This document shows, one piece after another, positions 1-50,453 of a DNA stretch of 50,453 nucleotides (positions are counted from its first letter, which is position 1; every line of letters begins with the position of its first letter). The stretch comes from Chitinispirillum alkaliphilum (GTDB lineage Bacteria; Fibrobacterota; Chitinivibrionia; Chitinivibrionales; Chitinispirillaceae): positions 1 through 50,453 of the forward strand of contig LDWW01000027.1 of NCBI GenBank assembly GCA_001045525.1, written 5' to 3'. The notes below the pieces were generated by a model. It searched no databases. It was not told where the DNA came from and worked only from the letters and a program-made list of their open reading frames with translations. Position numbers and translations under genes: made by a program.

Positions 1-136
1 CTGTATGACGATTCTTATCTGACATTACTCCCCCACAGAGTTAAAAACTACTTTTTTGACATAGCAAACCTACAGGCATCCACAGATGCTCATTTGACAT
101 CGGCAATGACACACTCCTTTACCGCCCATTCAGCTC

Positions 137-820
137 CTATGTTACCATTGCATCCCTCCTGCCAGGAGGCATGATCAATACCAGTTTCAACAAACCGCTT
201 TTGCACCTTTGACATATCAGCGGGTTCTTCCCTGTTCTTTCCAGAATCCCCTCCCACCAGCTGGCAATTGTTTCCTTTGCAGCCACCGCATACTCACCCA
301 TAAGTTTTCTGCACAGGTTAATATTTCCCCTGCGATCACGGTTTGCAAACAGACCGAAGTGCCGTATTCTCATAAAGCCAGCGGGAAGAACGTGGAGCAG
401 AAACCGCCGTATAAACTCCACCGCAGACAGGGTCATCACCTTGCGTTTACAATAGTTACAGTAATCGGTATAGGAGAAGGTGACTTTACCGTCTTTAAAG
501 GAGAGAATGCGATTTTCGCTTATGGCTATACGGTGAGTGTAATTTCCAAGGTAGTTAAGAACAGCCTTGGGAGATGCAAATGAGGGTTTGATATAGACAA
601 CCCACTCCTTTCTGTAGAGTAGACTGAAGAGGTCGTGAAGTTTACCTTTATCAGTAAACACTTCCAGAACACCGTGGTACTTTATCTCCCCTGCGGCAAG
701 CGCCTGTTTAAAGTACTCCATAAATTTTCCACGGTACACCTGCTTTATCACATCAATATGAGCGAAGAAATCGTTTCTGCAGTGTTTCCACCGGTTGTTT
801 TTTAAGCGAAGTCCGCCAGC
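137..820 (-). pseudogene. IS91-family (Y2) transposase, C-terminal remnant
   Basis: The frame carries the conserved C-terminal half of IS91/IS801-type transposases, including YLGNYTHRIAIS, MTLSAVEFIRRFLLHVLP and GFMRIRHFGLFANR. Reading upstream of the GTG at 751, homology continues (GGLRLKNNRWKHCRNDFF, then VIKQVYRGKF) until an in-frame TGA at about 821-823. The zinc-binding N-terminus and the HUH motif with its first catalytic region are missing. A full-length relative would be roughly 370-400 residues, and only about 227 remain. I therefore call it a 5'-truncated, inactive copy. A fragment of a tyrosine recombinase lies upstream on the same strand at 1645-1941, as expected for two-gene IS91-like elements. 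The family assignment rests on motif recognition. Confidence 0.85.
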
Positions 821-924
821 TCATCGTCTCAATGAGGAAGTACTTGCTGGTGCCCTTACATGGCGGGACTATTTCAAAAAACACCAAAATGCCATTTCGC
901 TCTGTAGGAGCGACACACCTGTAG

Positions 925-953
925 CCTGGGGTGAAGCCCGGCGTAACCCCAGG
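925..953. repeat. REP-like hairpin with CCTGGGGT/ACCCCAGG stem
   Basis: An 8-bp perfect inverted repeat (CCTGGGGT at 925-932, ACCCCAGG at 946-953) closes a 13-base GC-rich loop. It lies just upstream of the tandem array and just outside the transposase remnant. Such extragenic palindromes are often dispersed in multiple copies. Only one copy is in this window, so the REP label is an inference. Confidence 0.45.
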
Positions 954-985
954 TAAGGAAATAAAAAAAACATCCGGTCCAAATA

Positions 986-1474
986 ATTGTAAGGCCAGCG
1001 CCAAAATATGCTGTGCAAGCGCCAAATTTTGTACATCCAGCGCCCTGACCGACCAGTGCAAGCGCATATAATTGTAAGGCCAGTGCCAAAATATGCTGTG
1101 CAAGTGCCGAATCTTGTACATCCAGCGCCCTGACCGACCAGTGCAAGCGCATATAATTGTAAGGCCAGCGCCAAAATATGCTGTGCAAGCGCCGAATTTT
1201 GCACAGCCAGCGCCCTGACCAACCAGTGCAAGCGCATATAATTGTAAGGCCAGTGCCAAAATATGCTGTGCAAGTGCCGAATCTTGTACATCCAGCGCCC
1301 TGACCGACCAGTGCAAGCGCATATAATTGTAAGGCCAGCGCCAAAATATGCTGTGCAAGCGCCGAATTTTGCACAGCCAGCGCCCTGACCAACCAGTGCA
1401 AGCGCATATATTTGTAAGGCCAGCGCCAAAATATGCTATGCCAGCGCCGAATCTTGTACATCCAGCGCCCTGAC
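986..1474. repeat. nested tandem repeat array, 85-bp unit, about 5.8 copies
   Basis: Units begin at 986, 1071, 1156, 1241, 1326 and 1411, exactly 85 bp apart, with the last truncated at about 1474. Units 2 and 4 are identical, and units 3 and 5 are identical, so 1071-1240 and 1241-1410 are an exact 170-bp duplication. Each unit is built from four subunits marked by AGCGCC/AGTGCC/AGCGCA at 997, 1018, 1039 and 1061, a spacing of 21, 21, 22 and 21. The repeat leaves all three minus-strand frames nearly open, giving apparent ORFs of about 190-250 codons. These are repeat artefacts rather than genes, because 85 is not a multiple of three and the same DNA is read in rotating frames. Confidence 0.95.
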
Positions 1475-1563
1475 AAACCCCTTTGGGAGCTACACAATAA
1501 GAACTAATCATTATTCAAAAGCTGTTTTTCAGATTTTTGCTGGTTTGCAGATCTGATTGCTTT

Positions 1564-1586
1564 ATTTCGTTGTCGTCTGACGAAAT
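1564..1586. repeat. short inverted repeat (ATTTCGT/ACGAAAT)
   Basis: A 7-bp perfect stem (1564-1570 with 1580-1586) surrounds a 9-base loop. It lies between the tandem array and the recombinase remnant. It may be an end or repeat belonging to the decayed mobile element, but nothing else supports a function. Confidence 0.3.
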
Positions 1587-1644
1587 CGCTTACATATTTG
1601 GCTTTTTCGCACCTCTGAGACTGGTATATTTGCGATCTTTTAAC

Positions 1645-1941
1645 TCACTGCACTGGTCCGCCCCCTTGTACGCTTCTTGTAGCCTTGTATTTAAGGTTCT
1701 GCTCTGTTTCGATAACAGATCTTATTTCCCCGCGGTTTATAATTTCGGGGTGATGGTTTGGTTCTTTAAGGCGTTTATAGGTGGCCATGAAATTTGCTTC
1801 GGGTAAAATTAATTCACAGAAGGAGTTTAATGCGTAAATGTGTATATTTAACGTACGGATAGCCAGTTTACATTCAAGCTTAAGGTAGAGAAGGTACTGG
1901 TGAAGCTCATCTTTAGTCAGAATATCGGGTGAGCGGTTGAA
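1645..1941 (-). pseudogene. tyrosine recombinase (phage-integrase family), N-terminal fragment
   Basis: A 98-codon minus-strand frame between TGA at 1942-1944 and TGA at 1645-1647 reads like the SAM-like core-binding domain of XerC/D-type integrases. It has LTKDELHQYLLYLKLECKL, then the start of the catalytic domain (PEIINRGEIRSVIETEQNLKYKA). Homology stops just after the NLKYKA motif. The R-H-R-Y catalytic residues are absent and the frame has no proper start. It precedes the Y2 transposase remnant on the same strand, the order seen in elements that pair a tyrosine recombinase with an IS91-like transposase. The lost middle is replaced by the tandem array. The function is inferred from motif pattern only. 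Confidence 0.65.
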
Positions 1942-2069
1942 TCAGAGGGAAAACTGGATGACTGGTCCGAGATAGTTTTTCTGAGTCTTGTCAGAATAGC
2001 CCTTTTACCAGCGCCATTACGTTGTACACCATAACCTACCTGCCGCGGAAAGAGAATGAGATTTGGAAT

Positions 2070-2591
2070 ATGAAAAGACATTTGCTAAAAAGACTCATTT
2101 CAATACTTGGCCTTTTAGGATTAGTTATAGTCTTCTTTTTGGTAGTAAATATATACGGTATCATCACGTTCGGAAGCAGTATGAAAACCGGACAAAAAAT
2201 ATTTGAGAACATGAGCCAAAACGAACTTATATATTTCAAGAACGAAGCGTTACATTTACATTCTATTGATAGTTTGCGAATGAAAGGTGTTAGAGCACTC
2301 TTTGGAAAAGAATTAAAAGAAGAATATAGGGAAAAAGGTATCAAACGAATCGATGTTAGAGATAGTATCGTATCTTTTATATGGATGGGTGGTTTCGACC
2401 ATACTGCATTAACTTTTCTCATTCAGAAAAACTCTGTTACAAAGGTTACAGCAATATACAATGATTATACAACTCAGATACTTTACCCGGTATTAGGTAA
2501 TGTTAAATTCGCAAAAGAATTCCCTGGGATGGAAAACATAACAGGAAACAGAGTATTAGAAATAAATGCAAAAAATAAGATTAGAAAATAA
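2070..2591 (+). CDS. hypothetical membrane-anchored protein
   Basis: From the ATG at 2070 the protein is about 173 residues. An earlier in-frame ATG at 2022 would add 16 polar residues before the membrane segment. The N-terminus is basic (MKRHLLKR) followed by one strong hydrophobic segment (residues 8-30), so it is either a single-pass protein or has an uncleaved signal anchor. The remainder is soluble, lysine-rich and mixed alpha/beta in appearance. I recognise no family. The ribosome-binding site is weak (GAGATTTGGA). It follows the decayed mobile element and has no obvious operon partner. The AT-rich, lysine-rich composition suits accessory DNA. Confidence 0.55.
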   Translation: MKRHLLKRLISILGLLGLVIVFFLVVNIYGIITFGSSMKTGQKIFENMSQNELIYFKNEALHLHSIDSLRMKGVRALFGKELKEEYREKGIKRIDVRDSIVSFIWMGGFDHTALTFLIQKNSVTKVTAIYNDYTTQILYPVLGNVKFAKEFPGMENITGNRVLEINAKNKIRK

Positions 2592-2773
2592 GACCAGCGT
2601 AAATCCAAAAAACCACAACAAAGATTTGGGTGCTGCGGCCTGATACAGCCCTTAGCCTATTGTAAATGCCGTAAAAACACGCGCCACTTCACCAAACCCT
2701 CAAGGATTTTGTTAATTTTTTTCTGAACTACCTTAACAGAAATTTATGCCGGACCGTGGGGGGAAAGAAACAG

Positions 2774-3622
2774 ATGAATGCAAAAGATTTATATCACAGG
2801 TTGGAAGAACAATTCGTAATATCCGAAATGACTGATGATTGGAATGGCTGTTATGATGGTATTTTTGAATTTGTTTGTGACAGTTACAAACAGAAACAAA
2901 TGGGATTAGTCTGCGATTTTACAGATACCGTAAATAAAGTTTACACAGCAGTATTTCCCTCTGAAAAAGTAATGAATAATATAATCAAAAAGAACATTCG
3001 AAATGCTATGCTCTTTGTTCATCATCCTGCAACATGGGATATAAGAAATGCACCGAATGTTTTCATTGAAATGGACAGTGTTTTTGTAGAAAAATTCAGA
3101 GAAAGAAACATTTCAATTTTCAACTATCATGTACCTCTGGATAATTACGGCCGCTATTCCACAAGTGTGTCTTTATCAAAAGCTCTTGGAGTTAACTGCA
3201 ATTCGGCTTTCGGAAAATATTTTGGCGCCCAGTGTGGCGTATTTGGGGAAATCGATGAAATTACCACAATAAGCGATTTGCAAACTACATTTGAATCCTG
3301 CATTGGGCATGAGGTTATGGTATACAAATACGGAGATCAAATTTTTGATGGAAATGTTGCAGTAGTTGCAGGTGGCGGTTTAAGTGAGACTATAGAAGAA
3401 ATCGTAGAGGCGAAAGTAAAAGTGTTAATTACCGGCATAGCAGCAAAAAACAGTTTTACACAAAGCGCCCATGAGTATGCACAAAAGAACAATGTTACAA
3501 TACTGGCTGGGACACATTATTCTACAGAAAAGTTTGCCTGTATAGAAGTATGTGATTTTTTCAATAAGTTTGGTTTGCAAAGTGAATTCATTGATGATCT
3601 GCCGGTATTTGAAGATATGTAA
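2774..3622 (+). CDS. NIF3-family (YbgI/DUF34) metal-binding protein
   Basis: The 282-residue protein shows the NIF3/DUF34 pattern. A metal-ligand motif FVHHP lies near residue 85, a second ligand region NYHVPLDNYG near residue 118, a glycine-rich VAVVAGGG strand near residue 205, and a C-terminal THYSTEKFAC motif near residue 250. Family members form toroidal hexamers with a dinuclear metal site. Their biochemical role is still debated, so I assign no reaction. The ATG at 2774 is chosen because a strong GGGGGGAAAG ribosome-binding site lies 7 bases upstream. The GTG at 2756 would overlap that site. It ends before a bidirectional terminator shared with the convergent deacetylase gene. Confidence 0.85.
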   Translation: MNAKDLYHRLEEQFVISEMTDDWNGCYDGIFEFVCDSYKQKQMGLVCDFTDTVNKVYTAVFPSEKVMNNIIKKNIRNAMLFVHHPATWDIRNAPNVFIEMDSVFVEKFRERNISIFNYHVPLDNYGRYSTSVSLSKALGVNCNSAFGKYFGAQCGVFGEIDEITTISDLQTTFESCIGHEVMVYKYGDQIFDGNVAVVAGGGLSETIEEIVEAKVKVLITGIAAKNSFTQSAHEYAQKNNVTILAGTHYSTEKFACIEVCDFFNKFGLQSEFIDDLPVFEDM

Positions 3623-3704
3623 ACGAAATTCGATTCCGCACGGTAAAAATTTCCGTAAGCATATTAAACCGGAATAGCCAAATTTTCAATAAACCTCTAA
3701 AAAC

Positions 3705-3730
3705 AAAAAGGCAGGTTCCCCTGCCTTTTT
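3705..3730. terminator. bidirectional rho-independent terminator
   Basis: An 11-bp perfect stem AAAAAGGCAGG/CCTGCCTTTTT with a TTCC loop lies between the convergent NIF3-family gene (+) and the deacetylase gene (-). A-tracts and T-tracts on both sides would serve either strand. Confidence 0.85.
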
Positions 3731-3753
3731 GCCGCAAAACTATGTATTTTAAT

Positions 3754-5649
3754 TTACTTTACCATCATTCTCTTAGCTGTGTTCACGTTTGCACTTTGAA
3801 CGTTCACGATTGCTAAGCCTCTTGCCATTCTTGTGTCTAATGCCAAGGAGTTTGCACCCGCCGAAAGATTTGCTCTCGTTTGGGCAAGCAATTTGCCGTC
3901 AAGGCTGTGAATCGAAATCGTGTATGCTCCCGCAGTCGGAACTGTCAAATGCAAGCGGTTCGAGCTGATTCCCGAAATCTCAATTGCGGATTCTCTTGCA
4001 ATCTGCCGGTTATCGGAAAGAACAGGAGTGTCGTCTATAAATTGCGCACCGAAAATTTTAATGCTCGTTACCGTAAGATTAACAGTTTCCCCTCCGTCAT
4101 TATGATAGAAAGTGAAACCATTTATGCCGGTCGAGGATGAAGACGAAAGTCCCGATCTGGCTTCAGCTAACGACAAAAAAACGGTTTTATTCTGCCCTTC
4201 CTGCAACACAACACCGCAAGGAGCCCAATTGCTGTCCTTATGAGAGGTCGTGTCTGAGAGCACAAATCTTAGGTCTCTGTTGGCCGAATAGGTAATTTCT
4301 ACTCCGGTAGTGCCGGAGAAATCAACACTTCCTTCCAACCAAAGTAAAAGTCCAAGATACGAAGATTCCTCAGCGAGCTCCAAATCAGCGACCAAATCAC
4401 CGGTTTTACCATCGGAAGTTATGTTTACCGTTGAGCCAACGGTATCAGCATAACTGTCCCATTCGGCCCATTCCCAGGGGAGCAATGTGATATAATTTCC
4501 ATCGCCACCATCGCCGATATTTTCCCATACCGCCTCAATAACCACGTCTGAAGTTCCGATGGTAAACGAGTTGTTCGTAATCGTGACGCCGCCCGAAACT
4601 ACACGCCATTCCTTAAAAAACTGTCCTTCGGGAGGTGTTCCCACGGACAAACTAACAGTCGTTCCCGTTGGGCCCAACAATTCGCTTGCCGTGCCGCCCG
4701 TTACCTGTACCGTATAACGGACTTGAGTGGTAGTATCGGGGATGCTCAGATCTCTCTCCCAGGGAGGAGTGGAAGATGTCCACCAATCCTGCAACCACCA
4801 GTCGTTTATATTATTCGGCCAAAAATCCTGGTGGCTATATCTTACACCATTCACTGCATGGAAAGGAACACGGTGATTGGGATTCCACGTACTACTGGGA
4901 ATGAAAACTTCGGGTTGCGCCTGCTTAATCGCAAAAAGTTCCCTAACGGTTACAAATTCGTATCCTTCCTCAATAAGCTGAGGTATAAAATATTTTAGGG
5001 CGTCCACCGTTCCCTGTCGCCTTCCTTCTGGAGCATCGTGCATAAGAATGATCGTGCCGCAAGTAACTCTATCGCTGCTCAGAAGCGCAGCCGCCATACC
5101 CTTAGGATCGGATTGATTGACTTGGCTCCAATCGTGGGTGTCGTATACAGCATGTACGAAAGGCATATTGAGTATTCTGTCGAGGGAATCCAACTGACTT
5201 CCCCATTCAAAAAACGGTGCACGAAAAGAAAATGGCCAGTAGCCCGTCACATCAAAAATCAGTTGTGAATTTCTTTGTATATTCTCACGTGCCTGTTTGG
5301 TTGTGCTCAATATCTCCCTGGAATCGGGATGAGAGCCACCGTGAGAGTAATGATAGTAGCCGTGGTTATCAACATCATGCCCTTCGGCCACCATACGCTG
5401 TAATATCGGACGGGTTGCGTCATTAACCATATCGCCATTTATATAGAAAGTTACTTTTGCGTTTGGGTTAAGCCTTTTCAACTCATCCAGTATTTGAACT
5501 GTTTCATTGGTAGTAGGTCCGTCGTCAAAAGTCAGGGCAAGATACTTTCTCCCTGTCGGGATGCTCGAAATCGGTCTTCTTTGCGCCGCCGTATTTGCAA
5601 GAAATGCCGCTAAAAGTACCAGCAGCGTAACAAGTTTTTGAACTCTCAT
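3754..5649 (-). CDS. secreted modular polysaccharide deacetylase (NodB domain, CE4)
   Basis: 631 residues. Residues 1-22 form a signal peptide ending NTAA. Residues about 33-240 are a NodB homology domain with TFDDGP (motif 1, catalytic and metal Asp), HGYYHYSHG (motif 2 histidines), RAPFFEW (motif 3), DTHDW (motif 4) and ILMHD (motif 5). This fits N- or O-deacetylation of chitin, peptidoglycan or xylan, with the substrate unknown. Residues about 310-375 resemble an InlB/Listeria-Bacteroides repeat. Residues about 380-540 look like a beta-sandwich carbohydrate-binding module. The last 75 residues (AGAYTISIHSLDGKLLAQ, then ARGLAIVNV, then RMMVK) resemble a type IX secretion or Fibrobacter-type C-terminal sorting domain. 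The start has a strong TAGGAGGA site. It is monocistronic and convergent with the NIF3-family gene. Confidence 0.9.
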   Translation of the reverse strand: MRVQKLVTLLVLLAAFLANTAAQRRPISSIPTGRKYLALTFDDGPTTNETVQILDELKRLNPNAKVTFYINGDMVNDATRPILQRMVAEGHDVDNHGYYHYSHGGSHPDSREILSTTKQARENIQRNSQLIFDVTGYWPFSFRAPFFEWGSQLDSLDRILNMPFVHAVYDTHDWSQVNQSDPKGMAAALLSSDRVTCGTIILMHDAPEGRRQGTVDALKYFIPQLIEEGYEFVTVRELFAIKQAQPEVFIPSSTWNPNHRVPFHAVNGVRYSHQDFWPNNINDWWLQDWWTSSTPPWERDLSIPDTTTQVRYTVQVTGGTASELLGPTGTTVSLSVGTPPEGQFFKEWRVVSGGVTITNNSFTIGTSDVVIEAVWENIGDGGDGNYITLLPWEWAEWDSYADTVGSTVNITSDGKTGDLVADLELAEESSYLGLLLWLEGSVDFSGTTGVEITYSANRDLRFVLSDTTSHKDSNWAPCGVVLQEGQNKTVFLSLAEARSGLSSSSSTGINGFTFYHNDGGETVNLTVTSIKIFGAQFIDDTPVLSDNRQIARESAIEISGISSNRLHLTVPTAGAYTISIHSLDGKLLAQTRANLSAGANSLALDTRMARGLAIVNVQSANVNTAKRMMVK

Positions 5650-6290
5650 TGGGGTTCCTCCTATCTACACTTGGTTTGTTTTTATTTGATTTCCCCATTT
5701 ATAATATAGCGTATAATTATTGAAAATGGGGGAAAAATATCCTATGCTGATGGCCACATGCAATTATAAGAAAAATGTAGAAAAAAATTGCAGTGCAGTC
5801 TATACCGTTTTCAGTCAAAACATGCTCTAAAAAAGAGGAACGTGAATCATAAAAAGAAATAGACAATGTTTTATGATGAAACAGATAAGCAGCAGGTGGG
5901 GATTATAGTGTTTTTGCAGAATTTCTACTTCTGCACACAAAGAGAGGTTTCATTAGTTTTTGCCTTAAATTTCTCAGAGAGTACAAACAGACTAACCATA
6001 GCACCATGGGGCATGTGATGATTCAATTCATTCTATGTGCGAACCTCGTAGTCTTTCATCCCTCAGGAACCGTTACTTTTACCCGTGCTGGGTTTAATCC
6101 ATACCCGCCCAAAGAAAGGACGTATCAAACTTATCTGACCACAATTTATAGTGATCACCCATGAAAAAACCGGATGCGGCAAATATATAGAAATAGTAAT
6201 AGCAAATGAACCAAGCAGAATTGCCTTAAAATTACCAAGCAGGGCAAAACAGAGGAATAAGACCTGATAATTATTTTTTTGTTACCGGCA
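5650..6290. other. gene-free interval upstream of the deacetylase
   Basis: About 640 bases without a supported gene. The left part is AT-rich and has TATA-like stretches near 5701-5716 that could hold the deacetylase promoter, but no convincing -35/-10 pair can be fixed. The right part has short broken frames with coding-like composition on the minus strand, possibly eroded DNA from the decayed T6SS cassette next to it. Nothing in it could be assigned to a family. Confidence 0.5.
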
Positions 6291-6370
6291 GCAATCTCAC
6301 CCTTACCTTTGGTCTTGTTGGATGAAACTCTCCCCCACCCGTGGTCATTTGAAATTTGAGTTTTGGGCTT
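6291..6370 (-). pseudogene. remnant of a second PAAR-like (DUF4150) gene
   Basis: The stretch closely matches the intact DUF4150 gene at about 8155-8245. Both share a 17-base block CTTTGGTCTTGTTGGAT, then AACTC, CCCCCACC, and the TTTGAAATTTGA block. The remnant lacks about 20 bases in the middle and carries indels that break the frame. It lies on the same strand, just downstream of the immunity gene. This is where a further PAAR-toxin-immunity cassette would be expected. I read it as the scar of a lost effector cassette or of a partial duplication. Confidence 0.75.
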
Positions 6371-6423
6371 TTTAGCGCCTAACCAAAATTAACTCAAGCA
6401 AAACAAATTCTCTGATGAGCAAC

Positions 6424-7059
6424 TCAGTATCCAAGTTCCGGGTCTGGAACATAGGAATAAGGACAACGAAATTCAGAGCCGTAATTTTTAAGTTTCTCGT
6501 AGCCAGCTCCACCCAAAGCGTATTCGTATGCTATTTTAAAAACCAATTCTTCCTCAATAATCCAGTCTACTTTTCTTTCACCCAGCCGAAAGAGCTTTTT
6601 ACCCTCCGGTATTTTTGATTGGTCAAGTACACATCTACAAAAACGTCTAACCTGTGTTTCTTCCATAGGGCACCAGTCAAAATCACTCCTTTTCACATCC
6701 AGGCAGTGTACAAGATCAAGCAGATTGGCAAACCAGTATGTTTCCGGTACAATACGCTTTCTGTGATCTCTGATTTTCAGGGGAAGAAACTCAAATGTTG
6801 CACCACTCTCTTTTTCAAGAACCTCTTTAAATGCCGTGTTCACAACCTTCAAACCGTTTGCATTGGGAACGAATGCTCCGACCAGTTTTCCCTTCTGAGG
6901 ATCCAGGTCCCAAATAACTTCTTCCTGTAAAGGATATATATCCTTTACAGGGTAACCTCTGTGAATCTTGTACCAGATTTTTTTTATCGGTTCAGGTTCA
7001 TTGATATCTAACCAGGCATACTTTTCTCTTGAACTTGTGCCCCATAAATAGTATTCCAT
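6424..7059 (-). CDS. Imm11-type (DUF1629-like) immunity protein
   Basis: 211 residues. The pattern matches the Imm11/DUF1629 group found beside polymorphic and T6SS toxins. It has a mid-region FKEVLEKESGATFEFLPLKIRDHRKR, then an ETYWFANLLDLVHCLD strand-helix region and a C-terminal Phe/Tyr-rich part. No signal peptide or membrane segment is seen, as fits a cytoplasmic antitoxin. It starts 12 bases after the stop of the nuclease-like gene. The ATG at 7059 is preferred over GTG codons at 7062 and 7065 because an AGGGTAGG site precedes it at good distance. By position it should neutralise the AHH-type protein, and this pairing is an inference. Confidence 0.75.
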   Translation of the reverse strand: MEYYLWGTSSREKYAWLDINEPEPIKKIWYKIHRGYPVKDIYPLQEEVIWDLDPQKGKLVGAFVPNANGLKVVNTAFKEVLEKESGATFEFLPLKIRDHRKRIVPETYWFANLLDLVHCLDVKRSDFDWCPMEETQVRRFCRCVLDQSKIPEGKKLFRLGERKVDWIIEEELVFKIAYEYALGGAGYEKLKNYGSEFRCPYSYVPDPELGY

Positions 7060-7071
7060 CACCACCCTACC

Positions 7072-7980
7072 CTATACGTCAACGTTTTCGTTATATATTT
7101 TTTCTTTAACCTTATTAACCAAAAAATTCAATTCCGCTTCTATAATGTCAAAATTTCTGGCCTCCTGTACAAAATACTTGTAGTAATCATTTTGTAATGT
7201 AACCAATTTTTTTAACAATTTTTTGGGCGAGAAAGTGCTTTTATCACACCCTTCAGCCTTATCAGACAAACAACTGTCAAGCTCTTTTATGTCAGAGTTT
7301 ACTCTTGCATCATAGTTTGGGTGCCTACCTCTGTGCAGAGGAAACCCATGTATGTATCTTCCAACAAGATTGCGCGGCAGCAGAATCATGTTCTCCCCAT
7401 GGTTCACATCATAGGGTAATCTCAAAAGCAGAGCTTTTTTGTCTTCATCCAGCATAAGGAATGAATTATAGGGGAGTAAATAGTGCACATCGAAAGAGTA
7501 GGGAACAGGAGATCTGAAAAAATTTTTGTTGTTGCCTGCAGCAACCCCGGCCTCAGATCTCTCATAATCATAGGTAAACCATTCTGGCTGGAGCATGAAA
7601 TCGTCTATCTTTTTGACCTCCGATGCTAATTTGGCAGCTATTTTAACTTTGTTGTTTCCTTTTTTTGCAGAATCCAAAGCATCCGTAAGTTTCTTCTTCA
7701 AAAATGTCAGAAACTTGTAGGTATTTATTATATCTATACGTTCCTTAAGCAACGATAAATCATTATAGTGAGATTTGCGGCTTTTATTTTTTCTGATAAA
7801 AAATGTACCATTGTTTTTACAAATAGTGTCTCTATGCAGTCTTCCATATATTTTGCAAACAGAGGAGACATGTAGCTGCTCACCACCTTGCTCCTCCATT
7901 GCTTCATCATATCTGGATTGATAATATTGTCTTTTTTTCTCATATTTTCTTTCACATGCAGCATAATCTCCCCCACTCAT
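7072..7980 (-). CDS. predicted T6SS effector nuclease (AHH/HNH-superfamily type)
   Basis: 302 residues, lysine-rich. Residues about 155-220 match the AHH group of the HNH/Endo VII superfamily: FDVHYLLPYNSF, then LPYDVNHGENMILLP, then GFPLHRGRHPNYDARV. The first motif departs from the family name (VHY in place of AHH), but the NHGEN and HRGRHPNY parts are well kept, so metal-dependent DNase or RNase activity is plausible. The N-terminal 150 residues are helical and unassigned and may contact the PAAR-like protein. It begins 7 bases after the DUF4150 stop with AAGGAG/GAGGAG sites inside the preceding gene's end, so translation is coupled. An Imm11-type gene follows directly. The target is unknown. 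Confidence 0.7.
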   Translation of the reverse strand: MSGGDYAACERKYEKKRQYYQSRYDEAMEEQGGEQLHVSSVCKIYGRLHRDTICKNNGTFFIRKNKSRKSHYNDLSLLKERIDIINTYKFLTFLKKKLTDALDSAKKGNNKVKIAAKLASEVKKIDDFMLQPEWFTYDYERSEAGVAAGNNKNFFRSPVPYSFDVHYLLPYNSFLMLDEDKKALLLRLPYDVNHGENMILLPRNLVGRYIHGFPLHRGRHPNYDARVNSDIKELDSCLSDKAEGCDKSTFSPKKLLKKLVTLQNDYYKYFVQEARNFDIIEAELNFLVNKVKEKIYNENVDV

Positions 7981-7987
7981 ATACTCC

Positions 7988-8449
7988 TCACAACTCCTTT
8001 CCGCAACAGAGACATTTTGGCTTCTGATCCATTATCAGCACAATAATTGGCTGCTGAAGCAGCGGTGCCGGCGGGGTGTTTTTGTCATTATGCAGCATCA
8101 TATCAAATGCCCGCGCAACATTTTTACCCTCAAATTTCACATCCATGGAGTAATTTGTGAACTCAGCCTTGCCTTTGGTCTTGTTGGATGCAACTCCCCC
8201 ACCTGCGGTCCCGGCCTCATTCCCGGTGCTCATTTTGAAATTTGAATCTTTCAAACATACTGATTTACCATCACACTTTACTTTTTTACTTCCCTTGGCT
8301 GTATCGCTTGATCTTGCGATATTGGGGTAGGGAATCGGAACCGGTCCACCGGGACTTGGTGTCTTACAGACATCTGGGAATGCTATTGTTGTTCCGTTGC
8401 TCCCGGCATGAACGACAGACATCTTGTTAACCCCAACCGTTACGCCCAT
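7988..8449 (-). CDS. PAAR-like DUF4150 protein (T6SS spike tip)
   Basis: 153 residues with the DUF4150 (Tox-PAAR-like) signature. It opens MGVTVGVNKMSVVHAGSNG, followed by FPDVCKTPSPGGPVPIPYPNIA, then KSVCLKDSNFKMSTGNEAGTAGGG and YSMDVKFEGKNVARAFDMMLHN. It ends in a small Cys cluster CLCCGKEL. Such proteins cap the VgrG spike and carry a toxin, here the separate nuclease-like gene directly downstream. It is preceded by 76 noncoding bases after the DUF2169 gene. A broken relative lies at 6291-6370. Confidence 0.88.
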   Translation of the reverse strand: MGVTVGVNKMSVVHAGSNGTTIAFPDVCKTPSPGGPVPIPYPNIARSSDTAKGSKKVKCDGKSVCLKDSNFKMSTGNEAGTAGGGVASNKTKGKAEFTNYSMDVKFEGKNVARAFDMMLHNDKNTPPAPLLQQPIIVLIMDQKPKCLCCGKEL

Positions 8450-8525
8450 AATGTTTCACCCCTTCTATACTCGCTCATTTTTTTAATCTGTATTTGCTGT
8501 TAAGGCATCAGTTCCAAAAGTTAGC

Positions 8526-9560
8526 TCAGAGATTTAAAGGAGACTCTGAATCGAAATCATATTCTACAGAACCGACATCAAGAAAATCACAATCAAGACG
8601 CAAACACCCAATCCATACCATTACTAACTGCGATGCATCACAATCCACAATCAGCTTATCGCAATACATCTGCGGAACATGCTCACTTCCATCTTTCAAA
8701 ACCCCCTTAACACCCAGGGAAAGAGTAGGAACAGTAAAGTAAAGCGGTACACCACCTGGAACAGTGCCTCTTATTTCAACCACCTCTCCACCGGTAATAA
8801 ACCCCGGATATACCAGTTCCGGACATGCGGCATTAAAAAACCTCTTATCAAAGTCAAGCGGCAACAACGGTAAGCGGGTCTTCTGCCACTCTTCATCGTA
8901 AGTTCCAGCAAAATCTGCTCGAGGTTTCCATGATGGGCCTATAAAGCCGAACCCGGCAGGTTCGGGCCGCATATTGGGACTGGTAATAAGATTATTCGGA
9001 TCTTCAAAATTGGGTAAGAGTGTATCTTCCACTTCAAGCCTGCTGCCCTTTGCTCTAAATCCTCTGCCAACCGGATTGCGCACTTCCCAGCCACGCCGCT
9101 TCTCCTTTTCCGGAGTCATATCCCGTCCGCCAAAGGCATTTTCCCAGATCAGGGGTATTTTTGTAAAGGGTTGCGGTTCACTGATGTAGTAGAATCCAAG
9201 CCTCTTTTTCCATACCCGGTTACCGAACACAGCGACCTCTCTTGATACCTCACCAACCCGAAATGACACATCAGATTCTCTTGCACCCTCGTATGGTGCG
9301 CAGGCATGACCTGATAATGCAATATCTGTTGACAATTTGTCATATGAGAAATCTGCGGAATACCGTATACTTGTTGATTCAGGATCTCCGAAATACTCAT
9401 CTGCAAATGATATGTCATTTTGCTGCTGTGCGATTCTTAACTTTCCGGTATGATCATATTCCCAGGTAGCTTTTACAACAGTCAATAAAAGATTTTCCCC
9501 GTTTTCATCACTGATTCCGGCCCGCTCAACGGCAAAAGGTGTTTTATTATCGATAAGCAT
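8526..9560 (-). CDS. DUF2169-family T6SS effector adaptor
   Basis: 344 residues matching DUF2169: N-terminal MLIDNKTPFAVERAG, VVKATWEYD near residue 30, FRVGEVSREVAVFGNRVW near residue 100, IPLIWENAFGG near residue 135, and NPVGRGF near residue 160. In T6SS islands these proteins act as cytoplasmic chaperone-adaptors that help load PAAR-like effectors onto VgrG. That role is family knowledge and not visible here. The ATG lies 2 bases after the stop of the DUF6484 gene. No signal peptide or membrane segment is apparent. Confidence 0.88.
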   Translation of the reverse strand: MLIDNKTPFAVERAGISDENGENLLLTVVKATWEYDHTGKLRIAQQQNDISFADEYFGDPESTSIRYSADFSYDKLSTDIALSGHACAPYEGARESDVSFRVGEVSREVAVFGNRVWKKRLGFYYISEPQPFTKIPLIWENAFGGRDMTPEKEKRRGWEVRNPVGRGFRAKGSRLEVEDTLLPNFEDPNNLITSPNMRPEPAGFGFIGPSWKPRADFAGTYDEEWQKTRLPLLPLDFDKRFFNAACPELVYPGFITGGEVVEIRGTVPGGVPLYFTVPTLSLGVKGVLKDGSEHVPQMYCDKLIVDCDASQLVMVWIGCLRLDCDFLDVGSVEYDFDSESPLNL

Positions 9561-9562
9561 AA

Positions 9563-10051
9563 TCAGTTTATCGCCACAGTGGCACCCTTAACGTTGTTTA
9601 TACCGCTAGACCTGCTTACAAGATGGTTTCCTCTTATACTCACTTTACCCTCTTCGGTAATTGTAATTGAGCCCTTCCCGCATTGAAGTCGGATTTCGTT
9701 TTGAGCCTCGATAAGTACTTTCTTTCCATCAACTTTGGCTACAGCGGGTTTGTTTTGATCTTCGGTTTTTGGAGTTTGAGTATGTTCTGAAGGTTGCATT
9801 TTTTTTACCGGAAGATACAGATCCACTACTCCAAGTATGTAGCCAATCTCTTCCCGGGAATCTTTTATGAAAAGGACCTGCTGATCAGGTTCAAATTCGA
9901 TAAGTTCGGTTTTACAGTTTCTGACCAGATAACAGTTTAGCGATTCACCCTGCATAGTATCTACAGTTATTGAACCATCCTGATTAAGGGATTTTATCAT
10001 ACCTCTGCAAACTGCCATCTCCTGTGTTATTGAAAAAGATTGTTCAGACAT
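9563..10051 (-). CDS. DUF6484-domain protein, VgrG-associated
   Basis: 162 residues. The N-terminal region (residues about 13-75) has the DUF6484 pattern of a small beta-barrel with CRGMIKSLNQDGSITVD and QQVLFIKDSREEIGYILGVVDL. A low-complexity linker with PSEHTQTPKTEDQNKP follows. The C-terminal 50 residues (IEAQNEIRLQCGKGSITITE, then SRSSGINNVKGATVAIN) resemble the beta-helix end of VgrG-type proteins. It lies 20 bases after vgrG and 2 bases before the DUF2169 gene. It probably extends or decorates the spike, and the exact role is unknown. Confidence 0.75.
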   Translation of the reverse strand: MSEQSFSITQEMAVCRGMIKSLNQDGSITVDTMQGESLNCYLVRNCKTELIEFEPDQQVLFIKDSREEIGYILGVVDLYLPVKKMQPSEHTQTPKTEDQNKPAVAKVDGKKVLIEAQNEIRLQCGKGSITITEEGKVSIRGNHLVSRSSGINNVKGATVAIN

Positions 10052-10071
10052 ACCAGTCTTTTTGCCCCTTT

Positions 10072-12144
10072 TTAGTTTTGGGCGATCTTACTGCCCTTCA
10101 TTTTCAAATCACTTTTTGCCTCAATTTTAATCTTGTTGCCTTTTATAGTGATATCACCATTCTGTTTCAAAGTAATACTTGCTTTGCCACATTTGATTGT
10201 GATCTGCTCATCAGCTTTCAGTTGCATACCGGTTTTGGTGGAGAGTTTCAGAACGCCCTTTGCAGAGAGTTGGTATTTATTGCCTACGTCGATTTTGTAA
10301 TCTTCGCCGATACTGTGTGAGAAGTCTTTTTTAACAGTTTCAATCAGAGACTCTCCGATGCTTATGGAACGCCCTTTTTCGATGCTGATCGCTTCACCTT
10401 CACTAATCGAAACAGTTCGGTTTTTCCCAATGCTGAGGGACTGATTTTCACCAACGGAGATTTTTTGATTCTTCTTTATCTCATCGCTACTGTCTTCTTC
10501 CACTTTTTCAGTTCTGTTTTTCTTGATGGTTGTGAACTGATCAGATCCGACCTGAATCGTTTGTTTGTTTTTCACTTGTTGGGTTTGGTTATTGTCTGCA
10601 GTTATACTTATATCCCTTGGAGAGAAGATGGTAATGGCTTCTTTTCCCTTTTTATCATCCATAACCATTTCATTTTTACCTGCAGTTCTAATAATATTCT
10701 GGTGATTATTGTTAGAGGTGACCGGGGAGTTTGTATTGGCATTGGGCACAGTTCCAAGTCCTATTGGTTTATTTGGATCCCCGTCAATGCAAGCACAAAC
10801 CATCTCGGTACCCTCATGTGAAGGAAAATGGAAACCGTAATCAGAACCACTGTATGGCTGAGCGAGTCTGATATATTTAGATGCATCACTGTTTGGGCAA
10901 TCTGAGATATCAAAAGGCATCCTCACTTTATACCTGCCTTTATCATCAACACTTGCATAGTCAGATTTGTTTGCCTCAACTTTAGCGGTTATGACCCCGT
11001 TTACCCGTGGAACCGGAGTCTGACGGTCCGGAGCATAAAACTGGGCATTGGAAAAGGGGATGCCCTTGAAATTGTTTGTATAGGATTTCTCCCCCCCGTT
11101 TGACAGCTGTATGTGATTTCCGCTGTGGCTGACCTGAGTGATGACAAAGTTTGTGTTAAGGTCATCACGACTATGGTCAGAAATGCAGAACTGATGTCCT
11201 GCTCTCATGCCACTGCAATCACCTCTCCCTTGAATTTTCACCTCTTTGGAACGAATCCTGTTGACCTCAATTTGAGAGCATTCTTCAACTTCACTCATAT
11301 TCTTAGGATTCCCGGTAAGGATATAAATAATAGCCTTAATAACTGATTTGATTATTTTTTTTCCATACAGGTCAACCTCAGGAGTCCGGTAATTATATCC
11401 CTTCAGAGCAACACTCTGAGGGATGGCCCGTTTTTCGTAATGCAGAGTATTAATCGTTTCCACAACGGATCCACCCTGAAGCTCCTGTATGCCAGACTTG
11501 GACCGGTAGGGAATATCAGATGGCTCAGTTATATACTCAAACCCTGAAGACTGATCGGTTATCACCATTGTTTCAACCTTACCGGGACTGCGGGTTTCTG
11601 CATGGCTGCAAAAATCTTCCCTGAAGAAAAACCATATCCCGGCGTCCTCCATGATACGGCATATAAAGTTGAGATCCGATTCATTATACTGAACCACGTA
11701 CTCTTTGATCGGGTAAGCTTTTGAAACCAAAAATTCATAGGTTCCATCAAGCTCTGCATCATTGAGCACCTGTTTTACAATTTCTACAACATCCATCTTC
11801 TGGAATATCCTGGTACGGTGGTTGAGACCAAGAACCCAAGCCCTTGGAACCAGTGTTACAGAGTAGATGGAATGATCGACATTTTTTTCCAGAAACTGAA
11901 AGTTACTTATAATTCCCGAGTAGGGATGAAATTCACCGTTGCGATTCATAAAAATCGATGCAGGCATACCTACAACATCATCAGAACTGATATTGGCGTC
12001 TGTTGATAAAAGCCGGATGTCAAAGCGGTAAAGGGAAGATATTCTGTCGATTCCGCTGAATTCAGACACCCAAAATGTATCCGGATCCAAATCACCACAC
12101 AGAAAGTGAAAATGCTGCTCGTTGGTTTTAAGGGGGCGAGCCAT
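10072..12144 (-). CDS. vgrG: VgrG/TssI type VI secretion spike protein
   Basis: 690 residues. Residues about 8-350 form the gp27-like hub, with YRFDIRLLS, HRTRIFQKMDVVEIVKQVL, and VVQYNESDLNFICRIMEDAGIWFFF. Residues about 370-460 are the gp5 OB-fold (GRYKVRMPFD, then HFPSHEGTEMVCACIDGDPNKP). The last 180 residues are an extended beta-helix of short repeats (IGKNRTVSI, ISIGES, IGEDYKIDV) ending KMKGSKIAQN. The C-terminus carries no extra toxin domain, so cargo should attach through the PAAR-like protein. The ATG at 12144 follows GCGGAGAATT, and a TTG at 12156 would overlap that site. It heads the effector island. No TssB, TssC or ClpV gene is in the window. Confidence 0.95.
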   Translation of the reverse strand: MARPLKTNEQHFHFLCGDLDPDTFWVSEFSGIDRISSLYRFDIRLLSTDANISSDDVVGMPASIFMNRNGEFHPYSGIISNFQFLEKNVDHSIYSVTLVPRAWVLGLNHRTRIFQKMDVVEIVKQVLNDAELDGTYEFLVSKAYPIKEYVVQYNESDLNFICRIMEDAGIWFFFREDFCSHAETRSPGKVETMVITDQSSGFEYITEPSDIPYRSKSGIQELQGGSVVETINTLHYEKRAIPQSVALKGYNYRTPEVDLYGKKIIKSVIKAIIYILTGNPKNMSEVEECSQIEVNRIRSKEVKIQGRGDCSGMRAGHQFCISDHSRDDLNTNFVITQVSHSGNHIQLSNGGEKSYTNNFKGIPFSNAQFYAPDRQTPVPRVNGVITAKVEANKSDYASVDDKGRYKVRMPFDISDCPNSDASKYIRLAQPYSGSDYGFHFPSHEGTEMVCACIDGDPNKPIGLGTVPNANTNSPVTSNNNHQNIIRTAGKNEMVMDDKKGKEAITIFSPRDISITADNNQTQQVKNKQTIQVGSDQFTTIKKNRTEKVEEDSSDEIKKNQKISVGENQSLSIGKNRTVSISEGEAISIEKGRSISIGESLIETVKKDFSHSIGEDYKIDVGNKYQLSAKGVLKLSTKTGMQLKADEQITIKCGKASITLKQNGDITIKGNKIKIEAKSDLKMKGSKIAQN

Positions 12145-12185
12145 AATTCTCCGCAATGTTAATTGTATTTATTCGTGATTCAGGT

Positions 12186-12191
12186 ATTATA
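12186..12191 (-). promoter_or_regulatory. candidate -10 box for the vgrG effector operon
   Basis: A perfect TATAAT on the minus strand lies about 42 bases upstream of the vgrG ATG. No good -35 hexamer is found at 16-18 bases, so the call is tentative. Confidence 0.3.
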
Positions 12192-12764
12192 TTATTCTGA
12201 TTAGTAAGATAAATGAACTATATAACATTTACAACAAAAAAAACATTTTTGATGTTTGCACTCGGCCAACGACATTGTTCAACTATTCTATCTTTCCCGA
12301 TAAAACACAGAATTAACAGTTAAGCAACAAAAAGTGACTGACTTTTAAAAACGCCTGCAGCCCTAGAAAGCATACATATTTAAATATCGTGACGCTATCC
12401 AGTTGAAATCCCGGCTATTTGTGTCCATTTGAAAACATCCCAGATTTTTGGTTTTAAGAATAACGGGGACATAAATACCGGAAACCGAAAACGTCTGACA
12501 AGCCATTGATTTACCTGCAAACAGTTGCACCAGACAACTCAGTAAAAACAGTCAATTGGCTGTTTTTGGAGTTTTTTGTTTGATACGATATCTCAAATCC
12601 TGCATCTCCCCAATTACATTCCCTAAAACCCCTCTATGTGCAATTAAACAGATAATATTAAATTTTCCTTACTGATGCACAATCATTTCATTATTTTCAG
12701 AGGTCAGAGTTTTAATTTATATTAAGCCCAAGCGGTTTATTTTGAAAAAAAAGAGGAGATAAAT
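12192..12764. other. divergent intergenic region between vgrG and the GH94 gene
   Basis: About 570 bases without a gene, which should contain the promoters of both divergent units. An inverted repeat AAAAACAG/CTGTTTTT (12544-12551 with 12560-12567, 8-base spacer) could be an operator or a weak terminator-like hairpin. The GH94 ribosome-binding site GAGGAG is at the right end. Nothing else was recognised. Confidence 0.45.
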
Positions 12765-15245
12765 ATGGCCAATTATGGACAGTTTAATGAAAAGGATGAG
12801 TTTGAAATTACAGATCCCTACACCCCCGCTCCCTGGATTCATTACCTTATAAGACCTAATCAACCGGGACAGCAGACATTCTGCTCGGGAGTTTCCCACG
12901 CAGGCGGTGGTTTTGATATCAGAGGTACACATGAAAACACCTTTATCGATACAAAGATCCATCTCAATGATAAAGATGATATTGGTCGTTATATATATAT
13001 CTATGACAAAAAAGAGAAAGATATCTTCTCCACAACCTGGCAGCCAGTAAGAAAAAAAGATCAAAAATTCAAAACCACCATGGGTTTTGGTTCCATAACT
13101 TTTGAATCACAGTATAAGGGAATCGAGACAAAAGAGGTAATGTTTGTTCCCGAAGAATTTGACGGCTGGGTTCAGGATGTCACTATCACCAATACCACCG
13201 ATGAAGTAAAAGAGCTTTCACTGTTTCCTTTTGTGCCGATCCATATGGGAGATGCATTAGTCAGACTTATGGCCGGAGACAATGATGGTTTCTTCGGAGG
13301 TGCCTCATTCGATAAGGATCTCAAGGCAATTGTTTTCAGAAGAAATCACGGAACAGCTGTAAATGACGATAAGAAAAAGATTAATGGGATGCTTGGAAAT
13401 GTAGCAGCCTTTTATTCTACACTCAATACCGACACTACAGAATTTGAAACCAGCCGAATCAGGTTTAACGGAAACAGGTTCAATGACGGAGCAGCTCCCG
13501 AATCTGTTCAAAACAACAAGCTAAGCTGCAAAGAACAGCCCTATATGCGTGATACCTGCGGTGTATTCAAAAACGAAATCACTCTCAAACCTGGAGAATC
13601 CCTTAATTTCGCAGTAGCCCTGGTGGCCGGAAGCACTCAGGATTACTACCTGAACAACAAACAACAGCTTGGAAAACTTCTCCGGGATCTTAATGATGGT
13701 CAAAGGCGCATGTCTATGCTTGACAACGTTAAAAAATGGTGGGACATGCGTATGTCAAAACTCCAAATCAACTCTCCGGATGAAAAAATCAATCGCGGGT
13801 TCAAATGGCTCCAGTATCAGTGTATGGCTGTGTTTATCCTCAACAGAATGAAATCACGTTACCACACAGGGTATGAATATGGATGGGGCTTCAGAGATAT
13901 TCTTCAGGATGTTCTTTTCAATCTCACTTATGGTCCTGATGAAGTCAAATCGACCCTTTCACACGTAGCGACACAGATGTTTTCTGATGGTATCTGTTAC
14001 CACAACTTTTTTATCGATCAACCTGGCAACAAGAGCATACAGGCTTCTGATGACCCTTACTGGCTGCCAAATGCAGTTATCAAATACTGCAAGGAAACCG
14101 CTGATTTTGATTTCCTCGACAAAGTTGTCGATTATGCCGAAGTTCATGAAGGTCAGCAAGGGGTGAATGGTACTATTATGGAGCATTGCCTCAGAGCAGT
14201 TGAGAGATTACTGGAAGACCGCTCACCCCGGGGACTCCCCTACATGAAGGATTGTGACTGGAATGACGATCTGAATGAAATGAGGGAAGAAAACAAGCCC
14301 AACACCGGTATCGAATCTGTCATGGTAGCTCAACAGCTCTATAAAATCCTAAAAGAAATGGGTGCACTTTTCAAAGCATCTGGAAAAAATTTGGAACTTG
14401 TTGAAAAATATGACAGCGAAGCGGAGAAACTTAAGACCGCAATCAAAGAACATGCTCTGGATAAAGATGGATATTTCAAAAGGGTGCTTAGTCTTGAAGA
14501 GGGAAAACAGGATGTGGGTACAAGTGATAATGAATATGCAAAAATATTCGTATCCTCTCAGGCATTCGGAGTGCTTTGTGACGTTGCAGATAAAGAACTC
14601 GAAGAGAGTGCTATGAGCAAAGTAGAACAGTATCTCGACACAGAGTTCGGAGCAGAGCTCTGTTATCCGGCATATACTGATCTGGCAGAAAAAAACATTC
14701 TCCCCACACGAACCTGGAACATTGAAAAAGAACCTCCCGGAATAAAAGAAAACGGAAGCATCTTCATGCACCTCAACGCATGGCTCGTACAAGCCTATGC
14801 CAAGATGGGCAAGGGGAAGAAAGCTGCAGATTTTTATTTCAAATGTTTACCGGAAAATCTCGCCTCCGACCACGACCGTTATAACGCAGAACCTTACGTA
14901 TACCCAGAATATGTGGCAGGAAGAGCAAGTCAGGAGTTTGGAAAAGGCGGACACACATGGCTCACCGGTACCGCTCCAACGATGCATCAGGCTCTGGTTG
15001 AATTTATTTTCGGGCTTCAACCTGAATATGCTGGTCTTGCAGTAAATCCAAGCATTGACCCCTCATGGAAAAGCCTCAGTATCACACGTAATTTCAGAGG
15101 AGCAGTCTATGAGATCACGATCTCAAACCCCAATGGAGCTCAAACCGGCGTTACATCAATCTCCGTTGATGGTGAAAAAATTGAGGGCAATGTGCTACCA
15201 GTGTTCAATGACGGGAAAGTGCATAAGGTTGAAGTGGTAATGTGA
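12765..15245 (+). CDS. GH94 glycoside phosphorylase, cellobiose phosphorylase-like
   Basis: 826 residues, normal length for GH94. The N-terminal beta-sandwich opens with YGQFNEKDEFEITDPYTPAPW and has GRYIYIYD near residue 80, as in cellobiose phosphorylases. The (alpha/alpha)6 barrel shows GYEYGWGFRDILQDV near residue 370 and KDCDWNDDLNEM near residue 495, whose DWND Asp is the expected general acid. The enzyme would split a beta-linked disaccharide with phosphate into a sugar 1-phosphate and a free sugar in the cytoplasm. Cellobiose is the most likely substrate, but N,N'-diacetylchitobiose and other beta-glucosides cannot be excluded. The start has a clear AGAGGAG site. It is monocistronic and ends at a terminator. 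Confidence 0.88.
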   Translation: MANYGQFNEKDEFEITDPYTPAPWIHYLIRPNQPGQQTFCSGVSHAGGGFDIRGTHENTFIDTKIHLNDKDDIGRYIYIYDKKEKDIFSTTWQPVRKKDQKFKTTMGFGSITFESQYKGIETKEVMFVPEEFDGWVQDVTITNTTDEVKELSLFPFVPIHMGDALVRLMAGDNDGFFGGASFDKDLKAIVFRRNHGTAVNDDKKKINGMLGNVAAFYSTLNTDTTEFETSRIRFNGNRFNDGAAPESVQNNKLSCKEQPYMRDTCGVFKNEITLKPGESLNFAVALVAGSTQDYYLNNKQQLGKLLRDLNDGQRRMSMLDNVKKWWDMRMSKLQINSPDEKINRGFKWLQYQCMAVFILNRMKSRYHTGYEYGWGFRDILQDVLFNLTYGPDEVKSTLSHVATQMFSDGICYHNFFIDQPGNKSIQASDDPYWLPNAVIKYCKETADFDFLDKVVDYAEVHEGQQGVNGTIMEHCLRAVERLLEDRSPRGLPYMKDCDWNDDLNEMREENKPNTGIESVMVAQQLYKILKEMGALFKASGKNLELVEKYDSEAEKLKTAIKEHALDKDGYFKRVLSLEEGKQDVGTSDNEYAKIFVSSQAFGVLCDVADKELEESAMSKVEQYLDTEFGAELCYPAYTDLAEKNILPTRTWNIEKEPPGIKENGSIFMHLNAWLVQAYAKMGKGKKAADFYFKCLPENLASDHDRYNAEPYVYPEYVAGRASQEFGKGGHTWLTGTAPTMHQALVEFIFGLQPEYAGLAVNPSIDPSWKSLSITRNFRGAVYEITISNPNGAQTGVTSISVDGEKIEGNVLPVFNDGKVHKVEVVM

Positions 15246-15268
15246 TAACTTTCACACCGGTAAAGAAT

Positions 15269-15291
15269 AAGCACCCTTTTTCAGGGTGCTT
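15269..15291. terminator. rho-independent terminator between convergent genes
   Basis: A 9-bp stem AAGCACCCT/AGGGTGCTT with a 5-base loop is followed by TTACTTTTAA. It lies 24 bases after the GH94 stop and can also serve the convergent pilin-like gene. Confidence 0.75.
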
Positions 15292-15296
15292 TACTT

Positions 15297-16361
15297 TTAA
15301 TCTTCTCTCCACGACACTTCATTAACCGACCTGCGCAGGTTATCGAGATAGTTGTTTAGATTTGCCAGAACTTCTGAAGAATACCTGATAAGGGCAGTTC
15401 CTGTACCAAATGTAGAAACTTCTCCATCAGTGAGAGTGACAACTGCACCCAAAACCTCTGCCTCTCCGGCAATTCTTGCCATCCGGTCTGTGATAATAAT
15501 ACCGGTGAAATTACCGGTATTTATCTGAAGCTCTGCTGTTTTCGATGAATTATGCACGATGAGAATTCCGTAGGAGTCCTCGAAGTGCAACGGTCCTACG
15601 AAATCATCGGAAATGTAATAAATACCTCTGAAAGGAGTTGTGTACTCTGAAACCCTGTATTGATCAAGAGAACCGGCGGGTACACCCAGAAACGCCTCCG
15701 GTGAGTCAAATATCTCTGAAACTGGTGCACCTTCTTCCACTATTTCGCTTCTTATATCATCACTTATGTGATTTGCCCTGTAAGGCTCATGTCCTGCGCC
15801 ACCTACATGAGGGTTACCATCAGTGGTCATCACTCCACAGGTACTCACCCCATACAGCCCCTCACCAACCAGATTCCCGTTTGCATCATGATCCCTTCCA
15901 TCGATTGTAATATTTCCCCTCACATTGATATTACTCCTTGCGGTAACCGCCCCGCGTACATTGGGAAAGGGGAACTGTATGTGCGGCTCAAGCGAAGCAA
16001 CAGTATGTATAGCCTTTGCATCATTTTGAAGATGTCCCAAGGCCGTAACCCAGACCGAATCGGTTGAGGTGTTCGCGCTGCAGCTTACATTGTATGATCC
16101 GTCACCAAAAGGAACCTCAGTGAAAACTTCAATACGACTGTTTGCCACAAGAGAGATTTCATCAGATCTGATAAGGGAATAGAGATGCTCCTTGCCCGCT
16201 TCGGCGAGATTGAGAGCGGTTGTTTCTACACGACGGGTTCCGCTTCTCTTTATTGAAGAGTTTACGGAAAAATAGACCACAGCAATAGCAACATTCAGAA
16301 TAAAACCAACCATCACTACGGCAACCAGTGCTCCGCCTTTACTTTGTTTGAGTATTTTCAT
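15297..16361 (-). CDS. PilX-like minor pilin/pilus assembly protein
   Basis: 354 residues from the ATG at 16361, which has a CAGGGA site. An upstream start at 16391 would overlap the previous gene. Residues 9-30 are a single hydrophobic segment after a short basic head (MKILKQSKGG then ALVAVVMVGFIL). A LAEAGKEHLYS helix follows, as in PilX N-terminal proteins. The large C-terminal part looks like a beta-rich exported domain with repeated Gly, Asn and Ile residues (NINVRGNITIDGRD, INTGNFTGIIITDRM). It is adjacent to a prepilin-like gene with overlapping regulatory sequence. A role in type IV pilus or pseudopilus assembly is inferred. Confidence 0.65.
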   Translation of the reverse strand: MKILKQSKGGALVAVVMVGFILNVAIAVVYFSVNSSIKRSGTRRVETTALNLAEAGKEHLYSLIRSDEISLVANSRIEVFTEVPFGDGSYNVSCSANTSTDSVWVTALGHLQNDAKAIHTVASLEPHIQFPFPNVRGAVTARSNINVRGNITIDGRDHDANGNLVGEGLYGVSTCGVMTTDGNPHVGGAGHEPYRANHISDDIRSEIVEEGAPVSEIFDSPEAFLGVPAGSLDQYRVSEYTTPFRGIYYISDDFVGPLHFEDSYGILIVHNSSKTAELQINTGNFTGIIITDRMARIAGEAEVLGAVVTLTDGEVSTFGTGTALIRYSSEVLANLNNYLDNLRRSVNEVSWRED

Positions 16362-16377
16362 TGCAACATCCCTGTTT

Positions 16378-17130
16378 TTAAAAACCAGCATTTCTGATAT
16401 TCACTTCTGTCGTTTCAGCAAAAACGGATTCTCTGCCTCCCCTTACTACAGTACCCCCAAGAGTTAGATTTATCAAACGGGCCTGATCGACATTGTCAAT
16501 CACATCCTGACCGGAAAATTCAAGAGCAACAAGATCGAATATATCTATCCTGTCACTGATTCTGATACTAACCCCCCGGGCTTCTCTGTAGAGCCCCCGG
16601 TTTTGTTTGATATAATATCGTCTGCTCTGGGCCGGAAAAACTGTGCTGCCGGAAACTGCAGCTACATTCAACCCTGTTTCAAGGTTTATGGTGGATGGCA
16701 GAGTTACAGTGGAAATTTGATGATACTCTACCAGCCCGCCGAGGTCTATACAAATCCACTCACCTTCAGAGAATTCTTCTGCATTTTCAACCATAATCGT
16801 AGAGCTGCCGGAATTCACCTGTGAAGTAAGTCTTGTGCTCATATTTTCAGTATTGCTGAACATTCTCAACACAAACTCATCTTGTTCATCAGCGAATATT
16901 GCCAACCCATTACCAGGCAAACCGTACCCTACAGACCTTATATCCCTTTCCACTAATCTGCTGACATTCAAAATCTCATTGGTAAGAAAAGACTTTTCTC
17001 TTTCCCGCTCGAGACTTCTGCTGACATCAGCCTGCAATTTGTATGCACCGGTAATCACGATTGAAGCCACAAACATTCCTACAGCCATTTCGACCATAGT
17101 CATACCGTTTTTGCTGCGCAATGTTCTCAT
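16378..17130 (-). CDS. PilW-like prepilin-type protein
   Basis: 250 residues with a type III/IV prepilin signature near the N-terminus: RSKNGMTMVEMAVGMFVASIVITG. The Gly preceding MTMVE marks the prepilin peptidase cleavage site, with Glu at +5 and a hydrophobic helix after it. The remainder is periplasmic, with MRLTSQVNSG-like and RRYYIKQNRGLYREARG stretches resembling PilW/minor pilins. The ATG at 17130 has a GTGAGG site, and TTG at 17136 is less likely. It sits 16 bases upstream of the PilX-like ATG, so the two probably form one operon. Confidence 0.78.
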   Translation of the reverse strand: MRTLRSKNGMTMVEMAVGMFVASIVITGAYKLQADVSRSLEREREKSFLTNEILNVSRLVERDIRSVGYGLPGNGLAIFADEQDEFVLRMFSNTENMSTRLTSQVNSGSSTIMVENAEEFSEGEWICIDLGGLVEYHQISTVTLPSTINLETGLNVAAVSGSTVFPAQSRRYYIKQNRGLYREARGVSIRISDRIDIFDLVALEFSGQDVIDNVDQARLINLTLGGTVVRGGRESVFAETTEVNIRNAGF

Positions 17131-17255
17131 AGCCAAACCTCACTAAAACGCTATATTTTTTTTCCTGAATACATTATATAATAACTGAGAGGTCAAAAAC
17201 GGAAAAGCGGTTTCCGTTTTTCTACCCTTGGCTCAACCACACTTAATGATATCAA

Positions 17256-18332
17256 TTATGCGGTTGTTTTTGCAACAGCTTCTATTTCGCGGGCACACAG
17301 TTGGGCCGAAGAAACCCGGGGTTGTGGTTTGTTTTCCTTGCTTTTAATTGCCCACTCCAGGGCGCTGGACCAGTTCAGTTCATTGAACTGCTCCTGGGAC
17401 ATACGGTACCCCAACCCACTGGAGAGACTTTCACTTTCGAGAAGCGGATATTCAGAGAACATAGTCCGGGGAATAAATACAAGCGGGACCGCGTGAAGAA
17501 GACTCTCAGAAAGCACACCATACCCAAGCTTACCAATAATCATATCAGCCGAAGCGGAGAGGTCCTGGTAGGAGAATAGTTCTTTGGTCACCAGATGATA
17601 GTTTGAAACTCGTTCAGAGAGAGGATAAACGCCTAAAAACTCCCAATTAGTAAACTGTTCCAATCTTGACCACATTACATTTTCTAGGCCGAAATTTCCG
17701 GTATATATGAGTGCTAGTCTTTTTTTCCTGTCTATAGCAAATTTTTCCCTTATTTCTTTTTTCCTGCAAACCCCCTTCCTGCCCACCACAGGCATTTGCT
17801 TTACAGTGTTGAAATAATCGGTTTTTATCGCAGGATGCAATGAAAGATACAGGGAAGCCATACTGTATTGATTTCTTATTTGCCTGAGGTATGGTTCAAA
17901 CCATTTGTTTGAATCGAGATATTCACGGTAAATATCGTACCAGGTAAAATTACCAATTGCAACAGAGGGGATATTTAAACTGCGGGCAATTTCCATGGCA
18001 AAAGGGGTAATATCACTGACGATACAATTAGCATTCAGCTTTTTACACAGCGCAACTTCTTCACTGAGACGCATCTTGTTTTGTTCGGCAATTTCTGTAT
18101 ACACTTTCAAAGTCTCTTCAACATCAACAGTCACCCCGTCACGCTGAATACAGCCACAATCATATCTGGCATATATGTTTTCAAAAGGGACATTTATCTC
18201 TTCATTGAAGAAATTGCCTGGTAAGGCAGATCTGAAAATCACCTTTACACCAGGACTGAAACAGTTACATATCGCAGCACTTCTCACCGCATGGCCGAAT
18301 CCATGGGATGTTATATAGTAGACAATATTCAT
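17256..18332 (-). CDS. GT-B fold glycosyltransferase (MurG/UGT-like)
   Basis: 358 residues. It opens MNIVYYITSHGFGHAVRSAAI, the Gly-rich N-terminal loop of MurG/GT28- and UGT-like enzymes. SDITPFAMEIARSLNIPSVAIGNFTW lies near residue 105. The C-terminal Rossmann half has RLALIYTGNFG near residue 205 and SADMIIGKLGYGVLSESLLHAVPLVFIPR near residue 265, the donor-nucleotide binding region. No signal peptide is seen. The donor and acceptor are unknown, and similar proteins appear as N-terminal domains of sugar kinases. It stands alone between the pilin-like genes and the EF-G gene. Confidence 0.7.
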   Translation of the reverse strand: MNIVYYITSHGFGHAVRSAAICNCFSPGVKVIFRSALPGNFFNEEINVPFENIYARYDCGCIQRDGVTVDVEETLKVYTEIAEQNKMRLSEEVALCKKLNANCIVSDITPFAMEIARSLNIPSVAIGNFTWYDIYREYLDSNKWFEPYLRQIRNQYSMASLYLSLHPAIKTDYFNTVKQMPVVGRKGVCRKKEIREKFAIDRKKRLALIYTGNFGLENVMWSRLEQFTNWEFLGVYPLSERVSNYHLVTKELFSYQDLSASADMIIGKLGYGVLSESLLHAVPLVFIPRTMFSEYPLLESESLSSGLGYRMSQEQFNELNWSSALEWAIKSKENKPQPRVSSAQLCAREIEAVAKTTA

Positions 18333-18714
18333 CTGAGATATCCCTTTTTTTTATTTCGCTACAGAGTTTTTGTCCGGGCATTTTTTTTGACCCCTACAAT
18401 ATATTAAAAATATCGATCCCCGGACATCGTAATAGTGATAGATTTTTTCATGATTTACCACTTCCGGCAGTCGATTATCACAATACTCCTGCATAAGAAA
18501 AGCCTGATAAAAATCTAGATTCAGAAAAACAGTATAAAAAAGAAGATATTTTTTGCTAATATGTAATTCAGCATATATTATTTTATTCGCCCGCATTGAA
18601 GTGGAAAAACCTCTTTAACGCTGAAACGAACTCAAACGAGATATACTGAGTTACATAGACTAAACAATTATTTAATAATATTTTTTGCCGTAATTGCGAG
18701 AGGGAATTATCAGT
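18333..18714. other. intergenic region upstream of EF-G
   Basis: About 380 bases without a gene, divergent between the glycosyltransferase and EF-G genes. A 7-bp inverted repeat GTCCGGG/CCCGGAC (18372-18378 with 18418-18424) encloses AT-rich DNA. It may be a promoter-proximal element but is not a recognised motif. An AGAGGG ribosome-binding site precedes the EF-G start. Confidence 0.4.
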
Positions 18715-20811
18715 ATGGCATATGACATCACAAAAATGCGAAACATAGGTATCAGTGCCCACATCGACTCAGGTAAAACCACCCTGACCGAAAGAATCCT
18801 TTTCTACACCAACAAAATTCATGCAATTCATGAAGTTAAAGGTAAGGATGGAGTGGGTGCAACCATGGACTCTATGGAACTTGAAAGGGAAAGAGGTATT
18901 ACAATTGCCTCCGCAGCTACAAATGTTTCATGGAAAGACCACCCGATTAACGTTATCGACACCCCTGGTCACGTGGACTTTACAATTGAAGTAGAGCGTG
19001 CACTCAGAGTACTTGACGGAGCAGTTCTTGTGCTCTGTTCTGTAGGTGGTGTTCAGTCTCAGTCTATAACTGTAGACAGACAGCTGAAAAGATACAACGT
19101 CCCAAGACTAGCGTTCATTAACAAATGTGACCGCTCAGGTGCAAACCCTTTCAGGGTAACAGATCAGCTGATCGAAAAACTGGGACACAATGCTGTAATG
19201 GTGCAGATTCCAATCGGTCTTGAAGATAAACTTGCCGGTGTTGTGGATCTTATAACCATGAAAGGAATTTACTTCGAGGGATCAAACGGTGAGATTATCC
19301 GTGAAGATGAAATTCCTTCAGACCTTCTTGATGAAGCGACAAGCAGACGTGAAATGCTTCTTGATGCTCTATCCATGCACAGCGATGAACTTGCGGAGAG
19401 CTATCTTGAGGGAACCGAAACTGTTGAGCAGGTACAATCAGCTCTGCGAAAAGCCACTCTCTCACTGGATGTGACCCCTGTATTTATGGGTTCAGCTTAC
19501 AAAAACAGAGGCGTTCAGCTGCTTTTGGACGGTGTTGTCAATTATCTTCCTGATCCAAGTCAGATTGAAACCAATGCTCTTGATGTTAGTAATAACGAAG
19601 CGCCAGTGAAAATCAAGCATCAGCCGGACGCTCCCGCTATTGCTCTTGCCTTCAAACTGGAGGAGAGTCAGTACGGACAGCTCACTTATATAAGGATATA
19701 TCAGGGAACAGTCAAAAAAGGCAGTGAACTGACCAACTCAAGAAGCGGAAAACGGTTTAAAGTCGGAAGACTTATCAGAATGCACGCCGATTCTATGGAA
19801 GATATTACAGAAGCCTATGCAGGTGATATTGTAGCGCTCTTTGGTATCGATTGTGCCTCAGGAGATACATTTACCGAGAATGGTTTAAACTATACAATGA
19901 CTACAATGTATGTTCCCGAACCAGTTATCTCACTTGCGATCTCACCTGTCGATAAGAAGTCTTCAGACAATATGTCCAAGGCTCTTAACAGATTTTCCAA
20001 AGAAGACCCTACATTCAGGAGTTTTGTTGATCCCGAATCAAACGAAACCATCATCAAAGGTATGGGTGAGCTTCATCTTGATGTATACATCGAAAGAATG
20101 CGCAGGGAGTACAAAGTAGATCTTGAAACCGGTATGCCCCAGGTTGCATACAGGGAAACAGTTTCGACCGAAGCCAGATTCGATTACACTCACAAAAAAC
20201 AGTCTGGTGGTGCCGGACAATATGGTAGAGTGGCAGGTATTCTCGAACCCAACGCTGAAAGCGATTACGAGTTTGTAGATAACATCAAAGGCGGTGTTAT
20301 TCCCAATGAATATATCCCTTCATGTGATAAAGGTTTCAAAGCTTGTCTTACCAAGGGTAAAGTCATCGGGTTCCCGATTGTGGGGATAAAAGTATCAATC
20401 GATGACGGAACATTTCACCCTGTGGACTCCTCGGATGTAGCATTCCAAATGGCTGCAATCGGTGGTTTCTGGCAGGCATTCGAAAAAGCAAAACCACAGA
20501 TCCTTGAACCTATTATGAAAGTAAGTGTTGAAGGACCCAGTGAGTTTCAGGGTAATATCCTTGGCAGTATTAACCAGCGCCGGGGAATAATTATCTCCAC
20601 ATCTGAAGAAGCCAATTTCACCAGAGTGGAAGCAGAAGTTCCTTTGAGTGAGATGTTTGGATATTCAACCGTTCTGCGTTCTCTTACTCAGGGTAAAGCG
20701 GAATTTACAATGGAATTTTTGAAGTACAGTAAAGTTCCGACAAATGTCGCTGAACAGTTGAAAAAAGAACACCTTGAAAAAGACAAAAAAACCGAAACCA
20801 AGAAGAAATAG
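18715..20811 (+). CDS. fusA: translation elongation factor G, spdEFG1-like
   Basis: 698 residues from the ATG at 18715. The G domain has [26 protein letters not shown] and INKCDRSG, followed by the domain II-V layout with [11 protein letters not shown] and [10 protein letters not shown]. The [18 protein letters not shown] and [20 protein letters not shown] wording matches the EF-G1 group of mitochondria, spirochaetes and planctomycetes (spdEFG1). That group drives GTP-dependent translocation, with ribosome recycling by a second EF-G elsewhere. It is not in a str operon, and no rpsL, rpsG or tuf gene is nearby. A P-loop ATPase gene follows 15 bases after its stop. Confidence 0.92.
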
Positions 20812-20826
20812 AAGGGAGTGGATTTA

Positions 20827-21534
20827 ATGTTACCAAATGAGCTTATATCAAGAAGCCCGCTCAGAATTCTTGAAAAATCTACTCATGGCGGGGTCGGAAA
20901 GGGCAATATTGGAGTCATTTCTGCCAGAAAAGGTGTTGGAAAAACTGCTTGTCTTGTTCATATAGCTACCGATCAGCTCTTCCAGGACAAACATATTATT
21001 CATGTGTCTTTTGCTGCTGACACTTCCCATATCATGACATGGTATGAGGAAGTGTATCAGGAAATTGCCCGTCTCTATAAACTTGAGGACGACAATATTC
21101 ATGATAAACTTACAAAAAACAGAGTTATCATGAATTTTAAACAGGACAGCGCTTCTGTGCCTAAAGTTCTCAAGGGTATCAGAGCAATGGTTAAGGATGC
21201 ACAGTTTGGAGCAGATATAGTCATTGTAGATGGTTATGATTTTGAAAAAAGTACACCTGAGGAATTTTCCATTTTCAAAGAAATGGCTGAAGAGATGAAC
21301 ATCGAGATCTGGTTCAGTGCAACTGTGCACAGGGACGATACCAATATCGATGAACACGGTGTAGCAAAATCAATCTCAAGATTTAAAGATAACCTGGCGA
21401 TAATGATTCAGCTTGAGCCGCGTGAAAATTATATTCACCTGCATCTCATAAAAGATCATGATGTGTATCCTGCTGCAGACAATCTGCATCTCAAACTGGA
21501 TCCACATTCATTGCTCATAATGAATGAGAGCTGA
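20827..21534 (+). CDS. P-loop (RecA/KaiC-like) NTPase of unknown role
   Basis: 235 residues. The Walker A motif SARKGVGKTA is near residue 38 and a Walker B-like strand ADIVIVDGYDF is near residue 137. A further sensor-like stretch EIWFSATVHRD is near residue 158, in the order of RecA/KaiC-type ATPases. No membrane segment is present. It follows EF-G by 15 bases, and the ATG at 20827 sits 8 bases after GGGAG, while GTG at 20818 would overlap that site. Co-transcription with EF-G is likely. I cannot name the substrate. Confidence 0.65.
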   Translation: MLPNELISRSPLRILEKSTHGGVGKGNIGVISARKGVGKTACLVHIATDQLFQDKHIIHVSFAADTSHIMTWYEEVYQEIARLYKLEDDNIHDKLTKNRVIMNFKQDSASVPKVLKGIRAMVKDAQFGADIVIVDGYDFEKSTPEEFSIFKEMAEEMNIEIWFSATVHRDDTNIDEHGVAKSISRFKDNLAIMIQLEPRENYIHLHLIKDHDVYPAADNLHLKLDPHSLLIMNES

Positions 21535-21571
21535 GTCGGGGCTTAGGTCATAGACGCCACTCTTAAAAATT

Positions 21572-21630
21572 AATCACAATCACCCGGGTTAAACACCCTA
21601 TTCCTGAAAAGGAAGTGATTGTGATTTCTT
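21572..21630 (+). terminator. three-way-junction RNA element with terminator-like U tract
   Basis: A 12-bp perfect outer stem (AATCACAATCAC at 21572-21583, GTGATTGTGATT at 21615-21626) encloses two small hairpins. These are GGGT-TAAAC-ACCC at 21586-21598 and TTCCT-GAAA-AGGAA (GNRA-type tetraloop) at 21601-21614. TCTTTTTAT follows the outer stem. It sits after the P-loop gene and about 60 bases before birA. It may be a terminator with an ornate loop or a structured leader. No known riboswitch class matches. Confidence 0.7.
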
Positions 21631-21688
21631 TTTATCTCCCAGAAGAGGACTTTTTCTTTTCAAAACAATATTTTGGAAACAAACTGAA

Positions 21689-22453
21689 ATGATCAACCCT
21701 TCACTTCCCCACTCTGTGGACAAACTTCCTTTTCTTGATAAATTCATCTTCTTCGAATCAATAAATTCTACCAACAGTTTCGCCAAAACAATCAAAACAC
21801 TGCCTGATGATAAACTACTTGTGATTCAATCAGCCAAACAAACCTGCGGACGGGGGCGCAACAGCAAACAGTTCTTTTCAGATTCTGAAGGTGGGTTATG
21901 GGTCAGCATTGTAGCTCCCGTTCCTGATATCTCGACCCATTTTATCCATAACCGCGCTATCTCAGTTGCAATTTGCCAATCCATACAAAAACACTGCCCG
22001 GAATTTCCTGTTCGTATTAAATGGCCCAATGATATCTACATCAATGGAAAGAAAACAGCAGGCATTCTTCTCGAGTCAACACCATTCTCCCCCAAACACA
22101 TTATTATCGGATTTGGAATAAACGTTAATATCGGGATGAATAAATTTCCACCCGAATTGAGAAATATAGCAACATCGACACTACACGAAATGAAAAAAGA
22201 AATTGCTCCAGAAGTAATGCTGGAAGATATTCTTACAAAGTATAATTATTTCTGTAGCATAACAGAAGAACAGGTCCATCATTTGTACACATCACATCTC
22301 TACAGAATAGGTTCCACTGTACAGATCTCTGGTATCTGTGGTATATTTGAAACGGTAAGAGAGGATGGGCAGATCAGGATTGTGACTGCTCAGGGAGTTA
22401 AGCACTTGAATTCAGGAACCCTTTTGTTCAGAGATGTTAATCATGAAAACTGA
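21689..22453 (+). CDS. birA: biotin--[acetyl-CoA-carboxylase] ligase, catalytic-domain type
   Basis: 254 residues, the short form without the N-terminal DNA-binding HTH. SINSTNSFAK near residue 25, CGRGRNSKQF near residue 53 (biotinyl-AMP loop), IKWPNDIYINGKKTAGILLE near residue 110, and IGFGINVNI near residue 140 are the family motifs. The C-terminal SH3-like cap includes GIFETVREDGQIRI. It biotinylates the carrier protein of acetyl-CoA carboxylase in the cytoplasm. It overlaps coaX by 11 bases, so the two are coupled. The ribosome-binding site is weak. Confidence 0.92.
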   Translation: MINPSLPHSVDKLPFLDKFIFFESINSTNSFAKTIKTLPDDKLLVIQSAKQTCGRGRNSKQFFSDSEGGLWVSIVAPVPDISTHFIHNRAISVAICQSIQKHCPEFPVRIKWPNDIYINGKKTAGILLESTPFSPKHIIIGFGINVNIGMNKFPPELRNIATSTLHEMKKEIAPEVMLEDILTKYNYFCSITEEQVHHLYTSHLYRIGSTVQISGICGIFETVREDGQIRIVTAQGVKHLNSGTLLFRDVNHEN

Positions 22454-23222
22454 TCAGGCTAATAGTGTTGTTCTTGCAATAGATATCGGAAACAGCAGAA
22501 CCAAACTGGCTCTGGTAAACATTTCAAAACTGGCCTGTACGGAAGAACTGTTATTAGAAAACGACAAATTCAACCAACATTTAACAATATGCATAGATCA
22601 ACTTAGCAAGAATAGTTCACCCATTACAGGTGTAAATATATCATCCTGTATCAGGGATAAATGTTCTGAAACTGAGTATATCTGCAGGCAAAAAGGATTT
22701 CCCAGCGTCAATAGAGTGAAAACGCATGATTTACTACCGGTGACATTCCGATACAGTAAAGCAAACGATCTTGGTTGTGACAGAATTTCCGACAGCCTCG
22801 CCTGTAATCGGCTGTTCCCGGGTCAGAATTGTTTGATAATTGATTCCGGAACAGCTATCACTATAGATTTTCTTTCCAAGGAGGGGATTTTTCATGGTGG
22901 TGCGATTCTGCCTGGTGTAATTACCCAGCTTAAATCCCTGAACAAAAACACTGACCTTCTGCCGCAAACTGAATTGTCCGGTACAAAGCCTGCTTTCCCT
23001 GGCAGTACAACGGAACAGTGCATACAATCAGGTGTGTTATACGGAACTGCTGGTGCAATAAAAATGCATATAGATCAGCTTGCCAAAAAATGTGATGATT
23101 TTAAAATCATCTGTACAGGTGGAGGCTGGAGATATACAGAATCACTGCTTGATTTGGACCACATCTACAGACCCGATCTGACACTTATAGGGACTGCACT
23201 GTATCAAGAAATGAAACAATGA
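22443..23222 (+). CDS. coaX: type III pantothenate kinase
   Basis: 259 residues with ASKHA-fold motifs: AIDIGNSRTKLAL near residue 12, DRISDSLACNRLF near residue 105, LIIDSGTAITIDFL near residue 125, GGAILPGVITQLKSL near residue 145. It phosphorylates pantothenate in the first step of coenzyme A synthesis and is insensitive to CoA feedback, as known for the family. The ATG at 22443 lies inside the end of birA. Pairing birA with coaX is common in bacteria. coaBC of the same pathway lies at 47751-48935. Confidence 0.93.
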   Translation: MKTDQANSVVLAIDIGNSRTKLALVNISKLACTEELLLENDKFNQHLTICIDQLSKNSSPITGVNISSCIRDKCSETEYICRQKGFPSVNRVKTHDLLPVTFRYSKANDLGCDRISDSLACNRLFPGQNCLIIDSGTAITIDFLSKEGIFHGGAILPGVITQLKSLNKNTDLLPQTELSGTKPAFPGSTTEQCIQSGVLYGTAGAIKMHIDQLAKKCDDFKIICTGGGWRYTESLLDLDHIYRPDLTLIGTALYQEMKQ

Positions 23223-23268
23223 TTCTGTACCAGTCGTTTGACTTTACCAGCCCATAAAAAGAGTGTTT

Positions 23269-24804
23269 TTAACTGATAATACCTTTGATTGCCCCGGGTA
23301 TATATCTTTGTAAATCTCCGGCCATAACAGAGTACTTTGTAAGCTCCTGTGATGCCAGTACACCCGCAGTTCCAAAAAGGTACTGTCCAAGTATCGCCGC
23401 ATTGCTTACAGAAGCCCCCTGGGCAAGCAGAGAAACTATGACACCGCTAAGAACATCTCCGCTGCCTGCAGTAGATAATGCTGAGTTACCAAAGGGGAGA
23501 ATATAGCATTCGGATGATTTATCAACCACCAGAGTCGGATTGCCTTTCAGAAGCACTGTAATCTGGTAATCTGATGCCACTTCTCGGAGCAACTCAATCT
23601 TCTCCCCCGGCTCCGACGGCAATTCACCAAACAGCCTTCTCCATTCACCTAAATGGGGTGTTATAATCAACTCCGAAGAATGATCCCGAAGTTTATCAGT
23701 ATGCCCCCTGAAAGCATTGATCCCGTCAGCGTCAAGTATTGTGGGTACTCCCGAATTCTTCACCAGTTCTCTTACAAATGCAGTTGTATCTTCATGATGA
23801 GATAGGCCCGGACCAATGCAGAGTGCATTCTTACCTTCCATAAGATTTTTGACCATATCCAAAGCATGCAGTGAGATTGTGCCTGAAGCAGTTTCCTTTA
23901 CCGGGTGAAGAACTGGTTCAGTTACTTTTATCGCCATTGTGCTGAGGATCGATTCCGGGATCGCCAAGTGCACCATACCACACCCTGTACGCATTGCAGA
24001 AACAGAGGAAAGCGTGGCCGCTCCGGTCATTCCCCTGGAGCCACATATCAAAAGAGCGACACCGTGTTCAAATTTTGAACCAAGCTCATCTCTGCATGGA
24101 AGAATGTGGTGCATATATTTTTTTTCAGGATAGAAAATATTCTCCCTATACAGATCCACACACTCTTGAGGATAAGGTAATTCTTTAATGATTAGTGCGC
24201 CAACTGATTTCTGCCCTTCCCCGAAAAACTGCCCCAGCTTTGGGAACCCCATAGTAACAGTTTTGGTTGCCATAATGCATGGTTTCCCCGGTTTTCCCGT
24301 ATCAGAGTTTAGACCGGATGGGGTGTCAACTGCGAGTACAGCTACATCTGAGCAATTAACAGCATCGATTACCCGTGCAGTCAGGCCGTGTGGATCACCC
24401 TTTACTCCGGTCCCAAGCATGGCATCGATAATAAGATCATTGCCATTAAGGGGCTCAAAGTCTTCCGGTTCACTTACGATCACCACATGTCCTTTAACGG
24501 TTTTAAATTCCCTTAATGCAAGCCCGGCCTCACCGGAAAGTATCTCTGTGTCACACAAAGAGTAGCACACCACCTCATGCCCGATCTCCATGAGCATTTT
24601 TGCAGCCACATACCCGTCTCCCCCATTGTTTCCTTTACCACAGAAAACAGCTATTTTTGCCCTCTGATTTGAAAGCATTTCGCGGGCAGCTTCAAACACA
24701 CCCAAACCTGCTTCAGCCATAAGTGAATAACCAATGGTTAAATCTCCAGTGATAGTCCTTTGGTCAACATTTCTCATTGCTTCGGTAGTTAACACAGAGA
24801 TCAT
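23269..24804 (-). CDS. nnrD-nnrE: bifunctional NAD(P)H-hydrate epimerase/dehydratase
   Basis: 511 residues. The N-terminal YjeF domain (residues 1-215) has VFCGKGNNGGDGYVAAKML and DTPSGLNSDTGKPG and acts as epimerase. The C-terminal ADP/ATP-dependent dehydratase domain has LLICGSRGMTGAATLSS near residue 245, CIGPGLSHHEDT near residue 325, and TAGSGDVLSGVIVSLL near residue 455. The two domains repair damaged NADHX/NADPHX. The start at 24804 is set by AAAGGTGG upstream, and an earlier GTG at 24813 overlaps that site. It is convergent with coaX and divergent from thpR. Confidence 0.93.
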   Translation of the reverse strand: MISVLTTEAMRNVDQRTITGDLTIGYSLMAEAGLGVFEAAREMLSNQRAKIAVFCGKGNNGGDGYVAAKMLMEIGHEVVCYSLCDTEILSGEAGLALREFKTVKGHVVIVSEPEDFEPLNGNDLIIDAMLGTGVKGDPHGLTARVIDAVNCSDVAVLAVDTPSGLNSDTGKPGKPCIMATKTVTMGFPKLGQFFGEGQKSVGALIIKELPYPQECVDLYRENIFYPEKKYMHHILPCRDELGSKFEHGVALLICGSRGMTGAATLSSVSAMRTGCGMVHLAIPESILSTMAIKVTEPVLHPVKETASGTISLHALDMVKNLMEGKNALCIGPGLSHHEDTTAFVRELVKNSGVPTILDADGINAFRGHTDKLRDHSSELIITPHLGEWRRLFGELPSEPGEKIELLREVASDYQITVLLKGNPTLVVDKSSECYILPFGNSALSTAGSGDVLSGVIVSLLAQGASVSNAAILGQYLFGTAGVLASQELTKYSVMAGDLQRYIPGAIKGIIS

Positions 24805-24920
24805 TCTGCCCACCTTTCAATTATTTGAGCCGTTTACATTTAAATTGAAATATTTTGAACCATAACAGGTAATATAGTAGATTCACTACAACTTGTCTTG
24901 TATACAAAACAGGAGTAAAA

Positions 24921-25472
24921 ATGTCACGTCTGTTCGTCGCAATCGATCTTCCGGAAAATATCAAGGAAAAAATCACCTCTACCTATCTTGCTATTCCCAG
25001 CGCCAAATGGATTGACAAAGATCAACTCCACCTGACACTGCGTTTCATTGGTGAAACTTCCCGGGAAACTGCCGAGTCTTTAGACTCCTGTCTTAGAGGT
25101 ATCGATTTTCCACCCATTTCACTGACCATGAAAGGCGTTGGTTTTTTCCCCCCAAGAAAGCAACCTCGTATTCTTTGGTGCGGTATAGCTGAGAATGAGC
25201 AGCTTATGAGATTTCAAAATAAAATCGAACGGGCTGTAAGTGCTTCAGGAATATCTCCCGACAACAGGAAGTTCCACCCTCACATTACCGTTGCAAGGTT
25301 AAAGAATTCACCACCAGAGAGAGTCGCGGATTATATGGCTATGAACAGTTTGTTTGAGACAGAACAGTTCACTGTTTCAGAATTTCATCTCTATTCAAGT
25401 CATCTCTCCCGTGAAGGTTCACACCATACAAGAGAAGTTACCTACAGTCTTGAAGACAGGAACAATATTTAG
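24921..25472 (+). CDS. thpR: RNA 2',3'-cyclic phosphodiesterase
   Basis: 183 residues of the 2H phosphoesterase superfamily, with the two HxT motifs HLTLRFIGE near residue 40 and HPHITVARL near residue 122. It opens 2',3'-cyclic phosphates on RNA ends. Start MSRLFVAIDLPE has AGGAG five bases upstream. Its stop overlaps the convergent PHP gene's stop within a shared TTAG, an extreme convergent arrangement without a terminator between them. Confidence 0.92.
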   Translation: MSRLFVAIDLPENIKEKITSTYLAIPSAKWIDKDQLHLTLRFIGETSRETAESLDSCLRGIDFPPISLTMKGVGFFPPRKQPRILWCGIAENEQLMRFQNKIERAVSASGISPDNRKFHPHITVARLKNSPPERVADYMAMNSLFETEQFTVSEFHLYSSHLSREGSHHTREVTYSLEDRNNI

Positions 25473-26194
25473 CACCTTTTTGTTTCAATTCTACCATTGA
25501 CAAATTCAAGGGTGCTTTGTTCTGTTCTGTTTACAATCAACTCACCCCTGAAATTAGCCTCTCTCAGCAACCCGCGAACATGGTCATCACAGCCAAGCTC
25601 ATGAATTGCATGAGTATCACTGTTGACTGCCATGTAGCATCCTGCATCCCTGCAGGCTTCAATAAGCTTTGTTACATCCTCTGCACTACTTCTGTTATAC
25701 ATCAGTTTTGAATTATTTAGCTCAACTGCAATTCCGTGCTTTTTTGCTTCCCTGGCCAAGCTCTGGTAGTCTACCTTGTAAGCCGGATCATTGGGGTGGG
25801 TAATGATGTCAATGCAGGGATTTTTCTCCATTGCTGCAATCAGCATATCAGTACAATCTCCGAGGTTTTCGCCCGGTTTTATGTTTGGGTGGATCCCAAG
25901 CAATACTACATCCAGGAATTTTAAAAGATCCCGGGGCACATCGATTTCTCCCTCAGAATTCAGGACATTGCACTCTATGCCCTTTAACAGTTTCAAGTCG
26001 CTGTATGGAGAGCAGAAGCGCTCAAAAAAAGGACTGTTAAGTCTTCCCCCCAAAGCTGGACCATGATCTGTAATTGCAATTCCTTTCATACCTAACTTGT
26101 GTGCCTGTTCAATCAGTTCCAGAAAAGTGTGTAGACCGCACTTGCTAAACAGTGAGTGCACATGAAGATCAAACTCAATCACATCTTTCTCCAA
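25469..26194 (-). CDS. PHP-domain phosphoesterase (YcdX-like)
   Basis: 241 residues of the PHP fold with metal ligands FDLHVHSLFSKCG near residue 8, AITDHGPA near residue 40, GIHPNI near residue 100, ITHPND near residue 135, and VNSDTHAI near residue 192. This is the YcdX-type metal-dependent phosphatase group, substrate not known. It ends at an overlap with thpR. No signal sequence is present. Confidence 0.85.
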   Translation of the reverse strand: MEKDVIEFDLHVHSLFSKCGLHTFLELIEQAHKLGMKGIAITDHGPALGGRLNSPFFERFCSPYSDLKLLKGIECNVLNSEGEIDVPRDLLKFLDVVLLGIHPNIKPGENLGDCTDMLIAAMEKNPCIDIITHPNDPAYKVDYQSLAREAKKHGIAVELNNSKLMYNRSSAEDVTKLIEACRDAGCYMAVNSDTHAIHELGCDDHVRGLLREANFRGELIVNRTEQSTLEFVNGRIETKRC

Positions 26195-26223
26195 TCAATT
26201 TGTTTGACAAAACAAAACTAAAA

Positions 26224-26256
26224 AGGGCAGGCCCCAAAAGAAATGGACCCTGCCCT
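26224..26256 (-). terminator. rho-independent terminator of ppdK
   Basis: An 8-bp stem AGGGCAGG/CCTGCCCT (26224-26231 with 26249-26256) is followed on the minus strand by TTTTTAG. It lies 23 bases after the ppdK stop. Confidence 0.8.
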
Positions 26257-26278
26257 GAAATAAGCCTTAGAAAAGAGA

Positions 26279-29047
26279 TTAGCTCTTTTTAGCAGCCTTT
26301 TTTGTTGCTGTCTTATTCACAGCAGCTCCAGCTCTGTTAGCCTTTATTTCCGCATGTGCAGCAGCAACACGTGCAATCGGCACACGATATGGTGAGCAAC
26401 TTACGTAATTAAGACCAATGCTGTGGAAAAACTCAACAGATGCAGGATCACCACCGTGCTCACCGCATACACCGATCTTGAGATCTTCCTTTGTTTTTCT
26501 TCCTCTTGTCACACCTTCCTTAACCAATTCACCAACACCAGCCTTGTCAATACTCTGGAAAGGATCATCAGTCAGGATTTTCTTTTCCAGGTATTCACCA
26601 AGGAAACCACCGATATCATCACGGCTGAACCCAAAGCTCATCTGTGTAAGGTCATTGGTACCGAAAGAGAAGAAGTCAGCTTCTTCTGCCATCTGATCAG
26701 CCAGCAGAGTCGCACGTGGTATTTCAATCATAGTACCGTAGAGGTAGTTCAGTTTTCTGAGACCAAACTTTTTCTTTACCTCATCAGCCACTTTTTCAAC
26801 CAGCACTTTCTGATCTCTGAGCTCTTTTACATCACAGGTTACCGGAACCATAATTTCAGGCAGACATTTCTTTTTATCCTTTGTAAGTTCAGCTGCAGCT
26901 TCCAGAATAGCCCGAACCTGCATTTCAGTTACTTCAGGATATGTTACACCAAGACGCACACCACGATGCCCCATCATGGGGTTAATCTCATGCAGTGCTT
27001 CACCTCTCTTTTTCACATCAGAAAGAGAGATACCCAGTGCATCAGCAATTTCCTGCTGCTTAGACTCATCCAGAGGGAAGAACTCATGGAGAGGTGGATC
27101 GAGCAGACGGATAGTCACAGGCATTCCGTTCATAGCTTCAATAGTTGCCTTCATATCTTTTTTCACAAACTCAAACAGTTCACCAAGTGCGCTTTCACGT
27201 TCCTCTTTAGTGCTGCTGAGGATCATTTTGCGGAGTTTAGCCAAAGGCTCTTCACTGCCCACACCATAGAACATATGCTCTGTTCTCATCAGACCGATTC
27301 CTTCGGCACCGAATCCCTGAGCCACTCTTGCATCTTCAGGTGTATCAGCATTGGCGCGTACTCCCATTTTGCGGAACTTGTCCACCATTTTCATGAAGAC
27401 CTGGAATTTGGGGTTTTCTGTGGCGTCAATCATTTCGAGTTCGCCTTCATAGATATACCCTTTTGTTCCGTTAAGTGTGACAATATCACCCTCTTTAAGA
27501 ACCTTTCCACCTACGGTCATAGTTTTTTCTGCATAGTTGATATCAATTTCACTTGCACCAACTACACAACACTTACCCCATCCACGTGCAACCAAAGCAG
27601 CATGACTTGTCATACCCCCGCGAGCGGTAAGAATTCCATCAGCGGCACGCATACCTTCGATGTCTTCAGGGTTAGTCTCTTCACGAACCAAAATAACTGT
27701 TTTTCCGTTTTTGGCCCACTCAACTGCATCTTCGGCAGAGAAAACGATCTGACCAGCAGCGCCACCCGGTCCGGCAGGCAAACCTTTACCCAAAACAACT
27801 GCTTTATTTTCCCCAACGGGATCGATAACGGGGTGAAGAAGTTCATCAAGCTGTGCAGGTTTCACTCTCATAACAGCTTCTTCTTCGTTTATCAGCTTTT
27901 CCTTTACCATGTCCATTGCCATGTTCAGTGCAGCTGTACCGGTACGCTTTCCAGTACGGGTCTGAAGCATCCAGAGATTTCCATCCTGAATCGTAAACTC
28001 AAGGTCCTGCATGTCCTTGTAGTGTTTTTCAAGTTTTCTCTGAATCGCATCCAGTTCTTTGTAGAGCTTAGGCATACCGACTTCAAGAGAGAGGAGATCG
28101 GCATTATGCTCACCCTTTGTAGATTCATTGATAGGAGCTGGTGTGCGGGTACCTGCAACAACGTCTTCACCCTGAGCATTCACCAGATACTCTCCGAAGA
28201 ATTTGTTTTCACCTGTAGCAGGGTTACGGGTAAAAGCAACACCAGTGGCAGAAGTTTCACCCATGTTACCAAACACCATAGCCTGTACATTAACAGCAGT
28301 TCCCCACTCTGCAGGTATACCTTCGATACGACGATAAGAAACAGCTCTTTTTCCGTTCCAGCTCTTAAACACCGCACCAATTCCACCGTAGAGCTGTGCA
28401 GTTGCATCATCCGGGAATTCCTTACCCAGAACGTTTTTGATAGTTTCTTTGAACTTGTCACAAAGCGTTTTAAGATCTTCAACAGTCATCTCAGTGTCGA
28501 GCTTGTAACCTTTTTCCTTTTTAAGCTCAGCCATAACACGTTCGAGCTGATGACGTATACCGTGACCTTCCTTAGGTTCGATACCTTCAGCCTTTTCCAT
28601 CACGACGTCAGAATACATCATCATAAGACGACGAAAAGAATCGTAAACGAATCTTTCGTTGTTTGTTTTTTCGATCAGCCCCGGAATTGTTGCTGAAGAG
28701 AGACCGATATTCAGAACGGTTTCCATCATTCCAGGCATTGACATTCTGGCTCCGGAACGGCATGAGAGAAGAAGGGGATTTTTGGGATCACCAAAAACCA
28801 TTTTCATTTCTTTCTCAATTTTCTTAAGAGACTTTTCCACCTGAGAATTCATCTCTTCAGGAAACTTCATTTTGTTTTCAAAGTAATCAGTACAGCAGGC
28901 AGTAGTAATAGTGAATCCTGCAGGTACTGGCAATCCTAAATTACACATCTCAGCAAGATTAGCCCCTTTACCACCGAGGAGCTCTTTCATTTCTGCCTTT
29001 CCATCAGCCTTGCCGGGTCCGAAGAAGTACACGTACTTTTTGGCCAT
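26279..29047 (-). CDS. ppdK: pyruvate, phosphate dikinase
   Basis: 922 residues. The N-terminal ATP-grasp region starts KYVYFFGPGKADG, then LLGGKGANLAEM. The phosphohistidine domain has GGMTSHAALVARGWGKCCVVG near residue 460, with the catalytic His in TSHAA. The C-terminal PEP/pyruvate barrel has MGHRGVRLGVTYPE, FSFGTNDLTQMSFGFSRDD and CGEHGGDP. It interconverts pyruvate, ATP and Pi with PEP, AMP and PPi, so glycolysis may be pyrophosphate-linked and reversible here. A Lys/Ala-rich tail of about 15 residues (VNKTATKKAAKKS) follows the barrel. The ATG at 29047 follows GGAGG, with TTG at 29050 also possible. It ends at a terminator. Confidence 0.97.
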   Translation of the reverse strand: MAKKYVYFFGPGKADGKAEMKELLGGKGANLAEMCNLGLPVPAGFTITTACCTDYFENKMKFPEEMNSQVEKSLKKIEKEMKMVFGDPKNPLLLSCRSGARMSMPGMMETVLNIGLSSATIPGLIEKTNNERFVYDSFRRLMMMYSDVVMEKAEGIEPKEGHGIRHQLERVMAELKKEKGYKLDTEMTVEDLKTLCDKFKETIKNVLGKEFPDDATAQLYGGIGAVFKSWNGKRAVSYRRIEGIPAEWGTAVNVQAMVFGNMGETSATGVAFTRNPATGENKFFGEYLVNAQGEDVVAGTRTPAPINESTKGEHNADLLSLEVGMPKLYKELDAIQRKLEKHYKDMQDLEFTIQDGNLWMLQTRTGKRTGTAALNMAMDMVKEKLINEEEAVMRVKPAQLDELLHPVIDPVGENKAVVLGKGLPAGPGGAAGQIVFSAEDAVEWAKNGKTVILVREETNPEDIEGMRAADGILTARGGMTSHAALVARGWGKCCVVGASEIDINYAEKTMTVGGKVLKEGDIVTLNGTKGYIYEGELEMIDATENPKFQVFMKMVDKFRKMGVRANADTPEDARVAQGFGAEGIGLMRTEHMFYGVGSEEPLAKLRKMILSSTKEERESALGELFEFVKKDMKATIEAMNGMPVTIRLLDPPLHEFFPLDESKQQEIADALGISLSDVKKRGEALHEINPMMGHRGVRLGVTYPEVTEMQVRAILEAAAELTKDKKKCLPEIMVPVTCDVKELRDQKVLVEKVADEVKKKFGLRKLNYLYGTMIEIPRATLLADQMAEEADFFSFGTNDLTQMSFGFSRDDIGGFLGEYLEKKILTDDPFQSIDKAGVGELVKEGVTRGRKTKEDLKIGVCGEHGGDPASVEFFHSIGLNYVSCSPYRVPIARVAAAHAEIKANRAGAAVNKTATKKAAKKS

Positions 29048-29375
29048 CAAATCCTCCGCATCTTATGTTGACGGTATAAAAACATATGAGAAGTAAAACA
29101 GAACAATACAATATAAATGGTTTGTTAAATGTCATCAAGAACAATCGGTTAAAATCTGCAAAGCTTAAAAAAAGACTCCATGAGCAAATCCTGAAAACCT
29201 CCCCCGTTTTACCATCTGACAACAAAATTTTACCCCTCAAAAGCCTGCTCATTACTCAGGATAGGATCCCCAATCCCTTGGCGGCTCAGCGTATGTTTAA
29301 GAGTTTAGACCTAATGGGAATAATTCGATTAAATTTTTGTTTGAAAGTTAACTCCCATCATTATAAATTTTAAAC
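29048..29375. other. intergenic region between divergent ppdK and GH57-like genes
   Basis: About 330 bases. A 95-codon frame at 29086-29373 (+) is open but has no ribosome-binding site and overlaps the expected promoter zone for both neighbours, so it is not called. No terminator or known motif was found. Confidence 0.4.
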
Positions 29376-31307
29376 ATGAAACGACACTCTACTCTTCTCC
29401 TGATTCAACCCTACAAAAACAGTCTGATGCCCAGAGCGGAACTGGAGCACAGCATCAATTCCTTTGTCGATAAGATCGTACAACTAAGCTCTAAGTACAC
29501 TCATAACCGATTTAACATCATTTTACCGGCTTATATTCTTGAGCTGATAGACCCGCTTAAACTCTCCATTCTTCGCGAACTTAGCAAAAAAGGCGTAATC
29601 GAATGGATTCTGACCGGTTACACAGAACCATTCGTAAGCTTCTCACCAGATTGGCTGACCATGGAAAACATCCGCCATGGTTTGACTGTTTTCGATGAAC
29701 TTACTGGATCAGTCCCCATTGGATATTGTCCGCCTTATTCAAATTGGGAACCATCCCATATTGATCAGCTTAAAAACGCCGGTATAAAGTATGCCGTGAT
29801 CTCCAGGGAATCCCTTGCCCTAGAAGCAAAAAACAGTTGCGGCTACTGGATAACAGAACATACAGGCTCATCAATGGCAATATTCCCCTCAACGGTATTC
29901 AGCAGTGCCGATGCTCCAAAGCGACCAGCCAACTGGATTGCCAAAGAGCTGAAACAGTGTGAGTACGCCGGGAGCGGTGGTGTTGTAATCATCAAATACC
30001 TTTTCGCCCTTAAAAAAAGGGGTGGTGAAAAAGAAGATCCCAACAGATGGCTTGATCAAATCTGCTCAACCCTTAACCGCAAAATTCTTCACTACCATCC
30101 ATCAAGAGTTCAGGATATCATTACAAACACGGCACCGCTTGGTCTGCAGTATATACCACCATGCCTCATCCCTTCCAGGAAAAGCTCACCACTGGTTTAT
30201 TTCAGAAACCACCTTCACTGTCATGACCAGTTTGGTATTCTTCAAAGGAAAATGATCGAGATCTGCAACAATCTCCAGGAGATGAAAAACACCAAACCGG
30301 CCACAACTCTTCAAAAAGAACTATTCAAAGTACAGGACATAAACAGATTTCTGCCTACACGGCACAGTGGTTTCACCAAAATTTCTGATCGTCTCTGGAC
30401 TTACAGTAAACTTATCGGAATCGAACGTCAACTCAACAAACAAAGCAGTAGTATCGGAGGGCAGATCAGACTTACCGACTTTCTGCGTAACGGATATAAA
30501 AGCATTCTTCTTTCAAACAAGCACATAAAGATGTATGTAGATCATAAAAAGGGTGGTAATGTATTTGAAATTGATTACATAAGCGCAGAGTATAATATGT
30601 GTGCGACCTACAATCCCCGAATTCGGAAAAAACCTGATCTGCTGGTCCCGGGAGAATCCCGATTTTCTTTTGTAGACCGAATTCATACAGAAGATTTCAC
30701 TACAGTAATAGAACCAATAATAAAACGAGAAAGCAAAAGTGATTTCCCGGCACTCCCCTTCGATTATACATTTAAGAAAACTAAATCGGGAACAAAGATC
30801 GTCCTCCGACGCCAGGGCTCCTTCATCAAAGAGGAAAAACAACTTCCCCTGGGTATGGAGAAGGTTTTCGGTCTTGAAAGAGAAAAACCGGTTGTTACTT
30901 TTGCCTACCAGCTAAGGAATCCCTCACTTACTGATTATCACTTTTATTTTGCAACAGAACTCTCCCTTGCACTTCCAGGCGCACTTAACGGAACAGCCAA
31001 ACTGATTTACAACAACGAATTCCAAACTATCGGCACAGAACCTCTGCAGGTCAATGATCTCAATGCCTGGAGTATCGAAGACCACTCTGCAGGTATAGTT
31101 ATAAAATTCAAAACACAAAAAAATCTCACAGTGCTGATTACTCCATCAGACTACAACATTCCCTCTCACGAACAAAATCCCTCTAACGGCATTTCTCTTA
31201 TGCTCATCAGCCCGGTAACAATAGAGAAAAGCTCCACATGGGCAAACATGGGAAAACTTACCTTCAAAAAAGCTGCTGCCAAAGGAGGAAAGGATGATCT
31301 CATTTGA
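29376..31307 (+). CDS. GH57-like protein (amylase/4-alpha-glucanotransferase fold), apparently without catalytic residues
   Basis: 643 residues with the GH57 4-alpha-glucanotransferase layout: a barrel (residues 1-250), DUF1925-like helices (about 290-360), and a DUF1926-like C-terminal beta domain (about 360-630). The N-terminal HQP motif reads IQPYKNS. At the position of the nucleophile motif (TERVWEP type) it reads CPPYSNWEP, with no Glu at the nucleophile site. The acid/base motif (DDGEKFG type) is replaced by a region with no matching Asp (IIKYLFALKKRGG). It is therefore probably inactive or uses other residues. It overlaps the STAS gene by 14 bases, so it is likely co-translated with it. 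There is no signal peptide and no clear ribosome-binding site. Confidence 0.72.
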   Translation: MKRHSTLLLIQPYKNSLMPRAELEHSINSFVDKIVQLSSKYTHNRFNIILPAYILELIDPLKLSILRELSKKGVIEWILTGYTEPFVSFSPDWLTMENIRHGLTVFDELTGSVPIGYCPPYSNWEPSHIDQLKNAGIKYAVISRESLALEAKNSCGYWITEHTGSSMAIFPSTVFSSADAPKRPANWIAKELKQCEYAGSGGVVIIKYLFALKKRGGEKEDPNRWLDQICSTLNRKILHYHPSRVQDIITNTAPLGLQYIPPCLIPSRKSSPLVYFRNHLHCHDQFGILQRKMIEICNNLQEMKNTKPATTLQKELFKVQDINRFLPTRHSGFTKISDRLWTYSKLIGIERQLNKQSSSIGGQIRLTDFLRNGYKSILLSNKHIKMYVDHKKGGNVFEIDYISAEYNMCATYNPRIRKKPDLLVPGESRFSFVDRIHTEDFTTVIEPIIKRESKSDFPALPFDYTFKKTKSGTKIVLRRQGSFIKEEKQLPLGMEKVFGLEREKPVVTFAYQLRNPSLTDYHFYFATELSLALPGALNGTAKLIYNNEFQTIGTEPLQVNDLNAWSIEDHSAGIVIKFKTQKNLTVLITPSDYNIPSHEQNPSNGISLMLISPVTIEKSSTWANMGKLTFKKAAAKGGKDDLI

Positions 31308-31911
31308 ATCATTGGATATCACTCTGGAGAGCAGGGGTGATAAGATCTGGCTTCTGTTATCAGGGCCTTTTAATAATGAAGAAGTCCCAAGTATAAGGGA
31401 GAAAATCGAACGATTGATCTCCGATGGAAGCCGGGAGTTCATTTTAGATCTCGAAAAAATAACTCTCATGGATGATTCTGTTTCTCCGATGTTTCTCAGC
31501 ATCAGCAATAAAATCGCAGGTAAAGGCGGGAAAGTTACATTCGTCTTCAAAAACCCTATAGTACACAAAGCATTCAAACCCTTTATCAATCTGCTCACTG
31601 TTTATCCCGACCTCGAAACCGTAAGGAAAAGGGGGGTATTACACTCTCTGAGCAAACTCCGCCGTTCTCTTTCCAGAAAAACCGGCTTTAGGATTTCAAA
31701 GCCCCTGGCCTTATTCTTACTTCTTATTTTGGGGGGATGGTTTTTCTCGTTGCTTTATATAATCGATTTGCAAAATCAAAGAATCCATGAACAGGAGAGA
31801 GAACTTCATGAACTTACCCACTGGAAAGAGAAAACAACCGTAGAAGTAGAATATCTTCAGGAACGGATACGGCCACTGGAACAGCTTGGTATCATTCGTG
31901 AAAAACCATAA
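31294..31911 (+). CDS. STAS domain protein with membrane segment and coiled coil
   Basis: 205 residues. Residues 1-105 look like a STAS (anti-sigma-factor antagonist) domain with GDKIWLLLSGPFNNEEV and EKITLMDDSVSPMFLS, where the Ser in DDS aligns with the phosphorylated Ser of SpoIIAA-type proteins. A basic linker (RRSLSRKTGF) precedes a hydrophobic segment (residues 138-160). A coiled coil with NQRIHEQERELHELTHW follows. STAS with a C-terminal anchor and coiled coil is unusual. A strong AAAGGAGG lies in front of the ATG, inside the end of the GH57-like gene. It forms an apparent operon with the GH57-like and transglycosylase genes. Confidence 0.68.
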   Translation: MISFESLDITLESRGDKIWLLLSGPFNNEEVPSIREKIERLISDGSREFILDLEKITLMDDSVSPMFLSISNKIAGKGGKVTFVFKNPIVHKAFKPFINLLTVYPDLETVRKRGVLHSLSKLRRSLSRKTGFRISKPLALFLLLILGGWFFSLLYIIDLQNQRIHEQERELHELTHWKEKTTVEVEYLQERIRPLEQLGIIREKP

Positions 31912-31930
31912 CAACAGGCAATCATTACAT

Positions 31931-32689
31931 ATGAGCCTATTATTAAAGTTCAGGAGATTCTTCTTCAGAGAAAAAGATGTATGGATATCTGAACTCTCAG
32001 CATACATCATTATGGGAGTTTTGCTCAGTTCGCTGCTGCTGGTAACTTCCAGAATTCTGCACCAGGAATTGCGGCTCAGAGAACTGAACAGAGAAATTTC
32101 TCAGTTAAAAAGGGAGGAAATATACTTAAGTAAACTCCACGGGGAACTTCATGAGAAGTATAGCATTATGACCCTTCTCAACCAGAAAATCAGTTTCAGA
32201 ATCCCCCCTCACACAGTTCACCAACTAACCGAAGTCGTACTCACCAACAGTCGCCAGTTTGGCTATGACCCTGTACTCCTTCTGGCTGTAATTGCAGTTG
32301 AGAGCTCGTTCAACCCACATGCTCTGGGACGTTACAGAAGCGGCACACTCAGCGGGGCCCTGGGACTGATGCAAATCAAACACAGTACAGCCCTTGAAAT
32401 TGCCGGATTTCTTGGAATAGAGGATCTTGCTCCCGAAGACCTGTTTGATCCGGAAATAAATCTTGTTATTGGTACCGCCTACCTCACCAGGCTAATAAGC
32501 CAGTTTCAGTCTTTCAAACTTGGATTACTCGCATATAACCAGGGCCAGGGCACCATAAGGAGAACTCTTTTCAGAAGAGAACCTTTGTATATACGTTACT
32601 ACGAAAAGGTGCTGAAACACTATTTTGAAATGAGAGAGTTGTTGGATAACAAGGCACCTCTGAACGTATTTACCGAGGAGGAGGAATAG
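31931..32689 (+). CDS. membrane-anchored lytic transglycosylase (SLT-type)
   Basis: 252 residues. A transmembrane helix lies near residues 27-45 and a coiled coil (residues 48-85) follows. The SLT domain (residues about 105-230) has VIAVESSFNPHALG with the catalytic Glu, then GALGLMQI, then LAYNQGQG. It would cleave murein glycan strands at the periplasmic face. A TTG at 31886 would extend the protein into the STAS gene, and the ATG at 31931 is preferred, though its ribosome-binding site is weak. Both this and the STAS protein carry a membrane segment plus coiled coil, so a joint complex is possible. Confidence 0.82.
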   Translation: MSLLLKFRRFFFREKDVWISELSAYIIMGVLLSSLLLVTSRILHQELRLRELNREISQLKREEIYLSKLHGELHEKYSIMTLLNQKISFRIPPHTVHQLTEVVLTNSRQFGYDPVLLLAVIAVESSFNPHALGRYRSGTLSGALGLMQIKHSTALEIAGFLGIEDLAPEDLFDPEINLVIGTAYLTRLISQFQSFKLGLLAYNQGQGTIRRTLFRREPLYIRYYEKVLKHYFEMRELLDNKAPLNVFTEEEE

Positions 32690-32694
32690 GTCAC

Positions 32695-34110
32695 TTACTC
32701 CTGAAAATGTACTACATTGTAAACCCAAACCTCTGCATCCTTCCAACCATCACTGCCCATATTCCCTTTAAGTGATAGCTGAGTCAGGAACTTTTCTTTA
32801 TCAGGCAGCTGCTTCCAGACCTGAGGCAAAAAGGTGGCTTCATTAAAACCTTTTTTTAACACCACACCATCCACACCAACTTCAATCTGTTCAAGGAGCT
32901 CTTCTGAGGTGGTGAATTTTACCTCTCTTAAAGGTGTCAGAACAGAAATTTCAATCTCTACATCCGTTAGCTCCTGCGCACAGAGAGATGGAAACCTGGG
33001 ATCCTGCATTGCGGCTTTAACCGCATACTCTTTTACGGATGTAAAAAGTGGCTTTACAGGTTCAATACACCCGATACAACCCCTTAAATTCCCCGCTTTG
33101 GTTAGTGTAATGAAGCATCCGGATTTTCTGTTCAAAATTTCACTATTTTGTGCAGTAAAGGCAAATTCAGTTTTTTTGACAGCGGATTCAATACTGTTTC
33201 TTGCTAATTTCAGAAGCTGGTGTTTTGTTTGGGAGTCTAAAAAGTCTGAATGAAGCTGATCAGTTCTCTTCTCACAACGCTCACAATTTTCTTGTTGATT
33301 ATGATCCACATAGATGATCGATGCATACCCCACAACTCTTGAGGAGCCATACCGGGGGTTGGTTTCATAAGAGGTGCGGGCATCGAGAAGTTCCGGTTTG
33401 AGCTTCTGTAATTGAGCCAGATGCATAACCACCCGTATCGCACTCTCGCCACAACCATCAATGAAACCATCTTTACGGTTTTTTATTATAGTTTCAATAC
33501 TGTTATCATCTGTATAACGAGCCGCGGAGTGTTCCATAAAATGAGACAAATCCGATGATGCGATTATAATGGTTTTGTCATCCAAAAAAGAAAGCAGCAT
33601 TTCTGCAACCCTTCTCTCTGATACTTTTCCCATTATTATGGGAACAATCGAAAATTGCTCAAGTTTAGTCTGAAGGAATGGAAGCTGAACCTCAAGGCTA
33701 TGCTCAAGACGTTCTGCATCCGAGGCATCAACAACAATGGGGTTATCTCTCAACTGCTCCACAGATTCCTTATCCACGGCAACCCTGCCCAGCGGTGTTT
33801 CGTAAAAAGACGCCGTCGAAACGTGAATTCCTGTGAAAACTTTATAATGAGAAGGTCCAAGAAGAACTACCCTGGAGATTTGTTTATCCAAAAGTGCAAA
33901 ACCTTTTGCAGCTACAGGAGCGGAGAAAATATAACCCGCATGAGGAGAGATCAAAAGCCGCACAGGAAGATCTTTATTCTCCTGGCCTTGTAAATACCCT
34001 TCCACTTCTCTTCTAAGATCCAGGCTTTCAGATGAATAAAATTTGCCGGCGAAATTCGCTTTGCGTACAGATTCATTTTCGGACCGAAGAAGATTATCTG
34101 GTGAAATCAT
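32695..34110 (-). CDS. MEMO1-AMMECR1 fusion (AmmeMemoRadiSam proteins B and A)
   Basis: 471 residues. Residues about 15-280 match the MEMO1 family: LLISPHAGYIFSAPVAA, LLGPSHYKVF and ASSDLSHF carry the metal-binding His/Asp. Residues about 295-470 match AMMECR1: GCFITLTKAGNLRGCIG and MQDPRFPSL with SVLTP. In many bacteria these are separate genes next to a radical SAM partner, which is not in this window. The biochemical role remains unclear. The start has AAGGAG. It ends 5 bases from the convergent transglycosylase stop. Confidence 0.88.
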   Translation of the reverse strand: MISPDNLLRSENESVRKANFAGKFYSSESLDLRREVEGYLQGQENKDLPVRLLISPHAGYIFSAPVAAKGFALLDKQISRVVLLGPSHYKVFTGIHVSTASFYETPLGRVAVDKESVEQLRDNPIVVDASDAERLEHSLEVQLPFLQTKLEQFSIVPIIMGKVSERRVAEMLLSFLDDKTIIIASSDLSHFMEHSAARYTDDNSIETIIKNRKDGFIDGCGESAIRVVMHLAQLQKLKPELLDARTSYETNPRYGSSRVVGYASIIYVDHNQQENCERCEKRTDQLHSDFLDSQTKHQLLKLARNSIESAVKKTEFAFTAQNSEILNRKSGCFITLTKAGNLRGCIGCIEPVKPLFTSVKEYAVKAAMQDPRFPSLCAQELTDVEIEISVLTPLREVKFTTSEELLEQIEVGVDGVVLKKGFNEATFLPQVWKQLPDKEKFLTQLSLKGNMGSDGWKDAEVWVYNVVHFQE

Positions 34111-34174
34111 CGAATTACTCCTTACTATTATTTACCGGAAGAATTAATGCTTTAAGAGGGGTACTTTAGAAGGC

Positions 34175-34375
34175 CTATTCAACTTCGAAGAAACGACAAC
34201 TCGTTCCCTTCTCCCCAATGGGACAAACAACTTTTTTCCCACATTTGGGACACCTTCCCTCGTAGGCAGTGTGTGACCTGTTTATGTAGATACGACCATA
34301 AATTTTGCAGCACCTGAAATAAATGCCCAAAAATGTTTTCTTTTGATCAGATGTTTTTTTACCGCGCAGTTCCAT
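34175..34375 (-). CDS. small conserved zinc-ribbon-like protein
   Basis: 66 residues from the ATG at 34375. The sequence has a C-x2-C knuckle RCPKCGKKVVCPIG and the ending GTSCRFFEVE, with an upstream CCKIYGRIYINRSHTAYEG. It looks like a compact zinc ribbon of unknown role. It overlaps the end of nadD by 17 bases in another frame, which suggests coupling. A longer frame up to 34441 runs over nadD and is not favoured. Confidence 0.55.
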   Translation of the reverse strand: MELRGKKTSDQKKTFLGIYFRCCKIYGRIYINRSHTAYEGRCPKCGKKVVCPIGEKGTSCRFFEVE

Positions 34376-34955
34376 AGATTTTGTTCTCAGCAATGTATCC
34401 AAGCACGGATTCAGGAACAAGATAACTACAGGAATATCCACTTTTGAAATATTCCCTTATATCAGATGAGCTCAACTCCCACTTAGGAGAGGGGAAATGT
34501 TTAATTTTAGCATCCTTTAATTCTGCAGGAATCACCAGATCATTCCCAGGCCTGTAGGCAACACAAAACACCACCATCTCAATTATCTTTTCAAAAGATT
34601 TCCACGTCTTTATTTGTGGGAGATTATCCGAGCCGATTATAAAATATAAAGGTCTCTCAGGGTATTTCTGACGCAAAAGGCCAAGAGTTTCATGAGTAAA
34701 CGAAAACCCCTCTCTGAATACTTCTCCATCCCATATTTCCATGCTTTTGGTATCCAGAAGAGCAATCTCAAGCATTTTCAGGCGCTGGTCCGGAGAAGCA
34801 TGAACAGAAGAATTTTTATGAGGGGGGTTGCCACAAGGGATAAGTAAAAGTTTCTCAAGCTTGAAATAATCTATAGCAAGGCATGCTGTTGCAAGATGTC
34901 CGTTGTGCACAGGGTCGAATGTGCCGCCTAAAATACCAAGTGGTGAGTCTGACAT
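34359..34955 (-). CDS. nadD: nicotinate-nucleotide adenylyltransferase
   Basis: 198 residues. GGTFDPVHNGHLATA near residue 10 is the HxGH nucleotide-transfer motif. YFIIGSDNLPQIKTW is near residue 103, and SSSDIREYFKSG near residue 163 is the C-terminal ISSTxIR-type signature. It adenylates nicotinate mononucleotide in NAD synthesis. It lies between bamD and a small zinc-ribbon gene in a minus-strand run. Confidence 0.95.
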   Translation of the reverse strand: MSDSPLGILGGTFDPVHNGHLATACLAIDYFKLEKLLLIPCGNPPHKNSSVHASPDQRLKMLEIALLDTKSMEIWDGEVFREGFSFTHETLGLLRQKYPERPLYFIIGSDNLPQIKTWKSFEKIIEMVVFCVAYRPGNDLVIPAELKDAKIKHFPSPKWELSSSDIREYFKSGYSCSYLVPESVLGYIAENKIYGTAR

Positions 34956-34996
34956 TTTCCTCTTTGATTGTAGAAAATCTTGTTAATATGGTTTTA

Positions 34997-35764
34997 TCAG
35001 GGTGAATCTAATCTGGCGATCAGAACATTTACCCTGTTTTTGAGTTCTTCATCCAGTTCTGATACCTTGATTTTTTCAACTATTTCCTGAGCTTCACTGC
35101 GACGCCCCATCTCAAAGAGGATCTCTCCCATATCGATCAACCCTTTCTGAGCATACACAGTGGTAGGGTATTTTGAAATAAGTGAATTGTAGTAAATCAG
35201 TGAAGCATCATGTTTTCCCTGACGTCTGTAAAATCTGGCATTATTATACTCTTTTTGGGCCAGTTTATCGACACTTTTATTCAGGTAAACTGTAACACTG
35301 TCTGCGAAATCACTTGATGGAAACTGATTGAGAAAAGAGTTGAAAACTCGAATGGCCTCAATAGTTTCGGTTTGATCGCGGTCGGGTGGGTTGGACTGTT
35401 TGTAGAGAAGCTGCCCTATTCTGAAATGAGCTTCAGCGGCAAATGGCGAAAATGGATACTCACGCCTTAGGCGTTCAAATTCTATTCTTGAATCCATAAA
35501 CTGATTGAGTCTCATATGAGACATTCCAAGGTAGTAATGAACAGAATCCATAAGGTCTGTTCCCCCGCACTGGAATTTCATCTCCTCCAGGATGTTTATA
35601 GCCGTTCCCTCACGTCTGTTCTCGAAAGCTTCAATAGCATCTTCAATTCGTTCAGAACAGTTATAAGCCTGAAAACCACCTTTAGTCCTGTTGGAACAGG
35701 ATGCTACAAACAACATTGACACCAAAAGAGGAGTGAGGTACAAAACTGATTTATTAATTTTCAT
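34997..35764 (-). CDS. bamD: outer membrane assembly lipoprotein BamD
   Basis: 255 residues. A lipoprotein signal ends in the lipobox FVASC near residue 23. TPR-type helices follow, with DSRIEFERLRREYPFSPFAAEAHFRIG near residue 92 and a fuller TPR near residue 185 (YRRQGKHDASLIYYNSLISKYPTT). BamD is the essential outer membrane partner in beta-barrel assembly. It is upstream of nadD by 41 bases, and cpoB lies 213 bases further upstream. Confidence 0.85.
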   Translation of the reverse strand: MKINKSVLYLTPLLVSMLFVASCSNRTKGGFQAYNCSERIEDAIEAFENRREGTAINILEEMKFQCGGTDLMDSVHYYLGMSHMRLNQFMDSRIEFERLRREYPFSPFAAEAHFRIGQLLYKQSNPPDRDQTETIEAIRVFNSFLNQFPSSDFADSVTVYLNKSVDKLAQKEYNNARFYRRQGKHDASLIYYNSLISKYPTTVYAQKGLIDMGEILFEMGRRSEAQEIVEKIKVSELDEELKNRVNVLIARLDSP

Positions 35765-35977
35765 AGAAAAGTCCGCAATTTAAGATGAATAGAAGCTTAA
35801 TTCTAAACAGTACGTTTATGGAAAAGAAATTTGTGTACAGGAAATAAAAAAGATGCAAAATCTGTGCACATAGCTGCCGCACAGATCTGTATCCTGATCA
35901 TAAAGTCGTTTCTAAAATAATTAATTGCAAGAAGTTATTAAAATTATGCAGAGTTTTTATTGAAATTAAATATTTGG

Positions 35978-36781
35978 CTACCTTAAATCCTTCAGATAAT
36001 TGCGTGCCCTCTGAACATATTCACTTGCCGGATACCGGTCCACAAGTATCTGAAGCTCCTCTTTTGCCTCAGCCGTATGCCCCATTTTCAGAAAAGAAAG
36101 ACCTACCTTAAATTGAGAATCATCGGCTTTGCTGCTTCCCCCGTCAGAAATCACTCTGCGAAAAGAACTGATAGCACTCGCAAAATCACCCATTGCATAA
36201 TGGCACTCCCCGATCCAGTATTTTGCATTACCCGTCCATCTTCCCTGAGGGAATTTCTCGATATGCTGAGTAAAAAGACGCAAAGCCTGCTCATAGTGAC
36301 GGCCATTGAAAGCTCTCAATGCATTCTGATATAAATCATATTCGGGAGAAGATGTCAGGAGCTCAGAAGCACTGGCGGGTGAAAAAGAAGCAGGAGCGCT
36401 GCCTGAAGAAGCTCTTGTCACAGGCCTGTTTTCTAATGCCCTAACCTGAGCATGAAGATCCTTGTAAGCTTCAATCAAAAGAGAAAGCCTGGTTTCAATT
36501 TCCTCAATTTTGGCGATCGACACGCTCGCGACCTCTTCAGAAAGCAAAACCATTCTGTTGTCAATTTCAGTCATCCTGTTTCTGAGAGCATCAACATCCA
36601 GCCTCGCCTCCTGTGCCATTCTCAGAGCCTCATCCGAACTCTCCTTCATTTGGATAATATCCACCTCTGGCAAAATCGCCTCACGCTCCAGATGCTGCAC
36701 CGATCCGGCACAGCCGGCGATAACCACCAAAGCCACTAAACACAGCGTTTTAAGTATACCCCTTCTATTCAACGTACCCAT
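35978..36781 (-). CDS. cpoB: CpoB/YbgF-like Tol-Pal-associated lipoprotein
   Basis: 267 residues. The lipobox VIAGC lies near residue 24. A coiled-coil region (residues 45-118) includes DEALRMAQEARLDVDALRNRM. Three TPR-like repeats end the protein: QNALRAFNGRHYEQALRLFTQHIEKFPQG, then CHYAMGDFASAISSFRRV, then FLKMGHTAEAKEELQILVDRYP. This is the CpoB layout, which coordinates peptidoglycan synthesis with Tol-mediated envelope constriction. The usual tol genes are not in the window. Confidence 0.85.
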   Translation of the reverse strand: MGTLNRRGILKTLCLVALVVIAGCAGSVQHLEREAILPEVDIIQMKESSDEALRMAQEARLDVDALRNRMTEIDNRMVLLSEEVASVSIAKIEEIETRLSLLIEAYKDLHAQVRALENRPVTRASSGSAPASFSPASASELLTSSPEYDLYQNALRAFNGRHYEQALRLFTQHIEKFPQGRWTGNAKYWIGECHYAMGDFASAISSFRRVISDGGSSKADDSQFKVGLSFLKMGHTAEAKEELQILVDRYPASEYVQRARNYLKDLR

Positions 36782-37238
36782 TCTGCTGCTCCCTTACCAA
36801 TCAGATTATCTAAAAACTCAAAATATATCTGTTTAGATGATAGTATAACATTAATTCATTGAGGTGTCCAAAAAATATTATTTCTCAACCGGAAAACCAG
36901 GAGTGCTTTTAGTTGAAAACAAACCTTAATAGTCAGATATAATTTTCCACGCAAATCACAATCTGCATTCACCTCTTTTTTAATCACCCCCCAAATTTAC
37001 CCACTATCTTATTCTATTCAATATATATCCCCATTAAACTTGTAATATCTTACTGAAAGCACGTATTTTCTCTGAACACTACAGGCTCGCAGCAAAAAAG
37101 AGCGGGACCTGAAAAAGCTGAAAAAAAATGAGAGGAGAATTCAGCCCACAGATGTTGTGCCGACACTCCTTACCCAATAGAGATTATTCATTTTCAGCAT
37201 CGGATCATACTCCTGAGTAAGTGAAAGAATATTCTACC
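36782..37238. other. intergenic region between cpoB and the LptF-LptG gene
   Basis: About 450 bases, AT-rich, with divergent genes on both sides. No clear promoter pair, terminator or RNA motif is visible. Possible starts of the LptFG gene fall at its right end. Confidence 0.35.
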
Positions 37239-39794
37239 ATGCTTCTTTACAGATATATCATCAAGGAACTCCTTTTCCCATTTTTTGCCTCACTGAGTGT
37301 AATAGTATTTCTGTTTATAATGCAGCAGGCAGTTCAGCTTCTTGATCGTGTGATAGAAAAAGGACTGGACCCCATAGTTGTGCTTGAAGTTTTTATGATC
37401 CAGCTTGGATGGATCATAGCACTTGCTGTACCGATGGCGATACTTACTGCCACCCTTATGACTTTTGGACGAATGTCCGGTGATAACGAAATCACAGCCA
37501 TAAAAGCTTCCGGAAGAAGCATGTTTTCTCTTCTTGTACCGGCCTTCAGTGCAGCCCTCGTGATAACGGTGGCCCTCACCTTCTTTCACGATCTGATTCT
37601 GCCGGAAGCAAACCACCGGGCTGCCAATCTTCTTTCTGACATATCAAGAAAACAGCCAGCAGTACTCATCGAACCACGGGTACTTATAACGGATTTTGAT
37701 AACTATACACTATACACCCACGATATTGACCCATTTACCGGAGATATGTCCGGGATTCGTATCCTTACCGATATCCCCGGGCAGGATCCCACGGTTACCG
37801 TTGCAGCCAAAGGTAATATACGAAGCACAGGAGATGAAAAATTTCTGGTCCTAACTCTTCTTGACGGGGAAATACACAGCTACCCCAGAGACAACACAAA
37901 AGAATATTATCGGGGCCGCTTTGAAGAGCAGATTTTTTACCTTGAAAACATTGACAGCAGATTATTGCGCACAAGCTCAAATCACCGCAGTGACAGGGAG
38001 AAGAACATTGCGATGATGCTCTCAGACATCTCTGAGTTTGAACGATCGAAAGAAACAGCCCTTGCAGAGTTTAATCAGTTTATCGGAAAAATTAAAAATC
38101 AGGTCAATGAACTGGATTCAATCTCAACTGCAGTTAACCCCCAATCCCCCCAGGCTGAGAATTTCGAAAAATGGGCTGAGGGGGTGAGAGTAAATCCGGC
38201 ACTGATAAACACAACGAATCGCAGCAAAAACATGGTGGAAAGAACCGCCAGAAGAGTACACTCCAACAACCTGATGATCGCCCAATACAAGGTCGAAGTA
38301 CACAAGAAATTTGCTATACCGATCGCCTGTCTGCTTTTTGTTCTCATAGGGGCTCCCCTGGGTATTATGGCACGGCGGGGTGGACTTGCTGTTGGAGCGA
38401 GCTACAGTGTTTTCTTTTTTATCGCTTACTGGGGTTTTCTTATCACCGGTGAATCGATGGCAGACAAGCTAATTGTTTCACCCGCGTTTGGTATGTGGTA
38501 TGGCAATGCCATAATTGCGATTTTCGGGCTGATTTTAACCATACTCATGATGCGGGAAACTTCTATACGATTTGATTTCATAAAACAATTATTCCAGACA
38601 TCTGTAGTGCGAAGTAACCGTGTGGTAAAATGGATTTCCGGTCTTTACATAATCAAAATTCCGGGTTTACTCCTGCGCCTGCCAAGAAGAGTTGTCAACT
38701 GGTTTCTGGGAATACTTCCGGTTTATCTGATCAGCATGTTTCTAAAACTAAGCGCCGGTTTGCTCATAGCAATAATTGTAATATTCGTAGTGGTAGACTA
38801 CATAGGAAACCTAAGACGGTTTGAAAACGCCACCATAAACGAAGCCATTCTTTACTACTGGTACTATCTGCCGTGGATCATTCAGACCATCCTGCCGGTT
38901 GTGCTTCTTCTTGCCGCAATGTTTTCAATGGGAAAACTGGCCAAAAACAGCGAACTTACTGCCATGAGGGCATCGGGAATAAGTGTTAGAAGGTTAACTT
39001 TGCCACTGCTTGTATTGGGCCTGCTGTTATCCGCGCTGACCTTTTTTGGCGGAGAGTATATCCTGCCCAGAGCAAACGAGCAGAGAACCGAGCTGATGAC
39101 TATAATGAGACACCCCCCATCACAGCGTCAGGAAGCAGTAAACAGACGGGAATACAGACGCAATTTTTACTATTTTGGCAATCCAAATACCATGTATTAC
39201 TTTGAGGAGTTCAGCACAGAACCTCAATTTGCCAGAAAAGTGCAGCGGCAGATATTCAGAAATGATGGTATAGCCGAACGAATCGATGCAGCGGAAATGA
39301 TTTACGATAAACACAATGGATGGAAATTCATCGATGGGCAAAAACGTACCTTTGATGAGGATCAATCTGCATTAGTGACATTTCAAAGTTTTTATGATAC
39401 AATCCTCACAGCAGCTCCTTCTGAAATGACTCAAAGAGTAAGATCGGAAAGGGAGCTAAGCTACTGGGAGCTGAGAAATTATATCGATATGGCTAAACGC
39501 AGAGGTGAGCAGGTACACCGGCTTGTGGCGGAGATGGAGTTCAAAATAGCTCTTCCACTCATGAATTTTGTAGTGATCCTGCTGGGAATAGCAATTACAG
39601 CCCGCATGGGCAGAAAAGGTGGACCGGTTCTTTTCGGTATTGGCCTTGGACTAACATTCTCATACTATCTGATCTCGCAAATAGCCATTGTTTTTGCTCA
39701 AAACGGTCACATATCTCCACTTACAGGAGCGTGGATCGGAAATGTTTTTTTCTTTACCATTGGAATTATTCTCTACAGGAAGGCTGCGAACTGA
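37239..39794 (+). CDS. LptF-LptG fusion, LPS export permease
   Basis: 851 residues carrying two YjgP/YjgQ units in one chain. Unit 1 (about 1-455) has three N-terminal helices, then LPEANHRAANLLSD, a jelly-roll region, and C-terminal helices with IGAPLGIMARRGGLAVG. Unit 2 (about 485-851) repeats this with FSMGKLAKNSELTAMRASGIS, YILPRANEQRTEL, a second jelly-roll, and LLGIAITARMGRKGG. In most diderms LptF and LptG are two proteins forming the transmembrane pair of the LptB2FG ABC transporter. Here a single polypeptide could supply both. An in-frame GTG at 37221 adds six residues and cannot be excluded. It is followed three bases later by a response regulator. Confidence 0.88.
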   Translation: MLLYRYIIKELLFPFFASLSVIVFLFIMQQAVQLLDRVIEKGLDPIVVLEVFMIQLGWIIALAVPMAILTATLMTFGRMSGDNEITAIKASGRSMFSLLVPAFSAALVITVALTFFHDLILPEANHRAANLLSDISRKQPAVLIEPRVLITDFDNYTLYTHDIDPFTGDMSGIRILTDIPGQDPTVTVAAKGNIRSTGDEKFLVLTLLDGEIHSYPRDNTKEYYRGRFEEQIFYLENIDSRLLRTSSNHRSDREKNIAMMLSDISEFERSKETALAEFNQFIGKIKNQVNELDSISTAVNPQSPQAENFEKWAEGVRVNPALINTTNRSKNMVERTARRVHSNNLMIAQYKVEVHKKFAIPIACLLFVLIGAPLGIMARRGGLAVGASYSVFFFIAYWGFLITGESMADKLIVSPAFGMWYGNAIIAIFGLILTILMMRETSIRFDFIKQLFQTSVVRSNRVVKWISGLYIIKIPGLLLRLPRRVVNWFLGILPVYLISMFLKLSAGLLIAIIVIFVVVDYIGNLRRFENATINEAILYYWYYLPWIIQTILPVVLLLAAMFSMGKLAKNSELTAMRASGISVRRLTLPLLVLGLLLSALTFFGGEYILPRANEQRTELMTIMRHPPSQRQEAVNRREYRRNFYYFGNPNTMYYFEEFSTEPQFARKVQRQIFRNDGIAERIDAAEMIYDKHNGWKFIDGQKRTFDEDQSALVTFQSFYDTILTAAPSEMTQRVRSERELSYWELRNYIDMAKRRGEQVHRLVAEMEFKIALPLMNFVVILLGIAITARMGRKGGPVLFGIGLGLTFSYYLISQIAIVFAQNGHISPLTGAWIGNVFFFTIGIILYRKAAN

Positions 39795-39797
39795 TTT

Positions 39798-40193
39798 ATG
39801 CTACCTAAAGTCTTAATTATCGATGACAACCACGACCCTCTTGACATACTTGAACTACTGCTTTATAAAGATTTTGACGTTTGTACTGCCATGAACGGCT
39901 TTGAAGGTCTGAAAAAAGCCGAAGAGGAAAAACCAGACCTTATAATTACCGATATTATGATGCCGATCATGGATGGTATCAGGCTATTCAACAAATTAAA
40001 AAAATCTCCCGATTGCCATTCCACACCGGTTATTGCCATAACCTCATTCAAGGGAAGTATTACAAACAAAAGCCTTCTTAATATGGGTTTCAAGGGTGTA
40101 GTTTCAAAACCCTTGGACAAAAAGGAGATTCATGAGGTAATTCACAAAGTTCTCGATGAAACCAAACAGAATGAATTTCAAACGGTCCGATAA
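39798..40193 (+). CDS. single-domain response regulator (CheY-like)
   Basis: 131 residues. The receiver fold has LIIDDNHDPLDIL (acidic pair), ITDIMMPIMDG (phospho-acceptor Asp near residue 54), VIAITSF (Thr/Ser switch), and VVSKPLDKKE (Lys). No output domain is present. It lies 3 bases after the LptFG gene and 1 base before the membrane ORF of the GGDEF gene, so it probably belongs to one operon and signals to it. No histidine kinase is in the window. Confidence 0.9.
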   Translation: MLPKVLIIDDNHDPLDILELLLYKDFDVCTAMNGFEGLKKAEEEKPDLIITDIMMPIMDGIRLFNKLKKSPDCHSTPVIAITSFKGSITNKSLLNMGFKGVVSKPLDKKEIHEVIHKVLDETKQNEFQTVR

Positions 40194-40194
40194 T

Positions 40195-40410
40195 ATGAAA
40201 ATTTTTAAGAAATACTCATCCTTTCTTCCCTATCTGCTGCTTTTTTCCTTACTGCTGCTGTTTTGGAATGAGACATCCAGAGTGGTGTCAGCACTTTTGA
40301 TCGCAGCTTCATTTATCATCTCGCTCTGCCTTAGCTATTCCCCTGGTTCACAACAAAAAAAGAAAACAGAAATCACAAAAGTACCGAAACAGAAAACAAT
40401 GGTCTTGTAA
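40195..40410 (+). CDS. N-terminal membrane-anchor part of the GAF-GGDEF protein (frame 0)
   Basis: A 71-residue ORF from MKIFKKYSS with two hydrophobic segments (about 8-22 and 26-44) ending SLCLSYSPGSQQKKK. It ends at TAA 40410 in frame 0. The downstream GAF-GAF-GGDEF reading is in the -1 frame, open from 40335. The two frames join at A AAA AAG (40356-40362). With a -1 shift the protein would be about 588 residues. Read alone it is a short two-helix protein with no family match. Confidence 0.6.
   Translation: MKIFKKYSSFLPYLLLFSLLLLFWNETSRVVSALLIAASFIISLCLSYSPGSQQKKKTEITKVPKQKTMVL
40356..40362 (+). other. A AAA AAG slippery heptamer (candidate -1 frameshift site)
   Basis: In the zero frame the codons are CAA AAA AAG, so the heptamer A AAA AAG has the exact X XXY YYZ phase of the E. 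coli dnaX site. After slippage the next codon is GAA at 40362 and the frame runs uninterrupted into the GAF-GGDEF part. No upstream Shine-Dalgarno and only a weak downstream hairpin are visible. Transcriptional slippage on the A7 run, or a one-base indel, would give the same result. Confidence 0.55.
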
Positions 40411-40538
40411 CACTGGCTTCAGAAAATGTCTCCAGGGATACCACCACAGTTAAAAACAGTGTTCTTGGAAGTCAGTATATATCACAGAAAAGAAAACAGA
40501 CCGAATTAACCATTGATAAAATACTCGACCACTTTATT

Positions 40539-41960
40539 ATGCTGATTAACAGCAAAATCCACTCACACACGATCGCAGTACTCTTCCCCACAAATGACCA
40601 GGGGTTTATGCTTCGACGCTACCACTCTAAATGTAACAGCATAAATAGAGATGCTGTAATTTATCCTGGTGTGGGTGTCCTTGGAACATTTTTTAAGGAG
40701 GGACTTAAGCCCTTAAACCTCAGCGATATCCCCAATAACAGCATCACTCTCTACTATTATACCAAGGATGTAGGTGTACGTTCTCTGATGGCAAGTCCAA
40801 TCACCGCTGATGGTGTAGAGCGTGGTGTGGTGATTGTGGATCATGAGAATAAAAACCACTTTACTGACGAAGATCATGCATTTCTAAACACTGCTGCAGC
40901 ACTCCTTGGACAATCTGTTTTCAATATGTATAAGTACAATGAACACAGACTTGAGCACAGAAGATTCCTCGCTGCAAACGAAATCGAACAACATCTCTTT
41001 TCACATAATCAGATTGATCAGATACTTGATGAATTGACAGAAATTATCCCCTACTCCATTTCCTGCGACCGTCTTACTATCAGTATAAGGGATGAAAACA
41101 ATTCCGGTCAGGCAATCATTGTAAGAGCTGCAGGGTTGAACAGCGAAGATTTGACAGGTAAAACATTTAGTCTCGAACGTAAAACGATTGCCAGTATACT
41201 GTATGCAAAAAATCTCTCCTTTTATCGTGATTTTGCAAAAGATCACCACGAAAAACGCTACTTTGAAAACGAGCCAAAATGCGACAACCTTGTCTCTTTT
41301 CTGGCTATGCCCTTTGGGGTTACAGAATGTAAGGGGATGATTTTAATTGAATCACGCAAACACAACGCTTTTGGTAAATCAAAACACGACCTTCTTTGCC
41401 GCCTTGCGACAAGCGCCGGAATAGCTATCGAACGACACCTCACCCTCGAAAAAACAAAAGCTCTTGCAACCCACGACGGCCTTACCGGCTTATATAACCA
41501 CAGACAATTCCAAAGTACATTAACTGATTTCACCCTGCGTTCAACCAGATACAACGACCCTGTTGTGCTCGTGCTGTGTGACATAGATTACTTCAAGAAA
41601 ATAAATGACACCTACGGCCACCCTTTCGGCGACACGGTACTCAAGGGTATAGCAGCTAAACTCGAAAGCAGTATTCGGGAAGGGGTAGACATTGCCGCAC
41701 GGTATGGAGGAGAGGAATTTGCGCTGATACTGTACAAAACAGATCATAAAAGCGCTGTAGATACCACCGAAAGAATCCGAAACAAGATCTCCGGTGAGAG
41801 TTTCAATGCCCCGGGCGGAGAGAAGGTTCAAATCACTATGAGCTTTGGACTGGCAGAATACGGCAAACACGCCAAACAGGTTGACGAATTGATAAAAAAA
41901 GCAGACAAAGCACTGTACAGAGCAAAGGAAAATGGCAGAAACAGAATAGAGGTTTTTTAA
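40539..41960 (+). CDS. GAF-GAF-GGDEF diguanylate cyclase (-1 frame part)
   Basis: 473 residues if begun at the ATG at 40539. The frame is open back to 40335, and the helix at ELTIDKILDHFIMLINSK lies partly upstream of this ATG, so the real protein probably starts earlier through a frameshift from 40195. GAF 1 covers about residues 1-145 (SLMASPITADGVERGVVIVD), and GAF 2 about 150-310 (LVSFLAMPFGVTECKGMILIES). The GGDEF domain follows (ATHDGLTGLYNHRQFQ, DIDYFKKINDTYGHPFGD, ARYGGEEFALIL, KADKALYRAKENGRN). The GGEEF active site is intact. The usual RxxD inhibitory site before it reads EGVD, so feedback by c-di-GMP may be lost. It follows the response regulator. Confidence 0.85.
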   Translation: MLINSKIHSHTIAVLFPTNDQGFMLRRYHSKCNSINRDAVIYPGVGVLGTFFKEGLKPLNLSDIPNNSITLYYYTKDVGVRSLMASPITADGVERGVVIVDHENKNHFTDEDHAFLNTAAALLGQSVFNMYKYNEHRLEHRRFLAANEIEQHLFSHNQIDQILDELTEIIPYSISCDRLTISIRDENNSGQAIIVRAAGLNSEDLTGKTFSLERKTIASILYAKNLSFYRDFAKDHHEKRYFENEPKCDNLVSFLAMPFGVTECKGMILIESRKHNAFGKSKHDLLCRLATSAGIAIERHLTLEKTKALATHDGLTGLYNHRQFQSTLTDFTLRSTRYNDPVVLVLCDIDYFKKINDTYGHPFGDTVLKGIAAKLESSIREGVDIAARYGGEEFALILYKTDHKSAVDTTERIRNKISGESFNAPGGEKVQITMSFGLAEYGKHAKQVDELIKKADKALYRAKENGRNRIEVF

Positions 41961-42346
41961 AGAACAATCAGATCACAACCAAGCCATAGGCAAAAAAAAG
42001 TAGCTGTAACAGCTGTATCCCCCACCCATTGTAATATGCCTACCCAGTAAAAAACCCGGTTCGAAGCTGCTTACCAGGGTGGCGTAAAGGTCAAGAAATA
42101 CAAATACAAAAGTAGTTTTGCTAAACTTTAATTATTAAAACAGAAGATAAACCACACACGACCTCCAGCTCTCCTATATTACTGCACCTGTGAAAATTCG
42201 ATCTGCAGCCTGCAAAATTTACACACAGCATATGTAAGTGTGTATAGCGGCTCCAATCGATTTGCATTTTACATGCTAATTGGCAGGAAAAAATTCGACC
42301 AACAAAGCAAAATGTGTGCAGTATCAGGAATGGCGGTATAGTCAGA
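41961..42346. other. intergenic region between the convergent GGDEF and radA genes
   Basis: About 385 bases. A short palindrome AGCTGTAACAGCT near 42003-42015 and a GGTTCGAA string near 42058 were checked. The latter lacks pairing for a tRNA T-arm. No clear rho-independent terminator is seen for either neighbour. Confidence 0.4.
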
Positions 42347-43720
42347 TCAGAAAATTACGTCGCGGATGTCAGTTACACCGGAACACATAATGAGAGATAT
42401 TGAGTCTCCGCACTGATCAACCCAGTCTGATTTACGATGAGGCCGGGCTACCACACATTCTTTGAATCCCATTTTGATAAGTTCTTTCAATCTTGCACTC
42501 ATGTTGTTTACCGGCCTGATCTCCCCTCCCAGGCCAAGCTCTCCAATGAAAGCCAAATCTTTTCTCAGTGGTTTGTTATGAAAGGAGGAGAGTAAAGCAG
42601 CAATAATCGCAATATCCGCAGCAGGTTCTCCCACACTCAATCCTCCCGCAATATTGAGAAAAATATCATGATCCCCTAACACCAACCCATCATATTTCTC
42701 AAGCACTGCAATCAGCAATGAAAGCTTTTTGGGATTAATGCCGGAAGCGACTCTCTGAGGAATCCCGAAATGGGAATTATTTACAAGAGCCTGAATTTCG
42801 AGCACAAGAACTCTCGTTCCCTCAAGTACAGGAGCGATTGCAGTTCCGGGTATTGGCTCTTCCCGGTTCATCAATAAAAACTCCGACATACTGGAGTTCT
42901 CTTTTAACCCACTGTCTGTCATACTGAAAAGGGCAATTTCCCCTGCGGGACCGAAACGATTTTTAACAGAGCGGACGATCCGGTAGTTATAACGCCCATC
43001 ACCTTCAAACTGAAGCACAGTATCAACCATATGCTCCAATACCCTCGGCCCTGCAATTGTTCCCTCTTTTGTCACATGACCAACTATAACAACCGACACG
43101 TTCTCTGTTTTAGCATAACGCAGAATCATCGCTCCACACTCCCTGATCTGAGCGACACTGCCAGGTGCACTTTCCACAGAATCAGTATACATAGTTTGGA
43201 TCGAATCAATGACTACAATATCCGCCTTATGCTCAGAGAAGATCTCAAGAAGGTTCTCCATGTTTGTTTCAGTAATTACCTGAATCGGTGACTGTTCTAC
43301 TCCAAGACGTTTTGCCCGTAAAGAAACCTGCTGCACAGATTCCTCTCCTGATACATAGAAAACGTTATTTGACTCGGACCAGCAAGACATAAGCTGCAAA
43401 ACAAGAGTTGATTTTCCTATTCCGGGATCTCCAGCCAGCAAGACAAATGACCCCATTACCAGTCCTCCCCCAAGCACCGGATCGACCCCATTCATCGAAC
43501 TTGTTATGCGGGAATTCGTTTCGCTTTCATGGGTTTGAAGAGAGGTTATCTTTGGAGGCTGTTGTCTGAAAGAGACATTACTGCGCTGAGTGGTTTTGCT
43601 GCCTATACGGAATTCAGTTAGAGAGTCCCACTCTCCACAGTTTTCACATTTCCCAAGCCATTTGGGATAATCTTCACCGCAATTACTGCATACAAAGGCT
43701 GTTTTTTGTTTTTTTGCCAA
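42347..43720 (-). CDS. radA: DNA repair protein RadA
   Basis: 457 residues. The N-terminal zinc finger is CSNCGEDYPKWLGKCENCGEW. The RecA-like core has GDPGIGKSTLVLQ near residue 95 and VVIDSIQTMY near residue 170. The RadA-specific VKNRFGPAGE lies near residue 250, and a Lon-like C-terminal domain (GGLSVGEPAADIA, then ELGLGGEIRPV) ends the protein. It promotes branch migration in recombination. It is the last gene of a long minus-strand run, 35 bases after mlaF. Confidence 0.95.
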   Translation of the reverse strand: MAKKQKTAFVCSNCGEDYPKWLGKCENCGEWDSLTEFRIGSKTTQRSNVSFRQQPPKITSLQTHESETNSRITSSMNGVDPVLGGGLVMGSFVLLAGDPGIGKSTLVLQLMSCWSESNNVFYVSGEESVQQVSLRAKRLGVEQSPIQVITETNMENLLEIFSEHKADIVVIDSIQTMYTDSVESAPGSVAQIRECGAMILRYAKTENVSVVIVGHVTKEGTIAGPRVLEHMVDTVLQFEGDGRYNYRIVRSVKNRFGPAGEIALFSMTDSGLKENSSMSEFLLMNREEPIPGTAIAPVLEGTRVLVLEIQALVNNSHFGIPQRVASGINPKKLSLLIAVLEKYDGLVLGDHDIFLNIAGGLSVGEPAADIAIIAALLSSFHNKPLRKDLAFIGELGLGGEIRPVNNMSARLKELIKMGFKECVVARPHRKSDWVDQCGDSISLIMCSGVTDIRDVIF

Positions 43721-43755
43721 TTTTTCTTATCCGAATTTTTTAAACTGAATCTGAA

Positions 43756-44637
43756 TCAATTTTGATTTTGCTCGCCTTTGTCTGATTTGGGTTTGACAAC
43801 AGGCATTTTGAATTTCTTATCAGCAAATGAAGCAGATGATTTAATTTTTGTTACATCAACCTGACCGGAATAGGTGTTTTCCTCTTCCACCGCATAGTAA
43901 ATCTTGCGTTGGCCACGAATGAACTGCTGGATATAGGGATTTCGGGACTTTCTGATCTCACCGGGTGTGCCAAGAAAGATTATCTTCCCCTCATGAATCA
44001 TAGCGATCTTATCAGCAATCTTGTAGGCGGAGCTTATATCATGAGTCACAAGTATTGAGGTCATGTTTAATTTGTCACGAAGAGAGAGTACCAGATCATT
44101 GATTTTATCTGTCATTATGGGATCAAGAGCAGAAGTTGGCTCATCGTAAAGCATAATTTCAGGTTTCATTACCAGTGCTCTGGCCAACCCCACACGACTT
44201 CGCATCCCTCCGGAGAGCTCTGATGGCATTTTGAACTTAAACTCCTCCTTAAGCCCAACCATCTCAAGTGATTCACCAATTATCTTCTCAATTTGTGACT
44301 CAGTCAGATCAGTATGCTCCCTTAGAGGAAATGCCAGATTTTCCCCCACATTCATCGAATCAAAAAGCGCTGCTCCCTGAAAGAGAATACCAAAACGCTT
44401 ACGTACTTTGTCAAAATCAGCGGGTTTTGTTGTTGGTGATGATATAACTTTTCCATCAAGAGTGATCCTTCCCCCATCTGGGAATATCAGACCTATAATA
44501 TGTCTGAACAAAACCGTTTTACCGCTTCCTGATTGTCCTATAATACAAAGAATTTCACCCTTATTTATATCCATATTGATGTCATCAAGAACAACCTGAT
44601 TACCGAAATGTTTCTTGAGATGTTCAACTTTAAGCAT
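43756..44637 (-). CDS. mlaF: MlaF-type ABC transporter ATP-binding protein
   Basis: 293 residues. Walker A IGQSGSGKTVLFRH near residue 33, signature LSGGMRSRVGLARAL near residue 140, Walker B EIMLYDEPTSALDP near residue 160, H-loop VTHDI near residue 197. With the adjacent MlaE-type permease it forms the ATPase of a phospholipid transporter that maintains outer membrane asymmetry. A 45-residue Lys-rich tail (KFKMPVVKPKSDKGEQNQN) is longer than usual. No MCE-domain MlaD gene is next to it. Confidence 0.88.
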   Translation of the reverse strand: MLKVEHLKKHFGNQVVLDDINMDINKGEILCIIGQSGSGKTVLFRHIIGLIFPDGGRITLDGKVISSPTTKPADFDKVRKRFGILFQGAALFDSMNVGENLAFPLREHTDLTESQIEKIIGESLEMVGLKEEFKFKMPSELSGGMRSRVGLARALVMKPEIMLYDEPTSALDPIMTDKINDLVLSLRDKLNMTSILVTHDISSAYKIADKIAMIHEGKIIFLGTPGEIRKSRNPYIQQFIRGQRKIYYAVEEENTYSGQVDVTKIKSSASFADKKFKMPVVKPKSDKGEQNQN

Positions 44638-44683
44638 AGGTGTAGTAATCCGTTTCCTCAGAATACTGAGTTAAATTTCTATC

Positions 44684-45493
44684 TTAAAATTCTAATACCA
44701 GAAGGGCAATTAGGAAATCAAAAACTAATATAAGCACCGCAGAAACCACCACAGCCTTTGTAGTAGCATTACCCACGCCTTCTGCTCCGCCCTTGGTTTC
44801 AAAGCCGAAATGTGAACCAGTTAAGGCAATAATAGCCCCGAATACAACCGTTTTTGCCACGCCGATATACACATCCATGGAGTCGAAAAATATTCTCAAT
44901 CCACTGAAATATGCATACATGGTCATATCCACTGTAAGCCAGACTGTTAGAGCAGCGCCTATCGCAATAGCCACAAAATTTGCCCATATTACAAGGACCG
45001 GAAGCATAATCATACATGCTACAGTTTTTGGAATGATAAGATAACGAATGGGATCAAGACGTAGCACATTCATGGCATCAAGCTGCTCACTTGTTTTCAT
45101 CGACCCGACTTCAGCCGCAATTCCGGTTGCGACTCTTCCGGCCACAACCATTCCCGTAATAACAGGTCCAAGTTCTGTTATTACACTTTTACATACCAGC
45201 ACACCGAGATATCTCATCGGTATAAGTCCATCCATCTGGTAGGCAGCCTGAGTCACTGTTGCAGAGCCAAGAAAAAGGGCAATAACAGTGACCAAAGGGA
45301 GTGACTCGATGCCAAGAGTATACATGTGCTCAAGGGTGATATTTGGATTTTTCACCAACAGCGGCATTCTGATAAATGTCAACCAGCACAGATTACCATA
45401 CCTCTGCACATTGCGAAGAAATCCTGCAATCCCCTTACCCGCACTGAGCACAAAAGAACCAAACACTGCAATTAATCTCAAAGGTGCAATCAA
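44684..45493 (-). CDS. mlaE: MlaE-type ABC transporter permease
   Basis: 269 residues, with four or five membrane segments and the MlaE conserved core: SLPLVTVIALFLGSATVTQA, then ELGPVITGMVVAGRVATGIAAEVGSMKTSEQLDAM. The proposed start is a TTG that overlaps the dnaB stop as TTGA, a coupled arrangement, with AGGA just upstream. It pairs with mlaF 46 bases downstream. Substrate phospholipid is inferred from the family. Confidence 0.88.
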   Translation of the reverse strand: MIAPLRLIAVFGSFVLSAGKGIAGFLRNVQRYGNLCWLTFIRMPLLVKNPNITLEHMYTLGIESLPLVTVIALFLGSATVTQAAYQMDGLIPMRYLGVLVCKSVITELGPVITGMVVAGRVATGIAAEVGSMKTSEQLDAMNVLRLDPIRYLIIPKTVACMIMLPVLVIWANFVAIAIGAALTVWLTVDMTMYAYFSGLRIFFDSMDVYIGVAKTVVFGAIIALTGSHFGFETKGGAEGVGNATTKAVVVSAVLILVFDFLIALLVLEF

Positions 45494-46887
45494 AATCCTG
45501 CAATCTCCTCACGCTCAGACAGGTTTTCAAAACGGGCGAAATCTTTAACGAAAGCAAGATTGGCAGTACCAATAGGACCATTTCTCTGTTTTCCTATGAT
45601 AATTTCTGCTTTGCCCTTATTGTCCTCCCCATCTGGATGATACACTTCATCACGATAAACGAACATAACAATATCAGCATCCTGCTCAATTGCTCCTGAT
45701 TCCCTGAGGTCGGAAAGCTGGGGACGATGATTTCCCGTACGCTGTTCAACAGCACGGGAGAGCTGTGAGAGAGCTATAACCGGAATATCAAGCTCCTTTG
45801 CCACACCCTTGAGAGAACGACTGATCTGAGAGATTTCCTGCTGCCGACTCTCCTGCTTACCGGATGAACCCATGAGCTGAAGATAGTCCACGATCAGGAG
45901 ATCAAGTCCATGCTTAGCTTTCAGACGTCTGGCCTTTGCCCGTAACTCAAGAACAGTTATACTGGGAGTGTCATCGATGAAAATCGGGGCTTCAGCCAGG
46001 GGGCCGGCAGCCACACTTAATTTTGGAAAATCACGTTTGGGAAGAGTACCACTTCTCAGCGCATGCATGCTGACACGAGCCTCGGAACAAAGCATACGCT
46101 GAACCAACTGAGCCTTGGACATTTCAAGGGAGAATATTGCAGTGGGATGCTTATACAGAGAAGCGGCATTAAGAGTCAGTGAAAGAATAAATGCAGTTTT
46201 TCCCATAGCCGGACGCCCCGCAATAATAACCAAATCACCTTTTCCTAAACCCGTGGTCATGTCATCCAATTCTTTAAATCCTGTAGGAACACCTTTAAAC
46301 CCACCTTTGGTGTAATTCTCTATCTCCTTGAATGTATTTGAGAGCAATTCACCCGTAGACTGAAACGAACTGGCCATCTTAGCTTCTGAGATGTCATAGA
46401 TAAGTTTCTCAGCGTTATCAAGAATAACTTTGGGTTCCTGCTCGTTGTCAAAGCAATCGGTGGTAATTTCAGCAGCCACTGTTATCAGCTGTCTGAGAGT
46501 TGCTTTTTCTCTGAGGATTTCTGAATAGTACTCTATATTTCCGGAAGTTGTAATGTTTTCAACTAATTCGCTGAGGTATATCTCTTCCCCGACATCTTCA
46601 AACCAGCTTTTTTTACGAAGCGTTTCTGCGACCGAAATCACATCGATTGTTATGTTTTTCTCGAAAAGTTCTTTCATACAGCTGAAAATCTTGCGATTTG
46701 CAGATGAATAGAAACACTCTTCCTCGAGAAGCTCCAAAGCCTGAACAGCAGCTTCTCCATCTATAAGCATTGACCCTAAAATAGTCTTCTCAACATCAAT
46801 GGATTGAGGAGGAAGTCTTTTTGCAAGATTTACATCTGTAACTTTTGGTTTTTCAGTTCTACTTTTTATTGCTGCCATATATACCAT
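45490..46887 (-). CDS. dnaB: replicative DNA helicase DnaB
   Basis: 465 residues. The N-terminal domain has LPPQSIDVEKTILGSMLID, followed by the linker helix and the RecA-like core: IIAGRPAMGKTAFILSL near residue 220, LEMSKAQLVQRML, LDLLIVDYLQLM near residue 325, and LSQLSRAVEQRTGNHRPQLSDLRESGAIEQDAD. It unwinds DNA at the fork. It overlaps the udg gene upstream by 29 bases and mlaE downstream by 4. A second ATG at 46878 would shorten it by three residues. Confidence 0.96.
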   Translation of the reverse strand: MVYMAAIKSRTEKPKVTDVNLAKRLPPQSIDVEKTILGSMLIDGEAAVQALELLEEECFYSSANRKIFSCMKELFEKNITIDVISVAETLRKKSWFEDVGEEIYLSELVENITTSGNIEYYSEILREKATLRQLITVAAEITTDCFDNEQEPKVILDNAEKLIYDISEAKMASSFQSTGELLSNTFKEIENYTKGGFKGVPTGFKELDDMTTGLGKGDLVIIAGRPAMGKTAFILSLTLNAASLYKHPTAIFSLEMSKAQLVQRMLCSEARVSMHALRSGTLPKRDFPKLSVAAGPLAEAPIFIDDTPSITVLELRAKARRLKAKHGLDLLIVDYLQLMGSSGKQESRQQEISQISRSLKGVAKELDIPVIALSQLSRAVEQRTGNHRPQLSDLRESGAIEQDADIVMFVYRDEVYHPDGEDNKGKAEIIIGKQRNGPIGTANLAFVKDFARFENLSEREEIAGF

Positions 46888-47746
46888 AGCTGTTGAGAAT
46901 TTTTTGCGTTTTGATCAAATCCTGCCATGCGCTGAGTTTAAAACTCTTCTCAGCCTTCAATAAAAAACGGGGGCTGTATGTAACAATCACTGGAATTGAA
47001 TTATAGCTGTTCTGACGGTTGCGGACGCTATCCAACCCATCTTCTGTGTCAAGAACTGCTTTAACTGCAACCTCACCCATTGCCAGAATAACTTTGGGTT
47101 TCATGATATCTATTTGTTTTTCAAGCAGAGGCAAACAGGAGTCTGCTTTTCTGTGTTCAGGGACAGAATTCTGAGCCGGCCTGCACTTTAGTGCAGTAGT
47201 TACAAAGGAATCCTTGTTTCTGTCGATCTCAATTGCCTCTAACATCTTTTCAAACAAAGCTGCAATTTCACCTGAGAAGGGGATCATCGTTTTCTCATCT
47301 TCCCCTTCAGGATAATCACCGATAATCAGGAGTGCGCTTTGAATATTACCAGAACCAAACACCAGTTTTTTCCGGTTAGCACATAATTCACAGGCATTGC
47401 AATCCTTAGAACTTTTGTAAAGGTCGATAAGTTGATCACGCTTTGAAGCCTTTGGGGTTTGTTTTGAAGATGAAACGGAACCGGAAGAAAACTCATGTCC
47501 AAGTTCTTTAACCGGCTTTAGCCTGGAGAGACGGTCAATTGAATCCAATCCATCTTTTTTGATACTCTTTTTTGCACCGGGTTTCACAGAGGGTAGAGTA
47601 CCAACAGATCCAATGGGTGGAGATGTTTCAGGAACATTCTTTTTTAACAGCGATTCAGGTTTGAAATCAGAAGACAACAGAAGATGTTCCAAGCCAAGTT
47701 GCTGAAGCTGAATAAGGTATTTTCGGAACAGAGATGTGGTAATCAT
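46859..47746 (-). CDS. family 4-like uracil-DNA glycosylase with altered active-site motifs
   Basis: 295 residues. An N-terminal low-complexity region (residues 1-110) precedes the domain. Four iron-sulfur ligand cysteines appear kept: CNACELC near residue 118, CRP near residue 192, and CLP near residue 208. Canonical GEAPG reads GDYPEGEDE, PFVG reads PFSG, and the TYHP motif reads TYSPRFLL, so the motif His is replaced. It may act on another lesion or be inactive. The ATG at 47746 has AGGA upstream and lies 4 bases after the coaBC stop, while a TTG at 47773 would overlap it. It overlaps dnaB by 29 bases. Confidence 0.75.
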   Translation of the reverse strand: MITTSLFRKYLIQLQQLGLEHLLLSSDFKPESLLKKNVPETSPPIGSVGTLPSVKPGAKKSIKKDGLDSIDRLSRLKPVKELGHEFSSGSVSSSKQTPKASKRDQLIDLYKSSKDCNACELCANRKKLVFGSGNIQSALLIIGDYPEGEDEKTMIPFSGEIAALFEKMLEAIEIDRNKDSFVTTALKCRPAQNSVPEHRKADSCLPLLEKQIDIMKPKVILAMGEVAVKAVLDTEDGLDSVRNRQNSYNSIPVIVTYSPRFLLKAEKSFKLSAWQDLIKTQKILNSYGIYGSNKK

Positions 47747-47750
47747 TTGC

Positions 47751-48935
47751 TTATTTTCCTGAAATTGCTGCAATACTACTTAAAATATATGAAGCAGCTT
47801 TCAACTTGTCCATAGCAGGATATTTCTCTACCCTGCCATCAGCAAAAAGAAGATTGATTTGAGTTGATTTTTTCTCCAGGGCGGTATCAGCTCTATTGAA
47901 AACCATCATATCACATTTTTTCCTGATCATTTTTTCTGATGCACGTTCAATATTATCATCACTTTCAAGTGAAAACCCAACCAGAATTCTCCCACCTTTT
48001 CTCATCCCCAATCCTTTTAGGATATCAGGATTTGAGACAAGTTCAATAATTCTGTGATTTTCAGCCTCCCGGGATAATTTTGAATCCGAATAACTCACCG
48101 GACGATAATCGCTTACAGCCGCTGCCATTATACACACATCACAGGATTCAAATTCCCGTTCAAGGGCATCCTGCATCTGTTGGGCAGTCCGTACCGGTAC
48201 GATTCTGGCCCCCGAGGGTGGTTGCACTTTTGCAGGTCCGCTTACCATCACCACCTCAGCCCCCATATCTATAGCGACACGAGCGAGAGCGGCTCCCATC
48301 TGACCCGATGATCGGTTGGTTATAACTCTTACAGGATCAATCGGCTCTTCGGTAGGTCCGGAAGATAATAAGACCCGTTTACCATTAAATATGGAAGATG
48401 CCGTTTTTCTGTACAACAACTGATGAGCAATATCCTCAACGGGAATCATCCTTCCAGCACCTTCAACCCCACAGGCCAATTCTCCCTCATCTACAGGCAG
48501 AACTGTAATGCCTCTGCTCTTGAGCAAACCGATATTGGATTGGTTTGCACTACTGGCCCACATCACACTGTTCATAGCTGGTGCTATAATGATTTTTTCT
48601 TCAGGAATTGAGAGAGCAAGAGAAGTGAGTAGATTATCAGCGACCCCATGGGAGATTTTTGCAATGGTATTTGCAGTTGCGGGGCATACAATGAAAATAT
48701 CCGCCCATTCAGCAAGGCGGATATGATTCATATCGTAAAACTGGACCTCATCAGTATATACTGGATTTCCCGAAACTGTTCTGAGTGAAGCCTCTCCAAC
48801 AAACCCTCTGGCATTGGGTGTGAGTACAGTTTTGACTTCGCACCTTTTTTTTCTAAGAATGCGTATAAGCTGAGGAATTTTATAACCGGCAATTCCTCCT
48901 GTAATACCGATAAGGATTTTGGGTGAGGTAGCCAT
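47751..48935 (-). CDS. coaBC: bifunctional phosphopantothenoylcysteine decarboxylase/synthetase
   Basis: 394 residues. The N-terminal flavodoxin-like CoaC half has GITGGIAGYKIPQLIRIL, CPATANTIAKISHGVADNLLT and APAMNSVMW. The CoaB half has LLSSGPTEEPIDPVRVITNRSSGQMG near residue 190, AAAVSDYRP near residue 265, and a C-terminal KKCDMMVFNRAD. It performs steps two and three of coenzyme A synthesis. Its ATG shares a base with the rpoZ stop (TGATG). coaX of the same pathway lies 25 kb away. Confidence 0.96.
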   Translation of the reverse strand: MATSPKILIGITGGIAGYKIPQLIRILRKKRCEVKTVLTPNARGFVGEASLRTVSGNPVYTDEVQFYDMNHIRLAEWADIFIVCPATANTIAKISHGVADNLLTSLALSIPEEKIIIAPAMNSVMWASSANQSNIGLLKSRGITVLPVDEGELACGVEGAGRMIPVEDIAHQLLYRKTASSIFNGKRVLLSSGPTEEPIDPVRVITNRSSGQMGAALARVAIDMGAEVVMVSGPAKVQPPSGARIVPVRTAQQMQDALEREFESCDVCIMAAAVSDYRPVSYSDSKLSREAENHRIIELVSNPDILKGLGMRKGGRILVGFSLESDDNIERASEKMIRKKCDMMVFNRADTALEKKSTQINLLFADGRVEKYPAMDKLKAASYILSSIAAISGK

Positions 48936-49156
48936 CAGCTTTCAATTTCATTTTCCTGGTTTTCGACAACACGACCTTCAAACAGACGCTTTAACGCGAG
49001 AGTTGTAGGCTTATCCTCAGCACCGGTAATAATATCATTACGGATTTGATCGTTAATGAATCGCGCCTCCTTTGAGGCCATCAGTACGGCTTTGTAACGA
49101 TTAATGCCTTTTTTCTCCAACAACTCAAGATCCAGCTCATACAGATCCTTAGACAT
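48935..49156 (-). CDS. rpoZ: RNA polymerase omega subunit
   Basis: 73 residues matching omega: INRYKAVLMASKEARFIND, then PTTLALKRLFEGRV. It assists assembly of the beta' subunit. It sits 32 bases after yicC and overlaps coaBC by one base, the usual neighbourhood in many bacteria. Confidence 0.9.
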   Translation of the reverse strand: MSKDLYELDLELLEKKGINRYKAVLMASKEARFINDQIRNDIITGAEDKPTTLALKRLFEGRVVENQENEIES

Positions 49157-49188
49157 ACACTCCTCCTGTGTTTGTATATAAACAAATC

Positions 49189-50064
49189 TTACTCAATATT
49201 CTGAATTTGTTCTCTGATTTTTTCAATATTTTCCTTGAGACTTACTGACATGTGTGATATTTCGGTATCATTTGCCTTTGAACCGATTGTGTTTGCTTCC
49301 CGGTTCATCTCCTGAAGCAAAAACCCCATTCTCTTCCCTGTCGGCTCATCAAGTTTAAAGTCATCGGTAAATTTTGCCACATGCGCCCTTAGCCGAATGC
49401 ATTCCTCACTTATATCAATTTTATCTGCAATGATCGCAACCTCGGTGGCAATTCTCTGAGGGTCGACCTGGGTTTCAAGCATACTTTCTATTCGACTGTT
49501 TAAATTTTCTGAGTAGTGACTTACCCTCTCAGGGGCTCTTTTTTCTATTTTCTGTATAGTTTTTGTTATTTCTTTTAGTATCTTTTTTAAATCCTTTGCA
49601 ATAAACTCACCCTCAGTTTTACGAGTCAGCTCAAAAGCCTCTAAAGCATTCTTTATAACTGGCTTAAGATGTTTCCAAATAGTTTCATCACTGTATACAA
49701 GGGACTCGGTTTTTATCAGATCGCTAAACTGAAGCAGATCCTTTATTTCAATGTCTCCAGCCAACGAGAACTGTTTTTTAACTTCACGGAAAATATTTAC
49801 GTAATTTTCCGTTTTTTCTTTGTCCCAGGTTAACTGAGAAGTTTGGGCATCCCTGTCGCAGGAGATCAATACAGTGACACTTCCTCTGCTGATAAAAGAA
49901 CTCACTTCTTTTTTAATTTTTTGTTCGAGATTCGAGGCGAATTTTGGCTGCCTGACCTGTAGTTCTAAAAATCTGTTGTTGACTCCGCGTATTTCAACTT
50001 TATACGTTCCGGAAGGGGTATTTTGTTCGGCTAAACCGAAACCGGTCATGCTACGCATAGGCAT
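49189..50064 (-). CDS. yicC: YicC-family endoribonuclease-like protein
   Basis: 291 residues. The N-terminal YicC domain has MRSMTGFGLAE, VEIRGVNNRFLEL and SRGSVTVLIS. The C-terminal DUF1732 part has DISEECIRLRAHVAKF, then GKRMGFLLQEMNREANTIGSKAND. YicC-type proteins have been linked to RNA cleavage in other bacteria. The ATG at 50064 is chosen over a longer frame to 50205 because the extra 47 residues are Pro/Ile/Ser-rich, not family-like, and cover the likely promoter. A second ATG at 50058 is nearly equal. Confidence 0.9.
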   Translation of the reverse strand: MPMRSMTGFGLAEQNTPSGTYKVEIRGVNNRFLELQVRQPKFASNLEQKIKKEVSSFISRGSVTVLISCDRDAQTSQLTWDKEKTENYVNIFREVKKQFSLAGDIEIKDLLQFSDLIKTESLVYSDETIWKHLKPVIKNALEAFELTRKTEGEFIAKDLKKILKEITKTIQKIEKRAPERVSHYSENLNSRIESMLETQVDPQRIATEVAIIADKIDISEECIRLRAHVAKFTDDFKLDEPTGKRMGFLLQEMNREANTIGSKANDTEISHMSVSLKENIEKIREQIQNIE

Positions 50065-50453
50065 ATTTTCTGTGATCCCTCGCCGTAGGAAATTTAAGGA
50101 TGTGTATGGGGTAAACTTTATGAATATAATTGATAGAGAGATGTGAGGACAATAGAGGAGTGAGGAAATATGAGGTGGTGGGGACGGAGTTGCAATTTGA
50201 TTCATGAGGGAGGGACGGAGTTGTCTTTTTTAATTAAGTGTACCTCATAGAAACGTCGCGAATCGTCCTGCACTCGACCTACTTTAGAATCCCCCCCAAA
50301 CAGGGTGCATTGGCAGCTATGAGCAACACTAAACTCAGAATATTGTTAATTAAGTAATGATTGTTTTTTTTCTGGGTGGGGGCAATTTTTTGGGGACGGA
50401 GTTGCATTTAATAACCTCATTTTTTTAAAATCATATTGCAGCATTCCCACATC
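50065..50453. other. gene-free right edge of the window
   Basis: About 390 bases with no supported gene. It should contain the yicC promoter on the minus strand. It holds three copies of GGGACGGAGTTG. The next gene lies beyond the window. Confidence 0.5.
50181..50404 (+). repeat. three dispersed copies of GGGACGGAGTTG
   Basis: Exact copies lie at 50181-50192, 50212-50223 and 50393-50404, the first and third followed by CA(A)TTT. The motif resembles short GGGGACGGAGTTGCATTT-type tags common around REP-associated transposases in some phyla. That link is from memory of the pattern and not shown here. Confidence 0.7.

Follow-up and report, generated by a model that had tools for sequence, protein, structure and literature searches.

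The GAF-GAF-GGDEF gene that appears split over two frames in Chitinispirillum alkaliphilum would be a membrane-anchored diguanylate cyclase gene of the ordinary type, whose single frame of ~588 codons looks split through the loss of one base at an A-run in its lysine-rich linker. The break is probably a one-base homopolymer undercall, and the base would have been lost in what is apparently a 454-only assembly of strain ACht6-1. Since all relatives inspected are unsplit and the genome was apparently read on a platform known for homopolymer miscounts, it is very probable that the break is either an artefact or a private mutation, and not a programmed frameshift. The base was most likely lost at a run of seven As (A7; Table 1), within a possible range of about 40335–40410, and we infer both this placement in the A-run and an origin by error instead of mutation. 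This reading removes a false recoding candidate, and it shows the need to check how an assembly was sequenced, and on which platform, before homopolymer-phased breaks are counted as biology.

In the window (the whole 50,453-nucleotide stretch of DNA that was analysed), the frame-0 anchor ORF and the −1 frame carrying the linker and the GAF-GAF-GGDEF part overlap by 76 bases, and translation reproduced both frames as the first-pass annotation had drawn them, together with the zero-frame A_AAA_AAG heptamer that it had placed within the overlap. A7 is the sole run of at least six As inside this overlap, and the frame-0 codons around it read CAA CAA AAA AAG. The residues that follow the run at the end of the anchor ORF are out of frame; in relatives, the matching anchor and linker are in frame with the cyclase. 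The earliest ATG, GTG or TTG in the −1 frame is the ATG at 40539, which had been proposed to fall inside the first GAF domain, and the GAF_2 match does start at ~40512 (residue 60), ~9 residues ahead of this codon, which is therefore not the natural start. With all of its domains preserved in a −1 frame of 541 open codons, the gene gives no further sign of decay. A GGEEF motif is present in the translation at 41706–41720, in agreement with the GG[DE]EF motif required of a GGDEF-family diguanylate cyclase. The residues encoded at window 41679–41720 (+) are REGVDIAARYGGEEF, in which the RxxD inhibitory-site motif is apparently missing at its usual spacing. Judged by these domains, the enzyme is predicted to synthesise c-di-GMP at the membrane, probably when its GAF domains sense a ligand.

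Table 1 Features of the split cyclase gene, its upstream neighbour and other homopolymer-associated loci of the same genome (positions refer to the window unless a locus is named).
Feature	Position	Strand	Basis or remark
Response-regulator receiver gene, directly upstream	39798–40193	+	PF00072, 88.2 bits
Hydrophobic membrane anchor ORF, frame 0, 71 aa	40195–40410	+	Translation; ATG 40195 to stop at 40410
Linker and GAF-GAF-GGDEF, −1 frame, 541 aa	40335–41960	+	Open frame; 66% identity to the congener's protein
A-run of seven As; A_AAA_AAG at 40356–40362 in zero-frame phase	40355–40361	+	
First GAF domain	40512–40913	+	PF13185 GAF_2, residues 60–193 of −1 frame
Second GAF domain	41013–41435	+	PF13492 GAF_3, residues 227–367 of −1 frame
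GGDEF (diguanylate cyclase) domain	41466–41945	+	PF00990, 162.8 bits (cut-off 23.8); TIGR00254, 179.8 bits (cut-off 37.4)
Polysaccharide-deacetylase-like secreted protein (414 codons) and C-terminal FlgD_ig / T9SS-tail-like part (86 codons)	L126 17087–18558	+	Different frames, overlap at A9
TonB_C-domain protein split over two frames	L162 84–1366	−	G10 in frame overlap
dnaX of the window's genome, A11 tract	L112 1373–1383, contig 11	−	Run length from a draft that is apparently 454-only

Orthologues were sought in 61 genomes of the phylum Fibrobacterota, and the close orthologues proved to be single open frames. Twenty-eight orthologous loci from the same genus, family and order were read individually, each with at least 115 in-frame codons upstream of the matched region that span the hydrophobic anchor and the linker. 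Anchor, linker and GAF were uninterrupted in all 28, and a split frame was found in none; a conserved slippery site or A_AAA_AAG heptamer was likewise sought in these loci and not found. The joint conservation of heptamer and split frame that is expected of dnaX-type frameshifting, and that the first-pass annotation had proposed as a check, was thus absent from the 28 loci. The same annotation had named eight As, in raw reads or throughout the close relatives, and the unbroken frame that they would give as the outcome that would speak against a biological break; the frame is indeed uninterrupted in every relative inspected, but through differing linker sequences and not through A8.

The only congener, Chitinispirillum sp. 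CSBr16_98 (SKJJ01000091.1), encodes an unsplit protein of 589 aa and lacks any run of at least six As across the matching anchor/linker stretch, while the window's frames with one extra base would give ~588 residues. The −1-frame linker upstream of ATG 40539 aligns with that of the congener (LGSQYISQKRKQTELTIDKILDHF versus LGSQYIRRKWQESEGVIDEILDQF). With the congener's full protein as query, 32 of 40 class genomes searched yielded the gene, and its frame was full-length on every contig that spans it, a single stop in some rows being taken as terminal. The window's gene resembles the membrane-anchored GAF-GAF-GGDEF cyclases of Chitinispirillum and its class relatives in the Fibrobacterota in its domains, in its joined length and in its position downstream of LptFG and a response regulator; theirs are unbroken, whereas the window's linker is short by one base. 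The suggestion that the sequence upstream of ATG 40539 belongs to the protein is upheld by the in-frame anchor and linker of the 28 loci, and on the strength of these loci the anchor forms one protein with the GAF-GAF-GGDEF part. A search of viral contigs for another copy of the locus, using an exact 20-base flank, returned none.

In E. coli dnaX, both products of frameshifting at A_AAA_AAG are made, and the cyclase locus resembles it in carrying the same heptamer in matching phase. A comparable recoding of the cyclase, in which a full cyclase would arise beside the bare anchor through −1 slippage of the ribosome on A_AAA_AAG or slippage of transcription on the A-run, be it programmed or the chance rescue of a real indel, is nonetheless highly improbable. 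The heptamer has the X_XXZ_ZZN form in zero-frame phase within a two-frame overlap, the frame downstream is intact, and A_AAA_AAG is of the efficient slippery class in E. coli when stimulated (PMC4066793). However, the cyclase locus differs from E. coli dnaX in having no SD-like or stem-loop stimulator and no conservation. No SD-like element was seen by eye upstream of A7, and no excess RNA structure was found downstream of it (z = 0.17 against shuffles), in keeping with the first-pass annotation, which had seen no SD-like stimulator and little downstream structure. Slippery motifs without stimulators shift weakly in E. coli, at no more than ~10 times a no-motif background of ~0.055% (PMC4066793). 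The motif is also common in the window's genome, where zero-frame A_AAA_AAG occurs in 96 of the 548 ORFs of at least 300 aa. The 8-mer AAAAAAAG has 15 occurrences in the window where 9.5 are expected, a count reached by 8 of 100 shuffles, and is not enriched genome-wide (1107 occurrences versus 1336 for the reversed pattern).

For transcriptional slippage, a long A/T tract kept in position among orthologues would be expected; A7 is present in the window's genome alone. A large proportion of genomes shows evident selection against transcriptional slippage once a run reaches nine nucleotides (PMC1088944), and a title-level literature search gave no clear precedent for frameshifting in GGDEF genes. 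With single-frame relatives, an unconserved heptamer, no stimulator and an apparently 454-only draft, the earlier proposal that slippage produces both a bare anchor and a full cyclase is not sustained. In a further, very improbable reading, A7 would be real and low-level slippage at an unstimulated A_AAA_AAG would ration the membrane diguanylate cyclase, so that few rounds of translation produce it in this one species, which would amount to lineage-specific recoding in c-di-GMP signalling.

The window's assembly comprises 4,434,773 bases in 160 contigs, and the GC content of the window is 42.3%. The published draft of C. alkaliphilum ACht6-1 likewise has 160 contigs, with ~4.43 Mb and a GC content of 42.9%; Roche GS FLX Titanium is the only sequencing in the methods of that paper, and the published read counts give a calculated read depth of ~42x (PMC4814513). 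We infer that the window's assembly is the ACht6-1 draft, and hence 454-only. Homopolymer miscounting is a known weakness of 454 chemistry, and the cyclase break resembles such errors in that one base is lost at an A-run of an otherwise intact gene in a draft that is apparently 454-only, and differs from them in no known respect. In a study of Buchnera, 454 artefacts were corrected with additional Illumina reads (PMC3164680). The earlier view of an indel as a serious alternative to slippage is upheld, and it is mainly the platform and the conservation, and not a demonstrated excess of errors, that lead us to favour an undercall.

The search for other breaks covered ~1.25 Mb in the window's genome and 0.78 Mb in the congener. 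Two further genes look split at homopolymers (A9 and G10; Table 1) within the ~1.25 Mb of assembly: the A9 split is likely another homopolymer break in the assembly, and the G10 split is either a homopolymer error or a phase-variable tract. Because no other clean one-step break was found outside the window when genes were paired with those of the congener (187 testable pairs), and because homopolymer-phased frame changes occurred at similar rates in the two genomes, homopolymer errors are not rampant. Of two frame-break methods, the first missed the window gene and is thus too insensitive for weakly conserved N-termini, while the second recovered it. Several candidates were set aside: hemL/ahbAB is a neighbour pair and not a split gene, a candidate in L170 consists of two unrelated adjacent genes, and others were judged by eye to be over-extended or shadow ORFs. 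In addition, a remnant of a CapA-like gene, so named from the appearance of the congener's protein, lies at about 6200–6900 (+) of L171; it has an internal deletion and altered frames, is intact in the congener, and is by the look of it a real pseudogene.

A real one-base frameshift private to the strain, probably arising by replication slippage at the A-run, ranks second as the source of the cyclase break but is unlikely. Its outcome would be a recent pseudogene, or an anchor fragment together with a cyclase fragment that starts at ATG 40539 and is poorly expressed; a conserved cyclase would then have been lost or rationed in a single lineage, which would be rare. In Buchnera, young pseudogenes often result from single homopolymer frameshifts (PMC3164680); the cyclase break occurs in the window's genome only, and the decayed CapA-like remnant points to real gene loss in the same genome; however, the cyclase is widely retained in the class, carries no second lesion, and comes from a genome that is apparently a 454-only draft. 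It is also extremely unlikely that the locus is phase-variable, with replication slippage altering the length of the A-run and so switching the membrane cyclase on and off in the population. A contingency tract might in principle be formed by a homopolymer within a coding linker, but the run here is short and is missing from the congener.

Slippage at poly-A in dnaX is known from other bacteria, and the dnaX genes of the class provide a contrast to the cyclase. A tract of A8–A12 lies near residue 392–434 in 26 of the 30 dnaX loci of the class; besides that of the window's genome (Table 1), the loci concerned are L228–L247, L249–L252 and L255. Frame 0 terminates soon after the tract in nine of these genes, and the tau C-terminus was located in another frame in four of the nine, a pattern that suggests transcriptional slippage yielding gamma and tau. 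Antonov et al. 2013 described dnaX genes of the two-ORF kind in which poly-A tracts, mostly of nine or ten As (ten in nine genes; nine, eight and seven in three others), recur across genera (PMC3711429). As in these genes, where transcriptional slippage is of the Thermus thermophilus type, the cyclase ORFs overlap at an A-run, but the cyclase run has seven As and occurs in a single genome. By this comparison a retained slippage tract is long and fixed in position, as in the dnaX of the class, and the cyclase A7 is neither. The longer, position-conserved tracts of the clade's dnaX thus also count against recoding of the cyclase, and the class-wide dnaX tract is a better place to seek real slippage in this clade.

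The cyclase gene lies close to its upstream neighbour, the response-regulator stop preceding the anchor ATG by one base, and the gene order LptFG, response regulator, cyclase is shared by the congener and by four further relatives that were checked. Within this cluster, LptF and LptG are apparently fused in the window, where a single ORF of 857 aa at 37221–39794 (+) has two LptF_LptG matches, and an equally long LptF_LptG match is present in two relatives.
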